A DNA stretch of 64,000 bases, from NCBI GenBank assembly GCA_947382625.1, contig CANDAG010000013.1, forward strand, positions 1 through 64,000, given 5' to 3'. Shown piece by piece: positions 1 to 64,000 of this stretch (position 1 is the stretch's first letter; each line of letters begins with the position of its first letter). The notes beneath the pieces were generated by a model. The model had not been told where the DNA came from, ran no database searches, and worked only from the letters and a program-made list of their open reading frames with translations. This stretch comes from an uncultured Lachnospiraceae bacterium (GTDB lineage Bacteria; Bacillota; Clostridia; Lachnospirales; Lachnospiraceae). The translations under genes and the position numbers were made by a program.

Positions 1-34
1 CCAGCATGCCGTCTGTGCTAAATTCTTCAGCCAT
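1..34 (-). CDS. Start of a partial CDS, probably CheA
   Basis: Only the first 11 codons are inside the window (MAEEFSTDGML). An AGGAAAGGAG ribosome site lies directly upstream. The gene continues off the left edge. Such a short N-terminus cannot be assigned by itself. The neighbours are a CheY-like protein, CheB and CheR, and CheA proteins of this bacterial group often begin with a similar acidic segment, so CheA is a reasonable guess. It could equally be another signalling protein. Confidence 0.5.
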   Translation of the reverse strand, partial: MAEEFSTDGML

Positions 35-99
35 ATTCTTCTCCTTTCCTCATTTTATTTGTCCGGGCCTTTGACCCGGATCAGCACCTTATTCATTTG

Positions 100-492
100 T
101 CAGATCAGGCCAAGCTTTTTCATTGCCTGCTCAAATCTATCCTGATCAATGGGCTTACCGGAATATACGGTGCAGCCCAGTTCAAATGCCATATTAACAT
201 TGCTTTCATCATTTAAGGCTGTGGTCATGATAACCTTCGCTGCCTTATCCTCGGGAATGTCCCTTTCCTTTTCCAGATTGCGGATTCCTACCAGAGCCTG
301 GTAACCATCCATAACCGGCATCATAATGTCAAGACATACCAGATCATAGGGTTCCCCGTCCTCTAAGGCCATCATGTACGCATCTACCGCTTCCATACCA
401 TCCACAGTCACATCGCACTCGCCGTACTTTGACAGGAAACTTACCATAAACTTCCTTGTTGCAAAATCATCTTCTGCCAATAGAATTTTCAT
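100..492 (-). CDS. Single-domain response regulator (CheY-like)
   Basis: A 130-residue stand-alone receiver domain. It has the acidic pocket near the N-terminus (LLAEDD), the phospho-acceptor Asp55 in LDIMMP, the Thr of IMTTA and the Lys of SGKPID near residue 113, so all conserved receiver positions are present. There is no output domain, so it probably passes phosphate or acts by protein contact, as CheY does on the flagellar switch. It lies 65 bases downstream of the probable CheA start and 21 bases after cheB reading leftwards, inside a co-directional chemotaxis block. True CheY versus a general receiver cannot be decided here. Confidence 0.85.
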   Translation of the reverse strand: MKILLAEDDFATRKFMVSFLSKYGECDVTVDGMEAVDAYMMALEDGEPYDLVCLDIMMPVMDGYQALVGIRNLEKERDIPEDKAAKVIMTTALNDESNVNMAFELGCTVYSGKPIDQDRFEQAMKKLGLI

Positions 493-513
493 GCTGTCTC
501 TCCTTTACTTTTA

Positions 514-1545
514 TTACCTCATTTTATTTAGCAAAGCATAGGTTCTTCCCGCAATATCGGAGAGCTTTTCCTGATGCTCTACAGCCCCTAAGTCATAGGC
601 AACCTTAGGCATTCCGTATACCACGCAGGTGGACTCATCCTGTCCGATGGTCCTTGCCCCTGCCTTCCTCATGGCTAGCAGCCCCTTGGCGCCGTCACCG
701 CCCATACCGGTAAGGATGATCCCCACCGCTTTATCTCCTGCCACTCTCGCAACAGAGTCAAAAAGCACATCTACAGAAGGACAATGCCCGTTTACCTTAG
801 GCCCCTTCTTACATTCCACCTGATAGCATCCGTTTACCTTCACAAGCTGCATATGGCGGTCTCCGCCGGGTGCGATCAGCATTTGTCCCGGCAGCACCCT
901 GTCACCGGTCTCAGCCTCCTTCACCTGCACGCGGCAGATATCGTTCACTCGTTTGGCATACATAGCCGTAAATCCTGGCGGCATATGCTGCACTACCACA
1001 ATTCCCGGAATATCCGTGCCGTATCCCTTTACCACCTCCAGAATTGCTTCCGTTCCGCCGGTAGAAGCGCCGATGGCAACGATCAGATCCTTATTCTGTA
1101 CGGAAAGATGATTATCCGCCTGCACCATTACTTTTTTCTTGATGCCGCCGATCTTGGCAGTGGATGCGATCTTGATCTTTACAAGCAGCTCGTTCTTAAT
1201 GAAATCCTCCAGCTGCGCCCGGTTTGACACCGACGGCTTCGCCACAAAATCCACAGCTCCCGCCTGCATGGCATCGAATACCTTATCGCTCAGCGAGCTG
1301 ATCACTACCACCCGGAGCGGATACTGGGGCATAAGCTTTCTCAAAAACTCGATCCCGCTCATCCTTGGAAGCTCTACGTCCAACGTCATAACATCCGGTT
1401 TGCACTCCAGGATCTTATCCCGCGCCTCGAAGGGATCACGTGCAGTTCCCACCACCTGGATGGCAGGGTCTCTGCTCAGATTCTGAACCAGCAGCTCACG
1501 AAAGACGATGGAATCCTCTACTATCAAAACTCTGATCCTCTGCAT
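514..1545 (-). CDS. cheB: Chemotaxis response regulator protein-glutamate methylesterase CheB
   Basis: Removes methyl groups from receptor glutamates (and deamidates glutamines) to reset chemoreceptors during adaptation. The 343 residues hold an N-terminal receiver (phospho-acceptor Asp56, Lys103), a linker at about 115-150 and a C-terminal CheB esterase domain. The catalytic triad is visible as Ser161 in GASTGG, His187 in QHMPPGF and Asp284 in GMGGDGAKG. The length is typical of the family. The stop of the upstream cheR is only 3 bases away, so the two antagonistic enzymes are very probably co-transcribed and translationally coupled. Confidence 0.95.
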   Translation of the reverse strand: MQRIRVLIVEDSIVFRELLVQNLSRDPAIQVVGTARDPFEARDKILECKPDVMTLDVELPRMSGIEFLRKLMPQYPLRVVVISSLSDKVFDAMQAGAVDFVAKPSVSNRAQLEDFIKNELLVKIKIASTAKIGGIKKKVMVQADNHLSVQNKDLIVAIGASTGGTEAILEVVKGYGTDIPGIVVVQHMPPGFTAMYAKRVNDICRVQVKEAETGDRVLPGQMLIAPGGDRHMQLVKVNGCYQVECKKGPKVNGHCPSVDVLFDSVARVAGDKAVGIILTGMGGDGAKGLLAMRKAGARTIGQDESTCVVYGMPKVAYDLGAVEHQEKLSDIAGRTYALLNKMR

Positions 1546-1548
1546 AGC

Positions 1549-2373
1549 CTACCCCTCTCTTTTTCTGAATATGGAAGGCTGGATGATATCCAGAGGCGTG
1601 CCGCTTCTGTCAAGAGTCTCTGTGGTCCCGATGAACAGGTACCCTCCCGGCTCTAACGCATTGCACACCTTTGCAACCAGCTCCCGCTTTGTGTTCTCAT
1701 CAAAATATATCATAACATTGCGCAAAAATATAGTATGCATTTTTTTTCTGAAGGGAAAAGGATCCATCAGGTTAAACTGCCTGTAAATAACCTCCGCCTT
1801 CAGTTCGTCCTTCACTTTGTACTGACTGCCCCCTGCAATGGGAGAAAAGAATTTCTTTTTCCATTGCTCGGGTACCTTTTTGAGCTGCTCCGCGGTATAA
1901 ACACCGGCCATAGCCTGCTTCAGCACCTTGGTGGAAATATCCGTGGCAAGGATCTTGGTGTCCCACCTATCCCTTTCCAGTCCGAAGAAATCCGCAAGGA
2001 CCATAGCGATCATATAAGGCTCCTCCCCTGTGGAGGCCGCACCACACCAGATGCGCAGATCCTTCGTTCTTTGCTCCTTCATTTTCAGCCAGGGAAGAAC
2101 CGTCTTCTTGAAATATTCAAAATGTTCAAATTCCCTCATAAAATAGGTGTGATTGGTAGTAAGAAGATTGACCAGTATCTTTTCTTCCACACCCGATCTG
2201 TCTCTCTCTACGGCATCCATGAACTCGTTTACGTTCCGCCAGCCGCCGGTTCTCATGTGCTTCTGCAGACGCCCGTTTACGATCACCTTCTTCTGGCTTA
2301 AGTCAATACCGTAATTTTGCTTCATATAAACTGAAATCCGCTGGAACTCCTCATTGGTTATCAAAAACCTCAT
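1549..2373 (-). CDS. cheR: Chemotaxis protein methyltransferase CheR
   Basis: Methylates receptor glutamates using S-adenosylmethionine, opposing CheB. The 274-residue protein has the N-terminal helical CheR domain with the NHTYFMRE motif near residue 74. The SAM-binding motif RIWCGAASTGEEPY lies at about 107-120, and the C-terminal part carries IFLRNVMIYFD. Length is normal. A purine-rich GAAGGGGG sits immediately before the chosen ATG, which is unusually close, so the start may be slightly off. The gene lies directly upstream of cheB on the same strand. Confidence 0.95.
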   Translation of the reverse strand: MRFLITNEEFQRISVYMKQNYGIDLSQKKVIVNGRLQKHMRTGGWRNVNEFMDAVERDRSGVEEKILVNLLTTNHTYFMREFEHFEYFKKTVLPWLKMKEQRTKDLRIWCGAASTGEEPYMIAMVLADFFGLERDRWDTKILATDISTKVLKQAMAGVYTAEQLKKVPEQWKKKFFSPIAGGSQYKVKDELKAEVIYRQFNLMDPFPFRKKMHTIFLRNVMIYFDENTKRELVAKVCNALEPGGYLFIGTTETLDRSGTPLDIIQPSIFRKREG

Positions 2374-2430
2374 CCCCCTTCGTTATTGATTCGCCGCGGT
2401 CCTCTCAGCCGGGCCGCAGCCCTGGTCCCA

Positions 2431-2467
2431 TCAAACGCTGTCACACTTTGTGAGCCAGCTTATTGAT
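2431..2467. repeat. Short dispersed palindrome (CAAACGC...CTTATTG family), copy 1
   Basis: Starts TCAAACGCTG and ends CAGCTTATTGA around an imperfect hairpin. It lies between the HD-GYP regulator gene and cheR. The same frame (CAAACGC, variable stem-loop, CTTATTG) recurs at 5482, 24881, 44559, 46427, 46884 and, inverted, 52273. Confidence 0.6.
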
Positions 2468-2476
2468 TTATTTCAG

Positions 2477-3556
2477 TCATCGCAATTGACGTGATATCTT
2501 ACAGCATATCTTATAAATATCCGGTTCAAACCGGATCCCTGCTTCCTTCTCCATGATCTCAAGAGCCTCTGCCCTGCTTAAGTTTTCTTCTCCTGTAAGC
2601 ATACAATATCTGCTCACCAGAGAAAGGATCCGTGCAGAAAGAGGGATTTCTTCTCCCTTGAGCCCCTCGGGATAGCCGCTCCCATCCCAGTTTTCGTGAT
2701 GATAATGGACGATCTCGGCTGCTACCGCAATAAAATCGTTATAATCACTGCTCCCGTGGAGTTCCTCTAAAAGCTCCGTCCCTATCAGTGTATGGCTCCT
2801 TAAGGTTTCTTCCTCCTGCCTGGTAAGGGACTGTTTTTTTTGCAGGATCTCTCTGGGAATGCCAATGTTCCCGATATCACAGAGTCCTGCTGCTAATTCT
2901 ATGGCATCTATATATGTATCAGATATTTTCTCTTCAAATAACGGGGACAGCTGCATCCCCTGGGCTAATGTCCTGCAATTATGCCTGATGCGCTCCATAT
3001 AGGCCCTGTCATACCCCACATTCCTGGCGGCGATCCCTGCAAGGGCATATAAGAAATTCTTCTTCTCAAGCTCCATCTGCTTAAGCTGTTCTCTCACAGA
3101 AACCTGCAGACGCCTGTTCGTCTCCTTCAGTTCACGGGTGATCGCATACAGCTTCAGATGAAGCCCCACCCGTGCCTGCACCTCTTCTGCGATAAAGGGC
3201 TTCGTAATATAATCCTCACAGCCGTGAGAAAAGCCCTCCACAATATCCTTGGATTCATTATATGCGGAAATAAAGATGATCGGAATGCTTCTGGTGTTCT
3301 CATGACTCTTTAAGATCCTGCAAAGCTCGTAGCCATCCATTCCCGGCATGGAAATATCTGTGAGGATCAGCTGGGGCCTTGCTGCGCCGTTTTTCCACCG
3401 GCTCCTGATCTCATGGAGGGCTTCCTCCCCGCTCTCAAAAAGAACCGGCTCACACCCCATATGTCCGATGATCTCTCCCAAAACGACCCTGTTGATCTCC
3501 ATATCATCCACGATGAAAACGGTTGCCCTGCCTGTGTCCTTTTTCATACCAAACAT
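2477..3556 (-). CDS. Response regulator with a degenerate HD-GYP domain
   Basis: A 359-residue protein: receiver at about 11-130 (Asp67 in LTDISMPGMDG, Lys119 in ITKPF), a coiled-coil linker at about 137-168 and an HD-GYP output domain at about 168-357. HD-GYP proteins normally hydrolyse cyclic di-GMP. The second motif is intact (HHENWDGSGYPEGLKGEEIP, near 286-305). The diagnostic metal-binding HD is changed to Cys226-Asp227 in GLCDIGNIGIP, where H-D-I-G-K is expected, so it may have lost activity or use metal differently. GGAGG seven bases before the ATG supports the start. It is probably co-transcribed with the kinase upstream. Confidence 0.88.
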   Translation of the reverse strand: MFGMKKDTGRATVFIVDDMEINRVVLGEIIGHMGCEPVLFESGEEALHEIRSRWKNGAARPQLILTDISMPGMDGYELCRILKSHENTRSIPIIFISAYNESKDIVEGFSHGCEDYITKPFIAEEVQARVGLHLKLYAITRELKETNRRLQVSVREQLKQMELEKKNFLYALAGIAARNVGYDRAYMERIRHNCRTLAQGMQLSPLFEEKISDTYIDAIELAAGLCDIGNIGIPREILQKKQSLTRQEEETLRSHTLIGTELLEELHGSSDYNDFIAVAAEIVHYHHENWDGSGYPEGLKGEEIPLSARILSLVSRYCMLTGEENLSRAEALEIMEKEAGIRFEPDIYKICCKISRQLR

Positions 3557-3584
3557 AGCTGTTCCTCCATCGTAATCATCTGCC

Positions 3585-5039
3585 TTATCCGGCCGGCTGC
3601 TCTCCCTCTGATGAGAGAAAAGTCTTAAGCTCCTCTACTCCGGCGGCAGTCTTTTCGTAATTTTCCTTCTGGACCGCCATCTTAAGCCGTAAGATCACAC
3701 GCCCCACATCCCGGGGTGCGCCCTCTGAAAGCTGCCGGATCGTTTCCATAAACATTTCTGCCTTTTCCCAATTCTCCATCTCTACACAAAGGATCAGCTT
3801 CGACAGATTTCTGCTTAAGGCCTCCCGGTTCTCTTCCGTGCCATAGTGCTTACCTGCATCATACTCATCATCCAAAAAAGAGGTTCCGTCAAAAAGAGTT
3901 CTCTGTGAAAAAGCTTCCGGCTCTTCGGCCTTCCCCTCCTCCACATCCGGATCATCAACATCCGCCCAGATAGAAAAGGAAAAAGCGCTTCCTTTATTTT
4001 TTTCGCTTTCCACGCCGATCCTTCCACCCATCAGCTCCACCAGCTGCTTACAGATATTAAGGCCAAGGCCTGTTCCTCCGTATTTACGTGAAATAGAAGC
4101 GTCTACCTGGGAAAAGCTCTGGAATAATTTGTCTTTGTCTCCTTCATCGATACCGATGCCGGAATCGATCACTATGAAAAACAGCTCTGCTTTTTTGCCC
4201 ACCTGGGCAGTCTTAAATACCTCAAGGGTAATCTTTCCCACAGAGGTAAATTTCAAGGCATTGGACAAAAGATTATTCAGTATCTGCCCGATCCGGAGTT
4301 CATCACCGATGATGTACTCGGGAACCTGAGGAGATACCGTCATAAAAAAATCCAGTCCTTTTTCAGTTATCTTATTGATATGATTGGATCTTACATAATC
4401 CAACATATCTCTCACATGAAATCTGCGGGGTTCCAGTACAAATTTCCCCGCTTCCAGCTTAGAGAAATCCAGAATATTATTGATGATCTTGTTCATATCA
4501 TCGCAGCAGCGCTCGATCACCCTCAGGATCTTCTGCTTCGCCTCATCGGTCTCCTTATCAGAAAGCTCTCTCACATGGCCCAGCACGCCATTTACCGGCG
4601 TCCTAAGCTCATGGGTCACATTGGCCACAAATTCCGATTTGACCTTCAGCGCTTCCTCCACTTCCTGCTTTCGCTGGCTGACCTCTCTGCTCAGATACTC
4701 CTCTTCCAGTGTAACATCGGCCATGCATATGTAAATCCCTTCCCGGCCTTCGGCTTCCATGATCCTTGCCCTTACCGGAAAACAGGTATGGTTTTTGCGG
4801 TACGCGATCAGCTTCCGGATCTCATGGCCAAAGGGATGATCTGAAAGGATCCCGCCCCCGGACTCCTTAAACTCACCGGGGAAAACTTCGCTGATCCTCC
4901 TGCCGTATAAATCTCCCTGGTATCCCAGATTCTTTTCTGCTTCCGTATTGGCATACAAAATTTCCCCTGACTGCCCAAAGATAAGGACGATCTCCAGAGC
5001 ATCCTTCACGGGAAATACGCCGTATTCACAAGGTTCCAT
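3585..5039 (-). CDS. PAS-domain sensor histidine kinase
   Basis: A cytoplasmic-looking kinase of about 484 residues with no membrane segment. It has a PAS-like domain at about 10-115, a HisKA dimerisation domain with the phospho-acceptor His at about residue 143 in NVTHELRTPVNG, and a HATPase domain (NNLLSNALKFT, DSGIGI, GGTGLGLNI). A C-terminal helical tail of about 100 residues after the ATPase domain resembles no receiver and may be a docking or Hpt-like part. I chose the ATG at 5039 because GGGGGATAG precedes it; an ATG at 5072 in the same frame lacks such a site. The downstream receiver-HD-GYP protein is the likely partner. Confidence 0.88.
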   Translation of the reverse strand: MEPCEYGVFPVKDALEIVLIFGQSGEILYANTEAEKNLGYQGDLYGRRISEVFPGEFKESGGGILSDHPFGHEIRKLIAYRKNHTCFPVRARIMEAEGREGIYICMADVTLEEEYLSREVSQRKQEVEEALKVKSEFVANVTHELRTPVNGVLGHVRELSDKETDEAKQKILRVIERCCDDMNKIINNILDFSKLEAGKFVLEPRRFHVRDMLDYVRSNHINKITEKGLDFFMTVSPQVPEYIIGDELRIGQILNNLLSNALKFTSVGKITLEVFKTAQVGKKAELFFIVIDSGIGIDEGDKDKLFQSFSQVDASISRKYGGTGLGLNICKQLVELMGGRIGVESEKNKGSAFSFSIWADVDDPDVEEGKAEEPEAFSQRTLFDGTSFLDDEYDAGKHYGTEENREALSRNLSKLILCVEMENWEKAEMFMETIRQLSEGAPRDVGRVILRLKMAVQKENYEKTAAGVEELKTFLSSEGEQPAG

Positions 5040-5088
5040 CTCTATCCCCCGTCTGCAGCAGCCATGCTGCACCTTTCACCACAAGAAA

Positions 5089-5121
5089 GGCAGCAAAAAA
5101 CCTCATCCTCTTTTTGCTGCC
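5089..5121. promoter_or_regulatory. Perfect 11-bp stem-loop upstream of the kinase gene
   Basis: GGCAGCAAAAA (5089-5099) pairs perfectly with TTTTTGCTGCC (5111-5121) across an 11-base loop, 50 bases before the kinase ATG on the minus strand. The GC stem base with A/T tops looks like a terminator or attenuator hairpin reading either way. It could also terminate minus-strand transcription arriving from upstream. Confidence 0.5.
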
Positions 5122-5253
5122 GCACCATCACAGCCTTGACGGACATTGGATCATTCTACCCTACTGCACACCTCATCTGTCTGGTAATTCTCTACAAATT
5201 AAATTACCATTTTTTCAGTAAATTGTCAAATATTTTTGGCTGGATAATACTGT

Positions 5254-5411
5254 CACGAAAGTGTAACTATTCAGCCCTCGGCTTCATAGTTACTGAATCT
5301 GCCCATTTAAAATCGCCTCCGGCGAGGGGCAGATTCACTCTCGGCTAAATCCACGCATTCTCACGGACTTTGCAGCAAGTGCAAAGTCCTGGCTGAATAG
5401 TTACACGAAAG
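5254..5411. mobile_element. MITE-like inverted-repeat element, copy A (142 bp) with 8-bp direct repeats
   Basis: The element runs 5262-5403. It begins TGTAACTATTCAGCC and ends GGCTGAATAGTTA, an inverted repeat. It is flanked on both sides by CACGAAAG (5254-5261 and 5404-5411), which looks like an 8-bp target duplication. Inside are two further hairpins: CTGAATCTGCCC with GGGGCAGATTCA, and GGACTTTGC with GCAAAGTCC. There is no ORF. A second copy, inverted and with a different flanking direct repeat, lies at 53538-53696. It may be a non-autonomous element moved in trans. Confidence 0.7.
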
Positions 5412-5434
5412 TCCCCTTCTTATAAAGAAATCAG

Positions 5435-5463
5435 TTGTCAAAAAATCTCCTGTGTGCTATGAT
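5435..5463 (+). promoter_or_regulatory. Sigma-A promoter of the pantothenate/CoA operon
   Basis: TTGTCA (5435-5440), a 17-base spacer and TATGAT (5458-5463), correctly placed upstream of the S-component gene. The transcript would include the palindrome at 5482-5522 in its leader. Confidence 0.7.
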
Positions 5464-5481
5464 TGCGCTGTATTGTATCTC

Positions 5482-5522
5482 AGCAAACGCTCTTATGCTC
5501 CGCGTAAGAGCTTATTGCAAAG
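5482..5522. repeat. Short dispersed palindrome (CAAACGC...CTTATTG family), copy 2
   Basis: AGCAAACGC, then GCTCTTA pairing perfectly with TAAGAGC, then TTATTGC. It sits in the 5' leader of the pantothenate operon, where it would form a stable RNA hairpin just ahead of the ribosome site. Confidence 0.65.
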
Positions 5523-5549
5523 AGAATAATAACAGGAGGAAAACGTACC

Positions 5550-6371
5550 ATGAAAAATGAAAAAACCTACGAACTTGTGCTGACCGCACTGTTCACCGCC
5601 ATTATCGTCATAATGGCATTCACACCGCTGGGTTATATCCCTTTGGTTGTGATCAACGCAACCGTCATTCACATTCCGGTTATTTTGGGAGCGCTATTTT
5701 TAGGACCGAAAAAAGGTGCATTCCTGGGCTTTGTGTTTGGCCTGACCAGCTTTATCAACAATACCTTTAAGGCAGCTACCGCTTCCGCGTTTGTATTTTC
5801 ACCGGTTCTGGCAGCGGATATCATCGGTATATCCGGGGTATTTAAAAGCATGTACATCTGCTTTGTGCCCAGGATACTGGTAGGGATCATTCCTTATTTT
5901 GTATTTCTTCTGATCCGCGATCTGCTCAGAAAAGAACAGAAAATATGGCGCTTTTTGATCCACGGGGCAGCAGCCGTCATTCTTTTTCTTTCCGTAAAAG
6001 CCTTTGTGGGCAATTTAGCCGGCGGCGAAAACGCCCTGATCAGTACGATTGCCGGCCTCGTCTGCGGCGTGGTGCTGTTCGTTGCCCTTACCCTTAACTA
6101 TGGCAAAAAAAGCGCTGCCAGCATTGCCCTTGCCTATGCCGGACTCACCGGTGCCTTTACCAACACCCTTTTTGTTATGAGCGGCATCTTTATCCTGTAT
6201 AAGGACGCCTATGCCAACGCTCTCGGCATTGCCGGGGATACCGTGATCGATGTGATCATGGGCGTGGTCAGCTTCAACGGTATTGTGGAAGCTGTGGTTG
6301 CGGCCATCCTTGTTTCGGGGATCGGACTGGCGCTGCTCCATGTAAAGCCTGTCAAAGGCATGAAAGACTAA
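5550..6371 (+). CDS. panT: ECF transporter S component, probably for pantothenate
   Basis: A 273-residue, very hydrophobic protein with about six membrane segments. The N-terminal start (YELVLTALFTAIIVIMAF) and the following INATVIHIPVILGALFLGPKKGAFLGFVFGL segment are typical of ECF S components, which bind a vitamin and work with a shared EcfA/EcfT energising module located elsewhere. The next two genes are pantothenate kinase and CoaBC, so pantothenate is the obvious substrate; this assignment rests on context. A strong AACAGGAGG ribosome site lies upstream, and the coaX ATG follows 24 bases after the stop. The S-component call is firm and the substrate likely. Confidence 0.85.
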   Translation: MKNEKTYELVLTALFTAIIVIMAFTPLGYIPLVVINATVIHIPVILGALFLGPKKGAFLGFVFGLTSFINNTFKAATASAFVFSPVLAADIIGISGVFKSMYICFVPRILVGIIPYFVFLLIRDLLRKEQKIWRFLIHGAAAVILFLSVKAFVGNLAGGENALISTIAGLVCGVVLFVALTLNYGKKSAASIALAYAGLTGAFTNTLFVMSGIFILYKDAYANALGIAGDTVIDVIMGVVSFNGIVEAVVAAILVSGIGLALLHVKPVKGMKD

Positions 6372-6395
6372 ACCTAAAAGGAGGACGATCCCAAA

Positions 6396-7163
6396 ATGAT
6401 CCTTGCAATCGATATCGGCAATACAAATATAGTAATTGGCTGTACCCAGGAGGAACAGGTTCATTTCGTAGAAAGAGTTTCCACCAATACCTCCAAGACA
6501 GAGCTGGAGTATGTGGTGGAGTTTAAAACCCTTTTTGATCTCTACCGCATCAAAATGGAGGAGATCACCGGGTGTATCATTTCCTCAGTCGTGCCCCCGC
6601 TTACCAACATCGTCAAAGCCGCCATGCAAAAGCTTTTGCGCACTACTCCCATGGTGGTAGGTCCCGGCTTAAAGACAGGGCTGAACATTCTCATGGATAA
6701 CCCTGCCCAGGTGGGATCAGACCTTATCGTTAACGCAGTGGCCGCACTGAAATACTATGAGGCCCCCATCATCATCATTGATATGGGAACCGCCACCACC
6801 ATCAGCGTGGTAGATCAGAAAAAAAATTATGTGGGCGGCATGATCCTTCCCGGCGTCAGGATCTCCTTAGATACCCTTACAAGCCGCACCTCCCAGCTTC
6901 CCAGGATCAGCCTGGAGGCTCCCAAAAAGATCATCGGCAAAAATACCATAGACTGTATGAAGAGCGGCATCATCCTTGGCCAGGCTTCCTGTCTGGACGG
7001 CATGATCGGCCGGATCCGGGAAGAATTAGGATATCCTTTAAACGTGGTTGCCACCGGTGGCCTTGCCGGATGCATCGTACCTCACTGCAGGGAAACAATT
7101 GTCTGCGACAACGAGCTGACCTTAAAGGGGCTTGATATCATTTACCGCAAAAATGCAGAGTAG
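6396..7163 (+). CDS. coaX: Type III pantothenate kinase
   Basis: Phosphorylates pantothenate to 4'-phosphopantothenate, the first step of CoA synthesis, without the feedback control typical of type I enzymes. The 255-residue length is normal. ASKHA-fold signatures are visible: the phosphate-1 motif AIDIGNTNIVIG at 3-14, the Asp in IIDMGTATTISVV near 128 and GGMILPG near 147. An AAAAGGAGG site precedes the ATG. It is followed by coaBC, whose ribosome site lies just after the coaX stop. Confidence 0.95.
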   Translation: MILAIDIGNTNIVIGCTQEEQVHFVERVSTNTSKTELEYVVEFKTLFDLYRIKMEEITGCIISSVVPPLTNIVKAAMQKLLRTTPMVVGPGLKTGLNILMDNPAQVGSDLIVNAVAALKYYEAPIIIIDMGTATTISVVDQKKNYVGGMILPGVRISLDTLTSRTSQLPRISLEAPKKIIGKNTIDCMKSGIILGQASCLDGMIGRIREELGYPLNVVATGGLAGCIVPHCRETIVCDNELTLKGLDIIYRKNAE

Positions 7164-7194
7164 TCTGGATGCGGAACAGAAAGGAGATGCCCGG

Positions 7195-8385
7195 ATGCTG
7201 AAAGGAAAACATATCGTACTTGGCGTAACGGGAAGCATTGCCGCTTATAAGATCGCTTCCCTGGCAAGTATGCTGAAAAAAAAATCGGCAGATGTCACCG
7301 TGATCATGACGCCCAATGCCGTTAACTTTATCAATCCTATTACCTTTGAGACATTGACAGGAAACAAATGTCTGGTAGATACCTTTGACCGTAATTTTCA
7401 GTACAGTGTGGAGCATGTGTCTTTGGCCAAGCAGACCGACGTATTTATGGTGGCGCCTGCTTCTGCCAATCTGATCGCCAGAGCAGCCCACGGGATGGCT
7501 GACGATATGCTGACCACCACTCTGCTTGCCTGCGAATGCCCCAAGATCATTGCACCTGCCATGAATACACGGATGTTCCGCAATCCCATTGTGCAGGACA
7601 ATCTAAAATGCCTTATGCACTATGGAATGGAAGTGATCACACCTGCCACAGGCTATCTTGCCTGCGGGGATACCGGGGAAGGCAAAATGCCGGAGCCGGA
7701 GCTTTTGTATGAATATATCCTTAAGGCCCTTAAACCCAAAGACATGAAGGGCCTTAAGGTGCTGATCACTGCCGGACCCACCAGAGAAAAGATCGATCCG
7801 GTGCGCTTTATCAGCAATCACTCCACCGGAAAAATGGGCTATGCCATCGCCAGAGCCGCCATGATGCGCGGCGCGGAGGTAACACTTGTTACTGGAAAGA
7901 CCGACCTTACGCCTCCCATAAACGTGGATACGGCCTTTATCACATCGGCTGCCGATATGGCAAAAGCCGTAAAGGAACGGGCGGATGCTCAGGATATCAT
8001 CATCAAATCGGCTGCTGTTGCCGACTATCGTCCCAAATATACGGCAGATGAAAAAATCAAAAAATCAGACTCGGAGCTAAGCATTGAATTAGAGCGCACA
8101 GAGGATATTCTGGGATTTTTGGGCTCCCACAAAAAAGAAGGGCAATTTCTGTGCGGCTTTTCCATGGAAACAGAAAATATGTTGGAGAATTCCCGAAAGA
8201 AGCTGCAAAAAAAGAATCTGGATCTGATCGTCGCCAATAATCTGAAAGAGACGGGCGCCGGTTTTGGAACGGACACCAATATCGTGACCTTCCTTTCCCA
8301 AAAGGACACCGTCCAGCTTCCCATCTTAAGCAAAGACGAGGTAGCTGACCGTCTGCTGGATCATATTCTGGAGCTCAGATCTTAA
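7195..8385 (+). CDS. coaBC: Bifunctional phosphopantothenoylcysteine decarboxylase / phosphopantothenate-cysteine ligase
   Basis: Joins cysteine to 4'-phosphopantothenate (CoaB, CTP-dependent) and decarboxylates the product to 4'-phosphopantetheine (CoaC, FMN-dependent). The 396 residues show the N-terminal flavoprotein domain (GVTGSIAAYK, active-site His in VEHVSLA, PAMNTRMF, and the GYLACGDTGEGKMPEP substrate flap with its Cys). The C-terminal CoaB domain follows (ITAGPTREKIDPVRFISNHS, then KSAAVADYRP). I prefer the ATG at 7195, with AGGAG eight bases upstream, over the in-frame ATG at 7132 that overlaps coaX. It is the last gene of the operon, before a strong terminator. Confidence 0.95.
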   Translation: MLKGKHIVLGVTGSIAAYKIASLASMLKKKSADVTVIMTPNAVNFINPITFETLTGNKCLVDTFDRNFQYSVEHVSLAKQTDVFMVAPASANLIARAAHGMADDMLTTTLLACECPKIIAPAMNTRMFRNPIVQDNLKCLMHYGMEVITPATGYLACGDTGEGKMPEPELLYEYILKALKPKDMKGLKVLITAGPTREKIDPVRFISNHSTGKMGYAIARAAMMRGAEVTLVTGKTDLTPPINVDTAFITSAADMAKAVKERADAQDIIIKSAAVADYRPKYTADEKIKKSDSELSIELERTEDILGFLGSHKKEGQFLCGFSMETENMLENSRKKLQKKNLDLIVANNLKETGAGFGTDTNIVTFLSQKDTVQLPILSKDEVADRLLDHILELRS

Positions 8386-8393
8386 CAACAGAT

Positions 8394-8462
8394 GACTGGC
8401 TTTGCCGTCTATCCTTATGTTGACAACGGATGGCAGGCTCCGCCAGCCGTCCTTATGTCAGA
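8394..8462. repeat. Two diverged short palindromes downstream of coaBC
   Basis: Two imperfect units, each with a GC stem followed by CCTTATGT and GACA (around 8394-8432 and 8433-8462). They resemble the CAAACGC...CTTATTG family but are diverged. The second contains ACGGATGGC pairing with GCCAGCCGT. Confidence 0.35.
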
Positions 8463-8465
8463 CAA

Positions 8466-8500
8466 ACCGGGCAGCCCGCTTCGCGGACTGCCCGGTATTT
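8466..8500. terminator. Bidirectional terminator between coaBC and the HD-GYP gene
   Basis: ACCGGGCAG-CCCGC-TTC-GCGG-A-CTGCCCGGT forms a long, nearly perfect GC hairpin (8466-8495) followed by ATTTTA. It sits between two convergent genes, so it probably ends transcription from both sides. Confidence 0.85.
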
Positions 8501-8530
8501 TACGCTTTCAAAAACTATTAATGGTGACTG

Positions 8531-9622
8531 CTATTGATGGTGGTCGATCAATCTGTAAAACTCTTCCTTCACTGCTTTAAAGGCTTCTAAAAGCTTGGGT
8601 GAAAAGCACCCGCACTCTCCGTTCAGTATCATCTGGTAAGCAGTCTCTCTGTCGAAGGCCTTCTTATAAACCCTCTCTGTTACCAAAGCATCAAAAACAT
8701 CCGCAATCGATACGATCTGGGGCGCGATCCCGATCTCTTCTCCCTTAAGGCCGTCCGGATATCCCTTTCCGTCATATCTTTCATGATGGTGTCTGCAGAT
8801 ATCGTAACAGTAATTATAGTAATCCTCATCCTCAAGATGAACAAATGCGGCGATCATCTCTGAGCCTCTTGAGGTATGAGCCTTCATAACTTCAAATTCC
8901 TCAGAGGTAAGCCTGCCCGGTTTCAAAAGGATATTGTCCGGCACCGTGATCTTTCCTATATCGTGCATGGCCGCCGCCTGATTGATGATCTCAATCTTAT
9001 GGGGAGTCAGACCGTACTCAGGATAACGTGTCATGATCTCCTCTGCCAGCGCCTTGGTAAACACACGGATCCTCTTAACATGCTGCCCGGATTCCATATT
9101 TCTGAATTCCACCACATTGCTCATGGCATCGATCATAACGTCATTGGTCTTGCGCAGCTTCTCTGCCTGTTCCTTCAGCAGCTTATTCTGCTCCTGCAGC
9201 TCTGCGGTCTGGGTCTTAACAAGGGATTCCAGCCCTGCCTTGTAGGCATACAGATTAATGTTGTTTTTGACCATCTGTTTGACCACCGGCGCATAGTAGG
9301 GCTTATGGATATATTCCACAACGCCGTATTCATATCCCCGACGCTCATATTCTACTGAATTTTCGCCTGTGATCATGATAATAGGCACCTCTGAAACCAG
9401 ATTCTGCCGGTTCAGCTCCTCCAGCACCTGAAATCCATCCATCACAGGCATCACAATATCAAGCAGCACTGCCGCAATGGATGAGATATTTTCTGTCAAA
9501 AGCTTAAGGCCTTCCTTTCCATTCTCAGCCTCAAGGATTTCATACTCATCATTAAAAATCTCCGCCAGCATCATACGGTTAATCATTACATCTTCCACGA
9601 TAAGTATTGTATTTTTTTTCAT
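8531..9622 (-). CDS. Response regulator with active-type HD-GYP phosphodiesterase domain
   Basis: A 363-residue RpfG-like protein that probably lowers cyclic di-GMP when phosphorylated. It has a receiver at about 1-120 (phospho-acceptor Asp55 in LLDIVMPVMDG, Lys107 in IHKPY), a coiled-coil linker at about 130-165 and an HD-GYP domain at about 165-360. All motifs are intact: His220-Asp221 in AMHDIGK, HHHERYDGKGYP near 278-289. I chose the ATG at 9622, preceded by GTGGAG seven bases away, rather than an in-frame TTG at 9646. No cognate kinase is adjacent. Compare the degenerate paralogue at 2477-3556. Confidence 0.93.
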   Translation of the reverse strand: MKKNTILIVEDVMINRMMLAEIFNDEYEILEAENGKEGLKLLTENISSIAAVLLDIVMPVMDGFQVLEELNRQNLVSEVPIIMITGENSVEYERRGYEYGVVEYIHKPYYAPVVKQMVKNNINLYAYKAGLESLVKTQTAELQEQNKLLKEQAEKLRKTNDVMIDAMSNVVEFRNMESGQHVKRIRVFTKALAEEIMTRYPEYGLTPHKIEIINQAAAMHDIGKITVPDNILLKPGRLTSEEFEVMKAHTSRGSEMIAAFVHLEDEDYYNYCYDICRHHHERYDGKGYPDGLKGEEIGIAPQIVSIADVFDALVTERVYKKAFDRETAYQMILNGECGCFSPKLLEAFKAVKEEFYRLIDHHQ

Positions 9623-9646
9623 TGCCAATCTCCACTTCTCTTTCAA

Positions 9647-10567
9647 TTAAAAGAATCTCCGCCGGATCACCCTCTGATCCATATGGGAAAGATCACAGCA
9701 GCCGGTCTTTGCCATGATTCCTCTCAGCTCATCACTTATCCGGCTGATCTCTTTATGGACTCCCCCGGCGCCTTCAGCCTTCAGAGAGGGCAAAAGCACA
9801 CGGCCTACGCATACAGCAAAAGCCCCAAGCGCAAGCGCCTTAAAGGCATCCGCTCCTGTCTCGATCCCGCAGTCGGCAAATACCGGTATCTGCCCTCCGG
9901 TCACCTTCAAAATATCCGGCAGGATCATAAGCGGCGGCAGGGCATATTCCATAATTCCGTGATGATGGGATACCACAAGTCCCTTAGCGCCGGCCTCTAA
10001 GGATTTGTAGGCATCCTTTTCACTCAGAATGCCTTTTACCACAAAGGGGATCTCGGCCGCCCGGACATATTCACGGATCTCTTCCATGCTCTTGGGCTTC
10101 ATGGCATACCCGCCTACCCTGTCGCACCTGCCCCGTGCATCGAAGGCATGGTCAATATCCATCCCCACTGCAAGCACGCCGCACCTTTTCGCATGCTCTA
10201 TCTTATCAAATATCAGCTTGCTGTCTGCGTACGGCTTAATGATCTTAATGGTTTTGGCACCGGTCTCCACGATCCCTGACAGTTCCTCATCATCTCCCAT
10301 ACCGGCCCAGCAGACCACGCCTGCCATGGCAGCTCCTGCTGCCAGCTCAGCCATTCCGTTCTCATGCACCTGATCTAAGTGAGATAGTGCCGCCGTCATG
10401 ATCGGGGCCGTAAAGCGTTCCCCATACAAAGAAAAGCCTGTATCCGCCTCCCGGCTGTCCAAATGCCGCATTTCCAAAAGCAATGAGTCGAAATAATCCC
10501 GTGTGATACGATCGGGATCTCCCCATTCTTTTCTGTCCATAAGAGCTTCTCCCATCCTCTCGTTCAT
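9647..10567 (-). CDS. FMN-dependent alpha-hydroxy-acid oxidase/dehydrogenase-like protein
   Basis: A 306-residue TIM-barrel flavoprotein related to lactate oxidase and lactate dehydrogenase. Visible features are the N-terminal APIMTAALSHL strand, FVVKGILSEKDA with the conserved Lys, GAKGLVVSHHHG and the C-terminal IPVFADCGIETGADAFKALALGA phosphate-binding region. The usual active-site segment S-N-H-G-G-R-Q is replaced by SHHHGIME, so the substrate-binding Arg is missing there and the substrate cannot be inferred. It is shorter than typical family members (about 350). Two starts are possible; ATG at 10540 has GGGAG eight bases upstream and may be the real one. The next gene begins 24 bases downstream. 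Confidence 0.75.
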   Translation of the reverse strand: MNERMGEALMDRKEWGDPDRITRDYFDSLLLEMRHLDSREADTGFSLYGERFTAPIMTAALSHLDQVHENGMAELAAGAAMAGVVCWAGMGDDEELSGIVETGAKTIKIIKPYADSKLIFDKIEHAKRCGVLAVGMDIDHAFDARGRCDRVGGYAMKPKSMEEIREYVRAAEIPFVVKGILSEKDAYKSLEAGAKGLVVSHHHGIMEYALPPLMILPDILKVTGGQIPVFADCGIETGADAFKALALGAFAVCVGRVLLPSLKAEGAGGVHKEISRISDELRGIMAKTGCCDLSHMDQRVIRRRFF

Positions 10568-10631
10568 ATCCCTATTTTAACGAACTCGCAATGAAAAATC
10601 AACTATATCTTTTACCCGGAGGTCCCCGGGT

Positions 10632-11990
10632 TTACCGAAGAGCCTCCTGTTCATTCCACCTTTCGTAGCTCCTCGCGGCATAATGCCAAAACTCTGCCGT
10701 CTTTAATAATTTATTCCTGCTTTTATCCAATTCTATTGCGGAAAGTCTGATGCTGTGATAGATTCCCGCATGTCCCTTCATATAAACCGGGATATGATCC
10801 GCCGTCTCCCTGATCTTTTCCGTAAGACCTGACAGAGCATGGACAATATTTTCCCTGTCCTGTGCCTGCCGCATAAGCATGGCAGGCTCTGCCCACAGAT
10901 TACAGCTTCCTATCCTCCCTCCCGAAAAGGAATCCTGACAGAGCAAAGCCTTAAGCAGCTCCTGTCCTTCCCGCCCGCTTAACAGACTCTCCGCGATCAG
11001 AGGGATCCCCTGGAGGGTAAAGTCCTTCAGATCGGAAATCGTCAGTCTTTCTCCGTTGAGTCCTGTTTTTCTTTCCCCGCCGAAGGCCTCCATCAGCTGC
11101 ATGATAACGGCAGCACAGCCGTCTCTTTTGTCTTCCTCAAGCCCCATTACCTCTGCAGAGAGAGCCGCCGCATACCTTCCCAGTTCTCCCTGCTCCTTCA
11201 CATCACTGTTCTTTCTTCCCTGAAAGACAGTGACATAGCCTTTGGCAGCTTTGTCATAAACCAGGGCGGCAAACATATATTTAATGTCGTGATATCCTGC
11301 AAAATTATTCTTTTCCACCGGTGTTTTCACATACCTGATATGATCCTTGGGGATCACCGGATTTCCAAGCACGCTGACATAATCATTTTCTCCGTGGATC
11401 CCGTAAAGCTTCTCCCGGCGCTTTTCATAATCCTCTTCCCCGTACCTCTCCTGCCATCTTGAGACAGCGCTCTCCGAGAAGCCCTGTCCGTCTACGGAAT
11501 AGCAGACATCTATGAGATCCCCGTATCTTGTTTCCATGGTAACAAACTGGGCCTTATTGCCCCCTTTTGAATGCCCTGTTACCACCAGATGATCCTGTTC
11601 TCCCAGCTCTAAAGCCTCCACCACCTCCTCAAAATAAGTAAGAGCCCTCTCCTGCTGTGTGGTAGAAGCACTGGTCATTCCAATACCGTTATCCGGCCAT
11701 TCCCCATCCCCGGTTCCCCGATAAACCACGTAATAGCTGTCTTCACGGGGGCTTTTGAAGGTGCAGGCTGCAGTTCCCGTATCATAGCCCATATTGCTGC
11801 TCTGACAGCACAGCTCCAGCTCCCCGACCCCGGTATCCCGGGCGGCCTCCTTAAGTACTGTGTACTCTCCAAAATGGATGCCACCTCCTCCATAATCCGG
11901 ATGTGCCTCCAGATCCTGCAGGATCTCATGGATCGTCTGCCCCTCCCGGCCTTCTTTATAATCCAGATACATATAGGTATCCAATATCAT
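10632..11990 (-). CDS. DUF2974 (Mbeg1-like) alpha/beta-hydrolase, candidate type VII substrate
   Basis: A 452-residue soluble protein with a lipase-type alpha/beta-hydrolase core. The nucleophile elbow is GHSKGGN, with the Ser at about residue 140, preceded by VVYRGTGDG, the oxyanion-side motif of class 3 lipases. A helical C-terminal region (about 340-452) ends in a segment rich in charged residues that resembles the second helix of WXG100 proteins (LDKSRNKLLKTAEFWHYA, then SYERWNE). It is the last gene of the EssC/WXG operon, which suggests it is a secreted effector or an accessory enzyme; that is inference. A paralogue without this tail is at 52329-53432. No signal peptide is seen. Confidence 0.75.
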   Translation of the reverse strand: MILDTYMYLDYKEGREGQTIHEILQDLEAHPDYGGGGIHFGEYTVLKEAARDTGVGELELCCQSSNMGYDTGTAACTFKSPREDSYYVVYRGTGDGEWPDNGIGMTSASTTQQERALTYFEEVVEALELGEQDHLVVTGHSKGGNKAQFVTMETRYGDLIDVCYSVDGQGFSESAVSRWQERYGEEDYEKRREKLYGIHGENDYVSVLGNPVIPKDHIRYVKTPVEKNNFAGYHDIKYMFAALVYDKAAKGYVTVFQGRKNSDVKEQGELGRYAAALSAEVMGLEEDKRDGCAAVIMQLMEAFGGERKTGLNGERLTISDLKDFTLQGIPLIAESLLSGREGQELLKALLCQDSFSGGRIGSCNLWAEPAMLMRQAQDRENIVHALSGLTEKIRETADHIPVYMKGHAGIYHSIRLSAIELDKSRNKLLKTAEFWHYAARSYERWNEQEALR

Positions 11991-12041
11991 ACTGATCTCC
12001 GCATCTGAAATTTTCTCTCCGATCTTATTTCCCCCTTTCCA

Positions 12042-12776
12042 TCATTTACAGGGAAGCCATCTTAAGTAAGAAAGCCCGTTCCCCTTATCCATGGAAAAAA
12101 CTGCCTCCGCCTGCCTTTCGTAGCCCTGATAAATATCTCCTGTAAAATGCTCTGCCGTGATCATCTCATACATTTCTTCTCCTGCCGGATAGCTGACCAC
12201 TCCCCCGGCGATATAGCCCTTACCGGTTAAGGCCGCGAGGAAGCTATCCATCTGCTTTTCTTTATCTGCGGAGATTTCCTTTACATAGATATAAATCCTC
12301 ACCATGGACAGCGGATGCCTCAGAAAGGCATCCACCTCCATATCCGCCGGAAATTCAGGAGGAAAGAAAAGCTCCGGGATCTTATAATACACCTTGCATT
12401 CTCCAAAGGCCTTCCCGGCCAGCGCCCTCATACGCTCTTCGATCTCATCTCTCAGGAGAAGGGCCAGATAATTATCCTGGAAAACTGCCTCCTCCTTCCC
12501 CATGACACGTACCAGAGCGCTCTCCCCGGGGCGGCTTGCGCTGTATACCTTCCACATGGTGTAATCCTTTCCCGTCTGGCCTGCGCAGACTTCTCCCTCT
12601 GTGAATTCCTCTCCATATTTATCCTTCATATATTCCAGCATACTGCTCCTCTCCCCCTTCCGGCATAAAGCAGCGGACGGCAGATTTCCTGTTCTGTCCC
12701 TGTATCCCGCCAGTGCGCCTGAAAGTACCGCTGCTGTAAGCAGCAGTACCAGACCATTTCTGCTAAACCACAACAT
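12042..12776 (-). CDS. Membrane-anchored protein of the type VII operon, unknown function
   Basis: I do not recognise the family. It is a 244-residue protein with one N-terminal membrane segment (residues 6-24, LLLTAAVLSGALAG) and an otherwise soluble, probably external, domain. The domain has a few aromatic-rich strands (ELFFPPEFP, MVRIYIYVKEI) and ends LRWLPCK. There is no clear lipobox. Its start overlaps the stop of the WXG100 gene upstream by 14 bases, showing tight coupling to the secretion operon. It might stand in for one of the missing membrane components (EssA/EssB), but there is no sequence proof. Confidence 0.55.
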   Translation of the reverse strand: MLWFSRNGLVLLLTAAVLSGALAGYRDRTGNLPSAALCRKGERSSMLEYMKDKYGEEFTEGEVCAGQTGKDYTMWKVYSASRPGESALVRVMGKEEAVFQDNYLALLLRDEIEERMRALAGKAFGECKVYYKIPELFFPPEFPADMEVDAFLRHPLSMVRIYIYVKEISADKEKQMDSFLAALTGKGYIAGGVVSYPAGEEMYEMITAEHFTGDIYQGYERQAEAVFSMDKGNGLSYLRWLPCK

Positions 12777-13077
12777 TGGAATTTAAGCTTCCTCCCTGCT
12801 GGGTGTTGCCTGACTCTGCCTTCTGGTACTGGCCTGCCATCTCCTGAAGATCCTGTACATGCTCCTGGACCATCCGATAAAGCCTGTCCATATCAGACTG
12901 TAAGGATTGAAACTTGTTTCCATAGGCCATCGCCGCCTCTCCCTGCCAGATCCCCTTCATGGCCTGGACCTGGGAGATCATTTCACTGGTGAGATTTTTG
13001 ATCTGGTTCCCCGTTGCTGCAAAGGAGCCTGAGGTCTGGACCAGCTTCTCCGGCGTAACTTTTAATATCCCTTCCAT
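12763..13077 (-). CDS. WXG100 protein 1 (EsxA-like)
   Basis: A 104-residue helical-hairpin protein and the most canonical of the five here. It has WQG at residue 44 in GIWQGEAAMAYG and the C-terminal YxxxE secretion-type motif as YQKAE near residue 87. WXG100 proteins are exported by, and help activate, the EssC-type ATPase, usually as dimers. AGGAAGGAACG-type purines precede the ATG. It is fifth in the series of small helical genes after esaB and directly precedes the membrane-anchored protein. Confidence 0.9.
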   Translation of the reverse strand: MEGILKVTPEKLVQTSGSFAATGNQIKNLTSEMISQVQAMKGIWQGEAAMAYGNKFQSLQSDMDRLYRMVQEHVQDLQEMAGQYQKAESGNTQQGGSLNSNVVV

Positions 13078-13137
13078 ACGTTCCTTCCTTTCTTTCCCTT
13101 TGTTCTTCTCTTGTTTTTGTGTTCATTCATATTCGGC

Positions 13138-13437
13138 CTAGTAATTTCTGGCCGAAGCGATCTCTCTGTTTCGTGCCTCCGCCTGCTCATACCGCTGGGC
13201 GATCTCCAAAAGTGCCTGTATATACTGACTGATCAGCTGATGAAAAGTATCCATCTGCTGCCGGTCTCTTGTAAAGGCCTGATGAAAGGCGTCCTTTGCC
13301 CCGCCCTCCCACATACTGCAGAGGGCTGTTTCCTGTTCCGTAAGCTCCGCCGCTTTTGCCTTAAACTGACTGTTCAGCTCCGATATCCTCCCTGCCCGGC
13401 TGCGAAGCTCCCGGGGTGTTACCTGAAAAAATGCCAT
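13138..13437 (-). CDS. WXG100 protein 2
   Basis: A 99-residue member with WEG in SMWEGGAKDAFHQAF near residue 43 and YEQAE (YxxxE) near residue 83. I use the ATG at 13437 (MAFFQVTP), which has AAAGGAG seven bases upstream, rather than the in-frame ATG six codons earlier that overlaps this site. It lies between WXG proteins 1 and 3 on the same strand and probably forms a heterodimer with a neighbour, as EsxA/EsxB pairs do; the partner cannot be told. Confidence 0.88.
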   Translation of the reverse strand: MAFFQVTPRELRSRAGRISELNSQFKAKAAELTEQETALCSMWEGGAKDAFHQAFTRDRQQMDTFHQLISQYIQALLEIAQRYEQAEARNREIASARNY

Positions 13438-13485
13438 GCTCTTTCTCCTTTCCAAAATTCATTCCATAGCTCCCTTATCCGGCCT

Positions 13486-13797
13486 TTATCCGTAGATCCT
13501 CATGGAAGCAAGCCGGATATTCATCATTTCTGACTGATACATCTTCCGGGCCCGGCGCTCCATTTCCTCCGCCAGCTTCAGCAGTCTGTCCGCTTCCGCA
13601 CACAGCTCTGTGCTGATCTTCACCTCCTTTCTGCCCAAAATATCCGCACATTCACTGATCCAGCATGCCCTGCCTCCCCGGACCGCCTCCATGACCTCCT
13701 GCTCTCCTAAAGCCTTCAGACTCCCGGCCTGGCCCCTGAGGGCTTCGGCCAGATTCATGATTTCTGCAAAGTGCATCTCAATGGTTTGGGGTGACAT
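13486..13797 (-). CDS. Divergent WXG100-like protein 3
   Basis: A 103-residue, all-helical protein with an altered turn: CWISECADILGRK, so the Gly of WXG is Ser, and the loop carries two Cys residues. The C-terminal helix has YQSEM in place of YxxxE. Its ATG lies inside the 3' end of the preceding gene (20-base overlap). Membership is inferred from size, helical pattern and position. It may be a chaperone-type partner that is not itself exported. Confidence 0.7.
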   Translation of the reverse strand: MSPQTIEMHFAEIMNLAEALRGQAGSLKALGEQEVMEAVRGGRACWISECADILGRKEVKISTELCAEADRLLKLAEEMERRARKMYQSEMMNIRLASMRIYG

Positions 13798-14074
13798 TCA
13801 CATTGCTCCTTTCTGCCTCCTCGTAGACGGCCCCAATTTCTCCAAGCTTCCCCAGATGTACCTCCATTCTCCCAAACGCTGCCGCTGCGTCCTTCCCCAG
13901 GGAAATAAACTCCTTCTGCAGTCTGCTCACAGGTTTTCCGTCAAAATGCCTGGAAAGCCTTTGCGTATCCGCCACTGCCTCCAAAAAGCTCTCCCAGGCC
14001 TTCCCCGAAAGGGCCTTCCACTCCCCCTGCTTCTCCAATAAATATTGCGATGTTACCAGAATTCTTTCTGCCAT
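13778..14074 (-). CDS. Divergent WXG100-like protein 4
   Basis: A 98-residue helical protein lacking the Trp; the turn reads HFDGKPVSRLQKEF, with Phe in place of Trp and Gly kept. YEEAE near the C-terminus matches YxxxE. I chose the ATG at 14074 (MAERILVTSQ), with AAAGGAT upstream; the longer in-frame start would overlap the previous gene by 59 bases. The family call is by context, size and the YxxxE motif. Confidence 0.7.
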   Translation of the reverse strand: MAERILVTSQYLLEKQGEWKALSGKAWESFLEAVADTQRLSRHFDGKPVSRLQKEFISLGKDAAAAFGRMEVHLGKLGEIGAVYEEAERSNVNVTPNH

Positions 14075-14078
14075 TTTT

Positions 14079-14375
14079 CTATATCCTTTCTGCCTCTCCC
14101 ATAAGTCCCTTTTCCACATGCAAAAGGGTATTGGCACTTTCCTGCGTCCTCTGGAGCAGTCCTTCCATTCTCATAACGAGCTGACGGATTTCTATAAGTT
14201 CCCTCTGAAACCCTGCGCTCCACTTCTCTCTTGCGCCGCTCTCCCATATTCCCGAAAGGCGCCTTTCCTCTGATTCCAAAAGGGAAAGAGTGTCCTTCAC
14301 ATTTGTAAGCTTTGCTTCTGTCTCTTCCATCCAGCCGTTAAATCCCGCCGACATCAGCTGTATTCTCTCAGCCAT
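14079..14375 (-). CDS. WXG100-like protein 5
   Basis: A 98-residue helical protein with WES in GIWESGAREKWSAGF near residue 44. This has the aromatic and turn pattern of WXG100, although strictly W-x-S-G. There is no clear YxxxE near the C-terminus, which suggests it could depend on a partner with that motif for export. The stop is four bases before the start of protein 4. It is the first small helical gene after esaB. Confidence 0.78.
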   Translation of the reverse strand: MAERIQLMSAGFNGWMEETEAKLTNVKDTLSLLESEERRLSGIWESGAREKWSAGFQRELIEIRQLVMRMEGLLQRTQESANTLLHVEKGLMGEAERI

Positions 14376-14405
14376 ATACGATCACACCTCCCTTAAACCC
14401 TGTGC

Positions 14406-14651
14406 TCAGATCAGGACCAGCCTGTCTCCGGCCTTCACCCCCTGCTCCTTAAGCGTCCCTCTTTTATCCAGAAGATCTTCCTGCTTCAGGGCAAAAAGCT
14501 GCATATGCTCCTCATCCCTTAAGGGCAGCTTCTCCTTCCCGGCAATGATGCAAAGAATTTCCTTTAAAACCTGACAGATTTCGGCCTCCTCATCCAGTTC
14601 AAAATCACAGGTTTCGTTCAATAAAGGAATATGAATATCTACTAATATCAT
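14406..14651 (-). CDS. esaB: YukD/EsaB ubiquitin-like type VII component
   Basis: An 81-residue protein with a beta-grasp pattern: MILVDIHIPLLNETCDFELD, a helix with EICQVLKEIL, then KRGTLKEQGVKAGDRLVLI. The ending is typical of YukD/EsaB, a small ubiquitin-fold regulator of Firmicutes type VII secretion. Its ATG overlaps the essC stop by 4 bases (ATGA), a clear sign of translational coupling. Confidence 0.85.
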   Translation of the reverse strand: MILVDIHIPLLNETCDFELDEEAEICQVLKEILCIIAGKEKLPLRDEEHMQLFALKQEDLLDKRGTLKEQGVKAGDRLVLI

Positions 14652-17600
14652 CTTTTCTCCTTTTCTTCCACAGGCACCCTTATTCTACAGGTACTACTTC
14701 CCGGCCCTTCCTTCAGATATCCTGTTCCCGCCGCCTCCCTGCGGCTTTGCAGCGTATAGCTGATATCATCAAAGGAGAGAGCCCTTTGTTCTGCTACATT
14801 CCCGCCTAAATGGATCCCCTGCTGCCAGGCTGCAAATTCCCGGAAAAATCCGGTAGCGGCCGCCTCCTGATCTCTTTCAGGATCATAGACTCCTGCCAGA
14901 AAACCAACAGGTCCCTTCCCCATAGCCGCCTGTTCCCAGAACCTTTCCTTCCCTTCTGCCGATGCTTCTCCTGCTCCTCTCCCGGACGCTTCCTGCCATC
15001 CGCTGCCCAGGCATAGGAAATGACAGAATCTGCCCAGATTACTGATAAACACACAAATCTCCGAGACCTTGCTCTCACTCAGGCTGCTTTCCCTGACGGC
15101 AAGCCTCCAGTCCTCCGCTTCCTCTCCATTCCTTAAATACACCACCCCCACACGCTCCTGAAAGCGGGACAGACGCCCCTCATCATCCAGAACCACTGCC
15201 TGACGTCCCAGACGCAAAGCTCCTTCTATGAGACAGCCCAGAACAACACTTCTTCCCGTCCCCGCCCTTCCCGATATCAGAAAGCAGGATGCTCCTCCGG
15301 GAGAAATCTCTTTTATTTCTCCTGTTGAGAGACTGTACCCTAAAGGAAGCTTTCCCCTGCTCCAGTCAAAATCCGCCGCCATTTTTTCAAAGTCCGCCTG
15401 TTTGGGCAGTACCGGAAATTTAACGGGAAGGCGAGCTCTTTCCGCGCCTGTCTCCAGGGTTCTTTTTTGTCCCAGCGCCTTAAGTCTGCCGGAATAAGCA
15501 AAATCCTCCTGCCCCTCTTCGATCAGCGCCGTCTGAAACTCCAGTACCCTGCCCTCTGCCTTACATAGCCCTCTGCCTTTACAGTTTTCCTCCGGAAGCA
15601 CCGGAAGGTAATACTGCCGCAGGACATCCCCGTACTGAAAACGGTCGCTCATTTCCAGAGCCAGCGCGGTTTTGATCTTCTCAAAAAGCCGTCCCCCGAT
15701 CTCTCCTGCCCCCGATGCTGTCAATAACAGATAGACCCCCAGGGTGAGTCCCTCTGCGGCCAGCTTCATAAACAGCTCCTCCTGCTTTTCCTCCCAGATC
15801 TTTTTCAGTCCGCCCAAATTATCCACGGCCACAAAAAGGTAAGGAAGCCTTCCTTTTCCGGATCTGTTGTACTGTGTGCAGCTAAGCCCTGAAAGAAGGC
15901 TTTTGCGTTCCTCCATCAGCCTCTCCAGATGATAAAAGAAAATATCCAGTTCCTCCTTTTCCTTCAGCACTCCCAGACAGTGGGGCATACTGCCAAAATC
16001 CCCCAGATTCTCCTGTCCCACATCCACCGCCAGAAGCTGTGCCTCCCAGGGCTCATAGCTCTGGCAGATCTGCCAGAGCAGCATTTGGAGAAAGGTGGTC
16101 TTTCCCGCAGCCGGCCCTGCACAGAGGGCCAAATGCCCCTGGTCTGCCGGCTCATAAGTAAGTACGAACCTGCGCTGGTTTTCGGGATCATCGCACAGGC
16201 CAAGGACAAATATCGGCTCCCGGAGCCCCAGGACTTTGGCGCTGCTTTCCGCAGATACATCATTTGAAGACCTTCCTGCCTTTTGTCCGGAAATTTGTGT
16301 CGAAATCTGTGCCGGAATTTCTCTAAGGAGGATTTTCTTCGGCAGCTCCGGAAGCCACAGAGGATCAGCCCCCGGATAATTTTCCTCCCGCGCCGTTTGG
16401 ATAATATATTCTGTCAAAACCTCCATCTGACTCCGGGCAGCTTCCACTCCCTTATCCTTTGCTGCCTTAAAGCGCCTCCCTGTATTTGATACAAGCGCCA
16501 CCTTTTCCTTCTCTTCTCCCTCCTCACGATAGCTTCCACCACAGTAACCTGCCTGAAAAAGCTCATAATACTCATGATTTCCGATCTGAAGGTAACACTG
16601 CCCCGGCGCGGTAAGATAGGCCGCATCCTTATTATGGAGCATATCCATGCTGTCCTGCATGTCCTGTACCCGAAGGCACAGACGGAACCTGGCGTTGCTC
16701 CATATTTTGTCATCCACTGTTCCTGCCGGCTTCTGTGTGGCCAGAATCAAATGTATTCCAAGGCTCCTGCCCACCTGGGCCAGTGAAATGATCTCCTGCA
16801 TGAACTCCGGCTCTTCCTTTTTCAGCTCTGCAAACTCATCTACCACAAGCAACAGATGAGGCATGGCCTGCAAAGCTCCTCCCTCCCGATACAGGCGGGT
16901 ATAAGCGTCAATATGATTGACCTGACAGCTGTTAAGCAGCCTTTGTCTTCTCTTATTTTCACTGGAAATGGCAGACAGAGCCCGTCCGATCTGTTTCCCT
17001 GACAGGTTAGATATGACCCCTGCGCAATGGGGAAGAGCCTTCAGCAGATTTCCGGTCCCTCCGCCCTTGTAATCGATCAAAAAGAAATTCACGTCCACAG
17101 GACTGTAGGTAATTGCCATAGACAGAAGATAGGTCTGCAAAAGCTCGCTTTTGCCGGAACCGGTGGTTCCTGCGATCAGGCCGTGAGGGCCGTGGAATTT
17201 CTCGTGGATATCCAGGCTGATCAGGTTACCTCCTGTGCCCACGCCGATGGGGGCCTTCAGCCGCTCTCCTGTCCTGGCCTGTTGCCATCGGCTCCCGCTT
17301 GCAAGCTCCTCCACGCGCTTACATCCAAAAAGCTCCAAAAAGCCCACCTGTTCAGGAAGCTTCCCTTCTCCTGCCGCCTCCTTCACCCGAAATCCGGCGA
17401 TCCCTCTGACATAGGACAACGCCTTGCCCCGGGAACAGAGCTCCGGTATAAACCTCTGACGCTCTACCCTTTCGTCTCCAAGAGAAAGAATCTCTCCTTC
17501 TTCCTCCCCCTTCCTGTAATAGCAACGGCAGCTTTTGGGCAGCTGCTCCCGGTTCTCCTCTGCAAACACGGCGCTTGCCCTGCACGCTCCCTCAGACTCC

Positions 17601-19306
17601 GTGAGATATTGATAAAGGGGCTCACCCCAGATCAGTTCCTGATCCAGAACAAATACGATGTACCACGGAAGGGAAATCCCGCCAGACTCCTTCCCTTCAG
17701 AAGCTGCCTGCCCATTTGTCCCTATGCCCACTCCTGCCAGCTCTCTGGTAAGTACCGGAAGGATCTCTCCTGCTTCCTTCTCATCTCCTGCAAGAAGCCG
17801 CATCTTTCCATCCGCCGTCCATACATGGGGCAGCCACTTCAGGCATCCGGCTATCTCCCTGTCCGGGAAACGGTCCTTGTTGTAAAAGCAGGCAAGCTTC
17901 ACCTCTGTATAACAGTGGCACGCCGCTGTCTGCAAAAGAAGCTGAAGGAGCATCCCACAGGCTCCCCCTCTGTCATGCTCCCAGACCACCCCCAGCTGAG
18001 GGACTGCGCCAAGGTCAACGCCCACAGGCGCCTGCTTCAGCAGCTGATACTCTTCTGCCAGTTCCCTGGCCCACGCTGCCTGTTTTTCCTCCACAATACT
18101 CCGGCGGTTTTCGGACAGCCTTACCTTCATCTGAAAGGGAATATCTCCTGTGCCCAAACGCAGGAACAAAAAGTCCCTCTGCCTGTAATAGCGGTTCCAC
18201 AAAACCACAGGCGCTTCCTTTCCTTCCTCCAAAAAGACTGAGACCGGCGGGTATTTTTGCCCAAGAACGGCATTGTTGACCTTCTGGGCGTCCTGAAGAT
18301 ACTGCTCCGTCTCCTCTAAATACTCCCTGTATTGGCGCTCCTTTTCCCTTCTCTCCTTTCTTCTGTCATACCTCCTGCAGCCATGCCCGATCAGCCCCCA
18401 GAAAACTGCCAGCAGGGCGCTGCAGCCGCTCATGGCAACTGATAAGTAATAAAATCCTCCGCCATTGTTTCCCATATACCGGCTGCCAAGCTCCGCCATA
18501 AGAAGCATGGGCAGGACCATGGTAAGAGAGGGACCAATGGTAAGAAAAAGAGGCTGCTCCCGCTCCGCGGCCGGCTTTTCCGGCAAAAGGATCTCCAGCT
18601 CTCCCGTATAGAGCCTCTCCTCTCTCACGCATTCCCGCTCAATGAGCTCTCCTTCCCGGGACCTTTTCCCCGCACAGGAAAGAACCTGCTTTTTTTCCCA
18701 TTCGCTTCCCCGTCCCTTCGCCGTCCGGAAAATCCCTGCATGACAGGTACAGATCAGGGTCTCCCCAAGCAGAAGCAAATGAAGACCGTAAATTTCCGCC
18801 TCATCCCCCGAATGAAGGATCCGTTTCTCCCGCAGTGCCTGTCCGTTTACATAGATTCCCTCGTCGGAATCCCCTGAAATTGTGATTCCCTGCTCCTCTG
18901 CGCAGATCCGGGCGTGGCATTCCTCCACAAGGGAGAAGCATTCATAAAAAATCTGATTGCGGAAGGCGCTGCCGATCTTCAGCTCTTCCTTTCTTTTCAG
19001 ATGGAGCTTCTCCGCCGGATGAAGAGCCTCCTGGCCAGAGGCTAATAAAAGAAGCAGCTTTTCCTCTTTTTCCGTATAATAGTAAAAGGGATTCTCCCCG
19101 GTCAGTATCTTCTCTCCGATCTGCCACTGACCGTCTCTTCGAAGCAAAGCAAGGGTCACATCTGCCGAGAGCCCCGTATCCTCCTTAGATAACAGCATCC
19201 TCTCCCTGTCGGCGGATGAAGGCAGCCTTCTGCAAAGACAGGCCTGCGCACTGAAAATCAACAATGCTCCGCCCAAATAGTCCTTATGCGATTTTTTAGT
19301 CGGCAA
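14648..19306 (-). CDS. essC: EssC-type FtsK/SpoIIIE secretion ATPase
   Basis: Motor of ESX/type VII secretion. It has about 1552 residues: an N-terminal FHA-like region (about 90-200, GIYVNGQALREKRILHSGD), two membrane segments (about 255-312) and three FtsK-type ATPase modules. Module 1 has Walker A IAGTTGSGKSELL (near 720) and Walker B LLLVVDEFAEL (near 820). Module 2 has AGPAAGKTTFL (near 1065) and FVAVDN. Module 3 has SGRAGTGRS (near 1347), where the Walker Lys is replaced by Arg, so it is probably a substrate-binding, non-hydrolysing module. I place the start at TTG 19306 because AGGAGG lies exactly eight bases upstream; a longer frame to 19399 has no ribosome site. Confidence 0.9.
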   Translation of the reverse strand: MPTKKSHKDYLGGALLIFSAQACLCRRLPSSADRERMLLSKEDTGLSADVTLALLRRDGQWQIGEKILTGENPFYYYTEKEEKLLLLLASGQEALHPAEKLHLKRKEELKIGSAFRNQIFYECFSLVEECHARICAEEQGITISGDSDEGIYVNGQALREKRILHSGDEAEIYGLHLLLLGETLICTCHAGIFRTAKGRGSEWEKKQVLSCAGKRSREGELIERECVREERLYTGELEILLPEKPAAEREQPLFLTIGPSLTMVLPMLLMAELGSRYMGNNGGGFYYLSVAMSGCSALLAVFWGLIGHGCRRYDRRKERREKERQYREYLEETEQYLQDAQKVNNAVLGQKYPPVSVFLEEGKEAPVVLWNRYYRQRDFLFLRLGTGDIPFQMKVRLSENRRSIVEEKQAAWARELAEEYQLLKQAPVGVDLGAVPQLGVVWEHDRGGACGMLLQLLLQTAACHCYTEVKLACFYNKDRFPDREIAGCLKWLPHVWTADGKMRLLAGDEKEAGEILPVLTRELAGVGIGTNGQAASEGKESGGISLPWYIVFVLDQELIWGEPLYQYLTESEGACRASAVFAEENREQLPKSCRCYYRKGEEEGEILSLGDERVERQRFIPELCSRGKALSYVRGIAGFRVKEAAGEGKLPEQVGFLELFGCKRVEELASGSRWQQARTGERLKAPIGVGTGGNLISLDIHEKFHGPHGLIAGTTGSGKSELLQTYLLSMAITYSPVDVNFFLIDYKGGGTGNLLKALPHCAGVISNLSGKQIGRALSAISSENKRRQRLLNSCQVNHIDAYTRLYREGGALQAMPHLLLVVDEFAELKKEEPEFMQEIISLAQVGRSLGIHLILATQKPAGTVDDKIWSNARFRLCLRVQDMQDSMDMLHNKDAAYLTAPGQCYLQIGNHEYYELFQAGYCGGSYREEGEEKEKVALVSNTGRRFKAAKDKGVEAARSQMEVLTEYIIQTAREENYPGADPLWLPELPKKILLREIPAQISTQISGQKAGRSSNDVSAESSAKVLGLREPIFVLGLCDDPENQRRFVLTYEPADQGHLALCAGPAAGKTTFLQMLLWQICQSYEPWEAQLLAVDVGQENLGDFGSMPHCLGVLKEKEELDIFFYHLERLMEERKSLLSGLSCTQYNRSGKGRLPYLFVAVDNLGGLKKIWEEKQEELFMKLAAEGLTLGVYLLLTASGAGEIGGRLFEKIKTALALEMSDRFQYGDVLRQYYLPVLPEENCKGRGLCKAEGRVLEFQTALIEEGQEDFAYSGRLKALGQKRTLETGAERARLPVKFPVLPKQADFEKMAADFDWSRGKLPLGYSLSTGEIKEISPGGASCFLISGRAGTGRSVVLGCLIEGALRLGRQAVVLDDEGRLSRFQERVGVVYLRNGEEAEDWRLAVRESSLSESKVSEICVFISNLGRFCHFLCLGSGWQEASGRGAGEASAEGKERFWEQAAMGKGPVGFLAGVYDPERDQEAAATGFFREFAAWQQGIHLGGNVAEQRALSFDDISYTLQSRREAAGTGYLKEGPGSSTCRIRVPVEEKEKR

Positions 19307-19526
19307 AAATATTTTCCTCCTCTTTTTCTTAAAACTCTTCTTGCTGGAAAATAATTGAATCTTGTCCGAAACTGCCGGGAGGCAGTTAGATGAAATCAAT
19401 CAGATATAAATGAACTTTCCTGAAATTTGAAAGTAGGATTACTTTAACAGCTATCAACAGATATGTCAATGGATATGAGTGATTTTATACTCTTTTTAGA
19501 AATATTAAAAATACGGCGATTCTTAT

Positions 19527-19549
19527 GGCAAGACGGTTTGAAACCGCCT
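19527..19549 (-). terminator. Weak hairpin at the end of the ABC permease gene
   Basis: AAGGCGGTT-TCA-AACCGTCTT begins at the permease stop codon. It has no immediate T-run, so it may be a weak terminator or an mRNA end stabiliser. The rest of the gap up to the essC start is AT-rich and must contain the essC promoter, which I could not place with confidence. Confidence 0.4.
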
Positions 19550-20769
19550 TACCATTTCATCCTCCTGGCCCATCCTTTCACAGCAAAGGGCACACAGGCA
19601 AGTCCTGCGGCGACCGGTACCGTAAGCAGCAGATAGGGAGACCAGATATAGTGACCGAAAAAGCAGAAGGTAGTGGTTCTGAAAATATCCGCGGAGCTTC
19701 CCACCAGAGGAAGCAGATCCATTCCCTTCTGTGCCCAGAAGGGCAGATATTCATCGATCATCATCGGACCATACACTGCCGCAAGCCCAAGCAGAAGCGC
19801 CGCGAAATTACTTTTGACCCGGGCAGATATCAGCATCATGAGGCCTGCAAATCCTATCACTCCCAAGAATCCAAACACATACCCGAAAATTTCCGCCTGC
19901 AGCATATTGAGCGGCGCCACCGCGATCAGCTTGATGTTCTGAATGGGCATATCCCAGCCTTCCGTGCCCATAAAAAAAATCTGCGCCCCCACGCTCCCTG
20001 CAAAAAGCATGGCGAAAAGCTCCGCCGCAAGGGCGATACCGCTGCAGATCTTGGCTCGGGCAGCCTTTTTCCACCCGTTTCGGGTAGTAAGTATGAGGGA
20101 GCTGGTTTTATCATGCCACTCCCCTGCAAACACCGGCGATAAAGCGATCGCCAGAAACAGCGCCATCACCATCCCCAGATCCGGAAGGTTACTTCCAAGG
20201 ACTATCTGCCACCCCTCCTTCCAGCTGTATTTGAAGGGGATCTTTACCTTCTCATTCATTCCCAGCAGATATTCCCCTTCTGCTCCGGTCTGATCGCTTA
20301 CAGCGAGGAACTCCTCCAGAATCTTCTGCCGTCTTTCATAAAAGCCTGTAAGATCCCTGGGATCCACATAATCCGACATTAAATGCGTAAATCTTTGCTC
20401 CTCAATCTCCAGCTCCGGATAAAGACTTCTGAGCCAGGAATTCATATCCATCCAGTTTGTCCGGTTCACAGCCTCCCTGTCCCCCGAAGCCAAAACTGCC
20501 TGATACTCCCTGACCATTTGCTGCAGTGCTTCATCCGTAAGCTCTCCCCCAAACTGCCTGGCGTACTGCTGCATTATCCGGATATTGGCGTAACCGTCAA
20601 ACCGGTTGTCAAAGCTTCCGTTTCCGGAGCCAGGTCTGCTGCCGAAGGTAAACCACTGATAGCTCAGAATACATCCGAACACGAGCACATAAAGCAGACA
20701 CAAAAAAACGCTGATCCGGGTACTTCTTCTTTTCCAGAGCCTTTTATGCTCCCACCAAAATAATTCCAT
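19549..20769 (-). CDS. ABC-2 type transporter permease
   Basis: A protein of about 406 residues. The first membrane segment is at about 18-36 (RISVFLCLLYVLVFGCIL), followed by a large external loop of about 130 residues, then five further segments (VMALFLAIALSPVFAGEW, AAELFAMLFAGSVGAQIFFM and others). This layout is that of ABC-2 permeases of antibiotic or peptide resistance systems. The ATG at 20769 lies five bases after the ATPase stop; an upstream in-frame start would overlap it heavily. It is the fourth gene of the sigma factor-ABC operon, and its substrate is unknown. Confidence 0.82.
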   Translation of the reverse strand: MELFWWEHKRLWKRRSTRISVFLCLLYVLVFGCILSYQWFTFGSRPGSGNGSFDNRFDGYANIRIMQQYARQFGGELTDEALQQMVREYQAVLASGDREAVNRTNWMDMNSWLRSLYPELEIEEQRFTHLMSDYVDPRDLTGFYERRQKILEEFLAVSDQTGAEGEYLLGMNEKVKIPFKYSWKEGWQIVLGSNLPDLGMVMALFLAIALSPVFAGEWHDKTSSLILTTRNGWKKAARAKICSGIALAAELFAMLFAGSVGAQIFFMGTEGWDMPIQNIKLIAVAPLNMLQAEIFGYVFGFLGVIGFAGLMMLISARVKSNFAALLLGLAAVYGPMMIDEYLPFWAQKGMDLLPLVGSSADIFRTTTFCFFGHYIWSPYLLLTVPVAAGLACVPFAVKGWARRMKW

Positions 20770-20774
20770 CCCTG

Positions 20775-21647
20775 TCACACTCCTTTCTCTGCGGGAAAAT
20801 AGTACAGATACAGATCCTCCAGCGCCGGCTGGCATGGAACCGCTGTTTCATCCGGTCTGTCGTCTGCTATGATCCGCAGTACCGTATTTTCTCCCTCATG
20901 CCGCAGATTGGCTACCGTAGCCTTTTTTTGCCATCTATGCGCCTCCCCGGCCGGAACCGTAAGCTCCCATACCTTCCCTGCCGCCTTCTCCATCAGCTCC
21001 CGGGCAGTTCCCTGCTGGACGAAATCCCCCTTTTTCATCAGCAACACCTTGTCTGCAATGGCCTCTATATCCGAGACAATATGAGTGGAGAGGATCACGA
21101 TCTTATTGGCCCCATAATCCGACAAAAGATTCCGAAACCGCACCCTTTCCCTGGGATCCAAGCCTGCCGTGGGCTCGTCCAGGATCAGTACCTCCGGCTT
21201 GTTTAAAAGCGCCTGGGCAATGCCGATCCGCTGCTTCATCCCGCCGGAAAAGGTTTTAAGCTTTTTGGAGGAGACCCCCTTCAGATCCACCATCTCCAAA
21301 AGCTCCGCCACACGCCTTTTGGCGATCTGCCGTGGGATACCTTTAAGGGCCGACAAATACAGAAGAAATTCCTCCGCCGTATCATTGGGATAATAACCGA
21401 AATCCTGGGGCAGATACCCCAACACGTTCCGGTACTCCGCTCCCAGATCCTCAATGCTTTTGCCGTCAAGGAAAACCTCCCCGGAGGTTGGCTCCAAAAT
21501 ACCGCAGAGCATACGCATCAGCGTCGTCTTCCCCGCGCCGTTGGCCCCCAGAAGCCCATAGACTCCGGGTCTTAACCGGGCGCTGACCTGGTCTACCGCA
21601 ATCTTGCTTCCATAGTGCTTACTGAGACGGTCAATCGATAGTTCCAT
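20775..21647 (-). CDS. ABC transporter ATP-binding protein (BcrA/CcmA type)
   Basis: A 290-residue nucleotide-binding subunit with all motifs: Walker A GLLGANGAGKTTLMRM (near 33-48), signature FSGGMKQRIGIA, Walker B VLILDEPTAGLDP and the H-loop STH. A C-terminal extension of about 70 residues after the core matches drug and lantibiotic resistance ATPases. It overlaps the upstream membrane protein gene by 17 bases and is followed at once by the permease, so the two form one transporter. Confidence 0.93.
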   Translation of the reverse strand: MELSIDRLSKHYGSKIAVDQVSARLRPGVYGLLGANGAGKTTLMRMLCGILEPTSGEVFLDGKSIEDLGAEYRNVLGYLPQDFGYYPNDTAEEFLLYLSALKGIPRQIAKRRVAELLEMVDLKGVSSKKLKTFSGGMKQRIGIAQALLNKPEVLILDEPTAGLDPRERVRFRNLLSDYGANKIVILSTHIVSDIEAIADKVLLMKKGDFVQQGTARELMEKAAGKVWELTVPAGEAHRWQKKATVANLRHEGENTVLRIIADDRPDETAVPCQPALEDLYLYYFPAEKGV

Positions 21648-22401
21648 ACATTTTTCCTTCCTTTCTCATTTCCCGGATAAACCAGATTTCTTTGACAAAA
21701 AAACCTCCAAACACCAAAAACAGCGTTACCCACACGCCGCCGGCCGAAACCTCATACAGCCAGGGAAAAAGCGTTGCGGACAGCCCCCAGAAAATACAGG
21801 AACCGGCTCCTGCCGCTACGCACTGCCAGAATCCCTCCCGTCTGCAGAGCCGGATCCTCTGCAGCACAACCACCATAGAAGAGAGATAAGGAACCAATAC
21901 ATACAGGATCAGCTGTCCGATTTCTCCGCAAGCATTTTTATGCCGCACCGCCATACACAGGAAAAGAGTCAGGCAGATAAGGTCTGCGGCTCCGGCAAGC
22001 AGAAGCCTGGCCAAAATGAGCTGGGGACCGGAGGCTCTTGTAGCTGCCTCCATTTCACTCATCCCGTGCATCTGGCCTTTCAAAAGAACAGGCATCACTG
22101 CCAAAGAAAATAAGGGGCTAAAAAAGGATATATCCAGATAACCCTCTCCCGGATAAGAAAGTCCCAGACAGGCCACCATAAGCGCCAGTGCCTGCAGCCC
22201 CCAGACAAAAAGTCCCTCGTACCGGAAAATATCCGACAGATATTCCCAAAAGCCTGTTCTCTTCTCTCCTGCTTCCATAGGATAATCCTTTGCTCTGCCC
22301 CGGCAGAACTCTATGGTTTCCTCCATTTTCCGCGGTGGGGGAGCTTCCTTTAAGGATTCCCTCAAATATGCCTTCAGCCTCTTTTGATCCATTTTTTTCA
22401 T
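21631..22401 (-). CDS. Membrane protein, possible anti-sigma factor of the ECF operon
   Basis: I do not recognise a named family. The 256 residues start with a charged cytoplasmic segment of about 70 residues (KRLKAYLRESLKEAPPPRKMEETI) followed by about six membrane segments. The order sigma factor, then a protein with a soluble N-terminus and membrane C-terminus, is that of sigma/anti-sigma pairs, but no zinc-finger HxxxCxxC motif is seen. It may instead be a third component of the ABC transporter. Confidence 0.6.
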   Translation of the reverse strand: MKKMDQKRLKAYLRESLKEAPPPRKMEETIEFCRGRAKDYPMEAGEKRTGFWEYLSDIFRYEGLFVWGLQALALMVACLGLSYPGEGYLDISFFSPLFSLAVMPVLLKGQMHGMSEMEAATRASGPQLILARLLLAGAADLICLTLFLCMAVRHKNACGEIGQLILYVLVPYLSSMVVVLQRIRLCRREGFWQCVAAGAGSCIFWGLSATLFPWLYEVSAGGVWVTLFLVFGGFFVKEIWFIREMRKEGKMYGTID

Positions 22402-22405
22402 CCTT

Positions 22406-22903
22406 TCACTCCTTCATGATCCTAAGCGCTTTTCTGATCCTGCTCTGGATCGTCCGCATATTACATCCCATGACCCTTGCGATCTCCGGATAGCTCAGCT
22501 CCTCCCCGAACCGCAAAAGGACAGCCTCCTTAAGCTCCGGAGACAGCTTTTTCAGAAGATGGCTCAGTTCCTCCCGGTTCTCTGCCTGAGCCATCTCCCT
22601 GCTGTCCTCTCCCGGCATGGCTTCCTCCTCCAAAGGATAAAATCTTACTTTGCGGCTCTCATCTATACATAAACGGCTGGCAATGGTATACAGATATGCC
22701 CGGAATCTTTTTCTTTCATCATATTCTGCCAGATTCCGGAACAGCCTGAAAAAGGTTTCCTGGGTCAGATCCTCCGCCTTCTCCGGATCCGGACAATGCC
22801 ATCTGCAATAGCGCAGGATCGCACCATAATAACGTCTCACCAGCTCTTCCGCCGCATCCTCATCTCCCGCTCTGATCCGTATCAGCAATGCATCATCTTC
22901 CAC
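22406..22903 (-). CDS. ECF-type RNA polymerase sigma factor
   Basis: A 165-residue two-domain sigma factor. Region 2 has EKAEDLTQETFFRLFRNL (near 42-59) and AYLYTIASRLCIDE. Region 4 has LSYPEIARVMGCNMRTIQS (near 135-153), a helix-turn-helix for -35 recognition. It probably drives its own operon (membrane protein and ABC transporter), a layout known for cell-envelope stress and peptide resistance modules. The inducing signal is unknown. Confidence 0.9.
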   Translation of the reverse strand: MEDDALLIRIRAGDEDAAEELVRRYYGAILRYCRWHCPDPEKAEDLTQETFFRLFRNLAEYDERKRFRAYLYTIASRLCIDESRKVRFYPLEEEAMPGEDSREMAQAENREELSHLLKKLSPELKEAVLLRFGEELSYPEIARVMGCNMRTIQSRIRKALRIMKE

Positions 22904-22923
22904 CTCTCCCGGCTCCTTTCTCC

Positions 22924-22950
22924 GTAACTGCTCAGTACCGTCACAGTTAC
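22924..22950. repeat. Short palindrome GTAACTG...CAGTTAC
   Basis: GTAACTG and CAGTTAC are perfect inverted arms around CTCAGTACCGTCA, upstream of the sigma factor gene. The 15-mer GTAACTGCTCAGTAC recurs exactly at 37698-37712 beside the ferritin remnant, so it belongs to a dispersed family. It could also act as an operator here. Confidence 0.5.
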
Positions 22951-23000
22951 CTTTCTTTTATATAAAACGTTTGAAAAATACAAAAGGATTAAATTTTCGC

Positions 23001-23030
23001 AAAAAAAGAACTGGCACAGGGGCCAGTCCT
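23001..23030 (-). terminator. Rho-independent terminator of the acidic lipoprotein gene
   Basis: On the minus strand GGACTGGC-CCCTGT-GCCAGTTC is followed by seven T. It is a textbook terminator 31 bases after the lipoprotein stop. Confidence 0.9.
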
Positions 23031-23060
23031 TTCAAATCTGCTCTATTGTATTGCTTTATC

Positions 23061-23864
23061 TTAGTATGCTGTAAAAGCGTTCAGGACATTGTCTCTTGCG
23101 CTCTCATCGATGTAGGTCAGGGTCAGTGCGATGGCTCTGTCATCCACTACAGCAACATAGTAATCCTGGTACATGGAAACGCCGCTGGACTCTGCCTCAT
23201 AGCTTACTTTAACATAATCGTTATTACCGATCTTGATGGTCTCGTCATCGCTTACCAGTGTGTAATTGATGGCGGTAACCTGGGATAATCCCTGCTCAAG
23301 AGCATCCACATATGCGGAAGCATCCATCTTGCCCATCAGCTTCTCAACAGTTACTACCACGTTGGTAGTCTGGTCATCAGCCACGCTCATCATTTCATAT
23401 ACAGAAGTAAGCTCTGCATATTTTAACTGAAGCTCGCTGAAATCTTCGGAGAGAACCTCCTGTCCAAGACCCATCAGCTCGTTAAGCTCTTCCTCGGTAG
23501 ACATTCCCATTCCTTCAGGAGCGGTGTAACGAAGTCCGAAGAACTCGCTTTCCCAGCCTGTCTCGGTTACGGTACCCTTTGCATATTTTCCGGCTGCTGC
23601 TTCGCTGTCTTCTGCTTCAACATCCTCGCCTGCTGCGTCTGCATCCTCTGCCCCGGCATCCTCGCCCGCAGCGTCTATGTCCTCTCCTGCTGCATCTGCT
23701 GCATCTTCCACCTCAGCATCCTCTGCTGCATCCGTATCTTCTGTACCTGCTTCCTCGGAAACATTAGCATCTGTATTGCTGCTTGCTTCCTTGTCGGAAT
23801 TTCCGCCGCATGCGCTGAGCACAACTGTCATTGCCAGTGCCATTAATAATACTTTTCTTTTCAT
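23061..23864 (-). CDS. Lipoprotein with an acidic Asp/Ala/Glu-rich repeat, unknown function
   Basis: A 267-residue lipoprotein. The signal peptide ends in the lipobox LSAC, with the lipidated Cys at about residue 19. Residues 25-92 are a low-complexity acidic linker made of DAAGED/AEDAD-like units, probably an extended stalk. A globular C-terminal domain of about 170 residues follows (from about residue 98, VTETGWESEFFGLRYTAPEG). I do not recognise that domain; its size and strand pattern recall small surface domains of clostridial lipoproteins. AGGAGG lies five bases before the ATG. It forms a single-gene unit with its own terminator. Confidence 0.8.
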   Translation of the reverse strand: MKRKVLLMALAMTVVLSACGGNSDKEASSNTDANVSEEAGTEDTDAAEDAEVEDAADAAGEDIDAAGEDAGAEDADAAGEDVEAEDSEAAAGKYAKGTVTETGWESEFFGLRYTAPEGMGMSTEEELNELMGLGQEVLSEDFSELQLKYAELTSVYEMMSVADDQTTNVVVTVEKLMGKMDASAYVDALEQGLSQVTAINYTLVSDDETIKIGNNDYVKVSYEAESSGVSMYQDYYVAVVDDRAIALTLTYIDESARDNVLNAFTAY

Positions 23865-23879
23865 GTTATCCTCCTCATT

Positions 23880-23898
23880 TTGCAGGCCTGGCCTGCAA
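23880..23898. promoter_or_regulatory. Perfect 9-bp dyad just ahead of the lipoprotein ribosome site
   Basis: TTGCAGGCC and GGCCTGCAA are inverted arms around one base, 16 bases upstream of the lipoprotein start codon. In RNA this gives an eight-pair hairpin beside AGGAGG. In DNA it would suit a dimeric repressor. Confidence 0.45.
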
Positions 23899-24001
23899 TA
23901 TTTTAAACAAGTATATTTATAACACTACCAATCAATTTATGCAACCGTTTTTGATGTACTTAATGAAATACAATCTATTTCTTTATAAAATCTTAACTAT
24001 T

Positions 24002-24796
24002 TTATCCCAAAGCCACATCCAGTATCATCATGATCAGAAAGCCTGCCATGACGCCTGCCGTCCCCAGATTGGAATGCTCTCCCTGGTTCGCCTCAGGGAT
24101 CAGCTCCTCCACCACCACATAGATCATAGCCCCCGCTGCAAAGGCCAGAAACCATGGCATATAAGGAGCGATCTGCAGGGCGATCAGTGTGATCCCCACG
24201 CCAAAAAGTAACTCTACCAGACCGGAAAGGCTGCCAAATACAAAGGCCCTCATCCTGCTCATCCCCTCCTGCCTCAGGGGCAGAGAAATAGCCACGCCCT
24301 CCGGAAAATTCTGGATCCCGATCCCTAAGGCAAGCGCAAAGGCGGCCGCATAGAGAGCCGGATCCTCCGGATGCTGTGCCGCCATGGCAAAGGCAAGCCC
24401 AACTGCCATTCCCTCCGGAATATTATGGAGGGTAACCGCCAGTACCAGCAGGGTGGTTCTGTGAAAAGAGGTGCGCATTCCTTCTGGCTGCTTTTCTCCC
24501 AGATGCAGATGGGGCATAAGGAAATCCAGCAAATATAAGAAAAGTCCTCCGATCACAAATCCGCCTGCCGCCGGAACCCAGGGGATCCCTCCCGCCTCCG
24601 CCGCTTCATCAATGGCGGGAATAAGCAGTGACCATACCGAAGCGGCCATCATCACTCCCGCCGCAAAACCAAGAAAAGCTCTTTGAATATTTTTTCCCAT
24701 ATCCTTTTTAAAAATGAATACCACACTGGCGCCAAGGGCTGTCATAAAAAATGTAAATCCCGTCCCTGCAGCTGCCCAACTGATTGCCTGGCTCAT
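24002..24796 (-). CDS. ZIP family metal transporter
   Basis: A 264-residue membrane protein with about eight segments, importing zinc or related divalent metals. The family hallmarks are both visible: LHNIPEGMAVGLAFA in the fourth segment region (near 124) and GIQNFPEGVAISLPL in the fifth (near 160), whose His, Asn and Glu form the metal path. A short loop (PHLHLGEKQ) with two His lies between segments 3 and 4. It resembles the prokaryotic ZupT-like branch. It is flanked by unrelated genes and is probably a single unit. Confidence 0.9.
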   Translation of the reverse strand: MSQAISWAAAGTGFTFFMTALGASVVFIFKKDMGKNIQRAFLGFAAGVMMAASVWSLLIPAIDEAAEAGGIPWVPAAGGFVIGGLFLYLLDFLMPHLHLGEKQPEGMRTSFHRTTLLVLAVTLHNIPEGMAVGLAFAMAAQHPEDPALYAAAFALALGIGIQNFPEGVAISLPLRQEGMSRMRAFVFGSLSGLVELLFGVGITLIALQIAPYMPWFLAFAAGAMIYVVVEELIPEANQGEHSNLGTAGVMAGFLIMMILDVALG

Positions 24797-24880
24797 ATTT
24801 CCCTCTTTTCTGCATCCCTGAATGACGGATGCTTCCTTCTATGTTATAAATATACATTTTTTTCCTTTTTGTGCCTGTAT

Positions 24881-24920
24881 AGCAAACGCCGACACGCTTC
24901 GCGAATCGGCTTATTGCTCA
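24881..24920. repeat. Short dispersed palindrome (CAAACGC...CTTATTG family), copy 3
   Basis: AGCAAACGCCGA, CACGCTTCGCG, then TCGGCTTATTGCT. GCCGA pairs with TCGGC and CGC with GCG around TTC. It lies between the ZIP gene and the hexuronate operon. Confidence 0.65.
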
Positions 24921-24928
24921 AAGCAAAC

Positions 24929-24959
24929 AACGGATGGCACACCGCTTATGCCATCCGTT
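24929..24959. terminator. Hairpin downstream of the KDG kinase gene
   Basis: AACGGATGGCA and TGCCATCCGTT are perfect 11-bp arms around nine bases. It is the probable 3' end of the hexuronate operon, although the following T-run on the minus strand is poor. Confidence 0.55.
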
Positions 24960-25013
24960 ATTATAAGCAATATTTTTTTATTTACTCCGGATATGGATCC
25001 GGTTCTTCTGTCC

Positions 25014-26045
25014 TTATCTCTGTACCCGTCCGGAAGCATCTCCGCCTGCAAGGGTTTCCACTTCCTTGCGGGAAACCAGATTAAAGTCTCCAGGGATGGT
25101 GTGCTTCAAAGCAGAAGCCGCCACGCCAAATTCTAAGGCCGCCTTAAAGTCCTTTCCGTCCACAAGGCCGCAGATCACGCCGCCTGCAAAGGAATCCCCG
25201 CCGCCCACACGGTCAATGATGGGATGAATGCTGTATTCCTTGGAATGATAAAATTCTTTGGTATCTCTGGAATAGATACAGGCTGACCATCCGTTGTCTG
25301 AAGCGGAATGGCTCACACGCAGAGAGGATACGCAGTACTCAAAGTTGAATTTCTCTACCATCTGCTCAAAAATGGATTTGTAGCCTGCCAGCTCCAGCTC
25401 ACCGCTGGTAACGTCTGTCTCACCGGGCTTAAAACCAAGCACCAGCTCGGCATCCTCTTCGTTGCCGATACATACGTCCACATACTTCATCAGATTGGTC
25501 ATAACCTTCTGTGCCTTTTCGGAGGTCCAGAGCTTCTTGCGGAAGTTTAAGTCCACAGATACCTTGACGCCATGCTTCTTAGCGGCGATCAGGGCCTTTT
25601 CTGTAAGCTCTGCAGCGCTGTCGGAAACTGCGGGAGTGATCCCGGTAAAATGGAACCAGTCCGCATCCTTAAAGATGTCATCAAAATCAAAATCCGCCTC
25701 TGTAGCAGTGGAAATGGAAGAATGAGCCCTGTCATAAACCACCTTGGAGGGTCTCATGGAAGAGCCTGTCTCCAGATAGTAAATGCCAAGTCTTTCACCG
25801 CATCTTGCAATATGTCCGGTGGACACATTGTACTTACGAAGAGCAGCAACCGCACACTCCCCGATCTCATTGTCCGGAACAGCCGTTACAAATTCCGCAT
25901 CATGGCCATAGTTTGCCAGGGATACGGCTACATTTGCCTCGCCGCCGCCATAGTTCACATCAAACTCATCTGCCTGAATAAATTTTTCGTTATTGGGCGT
26001 AGATAACCTCAGCATGATCTCGCCCATGGTAATAACCTTTGCCAT
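25014..26045 (-). CDS. kdgK: 2-keto-3-deoxygluconate kinase (PfkB family)
   Basis: Phosphorylates 2-keto-3-deoxygluconate to KDPG for the aldolase encoded next door. The 343-residue ribokinase-fold protein has the N-terminal substrate loop (YGGGEANVAVSLANYG near 31-46). The C-terminal PfkB signature DRVGGGDSFAGGVICGL (near 287-303) carries the catalytic Asp. Length is typical. The gene is last in the operon after the aldolase. KDG is assigned from context; other sugar acids are possible. Confidence 0.88.
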   Translation of the reverse strand: MAKVITMGEIMLRLSTPNNEKFIQADEFDVNYGGGEANVAVSLANYGHDAEFVTAVPDNEIGECAVAALRKYNVSTGHIARCGERLGIYYLETGSSMRPSKVVYDRAHSSISTATEADFDFDDIFKDADWFHFTGITPAVSDSAAELTEKALIAAKKHGVKVSVDLNFRKKLWTSEKAQKVMTNLMKYVDVCIGNEEDAELVLGFKPGETDVTSGELELAGYKSIFEQMVEKFNFEYCVSSLRVSHSASDNGWSACIYSRDTKEFYHSKEYSIHPIIDRVGGGDSFAGGVICGLVDGKDFKAALEFGVAASALKHTIPGDFNLVSRKEVETLAGGDASGRVQR

Positions 26046-26094
26046 TTTATATCCCTTTCTACCGGTTCAGGCAGGCCAAAGCCGCCCGAAATCT

Positions 26095-27060
26095 TTATTT
26101 CTGTACAAGATGTACTGCAAAGCCGCCAATTTCCTCTTTCAGATAAATTGCTTTGTATTTACCTTTCTCGTCCTTCTTTGCAGACTCTTCGTTGAACTCT
26201 ACACCAAGAACAGTGCTCATATAATTCACTGCACGCTCAATATAGTTGGTCCTGATAGCAATATGCCCGTTCTTTCCAAGATAAGGAGTCTTCATCACCT
26301 CTACAGCCGTTCCTGCAAAAACAGATCCGCCGCCGATCTTTGCGGGCATGCCAAAAAGGAATGCAAAACGGTTGGCTGCCTTTATGGCTTCCTCCTCGTT
26401 CTCCATATTGATACCGATGTGTGCAAGCTCAAAGCCAAGCATGGTCTGAACGGCCTCTCTTGTAAGCTGTTCGATCTTATCCCACTCTCCTGCATTGATC
26501 AGATCCCCGGGTACCATCCAGGAGCCGCCGCATGCAATGATCTTGTTAAAATCAAGATAAGAAGTAAGATTCTTTGCATTGATGCCGCCGGTAGGCATAA
26601 ACTTCATGTTCACGTAGGGAGCCGCCATTGCCTTGATCTTGGCAAGACCGCCTGACTGCTCTGCCGGGAAAAATTTCACTACATCAAGGCCAAGCTCGAT
26701 GGCCAGCTCAATATCGCTGGGGCTTGATGTACCGGGTGTGATGGGTACGTTCTTCTCCTGACAGTATCTTACCGTATTGGCATTAAGACCGGGGCTTACG
26801 ATAAATTTCGCGCCGGCTGCCACCGCTGCGTCTACCTGGGCAGCATTCAACACCGTACCTGCTCCAACGCACATATCCGGGAAATTCTCTGTCATGATCC
26901 TGATGGCCTCTGCGGCCGCATCAGTACGGAAGGTTACCTCCGCACAGGGAAGCCCGCCTGCACAAAGCGCTTTTGCCAGAGGAAGCGCATCCTCTGCCCT
27001 GTCGATCTTTACTACGGGGACAATCCCAATTTTGCTGATTTGTTCTAAAACCGGAACCAT
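26095..27060 (-). CDS. eda: KDPG/KHG aldolase fused to a C-terminal VOC (glyoxalase-like) domain
   Basis: Cleaves KDPG to pyruvate and glyceraldehyde 3-phosphate. Residues 1-210 are a complete class I aldolase: catalytic Glu in PCAEVTFRTDAA (near 40), GAGTVLNAAQV, and the Schiff-base Lys in DVVKFFPAEQSGG (near 135). Residues 218-321 are an added VOC-type domain starting AHIGINMENEEEAIKAANRF and ending FAVHLVQK, with His219 and a second half-repeat (GHIAIRTNYIERAVNYM). Normal Eda proteins have about 210 residues, so this is a fusion. The role of the added domain is unknown. Confidence 0.9.
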   Translation of the reverse strand: MVPVLEQISKIGIVPVVKIDRAEDALPLAKALCAGGLPCAEVTFRTDAAAEAIRIMTENFPDMCVGAGTVLNAAQVDAAVAAGAKFIVSPGLNANTVRYCQEKNVPITPGTSSPSDIELAIELGLDVVKFFPAEQSGGLAKIKAMAAPYVNMKFMPTGGINAKNLTSYLDFNKIIACGGSWMVPGDLINAGEWDKIEQLTREAVQTMLGFELAHIGINMENEEEAIKAANRFAFLFGMPAKIGGGSVFAGTAVEVMKTPYLGKNGHIAIRTNYIERAVNYMSTVLGVEFNEESAKKDEKGKYKAIYLKEEIGGFAVHLVQK

Positions 27061-27192
27061 TTTTCCTCCATTTCCAACCTCTCTTACAGGTTATTTTTAT
27101 TTGCGCAGCGGTCCGGCTTACCTGAACCGCTGCATCTTGCCAGTTTCTTCAAGCATACCATATGAAAGCAAACTGGTCTATAGATTCTTAAA

Positions 27193-27831
27193 TTATTCCA
27201 GGATCTCCTTCACGCACTCTGCCAGCTTATCACACTTGCAGTTTGCAAAGAAATACTCTTTAAATTTCTCACCGGAAAGAGCGCCCTTTACAAGCTCCCT
27301 GTCAAGGTTTTTGAGGATCGTCTCCATATCGGTATGGGTAACCTCTTTTACGCTGTCAAGGATTTTTTTGTTCCTCTGCTCAGGAACCACTCTCTCCTTG
27401 GGGTAACCGCCGCCACCTGGCGCGCAGAACAGCTTCTCAAAAATATATTCCAGATTCAGTTCTCCGCCCCAGCCAAAGTTCTCTGCGAAGGGAAGGGCGA
27501 TACAGTTTCCGTCATTTACCTGTGAAAAGAGGTAGGCATCCAGGGGAGAGGTAATGTGTCCGCAAAGCACCTTCGGGAAGGAGTTGCATGCAAGCATGGC
27601 GCCCTCTCCGGTTCCGCAACCGGTGATCACATAGTCCGCCGCCCCGGAATTTAAAAGCACTGCCGCTAAAATACCATTCTGGACATAGGTGAGCTGATGC
27701 TCATCCTCTGCCGAATACATCCCATAATTAAAAACCTCGTGTCCCATAGGTTCTACAACCTTTTTTAAAGTGGCGCAGATCAGCTCGTTTTTGGCTGCCT
27801 GGCTGTTCTCATTGATCAGAGCTATTTTCAT
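27193..27831 (-). CDS. RpiB/LacA/LacB-family sugar-phosphate isomerase
   Basis: A 212-residue protein of the RpiB fold: MKIALINENSQAAKN at the start, then GCGTGEGAMLACNSFPKVLCG (near 75-95), the family's phosphate and active-site loop. In other Firmicutes a member of this family (DhuI) isomerises 4-deoxy-L-threo-5-hexosulose uronate from unsaturated uronic acids. Its position between kduD and eda suggests the same role, duplicating KduI encoded in the same operon. A different sugar acid substrate is also possible. The C-terminal tail of about 60 residues is Cys-containing (FFANCKCDKLAEC). Confidence 0.78.
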   Translation of the reverse strand: MKIALINENSQAAKNELICATLKKVVEPMGHEVFNYGMYSAEDEHQLTYVQNGILAAVLLNSGAADYVITGCGTGEGAMLACNSFPKVLCGHITSPLDAYLFSQVNDGNCIALPFAENFGWGGELNLEYIFEKLFCAPGGGGYPKERVVPEQRNKKILDSVKEVTHTDMETILKNLDRELVKGALSGEKFKEYFFANCKCDKLAECVKEILE

Positions 27832-27913
27832 AATTTAAACGAATCTCCTTTCACTGTCCGGGAGTTTTGCCTGCACACAGGATCCCGGCATAAAGCGTTT
27901 ACTATTTATTGAG

Positions 27914-28720
27914 TTACTGAGGCTGCTTTCCGATATAAGCCAGGATACCGCCGTCCACATAAAGCACATGGCCGTTTACGAAATCAGAGGCATCGGAAGC
28001 AAGGAATACAGCAGGACCCTGTAAGTCTTCTGTCTCTCCCCAGCGTGCGGCAGGCGTCTTTGCAATGATAAACTGATCAAAAGGATGCTTGCTGCCGTCA
28101 GGCTGAACCTCTCTTAAGGGTGCAGTCTGAGGAGTTGCAATGTAACCGGGTCCGATACCGTTGCACTGGATATTGAACTCACCATACTCAGAAGCAATGT
28201 TCCTGGTGAGCATCTTAAGACCGCCCTTGGCAGCCGCATAAGCGGAAACTGTCTCACGGCCAAGCTCGCTCATCATGGAGCAGATATTGATGATCTTTCC
28301 ATGGCCTTTTTTGATCATGCCGGGGATAACAGCCTTGGATACAATAAAGGGTGCGTTCAGATCCACATCGATCACCTGACGGAACTGATCCGCGCTCATC
28401 TCAAGCATGGGGATCCTCTTGATGATACCTGCATTGTTTACAAGAATATCGATCACGCCCACTTCCTTCTCAACCTGGGCTACCATAGCCTGTACCTGCT
28501 CTTCATTGGTTACATCGCACACATAGCCGTGAGCCTTAATGCCTTTTTCTTCATAAGCGGCAAGTCCCTTGTCCACCAGCTCCTGCTTGATATCATTGAA
28601 AACGATGGTAGCGCCTGCTTCTGCATATGCGCTTGCAATGGCAAAGCCAATGCCGTAGGATGCTCCGGTTACTAATGCAATCTTGCCTTCCAGTGAAAAT
28701 TTCTTCATAAAATCGCTCAT
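27914..28720 (-). CDS. kduD: 2-deoxy-D-gluconate 3-dehydrogenase / 5-keto-acid reductase (SDR)
   Basis: A short-chain dehydrogenase of 268 residues. It has the NAD(P)-binding glycine motif TGASYGIGFA (near 18-27), NNAG (near 95), the catalytic Ser region ICSMMSELGRE and the YAAAKGG active site (near 163). In pectin and glycosaminoglycan breakdown KduD reduces 2,5-diketo-3-deoxygluconate to KDG. The start is supported by AAAGGAGAAAG just upstream. It lies after kduI in the operon. Gluconate 5-dehydrogenase is a close alternative annotation. Confidence 0.9.
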   Translation of the reverse strand: MSDFMKKFSLEGKIALVTGASYGIGFAIASAYAEAGATIVFNDIKQELVDKGLAAYEEKGIKAHGYVCDVTNEEQVQAMVAQVEKEVGVIDILVNNAGIIKRIPMLEMSADQFRQVIDVDLNAPFIVSKAVIPGMIKKGHGKIINICSMMSELGRETVSAYAAAKGGLKMLTRNIASEYGEFNIQCNGIGPGYIATPQTAPLREVQPDGSKHPFDQFIIAKTPAARWGETEDLQGPAVFLASDASDFVNGHVLYVDGGILAYIGKQPQ

Positions 28721-28755
28721 TTTTCTTTCTCCTTTTTATTGTTTATTTACAGCTT

Positions 28756-29616
28756 TTACATCAGATCCTTCATTGCTACGCCGTCCATATCATCGAAATC
28801 CTGGTTCTCTCCCACCATTCCCCAGATAAAGGTGTAGGCCCTTGAGCCGCATCCGGAATGGATGGACCAGCTGGGGGAGATCACTGCTTCCTCATTGCGC
28901 ATTACGATGTGCCTTGTCTCTGTGGGCTCTCCCATATAATGCATCACGAAAGCATCCTCGGGCATTTCGAAGTAAAGGTAAACCTCCATACGTCTGTCAT
29001 GGGTATGGCAGGGCATAGTGTTCCACACACTGCCCGGTGCAAGCTTGGTCATCCCCATTACCAGCTGACAGCTTTCTACCTGCCCCGGCAGAATGTACTT
29101 ACAGATCACTCTGTGGTTGGCGTCCTCCAAAGACCCTAACTCCACCTTATTCTCGTCCTTAACAATGACAACGCCGTCCTCCGGCGTTCCTTCCGGCTTG
29201 ATCAGTACTGTGGGATAGGTTTTGTGGGCCGGTGCGCTGTTGATATAAAATTTGGCAGGCGTCCCGGCATCTACGCTCTCAAATACAATATCCTTAGCGC
29301 CCATTCCGATGTACATGCCCTCTTTAAAGCCCACCTCATATCTTCTGCCGTCAATGCTGATAACCCCAGCGCCGCCGATATTGATCACACCCATCTCTCT
29401 TCTCTGGAGAAAATACTCTGCCCTCAGCTCATCTCCTGCTGTAAGGGTCAAAGGCCCCGCCGGTACTGCAGCTCCTGTGATGATCCTGTCAATGTGGCTG
29501 TACACCAGCTTGATCTCTCCCGGCACAAACAGGTTCTGGATCAGAAACTCTTCCCGCAGTCTCTCTGTGGTATAGTGCTTCACGTCTCTTGGTGAAGCGG
29601 CCGTTCTCAGTTCCAT
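28756..29616 (-). CDS. kduI: 5-keto-4-deoxyuronate isomerase
   Basis: Converts 5-keto-4-deoxyuronate to 2,5-diketo-3-deoxygluconate, after unsaturated galacturonate or glucuronate is released from pectin or host glycans. The 286-residue cupin carries the zinc ligands in MPCHTHDRRMEVYLYFEMP (near 200) and SIHSGCGS (near 248), and ends GENQDFDDMD as known KduI proteins do. The start has AAAGGAGTGAG upstream. It is the first gene of the operon and is divergent from the AraC regulator. Confidence 0.95.
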   Translation of the reverse strand: MELRTAASPRDVKHYTTERLREEFLIQNLFVPGEIKLVYSHIDRIITGAAVPAGPLTLTAGDELRAEYFLQRREMGVINIGGAGVISIDGRRYEVGFKEGMYIGMGAKDIVFESVDAGTPAKFYINSAPAHKTYPTVLIKPEGTPEDGVVIVKDENKVELGSLEDANHRVICKYILPGQVESCQLVMGMTKLAPGSVWNTMPCHTHDRRMEVYLYFEMPEDAFVMHYMGEPTETRHIVMRNEEAVISPSWSIHSGCGSRAYTFIWGMVGENQDFDDMDGVAMKDLM

Positions 29617-29666
29617 TTCTTCTCACTCCTTTCTTTTAATAAGCAACCCCTCAAAGTGATTTCAGG

Positions 29667-29690
29667 TTTCCTCCAGTCATCTGGAGGAAA
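29667..29690. promoter_or_regulatory. Perfect 10-bp inverted repeat between kduI and the AraC gene
   Basis: TTTCCTCCAG and CTGGAGGAAA around TCAT, 51 bases upstream of the kduI start in the divergent control region. It is a plausible regulator site, for example for the AraC protein or another repressor. It could also form a leader hairpin. Confidence 0.5.
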
Positions 29691-29835
29691 TTTCCTTTGA
29701 TATTATCCAGTATACATCAAAAAATTGTCTATGTCTTTTCAAATATTTCTTTAAATATTGCAAATTTTGAACTTACAATTTATAATCAAGATAAGTTGTC
29801 ATTTGGTTTAGCACAATTCAGGAAAGGAGCCGCCA

Positions 29836-30696
29836 ATGGAAGAATTATATTCCTGCCAACAGGCCATGGAGAACTGCTCTGCCACAGGGACCTTCGCCAT
29901 CGCTCATCTCTACAAAGAAGAAAAAACCATGGATATGCATATCCATGATTGCTACGAAATCTATTATTCCATCTCCGGCGGCAGGCAATTCCTGATCGAC
30001 AATAAATTCTATTCCATGGATCCCGGAGATGTTTTTATCATCAATCAGTATGAAAGCCACAAGATCACCCAGGTAGATAAGATGGTCCATGAAAGGATCG
30101 TACTCTCCATCCACCCCGAATACACCAAGCGCCTTTCTTCCCCTGAGACAAACTTAGACGCCTGCTTTTCTGACCGTCCTTTGGACTTCTGCCACAGAAT
30201 ATCCCTGAACAAGGATCAGCAGAGCCGTTTCCTATACTATATCAACAAGATTACCGGAGCAGACGGGTACGGGCATGATATTGTGGAGCAGACAGCCTTT
30301 ATGGAGCTGATGCTTCTGATCAACAATGCCGTGCGTACCGGCCACCAGATGGAAAGTGCCGTGGGCGGCTATGGCTACAATCATCAGGTAGATGATATCT
30401 TAGCTTACATTAATTTAAACATTGCCTCCCCCATCTCTATCGAACAGCTTGCCGGAGAGTTCTTTTTGAGCGAATCCTACATTTGCCGGATCTTTAAGGC
30501 GGCCACCGGCACCACCATCAATAAATACATAAACGCCCGGCGCATCAGTATTGCCAAAGCGCTGCTAAGTGATGGTGCCAGCGTCATGGAAGCCTTCGAA
30601 AAAAGCGGTTTTTCGGATTACAGTAACTTTTTCAAGGCCTTTACCAGGGCTGTGGGGATTTCTCCGAAGAAGTATGCGCAATGCAGTGTGAGCTGA
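29836..30696 (+). CDS. AraC-family transcriptional regulator
   Basis: A 286-residue protein with an N-terminal cupin-type sensing domain (about 20-150: MDMHIHDCYEIYYSISGGRQFLIDN region, then DPGDVFIINQYESHKI). The C-terminal double helix-turn-helix (about 190-285) has IEQLAGEFFLSESYICRIFK and the typical GFSDYSNFFKAFTRAVGISPKKY ending. AAAGGAG precedes the ATG. It is divergent from kduI, so it most likely controls the hexuronate operon in response to a pathway intermediate; this is inferred from position. Confidence 0.9.
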   Translation: MEELYSCQQAMENCSATGTFAIAHLYKEEKTMDMHIHDCYEIYYSISGGRQFLIDNKFYSMDPGDVFIINQYESHKITQVDKMVHERIVLSIHPEYTKRLSSPETNLDACFSDRPLDFCHRISLNKDQQSRFLYYINKITGADGYGHDIVEQTAFMELMLLINNAVRTGHQMESAVGGYGYNHQVDDILAYINLNIASPISIEQLAGEFFLSESYICRIFKAATGTTINKYINARRISIAKALLSDGASVMEAFEKSGFSDYSNFFKAFTRAVGISPKKYAQCSVS

Positions 30697-30705
30697 CGCT
30701 TCAGG

Positions 30706-32739
30706 TCAATACCCAATCATAGGAATCTCCCGGGGCCGCCTGTCATAAGGCGCTCTCTCCCCGTTTTTCACCTGATAGAGTACCTCTGAAGAAGCGTAAA
30801 CCGCCTCCATCAGCTCCGGATAGGGCTGCATACACACATCCACCATACCGATCTGATAATTTTCACCGTCAAATCTTCCCAGGCAGAACTGGTCGTTATA
30901 CTGGAACCAGTGGGCGGCCACTCCGTAAGGGTGGGCAGCTACCTTTTCCAGGAAGTACCGCCACATCACGCCCCGCTCCTTCTGGTCTGTCACCCCTTTT
31001 AATCCCGTAGCAGTCAGTCCCCGGTCCAGCGCGCCACAGTGGTATTCTCCGATCAGGATGGGCAGATCAACCCCTGCATTTTTGACGAAATCCATATCCT
31101 TCGTAGGGTCAAAATCATAGCAGTTGATGGAAAAGACATCAAAATATTCCCAGCCCTTCATCATGTCCCCATTATAGGCCTTAGACCAGCGCAGTCCCAG
31201 ATTGAGATGGTTGGGATCCACCCTCCGGCAGGCCTCAGAGGGAATCCGGATATACTCTGTGATCAGCTTTCCTGAAAATTCACGGATATCCTGCTCTGCC
31301 TGCGGATAACGGGCAAGACAGTCCTCCATGGGCTCCTTAAATGCTTCAAAGCTCTCAAAATCTGACATCCATCTCTGGTTAAGTGCCTGAATATTCTCAT
31401 ATCTTTCCTGCAAAAAGGTGATCAGTCCCTTCCGGCAGAAGGTCTCTGACGGATTGCGAAGCACCTCATTGGCGATGGCCAGATTTTGCACAAAATTAAA
31501 TTCCGGCTCATTTCTCAGGAAATATCCAATGAGCCAGGGATCGTCCTTCCATTCTTCCAGCTTCCTTGCATAGGCTTCTGATCTCTCCCGGTATTGAGGC
31601 GAGAGCACATCAGGGAAATCACGGAAGATCAACGTATCTGTCATCGGAAAATCAGGAAGCTCACGGACATAAGCGATCCGTCCTTTTTGATCATCTGCGC
31701 TCTCTTTGGGATTCACCCGGATCCCCGGAAAATTTCCCTGGGAATTGATCCCATTGCCCATAAGAATATGACAGGAAATTTCCTCCCATTTTTCCTGCCA
31801 GCAGTCCCCATAGACTCTTTTCAGGTTCATGCCTGCAAAGTTCACCATCTTAGACGACTCCTCCGGCATATAAGCGGCTCTTCTTCCTCTCCTTTGGACA
31901 AAGAATTCCTCATAGACAGGGTCATTCTCCGGAAGCCACTCACAGCAGTCCTCAAAGCTGTCGATCCGCCCCCATTCTCCCATCCTGGTACAACAGGGAC
32001 CTACGGAAAAGTAATCGCAGCCGTCCGGATCGGTCAAATGCCATCTGCCGTCTGCAGACTTATAAGTGGAAAAGAAGCCGGTCCCCTCTTTCAGCTTCCG
32101 GTTTTTATCCCCACCCCAACGGTTCCATTCCGGAAAAGGATACTCTGCCTCTCCTTCCAACGCCTGATACTTCTCCTTAAGCTCCTCCAGAGAATGAGTC
32201 TTTCCGGGCCATTCAGCCTCCTTCCACTGGCCAAGCTCATCCACCAGCTTTTGATACGGTATGGGGAACTCCTCCGGCATCGCATCGGACAGATAAAAAT
32301 CCTCCAGCCGTACCTTCACGTCATGGAACACTTCATCCGTTCCCAGTTCAAATCGATCCACCTCTTCCCGCTTTATGCGCTGCCCATGCACCACCAACTT
32401 CAGGGTTCCCGGCGTGCGGTTGGTATAGATGGTCCGGTTGTCCAAAAGCTCCAGATCCAGACAGATCCTTGTCTTAAAACGGGGCAGGATACCGAATCTC
32501 ATATACAGCCGCTCCTTCTTTGCTTCCGGCAGAAAGCATCGGAACATCATGGCACAGGAATGATCCTCCAGCACCTCCATATCTCCGATCAGATAACGCT
32601 CCTTCGCCTCCCTGATCTGAGGAAGGGAAATTCCGCCCCCTTCCGCCTGGAATATTACTGTGCACCCTTTTTCATCTCTGTCTGTGATCCGGGCGTTTCT
32701 TTCCTCTGATACCTGCCAGTTGATTTTTATTTTTTGCAT
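30706..32739 (-). CDS. Clan GH-A glycoside hydrolase, beta-agarase-like
   Basis: A 677-residue protein with no signal peptide, so probably cytoplasmic. The N-terminal about 170 residues look like a beta-rich accessory domain. A TIM-barrel follows, beginning TGFFSTYKSADGRWHLTDPDG and DYFSVGP, a segment shared with GH50-like agarases. The likely acid/base Glu is in YFLRNEPEFNF (near 405) and the nucleophile in ILIGEYHCGAL (near 565). The substrate is not readable from sequence. The neighbouring hexuronate operon suggests a plant or host polysaccharide fragment. It is convergent with the AraC gene, with nine bases between the stops. Confidence 0.72.
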   Translation of the reverse strand: MQKIKINWQVSEERNARITDRDEKGCTVIFQAEGGGISLPQIREAKERYLIGDMEVLEDHSCAMMFRCFLPEAKKERLYMRFGILPRFKTRICLDLELLDNRTIYTNRTPGTLKLVVHGQRIKREEVDRFELGTDEVFHDVKVRLEDFYLSDAMPEEFPIPYQKLVDELGQWKEAEWPGKTHSLEELKEKYQALEGEAEYPFPEWNRWGGDKNRKLKEGTGFFSTYKSADGRWHLTDPDGCDYFSVGPCCTRMGEWGRIDSFEDCCEWLPENDPVYEEFFVQRRGRRAAYMPEESSKMVNFAGMNLKRVYGDCWQEKWEEISCHILMGNGINSQGNFPGIRVNPKESADDQKGRIAYVRELPDFPMTDTLIFRDFPDVLSPQYRERSEAYARKLEEWKDDPWLIGYFLRNEPEFNFVQNLAIANEVLRNPSETFCRKGLITFLQERYENIQALNQRWMSDFESFEAFKEPMEDCLARYPQAEQDIREFSGKLITEYIRIPSEACRRVDPNHLNLGLRWSKAYNGDMMKGWEYFDVFSINCYDFDPTKDMDFVKNAGVDLPILIGEYHCGALDRGLTATGLKGVTDQKERGVMWRYFLEKVAAHPYGVAAHWFQYNDQFCLGRFDGENYQIGMVDVCMQPYPELMEAVYASSEVLYQVKNGERAPYDRRPREIPMIGY

Positions 32740-32913
32740 GACTGTTTCCTGCTCCTTCCCTCAAATACGATAACAATCTGTGTCCTGTTGCCGATCATCC
32801 TTTAATATCATTTTACCACAGGCGCAGGTACAACTCCATGATATTTTATCCACTTATAGCATGTTCCTGCTGTATAGGGTATAATGAGTCCCAAAAAGTC
32901 TTGGAGGTATAAT

Positions 32914-34659
32914 ATGACATCCGAACCACAGAATACGGACATTTTTTCACTTGCCGCTCTGCAGAAAGTGATCGATCATATAGAAGAAAATCTATTCATA
33001 GAAGATAATCTTATTGAGAAACTGACACCTGCCGGCATCGCCAGTCACTTTTTTGTCAGTGCGTCAACCCTCTCTTCCCTTTTCCGGATTGTCTGCGGGA
33101 TGACAGTGATGGAGTATATCCGCAACAGACGGCTTACACTTGCGGCACAGGAATTATCCTTCTCCAATATTCCTGTCATAGAGCTGGCCTATAAATATGG
33201 CTACGAAACCCCCGAAGCTTTCACAAAGGCTTTTTCCAGATTTCACGGCTTTCCTCCCAGCTTTATCAGGCGGGGCTTCCCTATTTCAAAGGTGTTCCTG
33301 CCGTTACAGATAACTGTCTCTATCCAGGGCGGATGGGCGCCTGTCAATCTGACAAAACCTGATTGTCCAGGACAGGACATAAGGCTTCCACTTTATTATA
33401 ATCCTGTTATCACAGATAAAGGAGAAAACAAAATGAACAGCCAGACAATCAGCTTTAAGATCAACACAGATACCATGCAGTTTAAGGAGGCGTGGGATAT
33501 CCTATATTCCCTGGCAAACGAATTGCAAAAAGAACAGATTTCCTTTAAAATCGACGGAAAAACCATGATCTTTGCACACGGCCTGGAATTTCCACTGGAA
33601 AAGATCTGTCTGACCTTTAAATGGAAGGAGGAAGAAAGGGTCAGAGATTTCTTTCAGTACGGCAAAGACGCTGAACAAACCAAAAACAATTTCAAATATT
33701 TTGATTCCATATACGCAGGGATGAAAATCCGTTGCATGTTCTATGGTCAATGCCCTGAGGCGGATACGGATGAATTTCTTTACCAGAATACAGACCTTGT
33801 CCAAATTAACGCCCTTATCATTCCTGTACAGTCTCTGCTCTTTTATTATGAAAACGCGGAGAAAAATTCCAGTTTTTATCAAATGGTTTCGGACTGGCTG
33901 GAAAAGCATGAAAACTACAGTGTTCAAAATAAGAAAGCATGGGAGTATTCTGCTTACGAATTCTGGGTTCAAAATGCCGGGGTCCCGTCTGAACTGGCAA
34001 AAAAGATGCTCCAAAATCCATCAGGAATGTTGAAAAGATATGCGGATTACTTTGACAGCTTTTCCAATGTACGGATTGCAAATATATGTGGCTCCTGCGG
34101 AAAGAAAGCTGTTCCGTTAGCTCTCTTGGGGGCAGAGGTAACTGTTTTTGATATTTCTGAGGATAATCAAAGATATGCAATGGAGGTTGCAGAGGCTGCA
34201 GATGTAACGGTCAATTATGAGGTATGCGATGTCTTAGCAGCCAATCTTGAAAAATATGGAAATTATTTTGATGTTCTTTTTATGGAAGGAGGCGTATTGC
34301 ACTATTTTCACGATATCAATGAGTTTATGCAGGTTATGTATGCCTTGCTGAGGCAGGGCGGAAAGATGATATGCAGCGACTTTCATCCATTTACCAAAAT
34401 ATCTGATATTTTGCGTTTGGAACAACCCACCATGAGTTATTTCTCCACCGACGTCTTTGCAGGCGAAATGGCGCATGCCCGTTTCTATGGAGATGCAGTC
34501 AGAAATCAAATGCCTAAATGTCTTTACAGGAAGTATACCGTCAGTGAGATTATCAATTCCGTCATAAGCTGTGGGTTCACATTGGAAAAATTTGACGAGC
34601 ATCCGGCGTGGACGGATGAGCGGTTGCCGGGAGAGTTTACATTGGTGGCCGGGAAATGA
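32914..34659 (+). CDS. AraC-type DNA-binding domain fused to a SAM-dependent methyltransferase
   Basis: A 581-residue protein. Residues about 10-125 are an AraC double helix-turn-helix (IASHFFVSASTLSSLFRIVC, then YKYGYETPEAFTKAFSRFHG). Residues about 175-370 are a middle domain I do not recognise. The rest is a class I methyltransferase with a SAM-binding motif near 392 (NICGSCGKKAVPLALLGAEV), VFDIS and FMEGGVLHYFHD. I use ATG 32914, with GGAGG six bases upstream. A second AAAGGAG plus ATG occurs in frame at 33433, at the domain border, and could give a separate 408-residue methyltransferase. The methyl acceptor is unknown. Base composition is AT-rich compared with flanking genes. Confidence 0.78.
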   Translation: MTSEPQNTDIFSLAALQKVIDHIEENLFIEDNLIEKLTPAGIASHFFVSASTLSSLFRIVCGMTVMEYIRNRRLTLAAQELSFSNIPVIELAYKYGYETPEAFTKAFSRFHGFPPSFIRRGFPISKVFLPLQITVSIQGGWAPVNLTKPDCPGQDIRLPLYYNPVITDKGENKMNSQTISFKINTDTMQFKEAWDILYSLANELQKEQISFKIDGKTMIFAHGLEFPLEKICLTFKWKEEERVRDFFQYGKDAEQTKNNFKYFDSIYAGMKIRCMFYGQCPEADTDEFLYQNTDLVQINALIIPVQSLLFYYENAEKNSSFYQMVSDWLEKHENYSVQNKKAWEYSAYEFWVQNAGVPSELAKKMLQNPSGMLKRYADYFDSFSNVRIANICGSCGKKAVPLALLGAEVTVFDISEDNQRYAMEVAEAADVTVNYEVCDVLAANLEKYGNYFDVLFMEGGVLHYFHDINEFMQVMYALLRQGGKMICSDFHPFTKISDILRLEQPTMSYFSTDVFAGEMAHARFYGDAVRNQMPKCLYRKYTVSEIINSVISCGFTLEKFDEHPAWTDERLPGEFTLVAGK

Positions 34660-35083
34660 TTTTCGTATTGAACTTCTCTTAAATGTTTGTAATTGCCTGG
34701 TCTTTTCAGTACAATAAATCAAAAAGGCAACAAAACGGTTTGAATGCAATCAAAATAATCTAGAACAAATGATACCCAAAACTCCTTAACATGTATCAAT
34801 ACCAGTGTATTAAAAGCATTCAGAAATATGATAGACCATACCTACGAAAATGCAGAGTAAAATATTTGTTTTAACACACCAAACTGCGCCGTCTATATCT
34901 AACAGCTATTATCATTCCAAATATATGAAAGGATTAAGGCTAATAACAAACTGATTATTTGTGCCATTCTCTCACATGGGACGGTGTATGGTTTATGGTT
35001 TATGGCTTAATTTTTATAATTTTGATGAATAGGTGTTTTAAAATGTTGCCATGTTATCATCAACTGGATTTTACATAATACCC
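34660..35083. other. AT-rich intergenic stretch without recognised features
   Basis: No gene, tRNA or terminator was recognised. A short tandem run of TATGGTT-like heptamers lies near 34987-35007. Base composition resembles the neighbouring AraC-methyltransferase and chromate genes, and differs from the GC-richer genes on either side. Confidence 0.5.
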
Positions 35084-35644
35084 TTACCGATAAATTACCA
35101 ATCCAGCGATTCCGCTTGCAAACATAATTAAAATTGGATTGATTTTCCATTTCCGCAATACAAACAGCAATGCCAAAAATATCAATAATGCTGTCCAATT
35201 AAGCGAAAAAAAATCTAATCCGGGCTTATTGTTTCCGTACAATGCCAGCAATATAATTGTGACTGCGGCTGAAATTATCAAACCTAATGAAGCGGATTTC
35301 AGTCCATTTAATACTTCCAATACATAATCAGATTTTTGGTGCGTTTGAAAAAATCTATATAAGGCCAGTGATATAATAACGCCAGACAATATACAGCCAA
35401 TCGTTGCTGCCAACGCTCCTATAATTCCGCCAATTTGAAGCCCGACAAATGTTGATGTATTTACAGCTAACGGACCGGGGGTCATTTGCGAAATCGTAAT
35501 AATGTCTGTAAACATTTTTCCGCTTATCCAGCTATTTTTTTCTACAACCTGCTCCTGAATTAAAGGAATGATTGCGTATCCCCCGCCAATGCTCAATAAG
35601 CCGATTTTTAGAAATGTAATAAATAATTTCCACACTATACTCAT
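35084..35644 (-). CDS. Chromate transporter, second half-size subunit
   Basis: A 186-residue membrane protein of the CHR family with about five to six segments. The family pattern is visible at the N-terminus (FLKIGLLSIGGGYAIIPLIQEQVV) and in ISQMTPGPLAVNTSTFVG. Half-size CHR proteins work as pairs with opposite topology. Its ATG overlaps the stop of the other half by four bases. The physiological substrate in anaerobes may be another oxyanion rather than chromate. Confidence 0.9.
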   Translation of the reverse strand: MSIVWKLFITFLKIGLLSIGGGYAIIPLIQEQVVEKNSWISGKMFTDIITISQMTPGPLAVNTSTFVGLQIGGIIGALAATIGCILSGVIISLALYRFFQTHQKSDYVLEVLNGLKSASLGLIISAAVTIILLALYGNNKPGLDFFSLNWTALLIFLALLFVLRKWKINPILIMFASGIAGLVIYR

Positions 35645-36204
35645 TTTCTTTTCCTCTTTTTATAAAAAACTTGCAAGATACATAAAAAACAACAAAAAAA
35701 CAATATCAAAGCCACATTGATACCCATTATGTAATTTGCAATAAATGCCAAAGGTATCATAGCGGACAGAAAAAGCGATTTTCTCTTTAAGATCAAAGAA
35801 CACATATCCATGATCAAGTCAACCATCAAAGCGGCAACACCTGCCTCCATTCCTTTCAAAATTGCCGCGATCACCGTATTGGTAACAAATATCTTATAAA
35901 ATGCTGAAACCACCGTTAAAATAATTAACGGGGGAATGATAGCAGCAAAACAGCTTATGAACGCCCCTGTCATACCAGCTACTTTATATCCAGCCAAAGC
36001 AGAAAGGTTGATCGCAATCGCTCCGGGTGTTGATTGTGCTATAGCAGCCATATTTATTAAATCTTCTTCTGTAAAGTATTGTTTTTTTGCAACAAAAAAG
36101 CGGCGAACCATCGGAACCACTATATAACCGCCGCCAAAAGTAAAAGCACTTATGAACAGGTTGGTTGCCAAAAGCCATAAATATATTTTTATGCCCTTTT
36201 TCAA
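35641..36204 (-). CDS. Chromate transporter, first half-size subunit
   Basis: A 187-residue CHR-family protein with the matching pattern: NLFISAFTFGGGYIVVPMVRR, then AIAQSTPGAIAINLSALAGY. With the next gene it forms a two-subunit transporter. It is divergent from a LysR regulator, with 106 bases between them, which suggests control by that regulator. The AT-rich composition matches the neighbours. Confidence 0.9.
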   Translation of the reverse strand: MKKGIKIYLWLLATNLFISAFTFGGGYIVVPMVRRFFVAKKQYFTEEDLINMAAIAQSTPGAIAINLSALAGYKVAGMTGAFISCFAAIIPPLIILTVVSAFYKIFVTNTVIAAILKGMEAGVAALMVDLIMDMCSLILKRKSLFLSAMIPLAFIANYIMGINVALILFFCCFLCILQVFYKKRKRK

Positions 36205-36310
36205 AGTAATCCCTCCTATCCAGACTATTGTATCCCTTGTCTTGAAATCTGTAAAATGCTATAATTTTATATATTCCATCTATTTTATTCATACCAAAAA
36301 AGGAGAAAGC

Positions 36311-37198
36311 ATGGTTATACGACATTTAGAAATTTTAGAAGCGGTAGCAGAAACCGGAACTTTTACAAGTGCTGCAAAAAAACTATATATTACGCAATCT
36401 GCTGTTTCCCATGCGGTTGCAGAACTTGAAAAACAGGCTGGAACAGCTCTTTTTAAGCGTTTGCCAAAAGGTGTTGTCTTAACCCGTTGCGGCAGTTCCC
36501 TTTTAGAGGAATCACAAAGTATTTTAACAGCTTGCAGAAATTTAGACAGAAGAATAAGCCATCTGGAAGAAAATACTCCTGTCAATATTGTATCAAGCAT
36601 TACGATCGCCTCTTTTTTGCTCCCTAAAATACTTAGTGAATTAAAAACTTCTTTTCCGCAGGTTCAACTTTCGGTTCGGATTGCACGTGCAAATACGGCT
36701 ATTGATATTTTGCAGCGTGGAAATGCCGATATTGCTTTTTGGGAAGGTGTTACCCCAAAAGGGAATTTCCATGCAATCCGCTTAGGTTCATATAAGTTAT
36801 GTGCTGCCTGTTCGCCAGAATTTGAATCATCTGTGAAAACAATATCTCCAGATCAATTATGTTGCTATCCATTATTGCTTCGTGAACAGGGAAGCGCAAT
36901 CCGTGATACATTAGACAATACCCTTTCACTTGCCAATCTAAAAGCAGAACCTGTTTGGGAAAGTGTTAATTCACTTGCCCTTATCAAAGCCGCAGAAGCT
37001 GGGCTGGGTATTACAATATTGCCGGAAACATTGTTATCGGACTCTTTGCTTTTAAAGAAACTACGTGTGATAAATTTGGAAAACATAAAAATGGAAAATC
37101 AAATGTTGGCATTATTTCACAAGGATAAATACATTACAAAACCTTTTCAAATTTTGTTAGACCAGCTTAAAAATAATCATGATTTATGCTCTTTATAA
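36311..37198 (+). CDS. LysR-family transcriptional regulator
   Basis: A 295-residue regulator. The N-terminal winged helix-turn-helix (about 1-60: GTFTSAAKKLYITQSAVSHAV) is followed by a two-lobed effector-binding domain (about 88-290). ATG 36311 has AGGAG five bases upstream; a longer frame to 36152 has no ribosome site and overlaps the transporter gene. It is divergent from the chromate transporter pair, the usual LysR layout, so it probably regulates that pair. The effector is unknown. Confidence 0.9.
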   Translation: MVIRHLEILEAVAETGTFTSAAKKLYITQSAVSHAVAELEKQAGTALFKRLPKGVVLTRCGSSLLEESQSILTACRNLDRRISHLEENTPVNIVSSITIASFLLPKILSELKTSFPQVQLSVRIARANTAIDILQRGNADIAFWEGVTPKGNFHAIRLGSYKLCAACSPEFESSVKTISPDQLCCYPLLLREQGSAIRDTLDNTLSLANLKAEPVWESVNSLALIKAAEAGLGITILPETLLSDSLLLKKLRVINLENIKMENQMLALFHKDKYITKPFQILLDQLKNNHDLCSL

Positions 37199-37276
37199 AT
37201 AGTAATAGTTAGTATCAAAACAGGAAATTTTCGTTTGTTTAATTGTCTGCCTGGACGGCCAGCCCCCTCATATCAG

Positions 37277-37316
37277 AAAAAGCTGCCAAAGGCATTTCAC
37301 ACCCCTGGCAGCTTTT
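37277..37316. terminator. Bidirectional terminator after the LysR gene
   Basis: AAAAAGCTGCCA and TGGCAGCTTTT are perfect arms around a 17-base loop. Runs of A and T flank the stem on either strand, so it serves the LysR gene and the convergent ferritin remnant. Confidence 0.85.
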
Positions 37317-37324
37317 CGTCTTCA

Positions 37325-37681
37325 TTATTTGTTAATTGAGTAGATAAAATCTGTTTGTCGGCAACCGCCTGTGCCCGGATCGTTTCCCGCGAGAATTAAA
37401 GCGTCAGCGACGGTGCGGAAATCCTTTGCTTCCTGGGCTGCTTCATAAATGTTGTTGATCAGTGAGGTCACATATCTTTCATGCTCAAGGCCAGCCTTGA
37501 GCGGATCCATTAAAGTCTCAAAGGTCTTGTCCGGCTTTGCGATTGCCTCAAGAGTAACGTTCTCCCCGTTATTATGAAGATACTGATACATCAGCATTGC
37601 GTGATCCTGCTCTTCCCTGGCCTGGATCTCATACCAGTTGGCGAATCCGTCCAGTCCCTTTCTGCTGTAAAAATTGGCCAT
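37325..37681 (-). pseudogene. Ferritin remnant, broken at both ends
   Basis: Codons from LDMANFYSRKG to about AKDFRT match the middle of bacterial ferritin, including the ferroxidase Glu and His of EIQAREEQDHAMLMY. The first about 28 residues, which carry the first iron-binding Glu, are missing. An in-frame TGA lies 21 bases before the apparent ATG. After DFRT the frame runs into 28 residues unlike ferritin (VADALILAGNDPG and on), so the last about 45 residues with the final helices are lost. A dispersed palindrome sits exactly at the 5' break. It is unlikely to store iron. Confidence 0.8.
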
Positions 37682-37697
37682 ATCCAGATGAGTTTTT

Positions 37698-37738
37698 GTA
37701 ACTGCTCAGTACGAACTGTTCAGTACCTGCACAGCTAC
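37698..37738. repeat. Palindromic repeat at the ferritin break point
   Basis: GTAACTGCTCAGTAC is followed by a near copy, GAACTGTTCAGTAC, and ends CACAGCTAC. It shares an exact 15-mer with the palindrome at 22924. It occupies the place where the ferritin N-terminus should be. Confidence 0.55.
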
Positions 37739-37746
37739 AAATTTTT

Positions 37747-38775
37747 CTAAAACATCCCCTCCAGGTACGCCGCCAGCTCCTCTGCCATCTCTTCCGCCTC
37801 CGGAATCCTCAAATGTCCCGGCGTTCCCTTTGCATTCCTGCGAAATACATAGTGGTGTACTCTCTCATCTGCCATATTTCCGCACACCTGATCAATAGTC
37901 TCATCCCAGGACTCGTCGTGGTTTAAAAGCGTGGTACAGCATACGATATGGGCTTCTGGATACTTCTGACGGATATTTTTAAGGAAAGAGGCATATCTTT
38001 CCTTCCAGATGCGGGCCTTATCCCCCTCCGGATCTTCTTTCATGTAATCCTCCGGATGGGCGTCATTCTGGCCAAGGGCCACGATCACCACATGAGGGAT
38101 ATATTTTGAGAAATCCCATCCGGTCTGTCTGCCAAAGGTCGGATTGTAGTGCACCTTGTCCCAGATGCTTTCCATGCCCACATAATCCGGCTCACAAAAC
38201 CAGCCGGTGCCGTCAAGCAGCGCGGCTCCTCCCTGGGCAATATCATGAATTTCCGCATCCAGCTTTCTGGCCGTCATCCAGGCATAGGAGTACCAGCTGT
38301 TGGAAAACTCCCCGTTATGTGCCGGGTCTTCCTTTCCAATGCAATGAACGGCCTCTGACACCTCACCGGCGGATACAGAGTCTCCATATACCTCTATCCT
38401 CCGTTTCGGCCTTTCGGGCGGCGGAAGCAGACGGCTTCCTTCGGAAAGCTTAAGCTCCTCCAGCACCAGCTCATGGCAGCTGTCCATCCGCTTAAAGATC
38501 ATAATATCATGCTCACTCTCTTCCGTTTCCTCAAGCAGGGTGATCACTGTCTCTCCCTGATCCTCTAAGTCAAATCGCTTCTGCACGCCGTCTACTATGG
38601 CTCCCAGCACATTTTTCCAATAGTTGCAACGGTTTGTGACCTTAAGCGATGCGCTCTTCCCATAAAAGCGAAACCGCAGGGAGGAAGCCGGAAAGATCAA
38701 TTCCGGTCTTAATGGATTCTCCCTGTCAATCCTTCCGCTGTAGCTTAACTCTTCTCTGTCAAACGGTATCCTCAT
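37747..38775 (-). CDS. SGNH-fold carbohydrate esterase, CE2-like
   Basis: A protein of about 342 residues with an N-terminal beta-sandwich (about 1-120) and a C-terminal SGNH hydrolase, the two-domain layout of CE2 acetyl esterases that deacetylate sugars. Catalytic blocks visible are YGDSVSAGE (nucleophile Ser), a block II Gly in AQGGAAL, ALGQNDAHPEDY (block III) and a late His in GTPGHLRIPEAEEMAEEL. There is no signal peptide, so it would act on imported oligosaccharides. The start at 38775 follows GGAGAGG. It lies 149 bases after the adaptor gene and may be a separate unit. Confidence 0.82.
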   Translation of the reverse strand: MRIPFDREELSYSGRIDRENPLRPELIFPASSLRFRFYGKSASLKVTNRCNYWKNVLGAIVDGVQKRFDLEDQGETVITLLEETEESEHDIMIFKRMDSCHELVLEELKLSEGSRLLPPPERPKRRIEVYGDSVSAGEVSEAVHCIGKEDPAHNGEFSNSWYSYAWMTARKLDAEIHDIAQGGAALLDGTGWFCEPDYVGMESIWDKVHYNPTFGRQTGWDFSKYIPHVVIVALGQNDAHPEDYMKEDPEGDKARIWKERYASFLKNIRQKYPEAHIVCCTTLLNHDESWDETIDQVCGNMADERVHHYVFRRNAKGTPGHLRIPEAEEMAEELAAYLEGMF

Positions 38776-38832
38776 CTTCTCTTTTCCTCTCCGCAACAGC
38801 CAGACCAAAGCCGGCTGATGCCTTTCCCTCTT

Positions 38833-38865
38833 TGTAAATATTCAGCCTTCGGCTTCATAGTTACC
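38833..38865. repeat. Solo palindromic end of the MITE-like element
   Basis: TGTAAATATTCAGCC, TTC, then GGCTTCATAGTTACC. This matches the outer about 30 bases of the element at 5262 and by itself forms a hairpin. It lies between the esterase gene and the adaptor gene. Confidence 0.6.
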
Positions 38866-38924
38866 CCTTTTTTCCTTGATATTTACATATTAATTGACAG
38901 ATCCTTAAGAGTCAACCACCCGGT

Positions 38925-40235
38925 TTATTCATTTTCACCCTCCCATCTGACAGTATCTCCCTTCGCGATTTCTTTTGTGGAGGATGTGACGATCCGGCTC
39001 TCTGTATCCAATGCGCCTTCCTCAATGGCAACCCAATGATCGTTATGGTCGAGTACCTTTACATTCACTGTATCTACATAGTATTCCTGCCCCAGGATCC
39101 CTTCCCTCTCCTTCAGCACATAGACAAAATTCTGTTTATCCGATTCGTGGAGGGCTGAGGGAGGCAGGCAAAGCCGGTATTTTTCTCCTTGCTCCGAACG
39201 GAAAATACTGCCGGATACCCCCGGTACTCCCATGCCTTCCGGAAGCTCGATCAATACCTCATACTTTTCCGCCCCTTCCCTGCTCTCTGCCAGATAAGCC
39301 ACCTTTTCCTCCAGCTCCTTATGTTCTCCCTCCAGCTTAACCGTGATCTCATCTCCCAGACCGATATACTTTTTCTGCTCCTTGTCCAGAGTAACCTTCA
39401 GCTGGCAGGGAATGCTTTCGTCAGAGATCAGCATCACCGCCGTATCTGCTGTCCTTCCTCCTGTTCCCACCATGATCTCCGTGATCACACCACCGAAGGG
39501 AGCCGTCACGATCCCCTGGCTGTCCTTTATCCTTTGGAGTTGGTTTAGTTCCTCGGAAAAACCGGACAACTCCAGCCGTGCCGTATCCAGATCAGAGGAA
39601 ACATTCTCCGGAAGGAGGATATCCTCCACCCTTCTTCCGGCCTGCTTCACCGCCTCGTCACGGGCCGCCTTTGCATCCGCCTCCCCGTAAGCCGCACTCT
39701 GCAGAGCGCCCTTCAGCTCCTTGTCTCCCCCGCTTCCGCCTTCTTCCTCCAGATCATTCTCCGCCTGGACATAGCTTTCCGCAGCACGCCCCACCTGGGT
39801 GTCCTGGAGTCTTGCAGTAATATCGTAATCCTCTCTTGCCCTGGCAAGCTCCAGTTCCTTTTTTTGCTCCTCAATGGCCTGATTTTCCAAAATGGCATTG
39901 ATCTGAAGAGAGATTTTGGAGATTTCATCCTTCTTTTTCTCCATCATCTCCTCAAGATCCTCAAGATCGATCAAAAACAGCACATCCCCTTCCTCTACCC
40001 TGTCGCCCACCCGGACAGGCATGGAAAGGATCCGAAACCCCGGCTGATAGGTGACGGGCTTTTCGCCTCCGGCCACCACAAGCCCCTCCGCCTCCACCTT
40101 ATGCTCCACATATTTTGACGCGGGCATGGTCGTATCTGCCATGGGAAGCCGGTAAGCGTAGACACTTTTTGCAACCAACGTACATATCCCCATAAATGCA
40201 AGAAAAATACCAAACCCTGCTATGACCTTTTTCAT
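38925..40235 (-). CDS. HlyD/MFP-type membrane-fusion adaptor
   Basis: A 436-residue protein with one N-terminal membrane anchor (residues 5-26, IAGFGIFLAFMGICTLVA). A biotinyl-lipoyl half-motif follows (PGFRILSMPVRVGDRVEEGDVLFLID, about 68-93), then a long alpha-hairpin coiled coil (about 95-240), the second lipoyl half (GIVTAPFGGVITEIMVGTGG) and a beta-barrel C-terminus. These adaptors normally belong to exporters. Here the gene follows, by seven bases, two sugar-importer permeases, which is unusual. It may couple the transporter to the cell wall or to an unlinked exporter. Confidence 0.85.
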   Translation of the reverse strand: MKKVIAGFGIFLAFMGICTLVAKSVYAYRLPMADTTMPASKYVEHKVEAEGLVVAGGEKPVTYQPGFRILSMPVRVGDRVEEGDVLFLIDLEDLEEMMEKKKDEISKISLQINAILENQAIEEQKKELELARAREDYDITARLQDTQVGRAAESYVQAENDLEEEGGSGGDKELKGALQSAAYGEADAKAARDEAVKQAGRRVEDILLPENVSSDLDTARLELSGFSEELNQLQRIKDSQGIVTAPFGGVITEIMVGTGGRTADTAVMLISDESIPCQLKVTLDKEQKKYIGLGDEITVKLEGEHKELEEKVAYLAESREGAEKYEVLIELPEGMGVPGVSGSIFRSEQGEKYRLCLPPSALHESDKQNFVYVLKEREGILGQEYYVDTVNVKVLDHNDHWVAIEEGALDTESRIVTSSTKEIAKGDTVRWEGENE

Positions 40236-40242
40236 TTCTTAC

Positions 40243-41130
40243 CTACTCCTTTAGTCCTGAATATATAATGCCCTGCTCCAGATAGTCCTGTCCGATGATA
40301 AACACAAACACTGCCGGCACCAGGGTGACCACACTGGCGCAAAAGGCAAATCCCGCCTGTCCCCAGGTGATCTGAGGCAGATACAGGGACAGAGGCCATA
40401 AAGACTTATCCTCCAGAAACGCCATAGGCTGCTCCATGAGATTCCAATATTCCAGAAAGCCCAGCACCATAGCGGAGAGAAGACCGCTTTTTCCAAGAGG
40501 AAGCCCCAGCCTTACAAATATGGTAAGCTCCCCGGCTCCGTCCACCCTTGCCGCCTCCAGCATCTGGTAAGGGATGCTCTTAAATCCCCCGTAGGACAAA
40601 AATACCGGGAATGTGGAAAATACCGCGGGCCAGATGATGGCCTGATGGGTATTTAAAAGAGAAAGCTCATTCAACACCAGATAGCTTGACAGCATAGTCA
40701 CCTGAAAAGGCATAAGCATAAGCACCACATACAGGGCAAACAGTCCCCGGCTTCCCCTTCCCTGATACACTGCAAAGCCCCATGCCGCCGGTACCGCAAA
40801 AAGGAGCTGTCCCGTCAGGATACACAATACCAGCTTCATGGAATTCCAGAACAGAACAAAAAACTGAGGCGTCTCAAACAACAGCTTTCCATAATTGGCA
40901 AAGGATGGATAATCCGGCACAAGCTTCCACCCGATAAATTCACTTCCATCCGTAAAGACTGTGCTGATGTACCCGCCCAGCTCCCAGGTATCCATAAGGG
41001 AGCCGGATAAAAGCAATAGTACGGGTAAAAACACCAGCAGAGCCGGCAGGAGCAGAGCCAGAAGCAGAAGCCCTTTTCCTGCCAAATTTCTCACTTTTAT
41101 CAATATTTTCCTTTTTTTATCTGTGCCCAT
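40243..41130 (-). CDS. Sugar-type ABC permease (MalG/CUT1 family)
   Basis: A protein of about 295 residues with six membrane segments and the ATPase-docking EAA loop as EAARVDGAGELTIFVRLGLPL (near residue 195-215). I place the start at ATG 41130 (GTG 41133 is possible). The upstream frame would overlap the other permease by 60 bases, and AAGGAG lies just upstream. It pairs with the next permease. No ATPase gene lies in the operon, so a shared MsmK/UgpC-type ATPase elsewhere is likely. Confidence 0.9.
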   Translation of the reverse strand: MGTDKKRKILIKVRNLAGKGLLLLALLLPALLVFLPVLLLLSGSLMDTWELGGYISTVFTDGSEFIGWKLVPDYPSFANYGKLLFETPQFFVLFWNSMKLVLCILTGQLLFAVPAAWGFAVYQGRGSRGLFALYVVLMLMPFQVTMLSSYLVLNELSLLNTHQAIIWPAVFSTFPVFLSYGGFKSIPYQMLEAARVDGAGELTIFVRLGLPLGKSGLLSAMVLGFLEYWNLMEQPMAFLEDKSLWPLSLYLPQITWGQAGFAFCASVVTLVPAVFVFIIGQDYLEQGIIYSGLKE

Positions 41131-41147
41131 CACTATTCTGCATCTCC

Positions 41148-42005
41148 TTACCTGTCCTCCCACAGCCTTTGCAGCAATAAAATTGCGATCATCAGAACAC
41201 CGCCGGTACACACTGCCGCGGCCGCCATTTTGTCAAGCTCCAGATTTACGAACCAGTTGTTGAACAGATGCTGCAGGAGATACATGCTTTGATCCGGATA
41301 GGCTCCCGCCGTCAGATAGGCCTCCCGGTAGATCTTAAAGGAATTCAGAAAGGATAAGATCACTATAGTAAAAAGACTTCCCTTCAGATTCGGAAGCACG
41401 ATCCTCCAAAACCGCTGCCAGCCTCCTGCGCCGTCCACCCTGGCGGCCTCCAGCATTTCCCCGGAGATCCCCCCAAGACCTGCCAGCCACAGGATCACCG
41501 TATAGCCCAGATTTTTCCATACATAGCTTCCCACCAGCACCCAGAAGGCCGTGGCTGTACCGAGATAATCCTTATGTACCTCTCCCCAGAGGCCCCAGTC
41601 AAGTCCGGCCCGGGTGAGAAATAAATTCAAAAATCCCTGCTTATAAAACACCAGCTTCCACACCAGCACCACAGTGGCAGTGGGCATGGCAAGAGGAAAC
41701 AGATAAATGGATTTGATCCATCCCTTCTTTTTAAATCTGCTTAGCATCAGTGCCACCATCAGCCCCGCCGAGACCAGAACAGGGATGCATACCACCGTAA
41801 ATTTTATGGTATTTTTCACTGCCAGCAAAAACGCCTGATTCCGGAAAATAGCCTGATAATTTTTTCCTCCGATAAACGCCCCCGTCACCGCCGTGGTGAA
41901 GGAACGCTTCACCACATCCAGAAAGGGCAGAAGGACAAAAACCATGATCCCCAAAAAGCCCGGAAACACAAACAGGCCAAAAAACTTTCTTCTCTTTTTC
42001 TGCAT
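41148..42005 (-). CDS. Sugar-type ABC permease (MalF/UgpA family)
   Basis: A 285-residue permease with six membrane segments and the EAA loop EAARVDGAGGWQRFWRIVLP (near 189-208). The N-terminal segment is FVFPGFLGIMVFVLLPFLDVV. It lies 20 bases after the solute-binding protein gene and directly before the MalG-type permease. Confidence 0.92.
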   Translation of the reverse strand: MQKKRRKFFGLFVFPGFLGIMVFVLLPFLDVVKRSFTTAVTGAFIGGKNYQAIFRNQAFLLAVKNTIKFTVVCIPVLVSAGLMVALMLSRFKKKGWIKSIYLFPLAMPTATVVLVWKLVFYKQGFLNLFLTRAGLDWGLWGEVHKDYLGTATAFWVLVGSYVWKNLGYTVILWLAGLGGISGEMLEAARVDGAGGWQRFWRIVLPNLKGSLFTIVILSFLNSFKIYREAYLTAGAYPDQSMYLLQHLFNNWFVNLELDKMAAAAVCTGGVLMIAILLLQRLWEDR

Positions 42006-42025
42006 ATATTTTTCTCTCTGCTCTT

Positions 42026-44503
42026 TTATTCTGCCATATAGATAGCCAGCTTCTGCTCTATGGCATCCAGCGCCTCCTCCAGTTCCTGCTCTCCCCGGAA
42101 ATATTTCTGCCCTTCCTCCATCACTGCCTTTTCCAGAACCCTGTCTTCTATATAAGGGGTATCCGCCGACTCCATCCAGCCATAAAACACCGCAAGCTCT
42201 TCTTCTGTGGGCACATAAACATCCAGCTCTGTCTCTATTCCCTCTTCAGAAACCATAACCATAGAACCATACAGCCCGTCTTCCCCTACATACTCCTCAT
42301 CGGGCCGAAACAGCTCCTCAAGAGCACTGCGGTTGATAGAATAGCCTCCCAGAGCGCATTGGTTCTCCTTTCCAAGAAACAGCGTCAGAAAATCCTCCGC
42401 CAGCTCCTTCCGGCCGGACGCCGCATTGATGCCAAGCAGGGTCTCGGGGATAAATACTCCTTTGCTCTGCCCTTCCATAAGCGTCAGCGCTGCGTCTTCA
42501 CAGCCCTTTGCCTTGTGTACCGAGGTCAGATCATAATAGCCGTAAGGGTAGGTGTTAAGCCCTGTGAGAAGCTTCACATAATCTCCCACATAGTCCAGAG
42601 ACATTCCTCCGTAAAAGGACAGCTCATACTCCCAGTCCTCGCCGTAATCCCGGGCGGAAATTTCTGCAGAGGACTGGAAACGCTCCAGACTTTTGGCATT
42701 GATCCCGTCCATCTGAGCCTCATAGATCCTCTTTGTCTGGGTCAAAAACTCCGAAAGAGCCTCACGGTCAATTTCTCCTCCATCCCCCTTCCATGCAGGA
42801 GCGCTGACTGCGGCAAACATCTTCATGACTCCGATCTCAGAGCTGATCCCGATCAGATCTGCGCCCGGATTGTCCCTGCGCAGCTGTTCCATTCCCTCTG
42901 CAATGGCGGAAAGACCTTTCATGCCAGATACCAGCTCTTCCTTTCCCAGAAGGATGGGAAAGGCCACCTGTGCAGGGATCATATAGATCTCCTCCTCTGT
43001 TCCAAGGGCGCGGATCAGGTTTGTAAACAGCTCCTCCTCATACTTCCCAACAAACTCATTCAAATTAAGGAGCAGTCCCTTCTGAAGATAGGAATCTATA
43101 GGAAGTCCATCCAGCACCAGCACATCCGGCCCCTGTCCTGCCATGATCTCTGTGTTCAGCTTCTTAAGGGCGTCCTCCCTGGTAACTCCGCCTCCTTCTT
43201 CCATCCCCACCTCATACTCCACATGGACCTCCGGATTCTCCACCTGATAGGCGGAAGCTGCTACCCGGATATCATAGCTTTCTTTCAGGCTGTACACCTT
43301 CAGCTTCTCTGTAGGGACAGAAGCCACATTGGAATCATAAGTAAATTTCACAACCTTTCCGCCGGAAAAAAGAGCAATAAACTCTCCGGTTTCCAGCCTC
43401 AGCATATCCTTGATCCCATACCTGGGACTTCCCAATCTTGAGAGAGAACCGTCAATGAGCTGTTCTACCTCTCCCTGTCCCATCACATAGCGATGCAGCC
43501 CCTTTTTGCCTGCCAGATAAAGGGTTCCTTCCTCTCCCGGAAAAAGAAACAGATCATACCAGCTCCCGCCGTTAAACTGCCTGTCCGGATAATTCTCCTT
43601 CACAAATTCCGCAAGGACCTGGTCCTCCACGTACTCCTTCTTTTCCATATCATAAAGGATCGGTGCCTCAATGTCATAGCCGTCAATGATCATCAGATCT
43701 CCCAGGAACTGGATAAGCTGGGGATTTGTCTCCGTATTCAGATATATCTCCGTGCTGCCGTCCTCCTTTACCTCATAAACGCATTCCCTGTAGGTAGTCA
43801 TAAAAACCCTTCCGGAATCGGCAAGCCAGAAGTTCGTGGGATAGAGATCATCCTCACCCACAGAGTAAGTCACCGGCAGCTCCGTGCCATCAGGAAAAAG
43901 CAGCGCGCAGTCGGGATTCAGTTCAAACCAGGAGCCTGTGCTTTCCTCTCCGGACTCATCGGAAGCTTCCTCATCCGCCTCGTCCTCACCATCTGTATCT
44001 GCACCATATCCGTTCGCTTCGTCCTCATCAACATAGATGGCAGCCAAGGTACCGTCCGCCCCGACCTGGACATTCAGCATATATGCTGATGCACCCTTCT
44101 CTTCCAGCCACTGGATGCTCTCCGCCTTCCAGGTCCCTCCCTGATCCTCCGATACCTGAAAGCTCCGATAGCCGTCTGCGATCACCAGCTTCCCCTCCGG
44201 CAGCATCCGCAGATCATAAACCACCTCCAGGGCATCTGACAGATCTGTCTCTTCCTCCACGTACCGCCCCATGGACACTTCCTGCTGATCCTCTCTGCCG
44301 CCTTCTCCTGAGACATTCCCGGAAGGATTGCTTCCCTGAGCCCCATTCTCCCCGAAACCACTTCCTCCCGAGTTTGCCTGCCCTCCGCAGCCTGAAGAAA
44401 GCACCACTGTCACTGCCGTCAAAAGACACATAAGCCTTTTGGCAGACTTAAGTTTCTTCAAAATCTTTTTGTTCAGAAATTTTTTCATAAAAATACCTTT
44501 CAT
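42026..44503 (-). CDS. Lipoprotein with a propeller-like N-terminal half and ABC solute-binding C-terminal half
   Basis: About 825 residues, twice the usual size for this class. The signal peptide ends in the lipobox SSGC, with the lipidated Cys at about residue 38 from this start. Residues about 75-410 contain repeated beta-strand units with W/G-rich turns (LPEGKLVIADGYRSF, AGKKGLHRYVMG and similar), resembling sensor-type beta-propellers, with an acidic insert near 165. Residues about 420-825 are a family 1 extracellular solute-binding domain (EIMAGQGPDVLVLDGLPIDS; TLLGINAASGRKELAEDFL). Start 44503 has AGGAG ten bases upstream; ATG 44488 is also possible. The promoter carries tandem BlaI-like operators. 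Confidence 0.82.
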   Translation of the reverse strand: MKGIFMKKFLNKKILKKLKSAKRLMCLLTAVTVVLSSGCGGQANSGGSGFGENGAQGSNPSGNVSGEGGREDQQEVSMGRYVEEETDLSDALEVVYDLRMLPEGKLVIADGYRSFQVSEDQGGTWKAESIQWLEEKGASAYMLNVQVGADGTLAAIYVDEDEANGYGADTDGEDEADEEASDESGEESTGSWFELNPDCALLFPDGTELPVTYSVGEDDLYPTNFWLADSGRVFMTTYRECVYEVKEDGSTEIYLNTETNPQLIQFLGDLMIIDGYDIEAPILYDMEKKEYVEDQVLAEFVKENYPDRQFNGGSWYDLFLFPGEEGTLYLAGKKGLHRYVMGQGEVEQLIDGSLSRLGSPRYGIKDMLRLETGEFIALFSGGKVVKFTYDSNVASVPTEKLKVYSLKESYDIRVAASAYQVENPEVHVEYEVGMEEGGGVTREDALKKLNTEIMAGQGPDVLVLDGLPIDSYLQKGLLLNLNEFVGKYEEELFTNLIRALGTEEEIYMIPAQVAFPILLGKEELVSGMKGLSAIAEGMEQLRRDNPGADLIGISSEIGVMKMFAAVSAPAWKGDGGEIDREALSEFLTQTKRIYEAQMDGINAKSLERFQSSAEISARDYGEDWEYELSFYGGMSLDYVGDYVKLLTGLNTYPYGYYDLTSVHKAKGCEDAALTLMEGQSKGVFIPETLLGINAASGRKELAEDFLTLFLGKENQCALGGYSINRSALEELFRPDEEYVGEDGLYGSMVMVSEEGIETELDVYVPTEEELAVFYGWMESADTPYIEDRVLEKAVMEEGQKYFRGEQELEEALDAIEQKLAIYMAE

Positions 44504-44558
44504 TGTTAACTGACTCCTTTCCCATGCTACCCCAGTCCCCTGCGAATCGTTTTTCCAG

Positions 44559-44594
44559 GCAAACGCTGCCACGCTTTGCGGATCAGCTTATTGA
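44559..44594. repeat. Short dispersed palindrome (CAAACGC...CTTATTG family), copy 4
   Basis: GCAAACGCTGCCACGCTTTGCGGATCAGCTTATTGA. It lies in the leader between the operator region and the solute-binding protein start. Confidence 0.6.
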
Positions 44595-44631
44595 TGAAGA
44601 TTTCCAGACCACAAAGCCTGAAACGCAAAAT

Positions 44632-44673
44632 GACTACCGCGATAGTCTGTAAATATAGACTATCACAGTAGTC
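44632..44673. promoter_or_regulatory. Tandem BlaI-type operators of the ABC operon
   Basis: GACTACCGCGATAGTC (44632-44647) and GACTATCACAGTAGTC (44658-44673) are two 16-bp palindromes whose centres are 26 bases apart. They have the same GACTATC..GATAGTC pattern as the pair upstream of blaI (46957-46995). The second overlaps the -10 region, as expected for repression. Confidence 0.82.
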
Positions 44674-44685
44674 GCTCTATGTCAA
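44657..44685 (-). promoter_or_regulatory. Promoter of the propeller-SBP/ABC operon
   Basis: On the minus strand TTGACA (44685-44680), a 17-base spacer and TAGTCT (44662-44657). The perfect -35 and weak -10 inside an operator match the architecture of the blaI promoter. Confidence 0.65.
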
Positions 44686-44710
44686 ATACTTTTATACACC
44701 CTGGGATTCC

Positions 44711-44741
44711 GTAACAGTGAAGCCGAGGGCTAAACTACTAC
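44711..44741. repeat. Diverged solo palindrome related to the MITE-like ends
   Basis: GTAACAGTGAAGCC, GAG, then GGCTAAACTACTAC. It folds like the outer hairpin of the element at 5262, with two mismatches. It lies just downstream of blaR1. Confidence 0.4.
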
Positions 44742-44755
44742 AAGACATCCCGCAT

Positions 44756-46402
44756 CTACCTCCACCTTCTGGTATACTCCTTTGACTCCTTTTCCGAAAG
44801 ATGCCTTAATCCCACAATATTTCCGCTCTGATCATGCTCTGCAACCACACCGGTGGTTCCGGTCTTCTCGCCGGAGGGATTCAAAAACAGCCGGCCTGAA
44901 AAGCCTTCCTCCTCAGGTATGGTATTATCCGCCAGAAAATAAATGGGCTCACCCTCATAAAAAAGCTGATAATCCGTATCCTCAAACCAGATACTGACCC
45001 CAAACCTCCCATAATCTTCAATCACAATATCTTCAATGGTCTTTTCGTCCATAAGCTGGTCCGCGGAGCCCGGCGATATTTGTTCAGAGGCCTGCTCCTG
45101 CAGGGAATCCGTATATTCTGCCGCACTTACCGCATACTCTGTATCCCCTGTCACAGTTTCCTCCCCGGCCCCGGCTGCTGCTGCATCCTCCACCACCACA
45201 AAGCTCATCTCTATCCCCGGCATATTCTCCCACGCCACATTTGTATATCCGCCAACAGACAGTCCGCTGTCCTCCTGTATCGTATCCGTTGCTATCACCG
45301 CATATTCCGACGTCTCCCCATCATACTCATACACCGCCGCATTACTCCCTGCAGCATAAGATACATCATAATGGGATCCGAAAGCGGTAAGTGCCATTCC
45401 CACGGCGGCCATCGCCCCCAAAATCCCTCTCGCTGTCACCTTCCTGAATTTCATAACTGCCGTGATCCTTTCGGTCACCGCATTTTTTCCAAAACCAAGC
45501 CCTGTCTGGAATCCCATGCTTTTCTGCTGGGCCATGGAAAGAAGGGCAAGGGCATAATCCTTCCGGCTCTCCTGCTTATTCCGCACCACGGTCTCATCGC
45601 ACAAAATCTCCATATCTCTGTTAAACAAAAGAACCATCAGCCACACCAGCGGGTTAAACCAGTGCAGGCACAAAACGCCATGGGCTACAAGCTTTTTCAG
45701 ATTGTCGTGATGCCTGATATGCACCAGCTCATGTCTGAGCCAGAAGGCGATCTCTTTTTCCGAATTTTGATACAACCCCTTGGGAAAGACAATGGCAGGC
45801 CGGAACACTCCATAAGTCACCGGTGATGCCGTGCGGTCGGAAATACAGAATTTCACCCTTTTCATCCGCTCCCTGTCCCTTTCCTCTAACAGCAAAAGCA
45901 GGAGTTGTTTTTCTTTTTCGGACATAGGAAGCCCTTCCCTGAAAAACTGACTGTCACGGTAATAAAGATACAAAGAACCAAGAATCATGACAAGAGCCGC
46001 CACCCCATAAATCATCCAGGGAAGATTGCTTTTTTGCATGCTTAACGCCAGACCGGACGCTGCCGCCGTATCTCCATTCTCCGTTACTGATATCACAGCC
46101 GTCTCTTCTCCGTCCCAGACAGAAGCGCTATGGGCCACCTTCCAGCACACCTTTTCCGATGGTACATCAACAAAAACGCTGCTTACAGCTTCCACTTTAT
46201 AGCAATCTAAAGAAATCGCTCCCAGATCACCGAGCCCCGGAAAGGGCATGGGAAGGGCAATCGGAAGCACCAGACGCAAAATCGCGATCTCCCAGAGCAG
46301 GATCATTGCCTTTTTGGGAACATAATTCATAAAAAGGATGCGGAATATGATAATTCCAATGATCAAAATCCCTGCCGTTAAACTCATCTGCACCAGGTTC
46401 AT
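44756..46402 (-). CDS. BlaR1/MecR1-like M56 membrane metalloprotease sensor
   Basis: About 548 residues. The membrane segments near the N-terminus are followed by a zinc metalloprotease motif HELVHIRHHDNLKKL (HExxH, near residue 240). The layout is that of BlaR1, whose protease triggers release of the BlaI repressor. The C-terminal external part (about 345-548) is short and shows no Ser-x-x-Lys penicillin-binding domain, so the signal is not simply a beta-lactam. I chose ATG 46402, with AGGAG 12 bases upstream. The frame also extends to 46477 through tandem repeats that would encode NNKPGRRL/NNKPERRL. Confidence 0.82.
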   Translation of the reverse strand: MNLVQMSLTAGILIIGIIIFRILFMNYVPKKAMILLWEIAILRLVLPIALPMPFPGLGDLGAISLDCYKVEAVSSVFVDVPSEKVCWKVAHSASVWDGEETAVISVTENGDTAAASGLALSMQKSNLPWMIYGVAALVMILGSLYLYYRDSQFFREGLPMSEKEKQLLLLLLEERDRERMKRVKFCISDRTASPVTYGVFRPAIVFPKGLYQNSEKEIAFWLRHELVHIRHHDNLKKLVAHGVLCLHWFNPLVWLMVLLFNRDMEILCDETVVRNKQESRKDYALALLSMAQQKSMGFQTGLGFGKNAVTERITAVMKFRKVTARGILGAMAAVGMALTAFGSHYDVSYAAGSNAAVYEYDGETSEYAVIATDTIQEDSGLSVGGYTNVAWENMPGIEMSFVVVEDAAAAGAGEETVTGDTEYAVSAAEYTDSLQEQASEQISPGSADQLMDEKTIEDIVIEDYGRFGVSIWFEDTDYQLFYEGEPIYFLADNTIPEEEGFSGRLFLNPSGEKTGTTGVVAEHDQSGNIVGLRHLSEKESKEYTRRWR

Positions 46403-46426
46403 CTTTTCACTCAGCTCCTTTCCTAA

Positions 46427-46488
46427 CAAACGCCGTTCCGGCTTATTGTTCAAACGCCGTCCCGGCTTATTGTTCAAACGCCGTCCTC
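46427..46488. repeat. Three tandem 24-bp units of the CAAACGC...CTTATTG family
   Basis: CAAACGCCGTTCCGGCTTAT-TGTT (46427-46450), the same with CCC for TCC (46451-46474), then a partial third unit to 46488. They lie between blaI and blaR1, covering the upstream in-frame codons of blaR1. Confidence 0.8.
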
Positions 46489-46489
46489 T

Positions 46490-46849
46490 TTACTCTTCCA
46501 GATCATCGATCATCCTCTTAAGCTGCTCGACTTCCTGCTTTGAAAGCTTTTTTCCGTCCAGAAAGGCGGCAAAAAACTTTTCTTTGGAGCCGTCGAACAT
46601 CTTATCGATCAGTTCTTCCGTCTCATAGTCCTGAACCTCCTGCCGGGAGATCAGAGCGCTGCACAAAAAGCCGGGCTCTTCTCTTTTGATGGCGCCTTTA
46701 TCCACACATTTCTTGATCACCGTGTAGGTAGTATTCCTGTTCCAGCCAATCTCCCCCTTTAATATTTTCACGATCTGCCCCGCCGGAAGATCTCCTTCCC
46801 GCCATAATACCTCCATCACTTTTCGTTCCGAATCAAACAATTTTATCAT
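46490..46849 (-). CDS. blaI: BlaI/MecI-family repressor
   Basis: A protein of about 119 residues with the winged helix of the family (about 1-75: ERKVMEVLWREGDLPAGQIV, then GWNRNTTYTVIKKCVDKGAI) and a C-terminal dimerisation helix. BlaI dimers bind palindromic operators and are inactivated by their partner M56 protease, encoded next here. I use ATG 46849, with GAGGAG upstream, not the ATG 13 codons earlier. Its own promoter carries two operator palindromes, so it is probably autoregulated. The same sites before the neighbouring ABC operon suggest that operon as its target. Confidence 0.92.
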   Translation of the reverse strand: MIKLFDSERKVMEVLWREGDLPAGQIVKILKGEIGWNRNTTYTVIKKCVDKGAIKREEPGFLCSALISRQEVQDYETEELIDKMFDGSKEKFFAAFLDGKKLSKQEVEQLKRMIDDLEE

Positions 46850-46883
46850 GTTGTAATGTCTCCTCTCTTTTCCAAACAAATCT

Positions 46884-46950
46884 GACAACGATACGCTTCG
46901 TGAGACGGCTTATTGGCCAAACGTCGACTCGCTTCGCAAGACGGCCAATC
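46884..46950. repeat. Two short dispersed palindromes upstream of blaI
   Basis: GACAACGATACGCTTCGTGA with GACGGCTTATTGGC, then CAAACGTCGACTCGCTTCGC with AAGACGGCCAATC. These are two members of the CAAACGC...CTTATTG family in a row, in the blaI leader. Confidence 0.6.
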
Positions 46951-46956
46951 AAAAAA

Positions 46957-46995
46957 GACTATCGCAATAGTTGTTTAAATACTATCACGATAGTC
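46957..46995. promoter_or_regulatory. Tandem BlaI-type operators of the blaI-blaR1 operon
   Basis: GACTATCGCAATAGTT (46957-46972) and TACTATCACGATAGTC (46980-46995) are 16-bp palindromes with centres 23 bases apart, the second covering the -10 region. Confidence 0.85.
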
Positions 46996-47007
46996 ATGGT
47001 GTGTCAA
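46979..47007 (-). promoter_or_regulatory. Promoter of blaI-blaR1
   Basis: On the minus strand TTGACA (47007-47002), a 17-base spacer and TAGTAT (46984-46979). The -10 lies inside the upstream operator palindrome. Confidence 0.75.
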
Positions 47008-47025
47008 TAAATCTTCTTTTCCTGA

Positions 47026-47640
47026 TCATACAATTTGAATCTTTAATAATCCGGCCAGCTCAGCGGCCTGGTACATATTGACCTTAACCCCTGCCAGCTC
47101 TGTATAAGTATCAGAGACCATCAGGTTGGTGATCACACAGTCTGAAAGATCGATTCCCTTTAATTTTGTTTTGAAGAAATCTGCACCGTTGAAATTCACA
47201 TTGTGAAATACGGGCTTTTTTAATTTCACCTCTGAAAAAAAGCTCTGTTCCATATTACAGTCAGATGTCGATGTATTTTCCCAAAGAGTGGATACAAAAT
47301 TGCAATACAGGCAGCTGCAATCCTTCATTTCCGTGCTTTTAAACGAAGCTGCGCCAAAGGAACAACCATCCATTTTGCAGCTCAGGAATCTACAATTCTT
47401 AAAATACGCATTTTTCAGACAACAGTTGCTCAGATCACAGCTATCAAATATAACATCGATAAACTCTCCGCTGTCAAAATCATTATCCGGAATCTGGCAC
47501 TTTATGAACTGAACCCTCTCAAACATTACTTTTCGTGCATTGATACCGCTGAGCCTTTCATTTTCAAATATCTTTTGTTCTATGGCATTTTCAGCTTCTA
47601 TCGCCTGATCGATCTCATCATATAGCAAATCAAAAACCAT
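47026..47640 (-). CDS. Pentapeptide-repeat-like protein
   Basis: A protein of about 204 residues. Residues about 25-180 form a pentapeptide-like right-handed beta-helix with repeated units such as VIFDSCDLSNCCLKNAYFKN and MDGCSFGAASFKSTEM, unusually rich in Cys. Function cannot be read from the repeats; family members range from DNA-mimic gyrase protectors to effectors. ATG 47640 lies inside the 3' end of the FliD-like gene (11-base overlap in another frame), so the two are probably translated together. There is no signal peptide. Confidence 0.72.
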   Translation of the reverse strand: MVFDLLYDEIDQAIEAENAIEQKIFENERLSGINARKVMFERVQFIKCQIPDNDFDSGEFIDVIFDSCDLSNCCLKNAYFKNCRFLSCKMDGCSFGAASFKSTEMKDCSCLYCNFVSTLWENTSTSDCNMEQSFFSEVKLKKPVFHNVNFNGADFFKTKLKGIDLSDCVITNLMVSDTYTELAGVKVNMYQAAELAGLLKIQIV

Positions 47641-48406
47641 AATCAAACATATTTCCCGCGGTGTAAGCCTTATTATAGCTTCCATTCCAGTCATAGGTGG
47701 CAGACTTGGATGCTTCCGATTCAGCGGCCCGGTTCATCATGGTTGCCTGAGCGGAAACCCTGTCTGCGTAAGAGGAATTCCCGTTGAACAAAGATTTTGC
47801 CTGTGTCATGTCCGCTGCCTTGAAGGCCTTCTCATCTATGGATAATGTCTTATCCTCATTGATGGTGATTCCCACCTTCTCAAGCAGATTCTTATTGGCA
47901 TTTGTGATCCCTGCCAGGGCTTTCCCCCTGTTCTGAACGGTGGATGACTCAGCGGCAGAAGCCTGCTTCATTACCTTATTATAATCATCCACAAATGCGG
48001 AAACCGAGCTGTAAATGGCATCAGTGTCATAATCCTTCCTGGTGCCGGTCACTCCCTTTTCATCCTTAGTCTCCACATCAACCTTATGAAAGACCGACTT
48101 GCTCCCTGTCCTCGTCAGGGCATCCGCCGAACCCTTAAGATCATCCGCCGCGCTCTTGATGGATGATAAGGTCTTCACGGAATCTCTGGCGGCAGAAGTA
48201 CTGCTCGTATTGTTTTTCTCCGCAATAGAAGAGATTTCTTTGGCCCCATTGCCGCCATAGTAAGCCTTCATCAGCTTGCCATAGCTGCCATTCCTGATCG
48301 AGGCATAATCTGAAAGGAAATTCAGATTACCGGTGCTGCCTCCTGACATGTTCTGAAACAGATAGGAATAATCCTGCTTCATTCCAACATTAATATTCAT
48401 TCCCAT
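47630..48406 (-). CDS. FliD-C-like (hook-associated protein 2-related) protein
   Basis: A 258-residue soluble protein. The N-terminus is low in complexity (MGMNINVGMKQDYSYLFQN). Helical segments (about 75-100 and 130-160, SSVSAFVDDYNKVMKQA) and a later region, EKVGITINEDKTLSIDEKAF with SLFNG, resemble the C-terminal D0/D1 part of flagellar cap protein FliD. No flagellin, hook or export genes are nearby, so it may be a stand-alone relative. ATTAATATTCATTCC-type upstream sequence and a purine-rich AAAGGAGTGAT site precede the ATG. Confidence 0.6.
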   Translation of the reverse strand: MGMNINVGMKQDYSYLFQNMSGGSTGNLNFLSDYASIRNGSYGKLMKAYYGGNGAKEISSIAEKNNTSSTSAARDSVKTLSSIKSAADDLKGSADALTRTGSKSVFHKVDVETKDEKGVTGTRKDYDTDAIYSSVSAFVDDYNKVMKQASAAESSTVQNRGKALAGITNANKNLLEKVGITINEDKTLSIDEKAFKAADMTQAKSLFNGNSSYADRVSAQATMMNRAAESEASKSATYDWNGSYNKAYTAGNMFDYGF

Positions 48407-48610
48407 GTTATCACTCCTTTGATCTTACGCTCTGCCTGTGCCGGCATAAGCAACCTCCATGTTTTCTGTTAATTATATCGGCATGAATACCTGCCTGATT
48501 AAGAGGCAGAATATTTTTGCAGGGTCTTGTGCTGATTTTTTATATCCATATCGCTTTAGCTTCTTTTTGTTTGATTATATAAGCAGCGTTTCTGGATACC
48601 CCTTCTTTTT

Positions 48611-48685
48611 TCAGCCAGATTTTTTGAACCATTCCTGCTCATCATTCATAGCACATAAATCTAATACAATCTGTTTTATATTCAT
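48611..48685 (-). pseudogene. 5' remnant of an AlbA_2 (Schlafen-like) DNA-binding protein gene
   Basis: An intact ribosome site (AAGGAG, seven bases spacing) and 24 codons reading MNIKQIVLDLCAMNDEQEWF, then KKSG and stop. The first 20 residues closely recall the start of AlbA_2-domain regulators of this bacterial group, which continue EFKENW. Here the frame ends at once. The gene is either deleted or cut by recombination. Identification rests on this short stretch only. Confidence 0.5.
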
Positions 48686-48719
48686 TGGCATTCTCCTTAA
48701 CATGGATTTATTCCCAACT

Positions 48720-48759
48720 TTTATTCCCAATATTGAAATTATAGCATATTGGGAATAAA
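48720..48759. promoter_or_regulatory. Palindromic promoter of the broken AlbA_2 gene
   Basis: TTTATTCCCAATAT (48720-48733) and ATATTGGGAATAAA (48746-48759) are perfect 14-bp inverted arms around 12 bases. Those 12 bases contain TATAAT on the minus strand (48743-48738). Such a site suggests a repressor that binds across the -10, possibly an autoregulator. Confidence 0.6.
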
Positions 48760-48787
48760 GTTGGAATTAAATTTATAAGAAAAGTGT

Positions 48788-48816
48788 TGACAGAAGTCAA
48801 AAAGAAAGATATAATA
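48788..48816 (+). promoter_or_regulatory. Consensus sigma-A promoter of tRNA-Leu
   Basis: TTGACA (48788-48793), a 17-base spacer and TATAAT (48811-48816), 11 bases before the tRNA 5' end. Both boxes match consensus perfectly. Confidence 0.9.
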
Positions 48817-48827
48817 TCAATTGTTCG

Positions 48828-48910
48828 CAGGAATGGCGGAATTGGCAGACGCGCACGGTTCAGGTCCGTGTGGTAGCAATACCATGAGAGTTCAAGTCTC
48901 TTTTCCTGCA
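48828..48910 (+). tRNA. tRNA-Leu (anticodon CAG)
   Basis: An 83-base class II tRNA. Acceptor arm GCAGGAA pairs with TTCCTGC, with discriminator A. The D-arm region is TGGCGGAATTGGCAGACGC, the anticodon arm CACGG-TTCAGGT-CCGTG gives anticodon CAG (reads CUG), and there is a long variable arm and a GTTCAAGTC T-loop. CCA is not encoded. It is a single gene with its own promoter and terminator. Confidence 0.95.
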
Positions 48911-48916
48911 CGAATA

Positions 48917-48973
48917 AAAAACAGCCGTAAATCAAAGATTTTTCAATAAGATCAATGGTTTGCGGCTGTTTTT
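48917..48973 (+). terminator. Terminator of tRNA-Leu
   Basis: AAAAACAGCCG pairs with CGGCTGTTTTT over a large loop, directly after the tRNA, with the T-run as part of the 3' arm. The FecR-like gene begins 43 bases later. Confidence 0.75.
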
Positions 48974-49016
48974 CTATCATGTGTTATCCAAATTTCAGTT
49001 GAGAGAGGGCGAGTTT

Positions 49017-50231
49017 TTGAGAAAAAAGAGAATTCTGGCTTTGACTTTAACACTGTCTCTGCTCCTGACCTCCTGCGGCGGCGGAGCGGAGGCAACAACC
49101 ATGTGTCTGAGAAAAACGGAGGGCATGGTAGGTATCTTCGATGACGGCAGCAAGGAGATCACGCCTCGTGACGGCCTGGGGCTGTATTCCGGCTATGGGG
49201 TAGATACCAGCTCCGAAAGCTACGCCTGGATTGACCTGGATGGCGTAAAGCTCACCAAGCTCGATGAGGATAGCGATATTGCCATCACAAAAGAGGGCAG
49301 GAAGCTGGAAATTGAAGTAAAGTCGGGAAACCTGTTCTTCAACGTTACCGAGCCCCTGGCCGATGACGAGAGCATGAACATCCGCACCTCCACCATGTTG
49401 GTGGGCATCCGGGGTACCTGCGGATGGGTGACACAGGATGCCGTGGCCCTGCTGGAGGGCACTGTAGAGGTCACCGCCGGGGAACAGAGCGTCACCATCA
49501 CCGCCGGGGAGATGGCCGTTTTAACAAAAGAAGGCGTGCTGGAGGCAGAGCCCATCACCGCTGCTTCGATCCCCGCCTTCGTTTGGGAAGAAATTGCAGA
49601 TGATGAAAAGCTGAGGGAGCCTGTTTTAGATTCTTCCGTTACCGAACCGACCGAGGCTGACCCAATGGCTGCATATGCAAATACTCTGGACAAGATAACG
49701 GAAAACGGAAAAATTCTGCACACAGAAATGATCGACTTTGAGCAGGACGGCAACCCGGAGCTGCTGGTGATTTATACAGCTGGCGAAAACGAGGCTACTG
49801 GCACAGATTTTGTTGAGGTATCCTTTTACCGAAATGAGACAGAAGGAGTTTCCTATCTGGGCGGCGGCCGTCGTCCATGGAACATAGAAGAAACGGCCAA
49901 ATACTCTCTGGTGGAATACGGCGGCCGGTTGTACCTGGAAGAACACAGGCAGACAGATCACGGTGAAAGTTGGAATTATCACTTTTCTATCGCCGAAAAA
50001 GACGGCACCAAAGACAGCTGGCACCGGATGTACGTCAGCACTAATTATGACACAGGGACATATTACAGCTACGGCAGTCCCGAGGGAGATGAGATTGGCA
50101 GCGATGTCAACGACATCAGCGGCGAAGAATATGAGGCGATTCATGGACAATTCAACACGGTGAGGGTCCTTGCTGATACTTATACTCCGGACGGCAAGGA
50201 TGTGACAGTAACATCTCAGGTTTTACACTAA
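49017..50231 (+). CDS. FecR-domain lipoprotein
   Basis: A 404-residue lipoprotein. The signal peptide has the lipobox LLTSC (Cys near residue 20). A FecR-like domain follows (about 35-180: GLGLYSGYGVDTSSESYAWIDLDG, then STMLVGIRGTCGWV). A C-terminal domain (about 215-404: ILHTEMIDFEQDGNPELLVIYT) resembles surface domains with an FG-GAP/EF-hand-like D-x-D-x-N-x-E turn. The start is TTG 49017, with AGAGGG seven bases upstream; no ATG or GTG with a ribosome site is nearby. FecR domains are best known from Gram-negative signalling, so the role here is unclear. Codon use is GC-richer than in many neighbours. Confidence 0.78.
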   Translation: MRKKRILALTLTLSLLLTSCGGGAEATTMCLRKTEGMVGIFDDGSKEITPRDGLGLYSGYGVDTSSESYAWIDLDGVKLTKLDEDSDIAITKEGRKLEIEVKSGNLFFNVTEPLADDESMNIRTSTMLVGIRGTCGWVTQDAVALLEGTVEVTAGEQSVTITAGEMAVLTKEGVLEAEPITAASIPAFVWEEIADDEKLREPVLDSSVTEPTEADPMAAYANTLDKITENGKILHTEMIDFEQDGNPELLVIYTAGENEATGTDFVEVSFYRNETEGVSYLGGGRRPWNIEETAKYSLVEYGGRLYLEEHRQTDHGESWNYHFSIAEKDGTKDSWHRMYVSTNYDTGTYYSYGSPEGDEIGSDVNDISGEEYEAIHGQFNTVRVLADTYTPDGKDVTVTSQVLH

Positions 50232-50236
50232 AATCA

Positions 50237-50267
50237 ATGGGAAGCCAGTAAAATCAAGGCTTCCCAT
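50237..50267. terminator. Hairpin between the FecR-like gene and the DUF4179 gene
   Basis: ATGGGAAGCC and GGCTTCCCAT are perfect 10-bp arms between convergent genes. The T-run is weak. Confidence 0.6.
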
Positions 50268-50283
50268 ATTGTGTCTGCTAAAA

Positions 50284-51480
50284 CTATCTTGAAAGCTCCA
50301 CCTCTGTCTGAAACAGTGCTTTTGATAAAAGAGAATCAAAATCTCCTTTGTAATTCATGTAAGTTTCTTCATCACAGACAGCGATGGTTACTTTGCTCAC
50401 ATCCCTCTGCCACACGCTGTAGGTTCCCACGATCGGTCCTCTGCTCTCCAGCTTCTGCCCCCGGGCATCCGCCATGACGACCACATAATCTCCGGCAGAC
50501 TCACCTTCCGGACAGATCAGATCCGCCGTAATCTCATAAGGAGATCTGCGGACGGTTCCAATCCCAATCCCGTTCTCATTGGCAAGATTCATTTCCTTCG
50601 TGATCACCTCGGAATCGTTGGCGGTGACATCGATACTAAAGTCCCAGTTACCGGAAATTTTTTCAAGCTGAACAGGATCGTTTGTATAGGCGGCTGACTC
50701 CGGTTTGATCACATAAATATCCGATATCTTAAGTCCATAGGTAAAATGCCCGGGCAAAAGGTCAGGCCTTTGCAGGTTTCCTGCCTGGTCAATCCCGGCC
50801 AGATTCGCCAGATCAACCCGGATGATCCCGGCAAAGGTGGCGCTGTCCAGAAAATTTCCTTCAATGATAAAAGGCGACTCCACACCAAGGGCCGGATCAA
50901 AGGTGAGCCTTCCGGGAGCAGCCTCCCCAAAATCAGCCGTTGCCACTGTGTCCATTTCCAGTACCTGATATGAGAGATCCCAGCCCTCATTGACATCCAA
51001 AAACGTCTGTGGAAATCCGTCCTCTGCCTCCAGACTCACCGCAAGGTACAGGGACATACTGTCAGCATAGCTTTCTGAGATGGAGAAGGTCACTCCCCCG
51101 GATGTCTGGCAATAAAGGCTCTCTTCCGGCACCTGATTTTCTGCTGCGGCAGCTTCTGTCCCAGGTGAAGCGAGAGGCTTGGATTTAGTACTGTAGTCTC
51201 CGGGATAGCTCACCTTTTGCTCCTCCAGCTGGAAGATTCGTCCAATGATGGGGATCTGGGCCGCCAGTGCCGGATTGGCAGTGCAGAAGATAAAGCACAG
51301 CACAAGGGCTGCCGCAACAGCGGTTATGGTGATTCTCATATGATGAAGATTTTTTCTTTTGGGGGTGGTCTCTCTTATCATGGTGTATGCCTCCTGTATT
51401 TTCTGGTCGATCAGGTCGGACTCCGGCAGATTCTGACCAAGTATGTTCTTAAGTTCCTGTTCTGAATACATTTTTTTCAT
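50284..51480 (-). CDS. DUF4179-type membrane anti-sigma factor
   Basis: A protein of about 398 residues: a short cytoplasmic N-terminal segment (about 1-45) that would bind the sigma factor, one membrane segment (about 47-67, ITAVAAALVLCFIFCTANPA) and a large external domain of two beta-rich parts, typical of DUF4179 proteins. The start at 51480 has AAAGGAG seven bases upstream; the longer frame overlaps the sigma gene. It follows the sigma gene directly, so sigma/anti-sigma pairing is very likely. Confidence 0.88.
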   Translation of the reverse strand: MKKMYSEQELKNILGQNLPESDLIDQKIQEAYTMIRETTPKRKNLHHMRITITAVAAALVLCFIFCTANPALAAQIPIIGRIFQLEEQKVSYPGDYSTKSKPLASPGTEAAAAENQVPEESLYCQTSGGVTFSISESYADSMSLYLAVSLEAEDGFPQTFLDVNEGWDLSYQVLEMDTVATADFGEAAPGRLTFDPALGVESPFIIEGNFLDSATFAGIIRVDLANLAGIDQAGNLQRPDLLPGHFTYGLKISDIYVIKPESAAYTNDPVQLEKISGNWDFSIDVTANDSEVITKEMNLANENGIGIGTVRRSPYEITADLICPEGESAGDYVVVMADARGQKLESRGPIVGTYSVWQRDVSKVTIAVCDEETYMNYKGDFDSLLSKALFQTEVELSR

Positions 51481-51506
51481 GGGATGCTCCTTTCCTGGGT
51501 CAAAGC

Positions 51507-52004
51507 TCATGCGTCCTGCAGCTGTGTTCTGAGCAGCTCTTTTCCCCTGTGCAGCCTGCTCTTTACGGTGCTCTCCTTCATGTGCAGTATGTCCGAAATT
51601 TCCCTGGTAGTATACTGCTCTCCATAGTAGAGCTGAAAGATAAGCCGGCTCTCAGCCGGAAGCGCAAGAAGCAGCTCCCGAAACTCCACATAGCTGTTTC
51701 CCGCTTCCTCTTTTTCAATTTCCGGCAGTTCCGAAGCAGAACAGCTTTTTTTATTGTGGTTAAATATTTTGTTGCAGTTATTGATCAGGATCCTGATCAG
51801 CCACGTTTTAAAATAATCAGGCTTTTTCAGTCCGCCGATGCCCTCCCAGGCATCCAGTATCGTATCCTGTATGGCATCAGCCACATCCTCCTCATTTCGG
51901 AAAAAACCAAAGGCTACCCGTTGCATAGCCTGCCTGTTTTCCTCCATCAATCGGATAAAGGCCTCCGGATTACGGTGTTGTGCCTGTTTTACCAGTGTCC
52001 TCAT
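51507..52004 (-). CDS. ECF-type RNA polymerase sigma factor
   Basis: A protein of about 165 residues. Region 2 has EEDVADAIQDTILDAWEG (near 42-59) and YFKTWLIRILINNCNKIF. Region 4 has YTTREISDILHMKESTVKS (near 133-151). ATG 52004 is preceded by TGGAGG at five bases. It is paired with the DUF4179 anti-sigma factor that follows it. Target promoters cannot be read here. Confidence 0.92.
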   Translation of the reverse strand: MRTLVKQAQHRNPEAFIRLMEENRQAMQRVAFGFFRNEEDVADAIQDTILDAWEGIGGLKKPDYFKTWLIRILINNCNKIFNHNKKSCSASELPEIEKEEAGNSYVEFRELLLALPAESRLIFQLYYGEQYTTREISDILHMKESTVKSRLHRGKELLRTQLQDA

Positions 52005-52227
52005 GTTAACCTCCATAAAATCTGCCCATGGGTTTTCCGGTCAGCTTTCATTCTCGCGCGATGACAAATCTCCCTCATAAGCGGTTTGTCATCTATTAGA
52101 TAAAAAAACAGAGGATTTCGATGCATCAAATTTTAAAAATCGAGCAGGGAAGGTTACTTCCCCTGCCCGCCGCGCGACCCGTGCGCCGCGTTAGCGGCAT
52201 ATTACATCTGCACGGGTCTGCGCACCT

Positions 52228-52257
52228 AAAAAAGACTCTGCATCTTGCCGCAGAGTC
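52228..52257 (-). terminator. Terminator of the second DUF2974 gene
   Basis: On the minus strand GACTCTGC-GGCAAGAT-GCAGAGTC is followed by six T. Confidence 0.9.
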
Positions 52258-52272
52258 CGTAAATATTTTTTA

Positions 52273-52312
52273 TCAATAAGCTGGCTCGCGAAGCGTGGCA
52301 GCGTTTGACAGA
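52273..52312. repeat. Short dispersed palindrome (CAAACGC...CTTATTG family), inverted copy
   Basis: TCAATAAGCTGGCTCGCGAA and GCGTGGCAGCGTTTGACAGA: the same family in reverse orientation. Confidence 0.65.
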
Positions 52313-52328
52313 CAGGTTTCTCTCATCT

Positions 52329-53432
52329 TCATCTGATTCCTTCCCCGCCCTGCTTTATATTTTCCAGCAGAATTTCAAACAGGGAACGCATCATTTTCTG
52401 TATGGTCTTTCGTGTGACATCGTCCACTTCCTTAGCCGCCTTCACCACATGCTGCAGGCAGCGTTTCCAGTCTGCCCCGAACTCAAACACATTAGAAGCC
52501 TCCGATGCACAGATCACCTCGTAAAGAGTATCCACAAAAGCATGGATCTCCTCCTCCGGCAGAGATAAGATCCACTCATTTAAGGACGCATCCCGCAGGA
52601 TCTTGGCCCCGGTCATATTTTTTGCCCGGACAAAGGAGCCCTCCTGGATCTTCCAGGTATAGGTATTATGCTGGAGCATACCGATGGCCTTGCTTTCCAC
52701 AATCTCATATTCCCCGTGATCTTCCAGTATCATCCCTACGAGGGAGGAACGGGGAATAAATTTTGACACTCTGTCTGCAATCTCCCGAAAATTTCCCTGC
52801 TCCCGGATTTCCGGACGGAATCCCGGCCCGTCATTGCTGAATACCCTGAGGATTTTTGCTCTGGTCCTCTCAGAGCAGTTCATGGCGGCATAAACCGCCA
52901 GATTACCGCCCTTGGAATGACCGCCTGCATAAAAATCCCCCGCAACATAGGAGGACGCCCTTTCCATATATTCCACCGCCAGCTGCTGACTGCGCAAAGG
53001 CTTTGAAAAGGCCATATTCAGGTCTTCCTTCCATCCCACGATGGTAGCGTCCGTCCCCCGGTACGCCATATAGACGCTTTTATCCCCCAGAATATAGGTC
53101 ATGGCAGAAAACTGTGTTTCCTCATCCTCATTGATGATGTTCACATAAAAATCCATCTTCATGGAACCGAACCGCTCGGACAGCGCCGCCAGCTCAAACA
53201 GCTCCTTATTGTTCTCACGATACCAGTAATCCTTCAGTATCCTGTCCCTGTCCGGATCCTCATAAATACTGCGGATGCTTACCGGCACACTTCTTTTGTG
53301 GAGCTCCGGCACAAAACCTTCATAATGTAAATAGGACAGCTGGCACAGCACCAGATTATCCGCCTCATTCAAGGGTCTCTCCAGAAAGCTGTACTTGCCC
53401 CACTCCTTTACATAATCAATGATATTCGCCAT
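52329..53432 (-). CDS. DUF2974 (Mbeg1-like) alpha/beta-hydrolase
   Basis: A protein of about 367 residues with the lipase nucleophile elbow GGHSKGGN (Ser near residue 165) and the preceding VYMAYRGTDATIVGWKED segment, as in DUF2974. It shares these motifs with 10632-11990 but lacks the long helical C-terminal region of that protein. There is no signal peptide. ATG 53432 follows AAAGGA by ten bases. It stands alone between terminators. The substrate is unknown; esterase or lipase activity is inferred from the motif. Confidence 0.8.
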   Translation of the reverse strand: MANIIDYVKEWGKYSFLERPLNEADNLVLCQLSYLHYEGFVPELHKRSVPVSIRSIYEDPDRDRILKDYWYRENNKELFELAALSERFGSMKMDFYVNIINEDEETQFSAMTYILGDKSVYMAYRGTDATIVGWKEDLNMAFSKPLRSQQLAVEYMERASSYVAGDFYAGGHSKGGNLAVYAAMNCSERTRAKILRVFSNDGPGFRPEIREQGNFREIADRVSKFIPRSSLVGMILEDHGEYEIVESKAIGMLQHNTYTWKIQEGSFVRAKNMTGAKILRDASLNEWILSLPEEEIHAFVDTLYEVICASEASNVFEFGADWKRCLQHVVKAAKEVDDVTRKTIQKMMRSLFEILLENIKQGGEGIR

Positions 53433-53537
53433 AACAACCATATCCTTTCAGTACAATATTCCGTCATAATACTGCTTTTCTATTAGTATTGTATCTAAAA
53501 TGCCGGAAAATGTAAATTCTTAACCGGAAGGAAATGG

Positions 53538-53696
53538 CGCAAAAGTGTAACTATTCAGCCAGGACTTTGCACTTGCTGCAAAGTCCGTGAGAACGCGTGG
53601 AGCCAGCCAAGCGTGAATCTGCCCCTCCGCCGAAGGCGGCTTTAAATGGGCAGATTCAGTAACTATGAAGCCGAAGGCTGAATGGTTACGCAAAAG
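53538..53696. mobile_element. MITE-like inverted-repeat element, copy B (143 bp) with 8-bp direct repeats
   Basis: The element runs 53546-53688. It begins TGTAACTATTCAGCC and ends GGCTGAATGGTTA, and is flanked by CGCAAAAG on both sides (53538-53545 and 53689-53696). Its interior is the reverse complement of copy A at 5262-5403 with a few changes, for example a longer GCCGCC-TTC-GGCGG stem. Each copy has its own flanking repeat, as expected from separate insertions. Confidence 0.7.
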
Positions 53697-53705
53697 TTTG
53701 TCTGA

Positions 53706-55070
53706 TTATATTGCCTCTATTATAACCGCATTTCTCCCTTCCGCCTCCGCAATCTTTGCGATCAGCCGTTTCCGAAGCTGTTCTCTGACTTCCACATAGG
53801 TACTCTCTGAAACCAGATTGTTTCTTTGATAAGGATCTTTTTCCAGATCATACAAATAGGCTTCCCTGTACACTTCCGCCGCCGGCAGTGTCAGATCCGT
53901 TCCTTTTTCAGCTTCCACTGCATAAGTATATTTCTTTGTACGCAAAGCTCTGCCAATACAGCTTTCACTGATCTGAATAAACACTTCCTCCCGGATCGGG
54001 CATGCCTTATCCCCCATCAGCTTTTGAATAGGTGTTCCATCCATATCCGTTACCCGGATCCCTGCTGCCGCAAGCAGTGTGGGCGCATAATCCACCAGAC
54101 TGACCAACTCCCTCACCACATGTCCGCCATCAAAGCAGCCGCCCTTTGCGATCAGCGGAATATGAATACTGGCATCATGACAGGAACGCTTATATTCGGA
54201 ATTTCTGGTCCTGAAATGAGAGCCATGGTCAGAAGTATAAAAAATAATTGTATCCTCATACAGTCCTGCCTCTTTTAAATAAGAAACAAGACGCCCCACA
54301 TTTTCATCCAGGCTGTGGCAACACCCCAGATAATCCGGCATCTCATCCCGCCAGTCTCCCTCGGTTCCTTCCAGATCCCCCGGCACCGGAAAATCCCGAT
54401 ATTTTTCCTTGGAACCATCCGGTCCTTCATGGTGCATGTGATCATTCTGATAATGGGGTTCGATATAAGAGACAAAAAGGAAGAACGGCTTTTCCTTCGG
54501 TTTTTGCAAATATTCCAATGCGAAATCTGTCGTTGCATCCACTCTGTATCCTGTGAATTCTCTCTTTGTGCCGTCCTTATCATACATATACCCGCCATAT
54601 CCATGGGAAGTGAATTCCAGCACATCAGCTGCAATCCAAAAATCCCGATACCCGCCGCGGTATTGCTCCGGAATCGGCTCTGTCTTATTGTCAATTTTCC
54701 GCGGATCATCCTCAAAAGAATACTGGGAAGCCAGATGCCATTTTCCCACATAAGCAGTCTCATAGCCTGCCTCATTGAAATAATCCGCAATGGTCTGCCT
54801 GTCTTCTGGCAGCATTCTGTCGTTTATCTGACAGCCCAGAGCATCCGGATAGACACCGGTCTGGATACAGGCTCTGGCAGGCCCGCACACGGGCTGGCAG
54901 GTAAAGGCTGACGTAAATAAGGTTCCTTCCTCAGCCAGCTGATCCAGATTCGGCGTCAGATCAAAAGAGGCCCCCAGTGCTTCCTTATAACAGCTTATTG
55001 TGTCATACCGCTGCTGATCAGAAAATAAAAATATAATGTTTGGTCGTTTACCAGTCTTAGTTTCATTCAT
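53706..55070 (-). CDS. Formylglycine-dependent sulfatase
   Basis: Hydrolyses sulfate esters, here probably on a host glycan. It has 454 residues. The N-terminal metal site is FLFSDQQRYD and the sulfatase signature is C-x-P-x-R as VCGPARACIQTG, with Cys62 to be converted to formylglycine by a separate maturase not seen in the window. Further motifs are GKWHLAS and TSDHGSHF (metal and sulfate ligands). There is no signal peptide, so it acts inside the cell. It is the last gene of the glycan cluster, 20 bases after the GH116 gene. Confidence 0.92.
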   Translation of the reverse strand: MNETKTGKRPNIIFLFSDQQRYDTISCYKEALGASFDLTPNLDQLAEEGTLFTSAFTCQPVCGPARACIQTGVYPDALGCQINDRMLPEDRQTIADYFNEAGYETAYVGKWHLASQYSFEDDPRKIDNKTEPIPEQYRGGYRDFWIAADVLEFTSHGYGGYMYDKDGTKREFTGYRVDATTDFALEYLQKPKEKPFFLFVSYIEPHYQNDHMHHEGPDGSKEKYRDFPVPGDLEGTEGDWRDEMPDYLGCCHSLDENVGRLVSYLKEAGLYEDTIIFYTSDHGSHFRTRNSEYKRSCHDASIHIPLIAKGGCFDGGHVVRELVSLVDYAPTLLAAAGIRVTDMDGTPIQKLMGDKACPIREEVFIQISESCIGRALRTKKYTYAVEAEKGTDLTLPAAEVYREAYLYDLEKDPYQRNNLVSESTYVEVREQLRKRLIAKIAEAEGRNAVIIEAI

Positions 55071-55090
55071 AGCTGTCTTCTCCTTTTGCC

Positions 55091-57667
55091 TTAATTTAGT
55101 TTCAGGAAACTTCCCTTATCAATCCGAATACTTTCTTCCAATAACAGCAGGCCGTTCTTTTGCCGGAAAGAAATCCTCCGTCCGTCAGCAGAAATCCGGC
55201 AGATATTCCAGCTGTTTTTCTGTATGGAAGCAATCGTCAAATAACCATATCTTATTTCTAATTCCCAGCCGCTTTTCTCTGCTCTTACCATTCCCCAGCC
55301 TGTCGCCGTACAGAAAAAATAGCTGCCATTTTTCTGCATAGGGGCAAAGGAGACACATTTTTCCACCCCATCATAGAAAAACCCGCTACAGGTCAGCAAA
55401 ATACTGTAAGAAGCCATACTTCTGGCATAATTGCTCCCACACTCCATTTCATTCCAGGGATTTCTCTTTTGTCCATCATACCGGCTGCGAATAGCCCGGA
55501 TGATTCTGCTTCCTTCTTCGATCAGCCCTTCCTGCAGCATGTGTACTGCCGCCTGATATTCAAATCCTGTCATAGCTTCCGTACTGTAGGTCAGCGGAAT
55601 TGACGGCTTCTTTCCTTCCGGCCAGGTACAGATCAGAAGTCCCTCTTCCTCATTCAATGCAAAAATTCTCCATGCATTCTGTACTTCGCGCATAGTTTTA
55701 AAATTATTTTCATATAAAGACTTTAACGCTGTCTTTATTTTCTGCGGATCATAAATTTCTCCCAGGCCAATCAGATTGGCATGCCATTGTGGCAACACCT
55801 GATCGATCATACATCCCTCTGCAATCTGATATTTGATCTCTCCGGTTTCCTCATTCCAGTATTTTTGATAGAACTCCTCATAACCTTCTTCCCCGGCAAA
55901 CCGCTCAATAACAGACTTGTCATGCAGATCAATTTTCTGTACAAAATAGGAACCGTTGAAAAGCTCCCTGTCCGTAAAATCCTTTCCTTTTTCAAAAAGA
56001 CATTGATACTTTTTGGCCAATTCCGGTTCCTCCATGGAATCCGCCATCTTCGCACCAGCCTTTAATGCTGCCAGGTAAAAACCATTCAGCCAGGAGCTTG
56101 CTCCAAATAATTCCATATCCAGTGTATGATGCTGTCTTCCCTCAATTACGCCGCTCCCGGTCAGATCCCAGCAATCCTCATTGGTATCCGCCCATGCATA
56201 GGACAATGATTTCCTGATTGCCTCCCAGTTTCTCGTAAGCCATACATGATCTCCACTGATTCTCCAATCTCGATACGCCTTGATAACGCCTCCCATCTGT
56301 CCGTCCACACAGGCACGGAAATTGACCCGTGGACTACCAGGCGGCAACATAAGGCGAAAACTCATTCTACCGTCCTCTCTCTGGTTAAAGTCAAAATCCG
56401 CATTTCTCATACTTCGTTCCAGTGGCGGGAACAAATAGGGCAATGCATAAGCATAGTTCCAAACATGCGTACAAGAGCCTTCGCAGCTTCCTACAGTTTC
56501 CCTGCAGCCCTCAAATCCGTAAAAAGTACCATCCTCCAGCCGCAGGCAGGTTGGCGATTTCAATACTGACAAATTGGCTGACACAGCATCCAGAAACGCT
56601 TCTTCCATACTGGAAGCAAACAGGCTATCGTGAAACATCTCTGTTTCCTGATATAATCTGCTCCAATTTTCCATTGCATACACGGCTGTAGCAACAGAAT
56701 CTTTAAATAAAACCGCATAATAATTCTTCCAGACGGTTTTAGGCGCCATTTCATTCCAGGTATTCTGTACATTAGGAAAATTCCATGCAATCAAAAACCG
56801 CAGACTCTTCTTTTCCCCGGCTCCAATACGGATATGCACAGCGAGGGTACCCGTATCCTTCTCCCATCCTTCCGATTTGCCATAAGCTCTGTCGTGAAAA
56901 CGGACATCCTTCGCAAAATCATGCAAGAACATTTCGATATTATCACGCCATCCGCCCCGGTACCAATATCTTTGGAAGCTGGTATGCTTTGCATCCGTTG
57001 CCAGCGTAATATCCCCATACGCCGGATCATCCGGTGAAATCGTATCGGTTCCCATTCTGACAAAAGTCATTTTTTCCCCATTGCCCATCTCCATACTTCC
57101 TGCCGTATTCCATGAATCCTGGCAAGTAAAACGACTGCCTGCCGCCAATGCAACCGTATACTCTAATTCTTCTGTTGATGTATTTTCTATCTCGATCTCA
57201 AAAAAGGCTGCCGGTATACTGGAATCCTTGTCATTCAGCGGAATAAAAGGGTTGAACGCCCTGTTTGTAACAACTCCCGGGAAGTCCTCATCCGCAAGCC
57301 GCAACTCTGCCAGAGGAAATTCTCCCTTAAATGTTCCTTCCCGAAAGTGAGAGAAGCCGGCAAAGCTTCTTTCATTTGGCCCGAACCCAAATCCTGCCCC
57401 ATAATCCCCTTCGCGATATGTTTTTCCCTGGTAAGGAGATGATAAATCGCTATTCATTACCTTCATTCCCAGCAATTTCCCGTCTTTTTCCACTTTAATA
57501 AAAAAACCGCTGTAATTGTTATAACTGTTTTTATTAGGGGCATTAAAAATCTCCCAGTCAATCAGTTGTCCATTCCCTGCAAAGCCGATACAGCCACTGC
57601 CAATCCCGCCCAATGGGAATGAAATCTGCGATGTATTTTCTCCTGTGTATTCAAATCCTTTTTTCAT
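55091..57667 (-). CDS. GH116 family beta-glycosidase (GBA2-like)
   Basis: An 858-residue, two-domain enzyme without signal peptide. The N-terminal beta-sandwich (about 1-330) starts FPLGGIGSGCIGFAGNGQL, a segment typical of GH116, followed by an (alpha/alpha)6 catalytic domain (about 360-800). Conserved blocks include GSCTHVWNYAYALPYLFP (near 395) and NFRACVDGQMGGVIKAYRDW (near 450). GH116 enzymes cleave beta-glucosides, beta-xylosides or beta-GlcNAc linkages. The precise substrate here is open and is likely a part of the glycan also cut by the GH89 protein and the sulfatase. Confidence 0.88.
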   Translation of the reverse strand: MKKGFEYTGENTSQISFPLGGIGSGCIGFAGNGQLIDWEIFNAPNKNSYNNYSGFFIKVEKDGKLLGMKVMNSDLSSPYQGKTYREGDYGAGFGFGPNERSFAGFSHFREGTFKGEFPLAELRLADEDFPGVVTNRAFNPFIPLNDKDSSIPAAFFEIEIENTSTEELEYTVALAAGSRFTCQDSWNTAGSMEMGNGEKMTFVRMGTDTISPDDPAYGDITLATDAKHTSFQRYWYRGGWRDNIEMFLHDFAKDVRFHDRAYGKSEGWEKDTGTLAVHIRIGAGEKKSLRFLIAWNFPNVQNTWNEMAPKTVWKNYYAVLFKDSVATAVYAMENWSRLYQETEMFHDSLFASSMEEAFLDAVSANLSVLKSPTCLRLEDGTFYGFEGCRETVGSCEGSCTHVWNYAYALPYLFPPLERSMRNADFDFNQREDGRMSFRLMLPPGSPRVNFRACVDGQMGGVIKAYRDWRISGDHVWLTRNWEAIRKSLSYAWADTNEDCWDLTGSGVIEGRQHHTLDMELFGASSWLNGFYLAALKAGAKMADSMEEPELAKKYQCLFEKGKDFTDRELFNGSYFVQKIDLHDKSVIERFAGEEGYEEFYQKYWNEETGEIKYQIAEGCMIDQVLPQWHANLIGLGEIYDPQKIKTALKSLYENNFKTMREVQNAWRIFALNEEEGLLICTWPEGKKPSIPLTYSTEAMTGFEYQAAVHMLQEGLIEEGSRIIRAIRSRYDGQKRNPWNEMECGSNYARSMASYSILLTCSGFFYDGVEKCVSFAPMQKNGSYFFCTATGWGMVRAEKSGWELEIRYGYLTIASIQKNSWNICRISADGRRISFRQKNGLLLLEESIRIDKGSFLKLN

Positions 57668-57677
57668 AGCTCTTCTC

Positions 57678-59843
57678 CTACAATATTAATATTCTATACA
57701 CTTCTTCAAATGCCTCCCCATTCTCATTCTCTTCTTCCCTGTCGACAAAAGAATACTGATCGTCAATCCATTCTTTCTCCCATTGATACCACCAGGCGCT
57801 ATCCCCCATCATAGGTTTGGTTTTCTTCTCATCATCCTCCCAGTCCTTTGTCAAATTAAGCCCATCCTCTGCCGCAGTCTGACCGAACTGTCTGATCTGC
57901 TCCGCCAAAAACAGCTCCCAGCGCCTTGCATAAAAGCTTCCGGTCAGACCACTCCATTCCCGGGCGGAATAATCATGCAGGACATCACAGCGCTCATCTC
58001 CCCATGTGGTAAGCAGTGTTTTGGCCTCCTTAAGAAACTCTGTTTCCATTCCGTAATGCGCTCCCCAGGATGCCGCCATTTTCAGATACCTTTCCAGGGA
58101 AAATGCCGGATGCCTCTGCAGCACCTGTTCCTGTATCCGAAGCAGCTTTTGAAACCTCTTCACCGCTTCCCGGAATTTCTCTTTCCTGCCCTGCCCCAAC
58201 CAGTACATCATTCTGTTATATAAAATTCTGGATTCATTTGCCAGGGCCTGTCTGGTCACATCCACTAAATCATATACAAAACCATCCGAATCCTCAAATC
58301 TGTCCTTTTGCCCATAAAGCAGCTTCCCTGCTCTTCTGACAAATTCCGTATCATAGTTTACCTGTTTTGGCCCCCATGTGCTGACACTGGTAATTCCCCA
58401 TCCCGGTCTTGCACACAGATAAGACTCTGCCCCACCCGGCTGTGGTACAAAGCTGTTGTAGACACTATCCTCCAAAAGCCGCCATGCTTCTACCACGCTT
58501 TCGTTCTTTCCCCCGTACCTCCTTTCCACATATTCTTCCAGCCACTCCTTTATTTGTACAGGCTCCCTGCGATAAGTCATATCCCAAAACAGATCATAAA
58601 AAACCGGGTTGGTCTCTAAAGCCTCCGGTGCCAGACCAATTCCTGCCAGATTGTTATCTCTTTTTTTCAATTCCAGCGGTTCTCTCGCCATTGTCCGCAA
58701 AAATCCATACATGGAATTTCGTCCACCATAGTTATGTACCGGACAATAGATCCAGGGAATGCCGTCAAAGCTCTCCGTAATCCTGCTGCTGTCCTGAATT
58801 CTGGCCGAAAGAAGATTTAAGATCAAAAGGGACTGCTTATCGATCCGTTCAAACAGAGAAAGAACGGGATTCTCTCCCCATCCCTGGATCACCCATACCG
58901 CATCCTCTCGGTACTTTTTCATTTCGCCGTAAATTGCCGCACCGTACTCCGGAATCTGGAAATCCTCTCTCCTTCCGCCTTCATGAAAAGGCTCCGCCGC
59001 AAAAAAGGGAGTAATATCTCCTATCAATTCCTTCTGCTTTCGATAGTAGATTTCTGCCATCCGGGAAAACAGGGGATCTTTATCAGAGAGATAGGAAGGT
59101 CTGGAAAACCCACACCATTTTCCCTGTTTCGCCAGCTTCACATCCGGATAGATCTCCCCGATCGACTCCGGCACGATCCCGTAAAATCCGGGAAGCACCG
59201 GAGTAATGCCAAGCTCCAGCATACGCCTGTGAATCTTCCCTGCCAGTTCCAGCCGTTCCTGATACCACTGCTCAGGCATCCGCAATCCAAAGGAATCCAT
59301 ATTTCCCATAAAAAACCATGCATAGTAGACACAGCCGGGCAAATAACGCTCCACTGCTTCCCTGGTCATTCCCATTGCCAGCAGGGTTTCCCGGATCACA
59401 GTTTCCTGACCGGTCAGACTTAATGCCAGATTCACACCGCCAAGGGCCATTAAATCCAGTTCTTTTTCCCATCGATCCCAATCCCAGAACGCCATTGTGT
59501 AGGAATAGGTGCAATAGTTCAAATAATATCGATACCGATAGGGGGATTGCATTACAATTTCTTCCGGAAGAGAGGGAAGTCTGTCGGGCAACTGTAACGG
59601 GAAACGGGTTTCCCATGTGATCTGCTTTTTGCAGACATGCTTCAAATACCAATTCAGCCCGCACAGAAAGCTTACGCCATCGCAGGCTTTTATGAGAATG
59701 CTGTTCCCTTCCCCTGCTATCCGGAACTGCCCTTCCTGTCCCTTTGTATCTTCCTCAAAAATAAATTTCGCCGCGCCATCCGGCCCCAAGATCCGGCCCG
59801 CTGCTTCCTCAGCTGCCTGTGCTGCTTTCCTCTGTGACTTCAT
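57678..59843 (-). CDS. GH89 alpha-N-acetylglucosaminidase (NAGLU-like)
   Basis: Removes terminal alpha-linked GlcNAc, as found in heparan sulfate and in GlcNAc-alpha-1,4-Gal of gastric mucin. About 721 residues. The family blocks are RYRYYLNYCTYSYTMAFWDW and WEKELDLMALGGVNLALSL (near 97-140), PVLPGFYGIVPE, GWGENPVLS, and later FYDLFWDMTYR and YDLVDVTRQALAN. There is no signal peptide, unlike many secreted GH89 proteins, so it acts on imported oligosaccharides. Start 59843 follows GAGG by eight bases. It is co-directional with GH116 and the sulfatase. Confidence 0.9.
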   Translation of the reverse strand: MKSQRKAAQAAEEAAGRILGPDGAAKFIFEEDTKGQEGQFRIAGEGNSILIKACDGVSFLCGLNWYLKHVCKKQITWETRFPLQLPDRLPSLPEEIVMQSPYRYRYYLNYCTYSYTMAFWDWDRWEKELDLMALGGVNLALSLTGQETVIRETLLAMGMTREAVERYLPGCVYYAWFFMGNMDSFGLRMPEQWYQERLELAGKIHRRMLELGITPVLPGFYGIVPESIGEIYPDVKLAKQGKWCGFSRPSYLSDKDPLFSRMAEIYYRKQKELIGDITPFFAAEPFHEGGRREDFQIPEYGAAIYGEMKKYREDAVWVIQGWGENPVLSLFERIDKQSLLILNLLSARIQDSSRITESFDGIPWIYCPVHNYGGRNSMYGFLRTMAREPLELKKRDNNLAGIGLAPEALETNPVFYDLFWDMTYRREPVQIKEWLEEYVERRYGGKNESVVEAWRLLEDSVYNSFVPQPGGAESYLCARPGWGITSVSTWGPKQVNYDTEFVRRAGKLLYGQKDRFEDSDGFVYDLVDVTRQALANESRILYNRMMYWLGQGRKEKFREAVKRFQKLLRIQEQVLQRHPAFSLERYLKMAASWGAHYGMETEFLKEAKTLLTTWGDERCDVLHDYSAREWSGLTGSFYARRWELFLAEQIRQFGQTAAEDGLNLTKDWEDDEKKTKPMMGDSAWWYQWEKEWIDDQYSFVDREEENENGEAFEEVYRILIL

Positions 59844-59915
59844 TCTATCATCCTCTTTCCCATAATCGCCACTCAAAACCCTGTTTCTATGGTAAACGAC
59901 AAAATAATTTGTCGT

Positions 59916-62189
59916 TTACTTTTTCTCCTGCCAGCCAAACCTGCAATCATATTCCTGCTCCCAGTTCTTCACCCTGACCTTCGTTTTATTCTGTAAATTA
60001 AAATGTATCCTGTGTACCAGCGGGTCTGTGGGTTCAACCACCAGTTTGTCTTCACTGCGGACCGCTTTGCAGTTAAATGTTAATAGGGTGCCATTTTCTT
60101 CTTCATAAATACAGGCATTGTGCAGGCCCACCTCTTCCAGACATTTAAAGACCTCATGGACCAGATTATCAATGGCCCATTTTTTTCTTGGGAACACTTC
60201 TGTGCGATGCCATGGGCTGACCAGATCCACATACTGTTCCCCAATAATATCATTGACCAGCTTTCCACGCAGCTTCCCCTCTTCCGCCTGCACATAGCGC
60301 AGGGTCTCCACATAAGGGTCACAGATAAATCCCCAGCGCAGCTTTCCGGTTTCTCCATCCACCAGCTGCAGACAGGCTCCCATTGCATTCATGGTGTCCA
60401 GCAGATATTTTTTCTTTCCTGTCAACTGATATAAATACCAGGTCGCATAAATTTTCCAGCAGGTCCATCCACACGGTGAATTCATCATATTGTGAAAAAT
60501 ATGCAGATTATACTGTGCTTCCCAAAACCGCAGCGTTCCCCCGTTCATCCGGCAGTCCGGTATTAATTTCTGCGTCAGGCACTCATGGCTCCGATACATC
60601 TCTTCTGCTGCCTGAATATATTCCTGTTTTCTTTTTCCCTCTTCCATTTTCAATGCCTGATCAGCAATCTGAAGCGTGCTGCAGCTGATCATTCCATCTT
60701 CAAAGGTCAGTTCTCCTTCCGTATCAATATTATCTCTGTTTCGTACAAGCTCCTCCACTGCCCGTTCTGCAGATGCCCTGTGCCGCACTGCCGCCGCCAT
60801 AAACTCTGCCGCCTCCGGAAGCTCCTTTGCCGCTTCCTCCTCCACCCGTGCCAGATCCATCACATATTTTGCAATATAAGTCACTGCGGTATAATGAGTC
60901 CTGTCTTCTTCCGAACGAATACTGTAATAAGCACCGTCTTCTCCCTGACAGCGCATAAGGAAATCCGCCAAATGTCCTGCTTTCCTCAAATCCTCAGGAT
61001 CCTTTGTGATCGTATATCGCAACCCGAACAGACTGCACATTGCTGCACTGTCCTGGATCCTCCAGGGATTTTCAGCCGCCATCTGTCTTTCGGAATCATA
61101 TAGCAGATCCGTTATCCGCCGGAAATCCTTCTCCAATTCCCCATCCATATCTGCCTCCGGCAAATATTTTCTGGCAAGCTCTATGGTATAAAGGGAATTA
61201 AACGCTTCCACATGGTGGGTATGTAGCGGACGGTTAGAAAGTACTGCCTCACGTCCCTTAGCCAGATACCATGAGGATTTCCTCCGTACATATAAAAGTG
61301 CCTCCGCTTCCTTTCCATTTTCTGCCACCGCACGGACCCGGTAATATCCAGTTTTTTCCGTATCTTTTACAATAAAACTGCCATTCTCCGAAGCTTCCAA
61401 TTCCTTTTCCCGCTCATCCGGGGTCTGCAGCCACAGCTTTTCGGCATTCCACACCTGCCCTTCAAATTCCTGCCCCTGTTCCAGGGTATAAACAGGAAAC
61501 TGAAGCATGGGCGCTTTACTCATGGATACGATCTGCTCCGGTACTTTTTCAAGACAGTCCACCAATCTGAAATGAAATGTCCATTCCTTCTTTTCCCAGG
61601 GTTTTAGCCCATCCACGAGAGGATGACGTTCCGGCTTTGGCTCACAGTTCAAAAGATGCACATTCCATGTGTAAATACGATGCCCGCCGTTTAAATACTG
61701 GCAGTCATCCTCGCCTCCTTCCAGCTCATTGTAGCAGTTGCTCCAGGAAGCCACCGGTTCCTCGCTGGCGAATGCCAGAATTGTCTGATCCGGCATTTCA
61801 TTATACCCCCAGAAATGGCTCTTCTCACAGCGGAGAAGCGTTGGAAAAAAGGTATGATTCCAGTCCGGATATTTTTCCATATAGCAGTCAATCCCACTGC
61901 ATAATCCCAGGGTTTTCGGCTTAAACGCGACAATATTCCTGTTTTCCGCCACAAAGTGCAGGGTCAATTCGTCCTTGCACTCATATTCCATCCAAAACGC
62001 CACATTGCCATAAGAACCGGCAAATCTGTTCTCACTTTCCCTCTCCATGGGAATATCCACTCTTTTTCCATTTAGGATCAGGTACGGTAAAAAGCCAGCA
62101 TATTCATCCGTCCTGAACGGAATATTCATCCTGTCAAATGTGCATCTGGTGATCCGTCCGTTCTTCTCCGTATGTAACATTACCTTCAT
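59916..62189 (-). CDS. Large unrecognised protein of the glycan cluster, probable (alpha/alpha) barrel enzyme
   Basis: I do not recognise the family. It has 757 residues and no signal peptide. Residues about 1-310 are beta-rich (sandwich-like, WNVHLLNCEPKPERHPLVDG near 177; then a small Ig-like part ending YYRVRAVAENGKEAEALLYV). Residues about 325-690 are strongly helical with repeated hairpins, aromatic-rich turns (WRIQDSAAMCSLFGL, MNSPCGWTCWKIYATWYLY) and a short beta tail. This is the layout of (alpha/alpha)6 glycosidases or lyases such as GH88/GH105/GH127. Gene order suggests it acts on the same glycan. Start 62189 has GGAG nine bases upstream. Confidence 0.6.
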   Translation of the reverse strand: MKVMLHTEKNGRITRCTFDRMNIPFRTDEYAGFLPYLILNGKRVDIPMERESENRFAGSYGNVAFWMEYECKDELTLHFVAENRNIVAFKPKTLGLCSGIDCYMEKYPDWNHTFFPTLLRCEKSHFWGYNEMPDQTILAFASEEPVASWSNCYNELEGGEDDCQYLNGGHRIYTWNVHLLNCEPKPERHPLVDGLKPWEKKEWTFHFRLVDCLEKVPEQIVSMSKAPMLQFPVYTLEQGQEFEGQVWNAEKLWLQTPDEREKELEASENGSFIVKDTEKTGYYRVRAVAENGKEAEALLYVRRKSSWYLAKGREAVLSNRPLHTHHVEAFNSLYTIELARKYLPEADMDGELEKDFRRITDLLYDSERQMAAENPWRIQDSAAMCSLFGLRYTITKDPEDLRKAGHLADFLMRCQGEDGAYYSIRSEEDRTHYTAVTYIAKYVMDLARVEEEAAKELPEAAEFMAAAVRHRASAERAVEELVRNRDNIDTEGELTFEDGMISCSTLQIADQALKMEEGKRKQEYIQAAEEMYRSHECLTQKLIPDCRMNGGTLRFWEAQYNLHIFHNMMNSPCGWTCWKIYATWYLYQLTGKKKYLLDTMNAMGACLQLVDGETGKLRWGFICDPYVETLRYVQAEEGKLRGKLVNDIIGEQYVDLVSPWHRTEVFPRKKWAIDNLVHEVFKCLEEVGLHNACIYEEENGTLLTFNCKAVRSEDKLVVEPTDPLVHRIHFNLQNKTKVRVKNWEQEYDCRFGWQEKK

Positions 62190-62218
62190 AAGTCTGTTCT
62201 CCACTGTTTTTCTTTTTG

Positions 62219-62251
62219 AAAAAGGCAGGAACTGTTGCTTCCTGCCTTTTT
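62219..62251. terminator. Terminator/attenuator after the solute-binding protein gene
   Basis: AAAAAGGCAGGAA and TTCCTGCCTTTTT are perfect 13-bp arms around seven bases, between the solute-binding protein gene and the unrecognised gene. Located inside an apparent operon, it would reduce expression of the enzyme genes relative to the binding protein. Confidence 0.85.
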
Positions 62252-62264
62252 GGCTTAATATAGA

Positions 62265-63977
62265 TTAGTTTTTATTGAATGCATCGTAAGATTTCTGACA
62301 CAGTGCAAGATACTCTTCGAGCCCGATGGAATTTAATGTATCCAGATAAGTATTCCAGCTACTGTCCGTTACCCCTTCGGAAATAAAACGGATGGTATTC
62401 TCGTCCACAAACTTATCGATATCCGTCTTCATTCTGGATCTGGTATCTCTGTCCTCCTGGGAGAGACGTCCTCTGTCAATCAAATCAGGAGACTGTGCGC
62501 AAAGATACTTATCATACTGCTCACAATAGGGATATTTTTCAAGATGCAGATCAGATAAACTGTATTTTTCTTTGATCACATCGGAAGTAAGGAAAAACAA
62601 ACCGCCTGGTCCCGGACAATCTGCATTAATTTCCTCATTCGTATAAGCAGTTCCATCCTCCTTCATTTTCATAACAAATTTCCCGTTTTCATCGATTTCC
62701 TGATAAATACCGACATTACCCTGGCGGGCCTGGAAGGCAATATCCGGATCCATCAGATAATCCAGCCATGCAATGGTCTCCGCCACATGTTCATTGGCAA
62801 CCGTAATGGCAGCGCCGCCTACCATGGCAGACGCTTCGGTTTTGTACCATACCGGTTCTGCTCCCTCTGCTGCCGGCGGATCCATACAGATAAACTGCTC
62901 CTCTATCCCCTCAAAGGAATGAGCCATACCTCCCAGCCGCCATCCAATAAAGCAGCCTATATTACCGCCTTTGATCTTCGCATAATAGGTGGACATATCC
63001 TGTGAAAAGCTTTCTGTATCGATCAGCCCTTCATTATACGCTTCGCTGATCCACTCAAGGCCCTTCCTGTAGCCCTCCTGCACGGCGCTGAATACAACCT
63101 TATCATTCTCCAGTATCCTGTGTCCCGGCACATCAAGCTGGCCAAAGGAACCAAACAGATTCGTGACTGCACAGGAAGCATCATCCTTTAATACCAGCTC
63201 CAGCGGGATTTCATCTGCCTGTCCGTTTCCATTGGGATCCTGCTCTTTAAATGCTTTTAAGACAGCTTTGAATTCATCCATGGTAGTTGGCACCGAAAGT
63301 CCCAGATTATCCAGCCACTGCTTATTGATAAAATAATGCCCGCCTGAGGTATACCCAATCTCCCAGGCTCTGGATATGCTGTAAATATGCCCGTCTGTGG
63401 CTACCATCTGCTTCATGAAATTCGGCCTGGTTTCCAGCAATCCATAATAGTTGGGCATACTCTCCGCATTCATATATTCATCTACGGGAACCAGAATCTG
63501 CTGCTCCACACCATAGCTCTCCTCTTCATCGGCACTGATACCGCCGCCGAAGATCACATCCGGATATTCCCCGCTGGCAAACATCAGGTTCTTCTTCTGC
63601 ACAAACTCATCTGCCTTCGCAACTGTCCAATTCACCTTAACGCCTGTTTCTTCCTCCACCATTTTCCAGAACGCCATATTTTCATAATCAACGGATACCG
63701 ACGGATCCGCCATCGCCATGACATTGATGGTAACAGGTTCTTCCAGGGGAAGTGTGGGCACATTTGTCTGCTGTGAAGCTTCCGCCTTCGCTTCCTCCTC
63801 AGCCGCCCCTTCGTCCGTGTCTTCTGCTGTCTCCGGGGTCGTCTCCTCCGTCTGCGATACTTCTGTTTTTGCTTCCTCTGCCCCGGACGTATCCTTTCCG
63901 CCGCATCCTGCAAGTAATGACACTGACATTGCCATTGTCAATACAAGTCCCATTGCTCTTGCTGCTTTTCTCTTCAT
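62265..63977 (-). CDS. ABC transporter solute-binding lipoprotein (LplA/oligosaccharide type)
   Basis: A 570-residue lipoprotein. The signal peptide ends LLAGCGG (Cys near residue 25), followed by an acidic Glu/Thr-rich linker (about 30-72) and a family 1 solute-binding domain (from about 76, EEPVTINVMAMADPS; QWLDNLGLSVPTTMDEFKAV; ITVANEHVAETIAWLDYLMD). The size fits the large LplA-like group that binds complex glycans. Permease genes are not in the window and may lie just beyond the right edge. It is presumed to feed the GH89/GH116/sulfatase enzymes. Confidence 0.88.
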   Translation of the reverse strand: MKRKAARAMGLVLTMAMSVSLLAGCGGKDTSGAEEAKTEVSQTEETTPETAEDTDEGAAEEEAKAEASQQTNVPTLPLEEPVTINVMAMADPSVSVDYENMAFWKMVEEETGVKVNWTVAKADEFVQKKNLMFASGEYPDVIFGGGISADEEESYGVEQQILVPVDEYMNAESMPNYYGLLETRPNFMKQMVATDGHIYSISRAWEIGYTSGGHYFINKQWLDNLGLSVPTTMDEFKAVLKAFKEQDPNGNGQADEIPLELVLKDDASCAVTNLFGSFGQLDVPGHRILENDKVVFSAVQEGYRKGLEWISEAYNEGLIDTESFSQDMSTYYAKIKGGNIGCFIGWRLGGMAHSFEGIEEQFICMDPPAAEGAEPVWYKTEASAMVGGAAITVANEHVAETIAWLDYLMDPDIAFQARQGNVGIYQEIDENGKFVMKMKEDGTAYTNEEINADCPGPGGLFFLTSDVIKEKYSLSDLHLEKYPYCEQYDKYLCAQSPDLIDRGRLSQEDRDTRSRMKTDIDKFVDENTIRFISEGVTDSSWNTYLDTLNSIGLEEYLALCQKSYDAFNKN

Positions 63978-64000
63978 ACTCTTTCCTCTCTTTCTCAGAT

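Follow-up and report, generated by a model that had tools for sequence, protein, structure and literature searches.

A predicted two-operon regulon for a BlaI/M56 pair without a penicillin sensor in an uncultured Lachnospiraceae bacterium

A gene pair for a BlaI-type repressor and a BlaR1-like sensor, located beside a transport operon in an uncultured Lachnospiraceae bacterium, raises the question of whether one repressor governs both operons and, if so, what kind of signal the sensor would detect. The window considered here is the whole 64,000-nt stretch at the start of contig CANDAG010000013.1 (assembly GCA_947382625.1). Overall, we find good support for a predicted two-operon regulon made up of blaI-M56 and the transport operon, with BlaI/M56 control apparently standing in place of the two-component system found beside sister copies of that operon.

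The gene pair, its sensor, and the transport operon

All of the genes lie on the reverse strand. The repressor gene (46490–46849, 119 aa; Pfam PF03965, E = 5.3e-25 for the frame read from 46855) starts with an ATG at 46849, preceded by AGAGAGGAG, and its product passes the curated cut-off for PF03965 (BlaI/MecI/CopY) with 88.4 bits against 22.6. Identity as CopY was rejected, given 63.7 bits against the TIGR02698 equivalog cut-off of 121.95 and no Cys-X-Cys motif. The neighboring gene (44756–46402, 548 aa; PF05569, E = 5.1e-42) encodes an M56 BlaR1-like membrane protease/sensor that comprises a membrane part, the protease with its HExxH motif (HELVH), a variable linker, and a conserved C-terminal ectodomain. 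The last membrane helix, near residues 322–342, was assigned by eye (the hydropathy script missed it).

The first-pass annotation held that the HExxH protease is kept and the Ser-x-x-Lys penicillin-binding domain is missing, and this is what we see. The PF00905 transpeptidase domain was not found in the sensor, and a paralogue from the same genome, used as positive control, matched at E = 2e-42. Two SxxK tetrapeptides occur (residues 122 and 511), each at the same columns in only one of 20 orthologues, and the NF000326 score is 80.4 bits, below 400. The description of the external part as short needs qualification: it spans about 200 residues, that is, a hypervariable linker plus a domain of about 95 residues (44756–45046, including the stop codon) with 11 invariant columns in an alignment of 20 orthologues. 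A PDB profile search with this domain gave no convincing match (best E = 0.31), and the five Pfam families that appeared, each matching one of 20 members at E ≤ 1, are equally unconvincing (best MORN_2, E = 0.0018). From this domain content, it is reasonable to expect a sensor that responds to something other than a beta-lactam; that the signal might be a transported compound is a guess.

The transport operon begins with a gene for a solute-binding lipoprotein, the SBP (42026–44503, 825 aa; PF01547, E = 1.6e-08), whose ATG at 44503 follows AAAGGAG. The protein has a lipobox-like LSSGC (identified by eye) and a region of about 400 N-terminal residues without assigned fold, followed by SBP_bac_1. 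In profile searches, the N-terminal region was weakly matched by chains named Scone (best E 6.7e-09, with no single stretch passing), which we take to be designed propellers. Next come ABC permease A (41148–42005; PF00528, E = 3.5e-16), permease B (40243–41211; PF00528, E = 8.8e-10), the listed start of which overlaps permease A and probably lies outward of the true one, and an HlyD/RND-type adaptor (38925–40235; PF13437, E = 7.6e-06; TIGR01730, E = 3.3e-20, under its cut-off). The family-1 SBP and two permeases are a CUT1-like importer feature. An ATPase gene accompanying the permeases, also expected of such importers, was not found between the SBP and CE2 esterase genes, the stretch to which that search was limited. 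Neighboring genes gave no lead on the substrate: no other mapped locus of the genus yielded a match to the CE2-type esterase gene that lies 3′ of the adaptor here.

The chief competing explanation concerns the signal. The ectodomain might bind a peptidoglycan fragment or wall precursor, in which case the sensor would still answer wall stress or beta-lactams and the operon would serve wall recycling or a drug response. We consider this possible but doubtful. There is precedent in the family: a BlaI/BlaR pair of Clostridioides difficile is reported to share its transcript with a putative peptidoglycan hydrolase (PMC9210968), and a peptidoglycan fragment is described as the trigger in Bacillus licheniformis (PMC3305447). 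However, the sensor is without the transpeptidase domain that its paralogue carries, and none of the operon's conserved members (SBP, two permeases, and adaptor) was recognized as a wall gene. With no family convincingly matched, the ectodomain speaks neither for nor against this explanation.

Paired sites at the two promoters

Both operons are preceded by a promoter on the reverse strand with a TG 5′ of the −10 element. The blaI promoter (46979–47007) has its −35 TTGACA at 47007–47002, a 17-nt spacer, and −10 TAGTAT at 46984–46979; the SBP operon promoter (44657–44685) has TTGACA at 44685–44680, again 17 nt, and TAGTCT at 44662–44657. Only the former was reported by a consensus promoter scan. 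Each promoter carries two 16-bp palindromes, which we predict to be operators (without strand assignment). Upstream of blaI, these are at 46980–46995, overlapping the −10, and at 46957–46972, around the transcription start (12 of 16 positions self-complementary in each). Upstream of the SBP gene, they are at 44658–44673, likewise overlapping the −10 (10/16), and at 44632–44647, around the transcription start (14/16). The earlier description of both promoters as TTGACA, 17 nt, and a weak −10 inside a palindrome is thus borne out, the palindrome in question being the first one, closer to the −35; the second would span approximately the transcription start. The same description had the two pairs as almost identical. 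This stands for the ACTA-N6-TAGT core, the invariant part of four otherwise imperfect palindromes, but not for the site-to-site distance, which is 26 bp in one pair and 23 bp in the other.

Four such cores occur in the window, against 0.23 expected and a maximum of two in 100 shuffles, so the claim of two pairs upstream of blaI and the SBP gene is upheld. A search of the whole 4.18-Mb assembly, which had been suggested as the way to define the regulon, returned two pairs of cores (6–18 nt apart), located precisely at these two promoters. The reversed-pattern control gave no pairs in the assembly, and 40 Mb of simulated DNA (first-order Markov, composition as in the window) yielded 138 single cores and no pairs. 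A wider regulon in the source genome was accordingly rejected. It should be noted that single sites are uninformative, because a scan for one 16-mer with three mismatches gave 141 forward matches versus 163 in the reversed control.

Conservation of the sites within and beyond the genus

Two sets of loci were compared in the genus, orthologous SBP loci (SBP-1, n = 20) and paralogous ones (SBP-2; 21 matches in 20 loci, one of which, L216, has two, so that n = 20 was used). The perfect palindrome pair is present at 19 of 20 SBP-1 loci versus none of 20 SBP-2 loci. Homologous response-regulator and kinase genes are both found in the fetched stretch at 18 of the SBP-2 loci; of the other two, L212 has the kinase only, and L214, where the contig end is close, has neither. 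One locus (L215) is labeled "none" on the tree, where the label limit is 3 kb, and has its two-component genes about 5 kb away. Weaker matches near three SBP-1 loci (L120, response regulator 9e-49 and kinase 2e-30; L195, response regulator 1e-22; L132, response regulator 2e-26) were not counted as the same two-component system. The SBPs that bear the pair form a single clade (support 100/100), and BlaI/M56 control was therefore probably gained once.

In 37 genus genomes, all 30 perfect pairs precede the transport operon (19 SBP-1 and one permease A), a blaI gene (six orthologous and two paralogous), or one secreted-protein gene (two pairs); the reversed-pattern control gave six matches in five genomes. 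TTGACA, 7 nt, and two perfect cores recur in all 20 listed transport-operon promoters, namely, the 19 SBP loci and one genome (G235) where the search found no SBP gene and permease A follows the pair. Orthologues of the repressor, 79%–92% identical, occur in 19 of 36 other genus genomes searched, and the dyads at blaI's own promoter, operators predicted at the level of sequence, are conserved. Less favorable to the proposed regulon, the sites at the 20 blaI promoters are more variable: six pairs are perfect, 10 have one mismatch, one has two, and three promoters show a single core. Also unfavorable is the spacing within pairs, which ranges from 22 to 29 bp and so sets no fixed helical phase. 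Among the 37 genomes, 17 have both the BlaI orthologue and SBP-1, three have BlaI only, three SBP-1 only, and 14 neither (Fisher p = 5.6e-05, uncorrected for relatedness). Such genus counts are not independent, because several genomes are close relatives (e.g., the SBPs of G206 and G234 are almost identical).

In five genomes (L131, L134, L136, L124/L197, and L125/L198), the operons are no longer directly adjacent and the sites are kept. Beyond the genus, 23 pair loci were found in other genera; a BlaI start lies within 300 bp at 16 of them, an M56 gene is present at three more, and four have neither within the 3 kb read (the reversed-pattern control in 397 family genomes gave seven matches in six genomes). 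The proposal that one repressor serves both operons thus gains support from conservation of the predicted sites across species, including where the operons are apart, from paralogous SBP operons that have no sites, and from the same operator class beside BlaI genes elsewhere. A search of the open-access literature (PMC; titles and abstract starts) returned no report of a link between an SBP and BlaI.

It is improbable, in our estimation, that the sites before the SBP operon belong to another regulator such as a paralogous BlaI. Related BlaIs do share this operator class in certain genomes, and the SBP-1 pair is retained in two genomes, G232 (96% complete, 8% contaminated) and G230 (78% complete), where no orthologous BlaI (≥79%) was found, only relatives at 59%–60%. 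In the source genome, however, the blaI promoter itself bears the sites, no ACTA-N6-TAGT core occurs in the 400 bp upstream of any of the remaining six BlaI genes (0/6), and no second member of the repressor's group was found there, with one match at E ≤ 1e-30. Where a second BlaI subfamily shares the operator class (L193, L194), cross-talk is possible. Least credible, and almost certainly wrong, is the reading in which the palindromes act at the RNA level, forming terminator or attenuator hairpins between the M56 and SBP genes: a scan flags the pair at 44632–44673 as a terminator-like hairpin with 17 pairs, but we reject this on shuffle counts (three such matches, mean 2.7 in shuffles) and promoter-linked geometry, the same type of pair standing before blaI, the promoter lying at a fixed distance from the pair at 20/20 transport and 17/20 blaI promoters (those with a pair found), and the half-site letters, rather than pairing alone, being constant.

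Regulatory model and known systems

We consider it very likely that BlaI represses its own promoter and that of the SBP operon via the palindrome pairs, and that M56, once activated by a signal, cleaves BlaI so that both operons are turned on. BlaI dimers would occupy the two palindromes at each promoter, one over the extended −10 and the other around the transcription start, and TTGACA with the TG extension should make both promoters strong once BlaI is gone. A signal from outside would reach the C-terminal ectodomain and activate the HExxH protease, which would then cut BlaI, either directly or following self-cleavage, as in BlaR1. With the weaker blaI operators of most species, some regulator would be made through leaky expression even with the transport operon held tightly off. 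Within the genus, this control probably arose in a single gain and would have displaced a two-component system beside the same type of operon. A broader proposal, for which we judge the case evenly balanced, is that a BlaI/M56 pair with a new ligand-binding ectodomain replaced the two-component system, as one of seven BlaI/M56 wires with differing promoter sequences in a single cell, such pairs making up a general, insulated signaling family on a par with two-component systems, of which penicillin sensing is only one use. On this broader proposal, the ectodomain would be a distant relative of the tandem domains seen in lipoprotein-like secreted proteins.

What the locus offers is a predicted exact-site, two-operon regulon for a BlaI/M56 pair without a penicillin sensor, with sister operons that sit beside a two-component system. 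Two questions thereby become testable: which signals M56 sensors perceive when they have no penicillin-binding domain, and how one signaling system comes to be exchanged for another at the same target. The locus is also a warning against labeling such genes as regulators of beta-lactam resistance.

Some elements are already known from other systems. The staphylococcal BlaI/BlaR1 and MecI/MecR1 systems (PMC7593790) share the repressor family, the HExxH M56 protease, and the adjacency of the genes, whereas here the penicillin-binding sensor domain is missing and the predicted target is neither a beta-lactamase gene nor a PBP gene. The CopY/CopR copper repressors (PMC7253601) belong to the same Pfam family and use paired operators, but their operator RNYKACANNTGTMRNY matches neither promoter here, and our repressor lacks Cys-X-Cys and has a protease partner. 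A BlaI/BlaR1-like pair outside beta-lactam control has been described in Synechocystis, where PetR/PetP, a BlaI-like factor and a BlaR1-like protease, govern a small regulon (commentary, PMC7896320); that system is linked to copper and photosynthetic electron carriers, and PetR also activates, whereas nothing here points to copper. The SBP-2 operons of the same genus (e.g., G000 contig 14, L051) encode homologs of the SBP, permeases, and adaptor in matching order, but with a response regulator and kinase alongside and no ACTA-N6-TAGT core. In Clostridium thermocellum, pairs of GACTAT operators are reported to be bound by BlaI in DAP-seq and EMSA, with autoregulation and regulons of three and one operons (PMC8457756). 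The GTCTAT/GACTAT half-sites and the arrangement of two inverted repeats at each promoter have counterparts here in the sequence, and autoregulation is likewise predicted. The targets differ: in C. thermocellum, BlaI is reported to control sensory genes, hypothetical proteins, and a gene putatively for peptidoglycan synthesis, a set read as a response to beta-lactams, whereas the second predicted target here is an SBP/permease/adaptor operon.

Operators and promoters in the window and its genome

The window repressor matches Penicillinase_R (PF03965, 88.4 bits), and the gene after it matches Peptidase_M56 (E = 5.1e-42). Beyond the M56 gene lie, in order, a family-1 solute-binding protein (SBP) lipoprotein, two permeases, and an HlyD-type adaptor. 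Palindromes with an ACTA-N6-TAGT core precede both blaI (46957-46972 and 46980-46995) and the SBP gene (44632-44647 and 44658-44673). These four cores compare with 0.23 expected in the window from dinucleotide shuffles, and four were attained in 0 of 100 shuffles. The first-pass annotation had read the palindromes as suggesting that one repressor controls both operons, and a search of the 4.18-Mb assembly agrees: perfect pairs (two perfect cores 6-18 nt apart) occur at just two places, the blaI and SBP promoters, with no match for the reversed-pattern control. The shared promoter design also holds up, as both minus-strand promoters read TTGACA-17 nt-TAGTCT (SBP) or TAGTAT (blaI). Each has TG one base ahead of the -10, which is itself the right arm of whichever palindrome is closer to the -35.

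Among the flanking genes, a pentapeptide-repeat protein (47026-47694) ends just ahead of the blaI promoter, and its start is overlapped by a short FliD-C-like protein (47630-48406). A CE2-type esterase (PF17996; 37747-38808) lies 116 bp behind the adaptor gene and has no match in the other mapped loci of the genus. At 50284-52016, a sigma-factor-like gene precedes the gene for a membrane protein of a type that commonly accompanies it (a by-eye judgment based on the translation only).

The window's genome has seven BlaI and seven M56 genes (eight M56 matches, one gene being split in two), arranged in pairs (L052-L058, on contigs 1, 7, 13, 15, 16, 30, and 97). Only one of the seven M56 sensors, that of L052, carries a penicillin-binding domain. 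The window sensor was correctly described as lacking it: there is no transpeptidase match, and the search was able to detect such a domain, because it found the one in L052 (PF00905, E = 2e-42). None of the six other BlaI genes has an ACTA-N6-TAGT core in the 400 bp ahead of it. A scan for palindromes with exact 7-bp arms found differing repeats upstream of some BlaI genes (e.g., two copies of GTCTAAT/ATTAGAC at the L057 BlaI). It found no repeat at others, among them the window blaI, whose arms are imperfect. Thus, that the seven pairs use different operators is partly a reading by eye. At two further loci (L130:5266-12382 and L137:3500-12147), three BlaI/M56 pairs adjoin one another, the central one being the orthologous pair.

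Conservation in the genus and probable exchange of regulators

Many of the 37 genus genomes compared are incomplete, and the rows are related to each other. An M56 search (E ≤ 1e-80) recovered 20 close orthologues including the window's, and BlaI orthologues (79%-92% identity) are present in the same 20 genomes. Orthologues of the window SBP (SBP-1, 52%-66% identity) also occur in 20 genomes including the window's, and paralogues (SBP-2, 41%-49%) at 20 further loci. The perfect pair precedes 19 of 20 SBP-1 genes versus 0 of 20 SBP-2 genes, upstream of which even single cores were lacking. In a 59% complete genome (G235; L119:6789-7793), the SBP gene was not found and the pair is immediately upstream of permease A. 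TTGACA stands 7 nt ahead of the first core in all 20 listed transport-operon promoters, and the distance between the two sites of a pair varies from 22 to 29 bp. Five genomes in which the two operons are apart, owing to intervening genes or separate contigs (L131, L134, L136, L124/L197, L125/L198), keep sites on both, with only one of the cores at blaI being perfect. A BlaI orthologue and SBP-1 occur together in 17 genomes, BlaI alone in three, SBP-1 alone in three, and neither in 14 (p = 5.6e-05, a value that ignores kinship). Operator sites are kept at SBP-1 in two genomes (G232 and G230) in which the orthologous BlaI was not found.

Of the 20 SBP-2 genes, 18 have homologous genes for a response regulator and a kinase nearby, and one further SBP-2 gene has the kinase only. 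Close homologues of both occur near one of 20 SBP-1 genes (L196), which is also the sole SBP-1 without the palindromes; weaker matches at three other SBP-1 loci are probably unrelated. Among 12 loci in other genera, picked from the best SBP matches, nine have both two-component genes, one the response regulator alone, and two neither. Of 52 SBPs placed in a tree, 19 bear the pair, 23 have a two-component gene no more than 3 kb away, and 10 have neither; long branches lead to the distant rows. The pair-bearing proteins form one side of a single branch (support 100/100), a split recovered in 100% of 200 bootstrap trees. L196 branches next, with support (86/88) under the strict mark. The simplest reading is that BlaI/M56 would have taken the place of a two-component system once, following a duplication, with the direction of exchange resting on midpoint rooting and the broad spread of the two-component link.

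Operator class, operator strength, and the proteins

The 30 perfect pairs found in 24 of the 37 genus genomes (reversed control, six in five genomes) lie at SBP-1 (19), permease A (one), orthologous blaI (six), paralogous blaI (two), and a gene for a 181-residue secreted protein (two, in G201 and G205). This last gene, with its pair, is near-identical in two genus genomes and one genome of another genus (L191:8990-9639, L192:8577-9227, and L259:893-1543), by either transfer or contamination; a different BlaI lies near it in L191 and L192. A stricter family-wide pattern gave 31 matches in 25 of 397 genomes, two of the 25 from this genus (control, seven in six). Because the 23 pair loci outside the genus adjoin a BlaI start within 300 bp (16) or an M56 gene (three more; neither at four), and none has SBP, permease, or adaptor genes within the ~3 kb covered, the operator class belongs to a BlaI subfamily. 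In the genomes searched, its use at the SBP operon was seen in this genus only.

At 20 blaI promoters, both cores are perfect in six, one mismatch is present in 10, two mismatches in one, and a single core only in three. Perfect cores in all 20 listed transport promoters are stronger sites, and this difference fits a leaky regulator with a tightly held target. For the window system, we infer from the family that repression, cleavage, and a signal may operate. The window BlaI aligns across almost its full length with structurally characterized MecI and BlaI proteins. Their cleavage site, Asn-Phe near residue 101, aligns with FFAA-FLDG; therefore, the Phe is retained and the Asn is not.

The 19 other orthologous sensors share with the window protein a mean identity of 41% over residues 1-160, 65% in the protease region, 16% across the linker, and 46% over the last 95 residues. 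This C-terminal domain has 11 invariant columns and no convincing match in PDB or Pfam. Besides the 20 orthologous sensors, its profile picks out two other M56 proteins of the genus. It also gives weak matches (E = 2e-5 to 9e-5) to three lipoprotein-like secreted proteins, each judged by eye to contain a distantly similar domain twice (L243:946-1839, L244:1453-2355, and L245:958-1851).

Comparison with known systems

Two BlaI proteins of Clostridium thermocellum were shown by DAP-seq and EMSA to bind GTCTAT/GACTAT sites; each promoter carries the inverted repeats as two pairs, and the regulons comprise three operons and one operon (PMC8457756). PetR/PetP, in which a BlaI-like protein is paired with a BlaR1-like one, acts in copper control (commentary, PMC7896320). 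In Clostridioides difficile, the genes of a BlaI-BlaR pair share a transcript with that of a putative peptidoglycan hydrolase (PMC9210968). Given these precedents, the window system is not new in kind.
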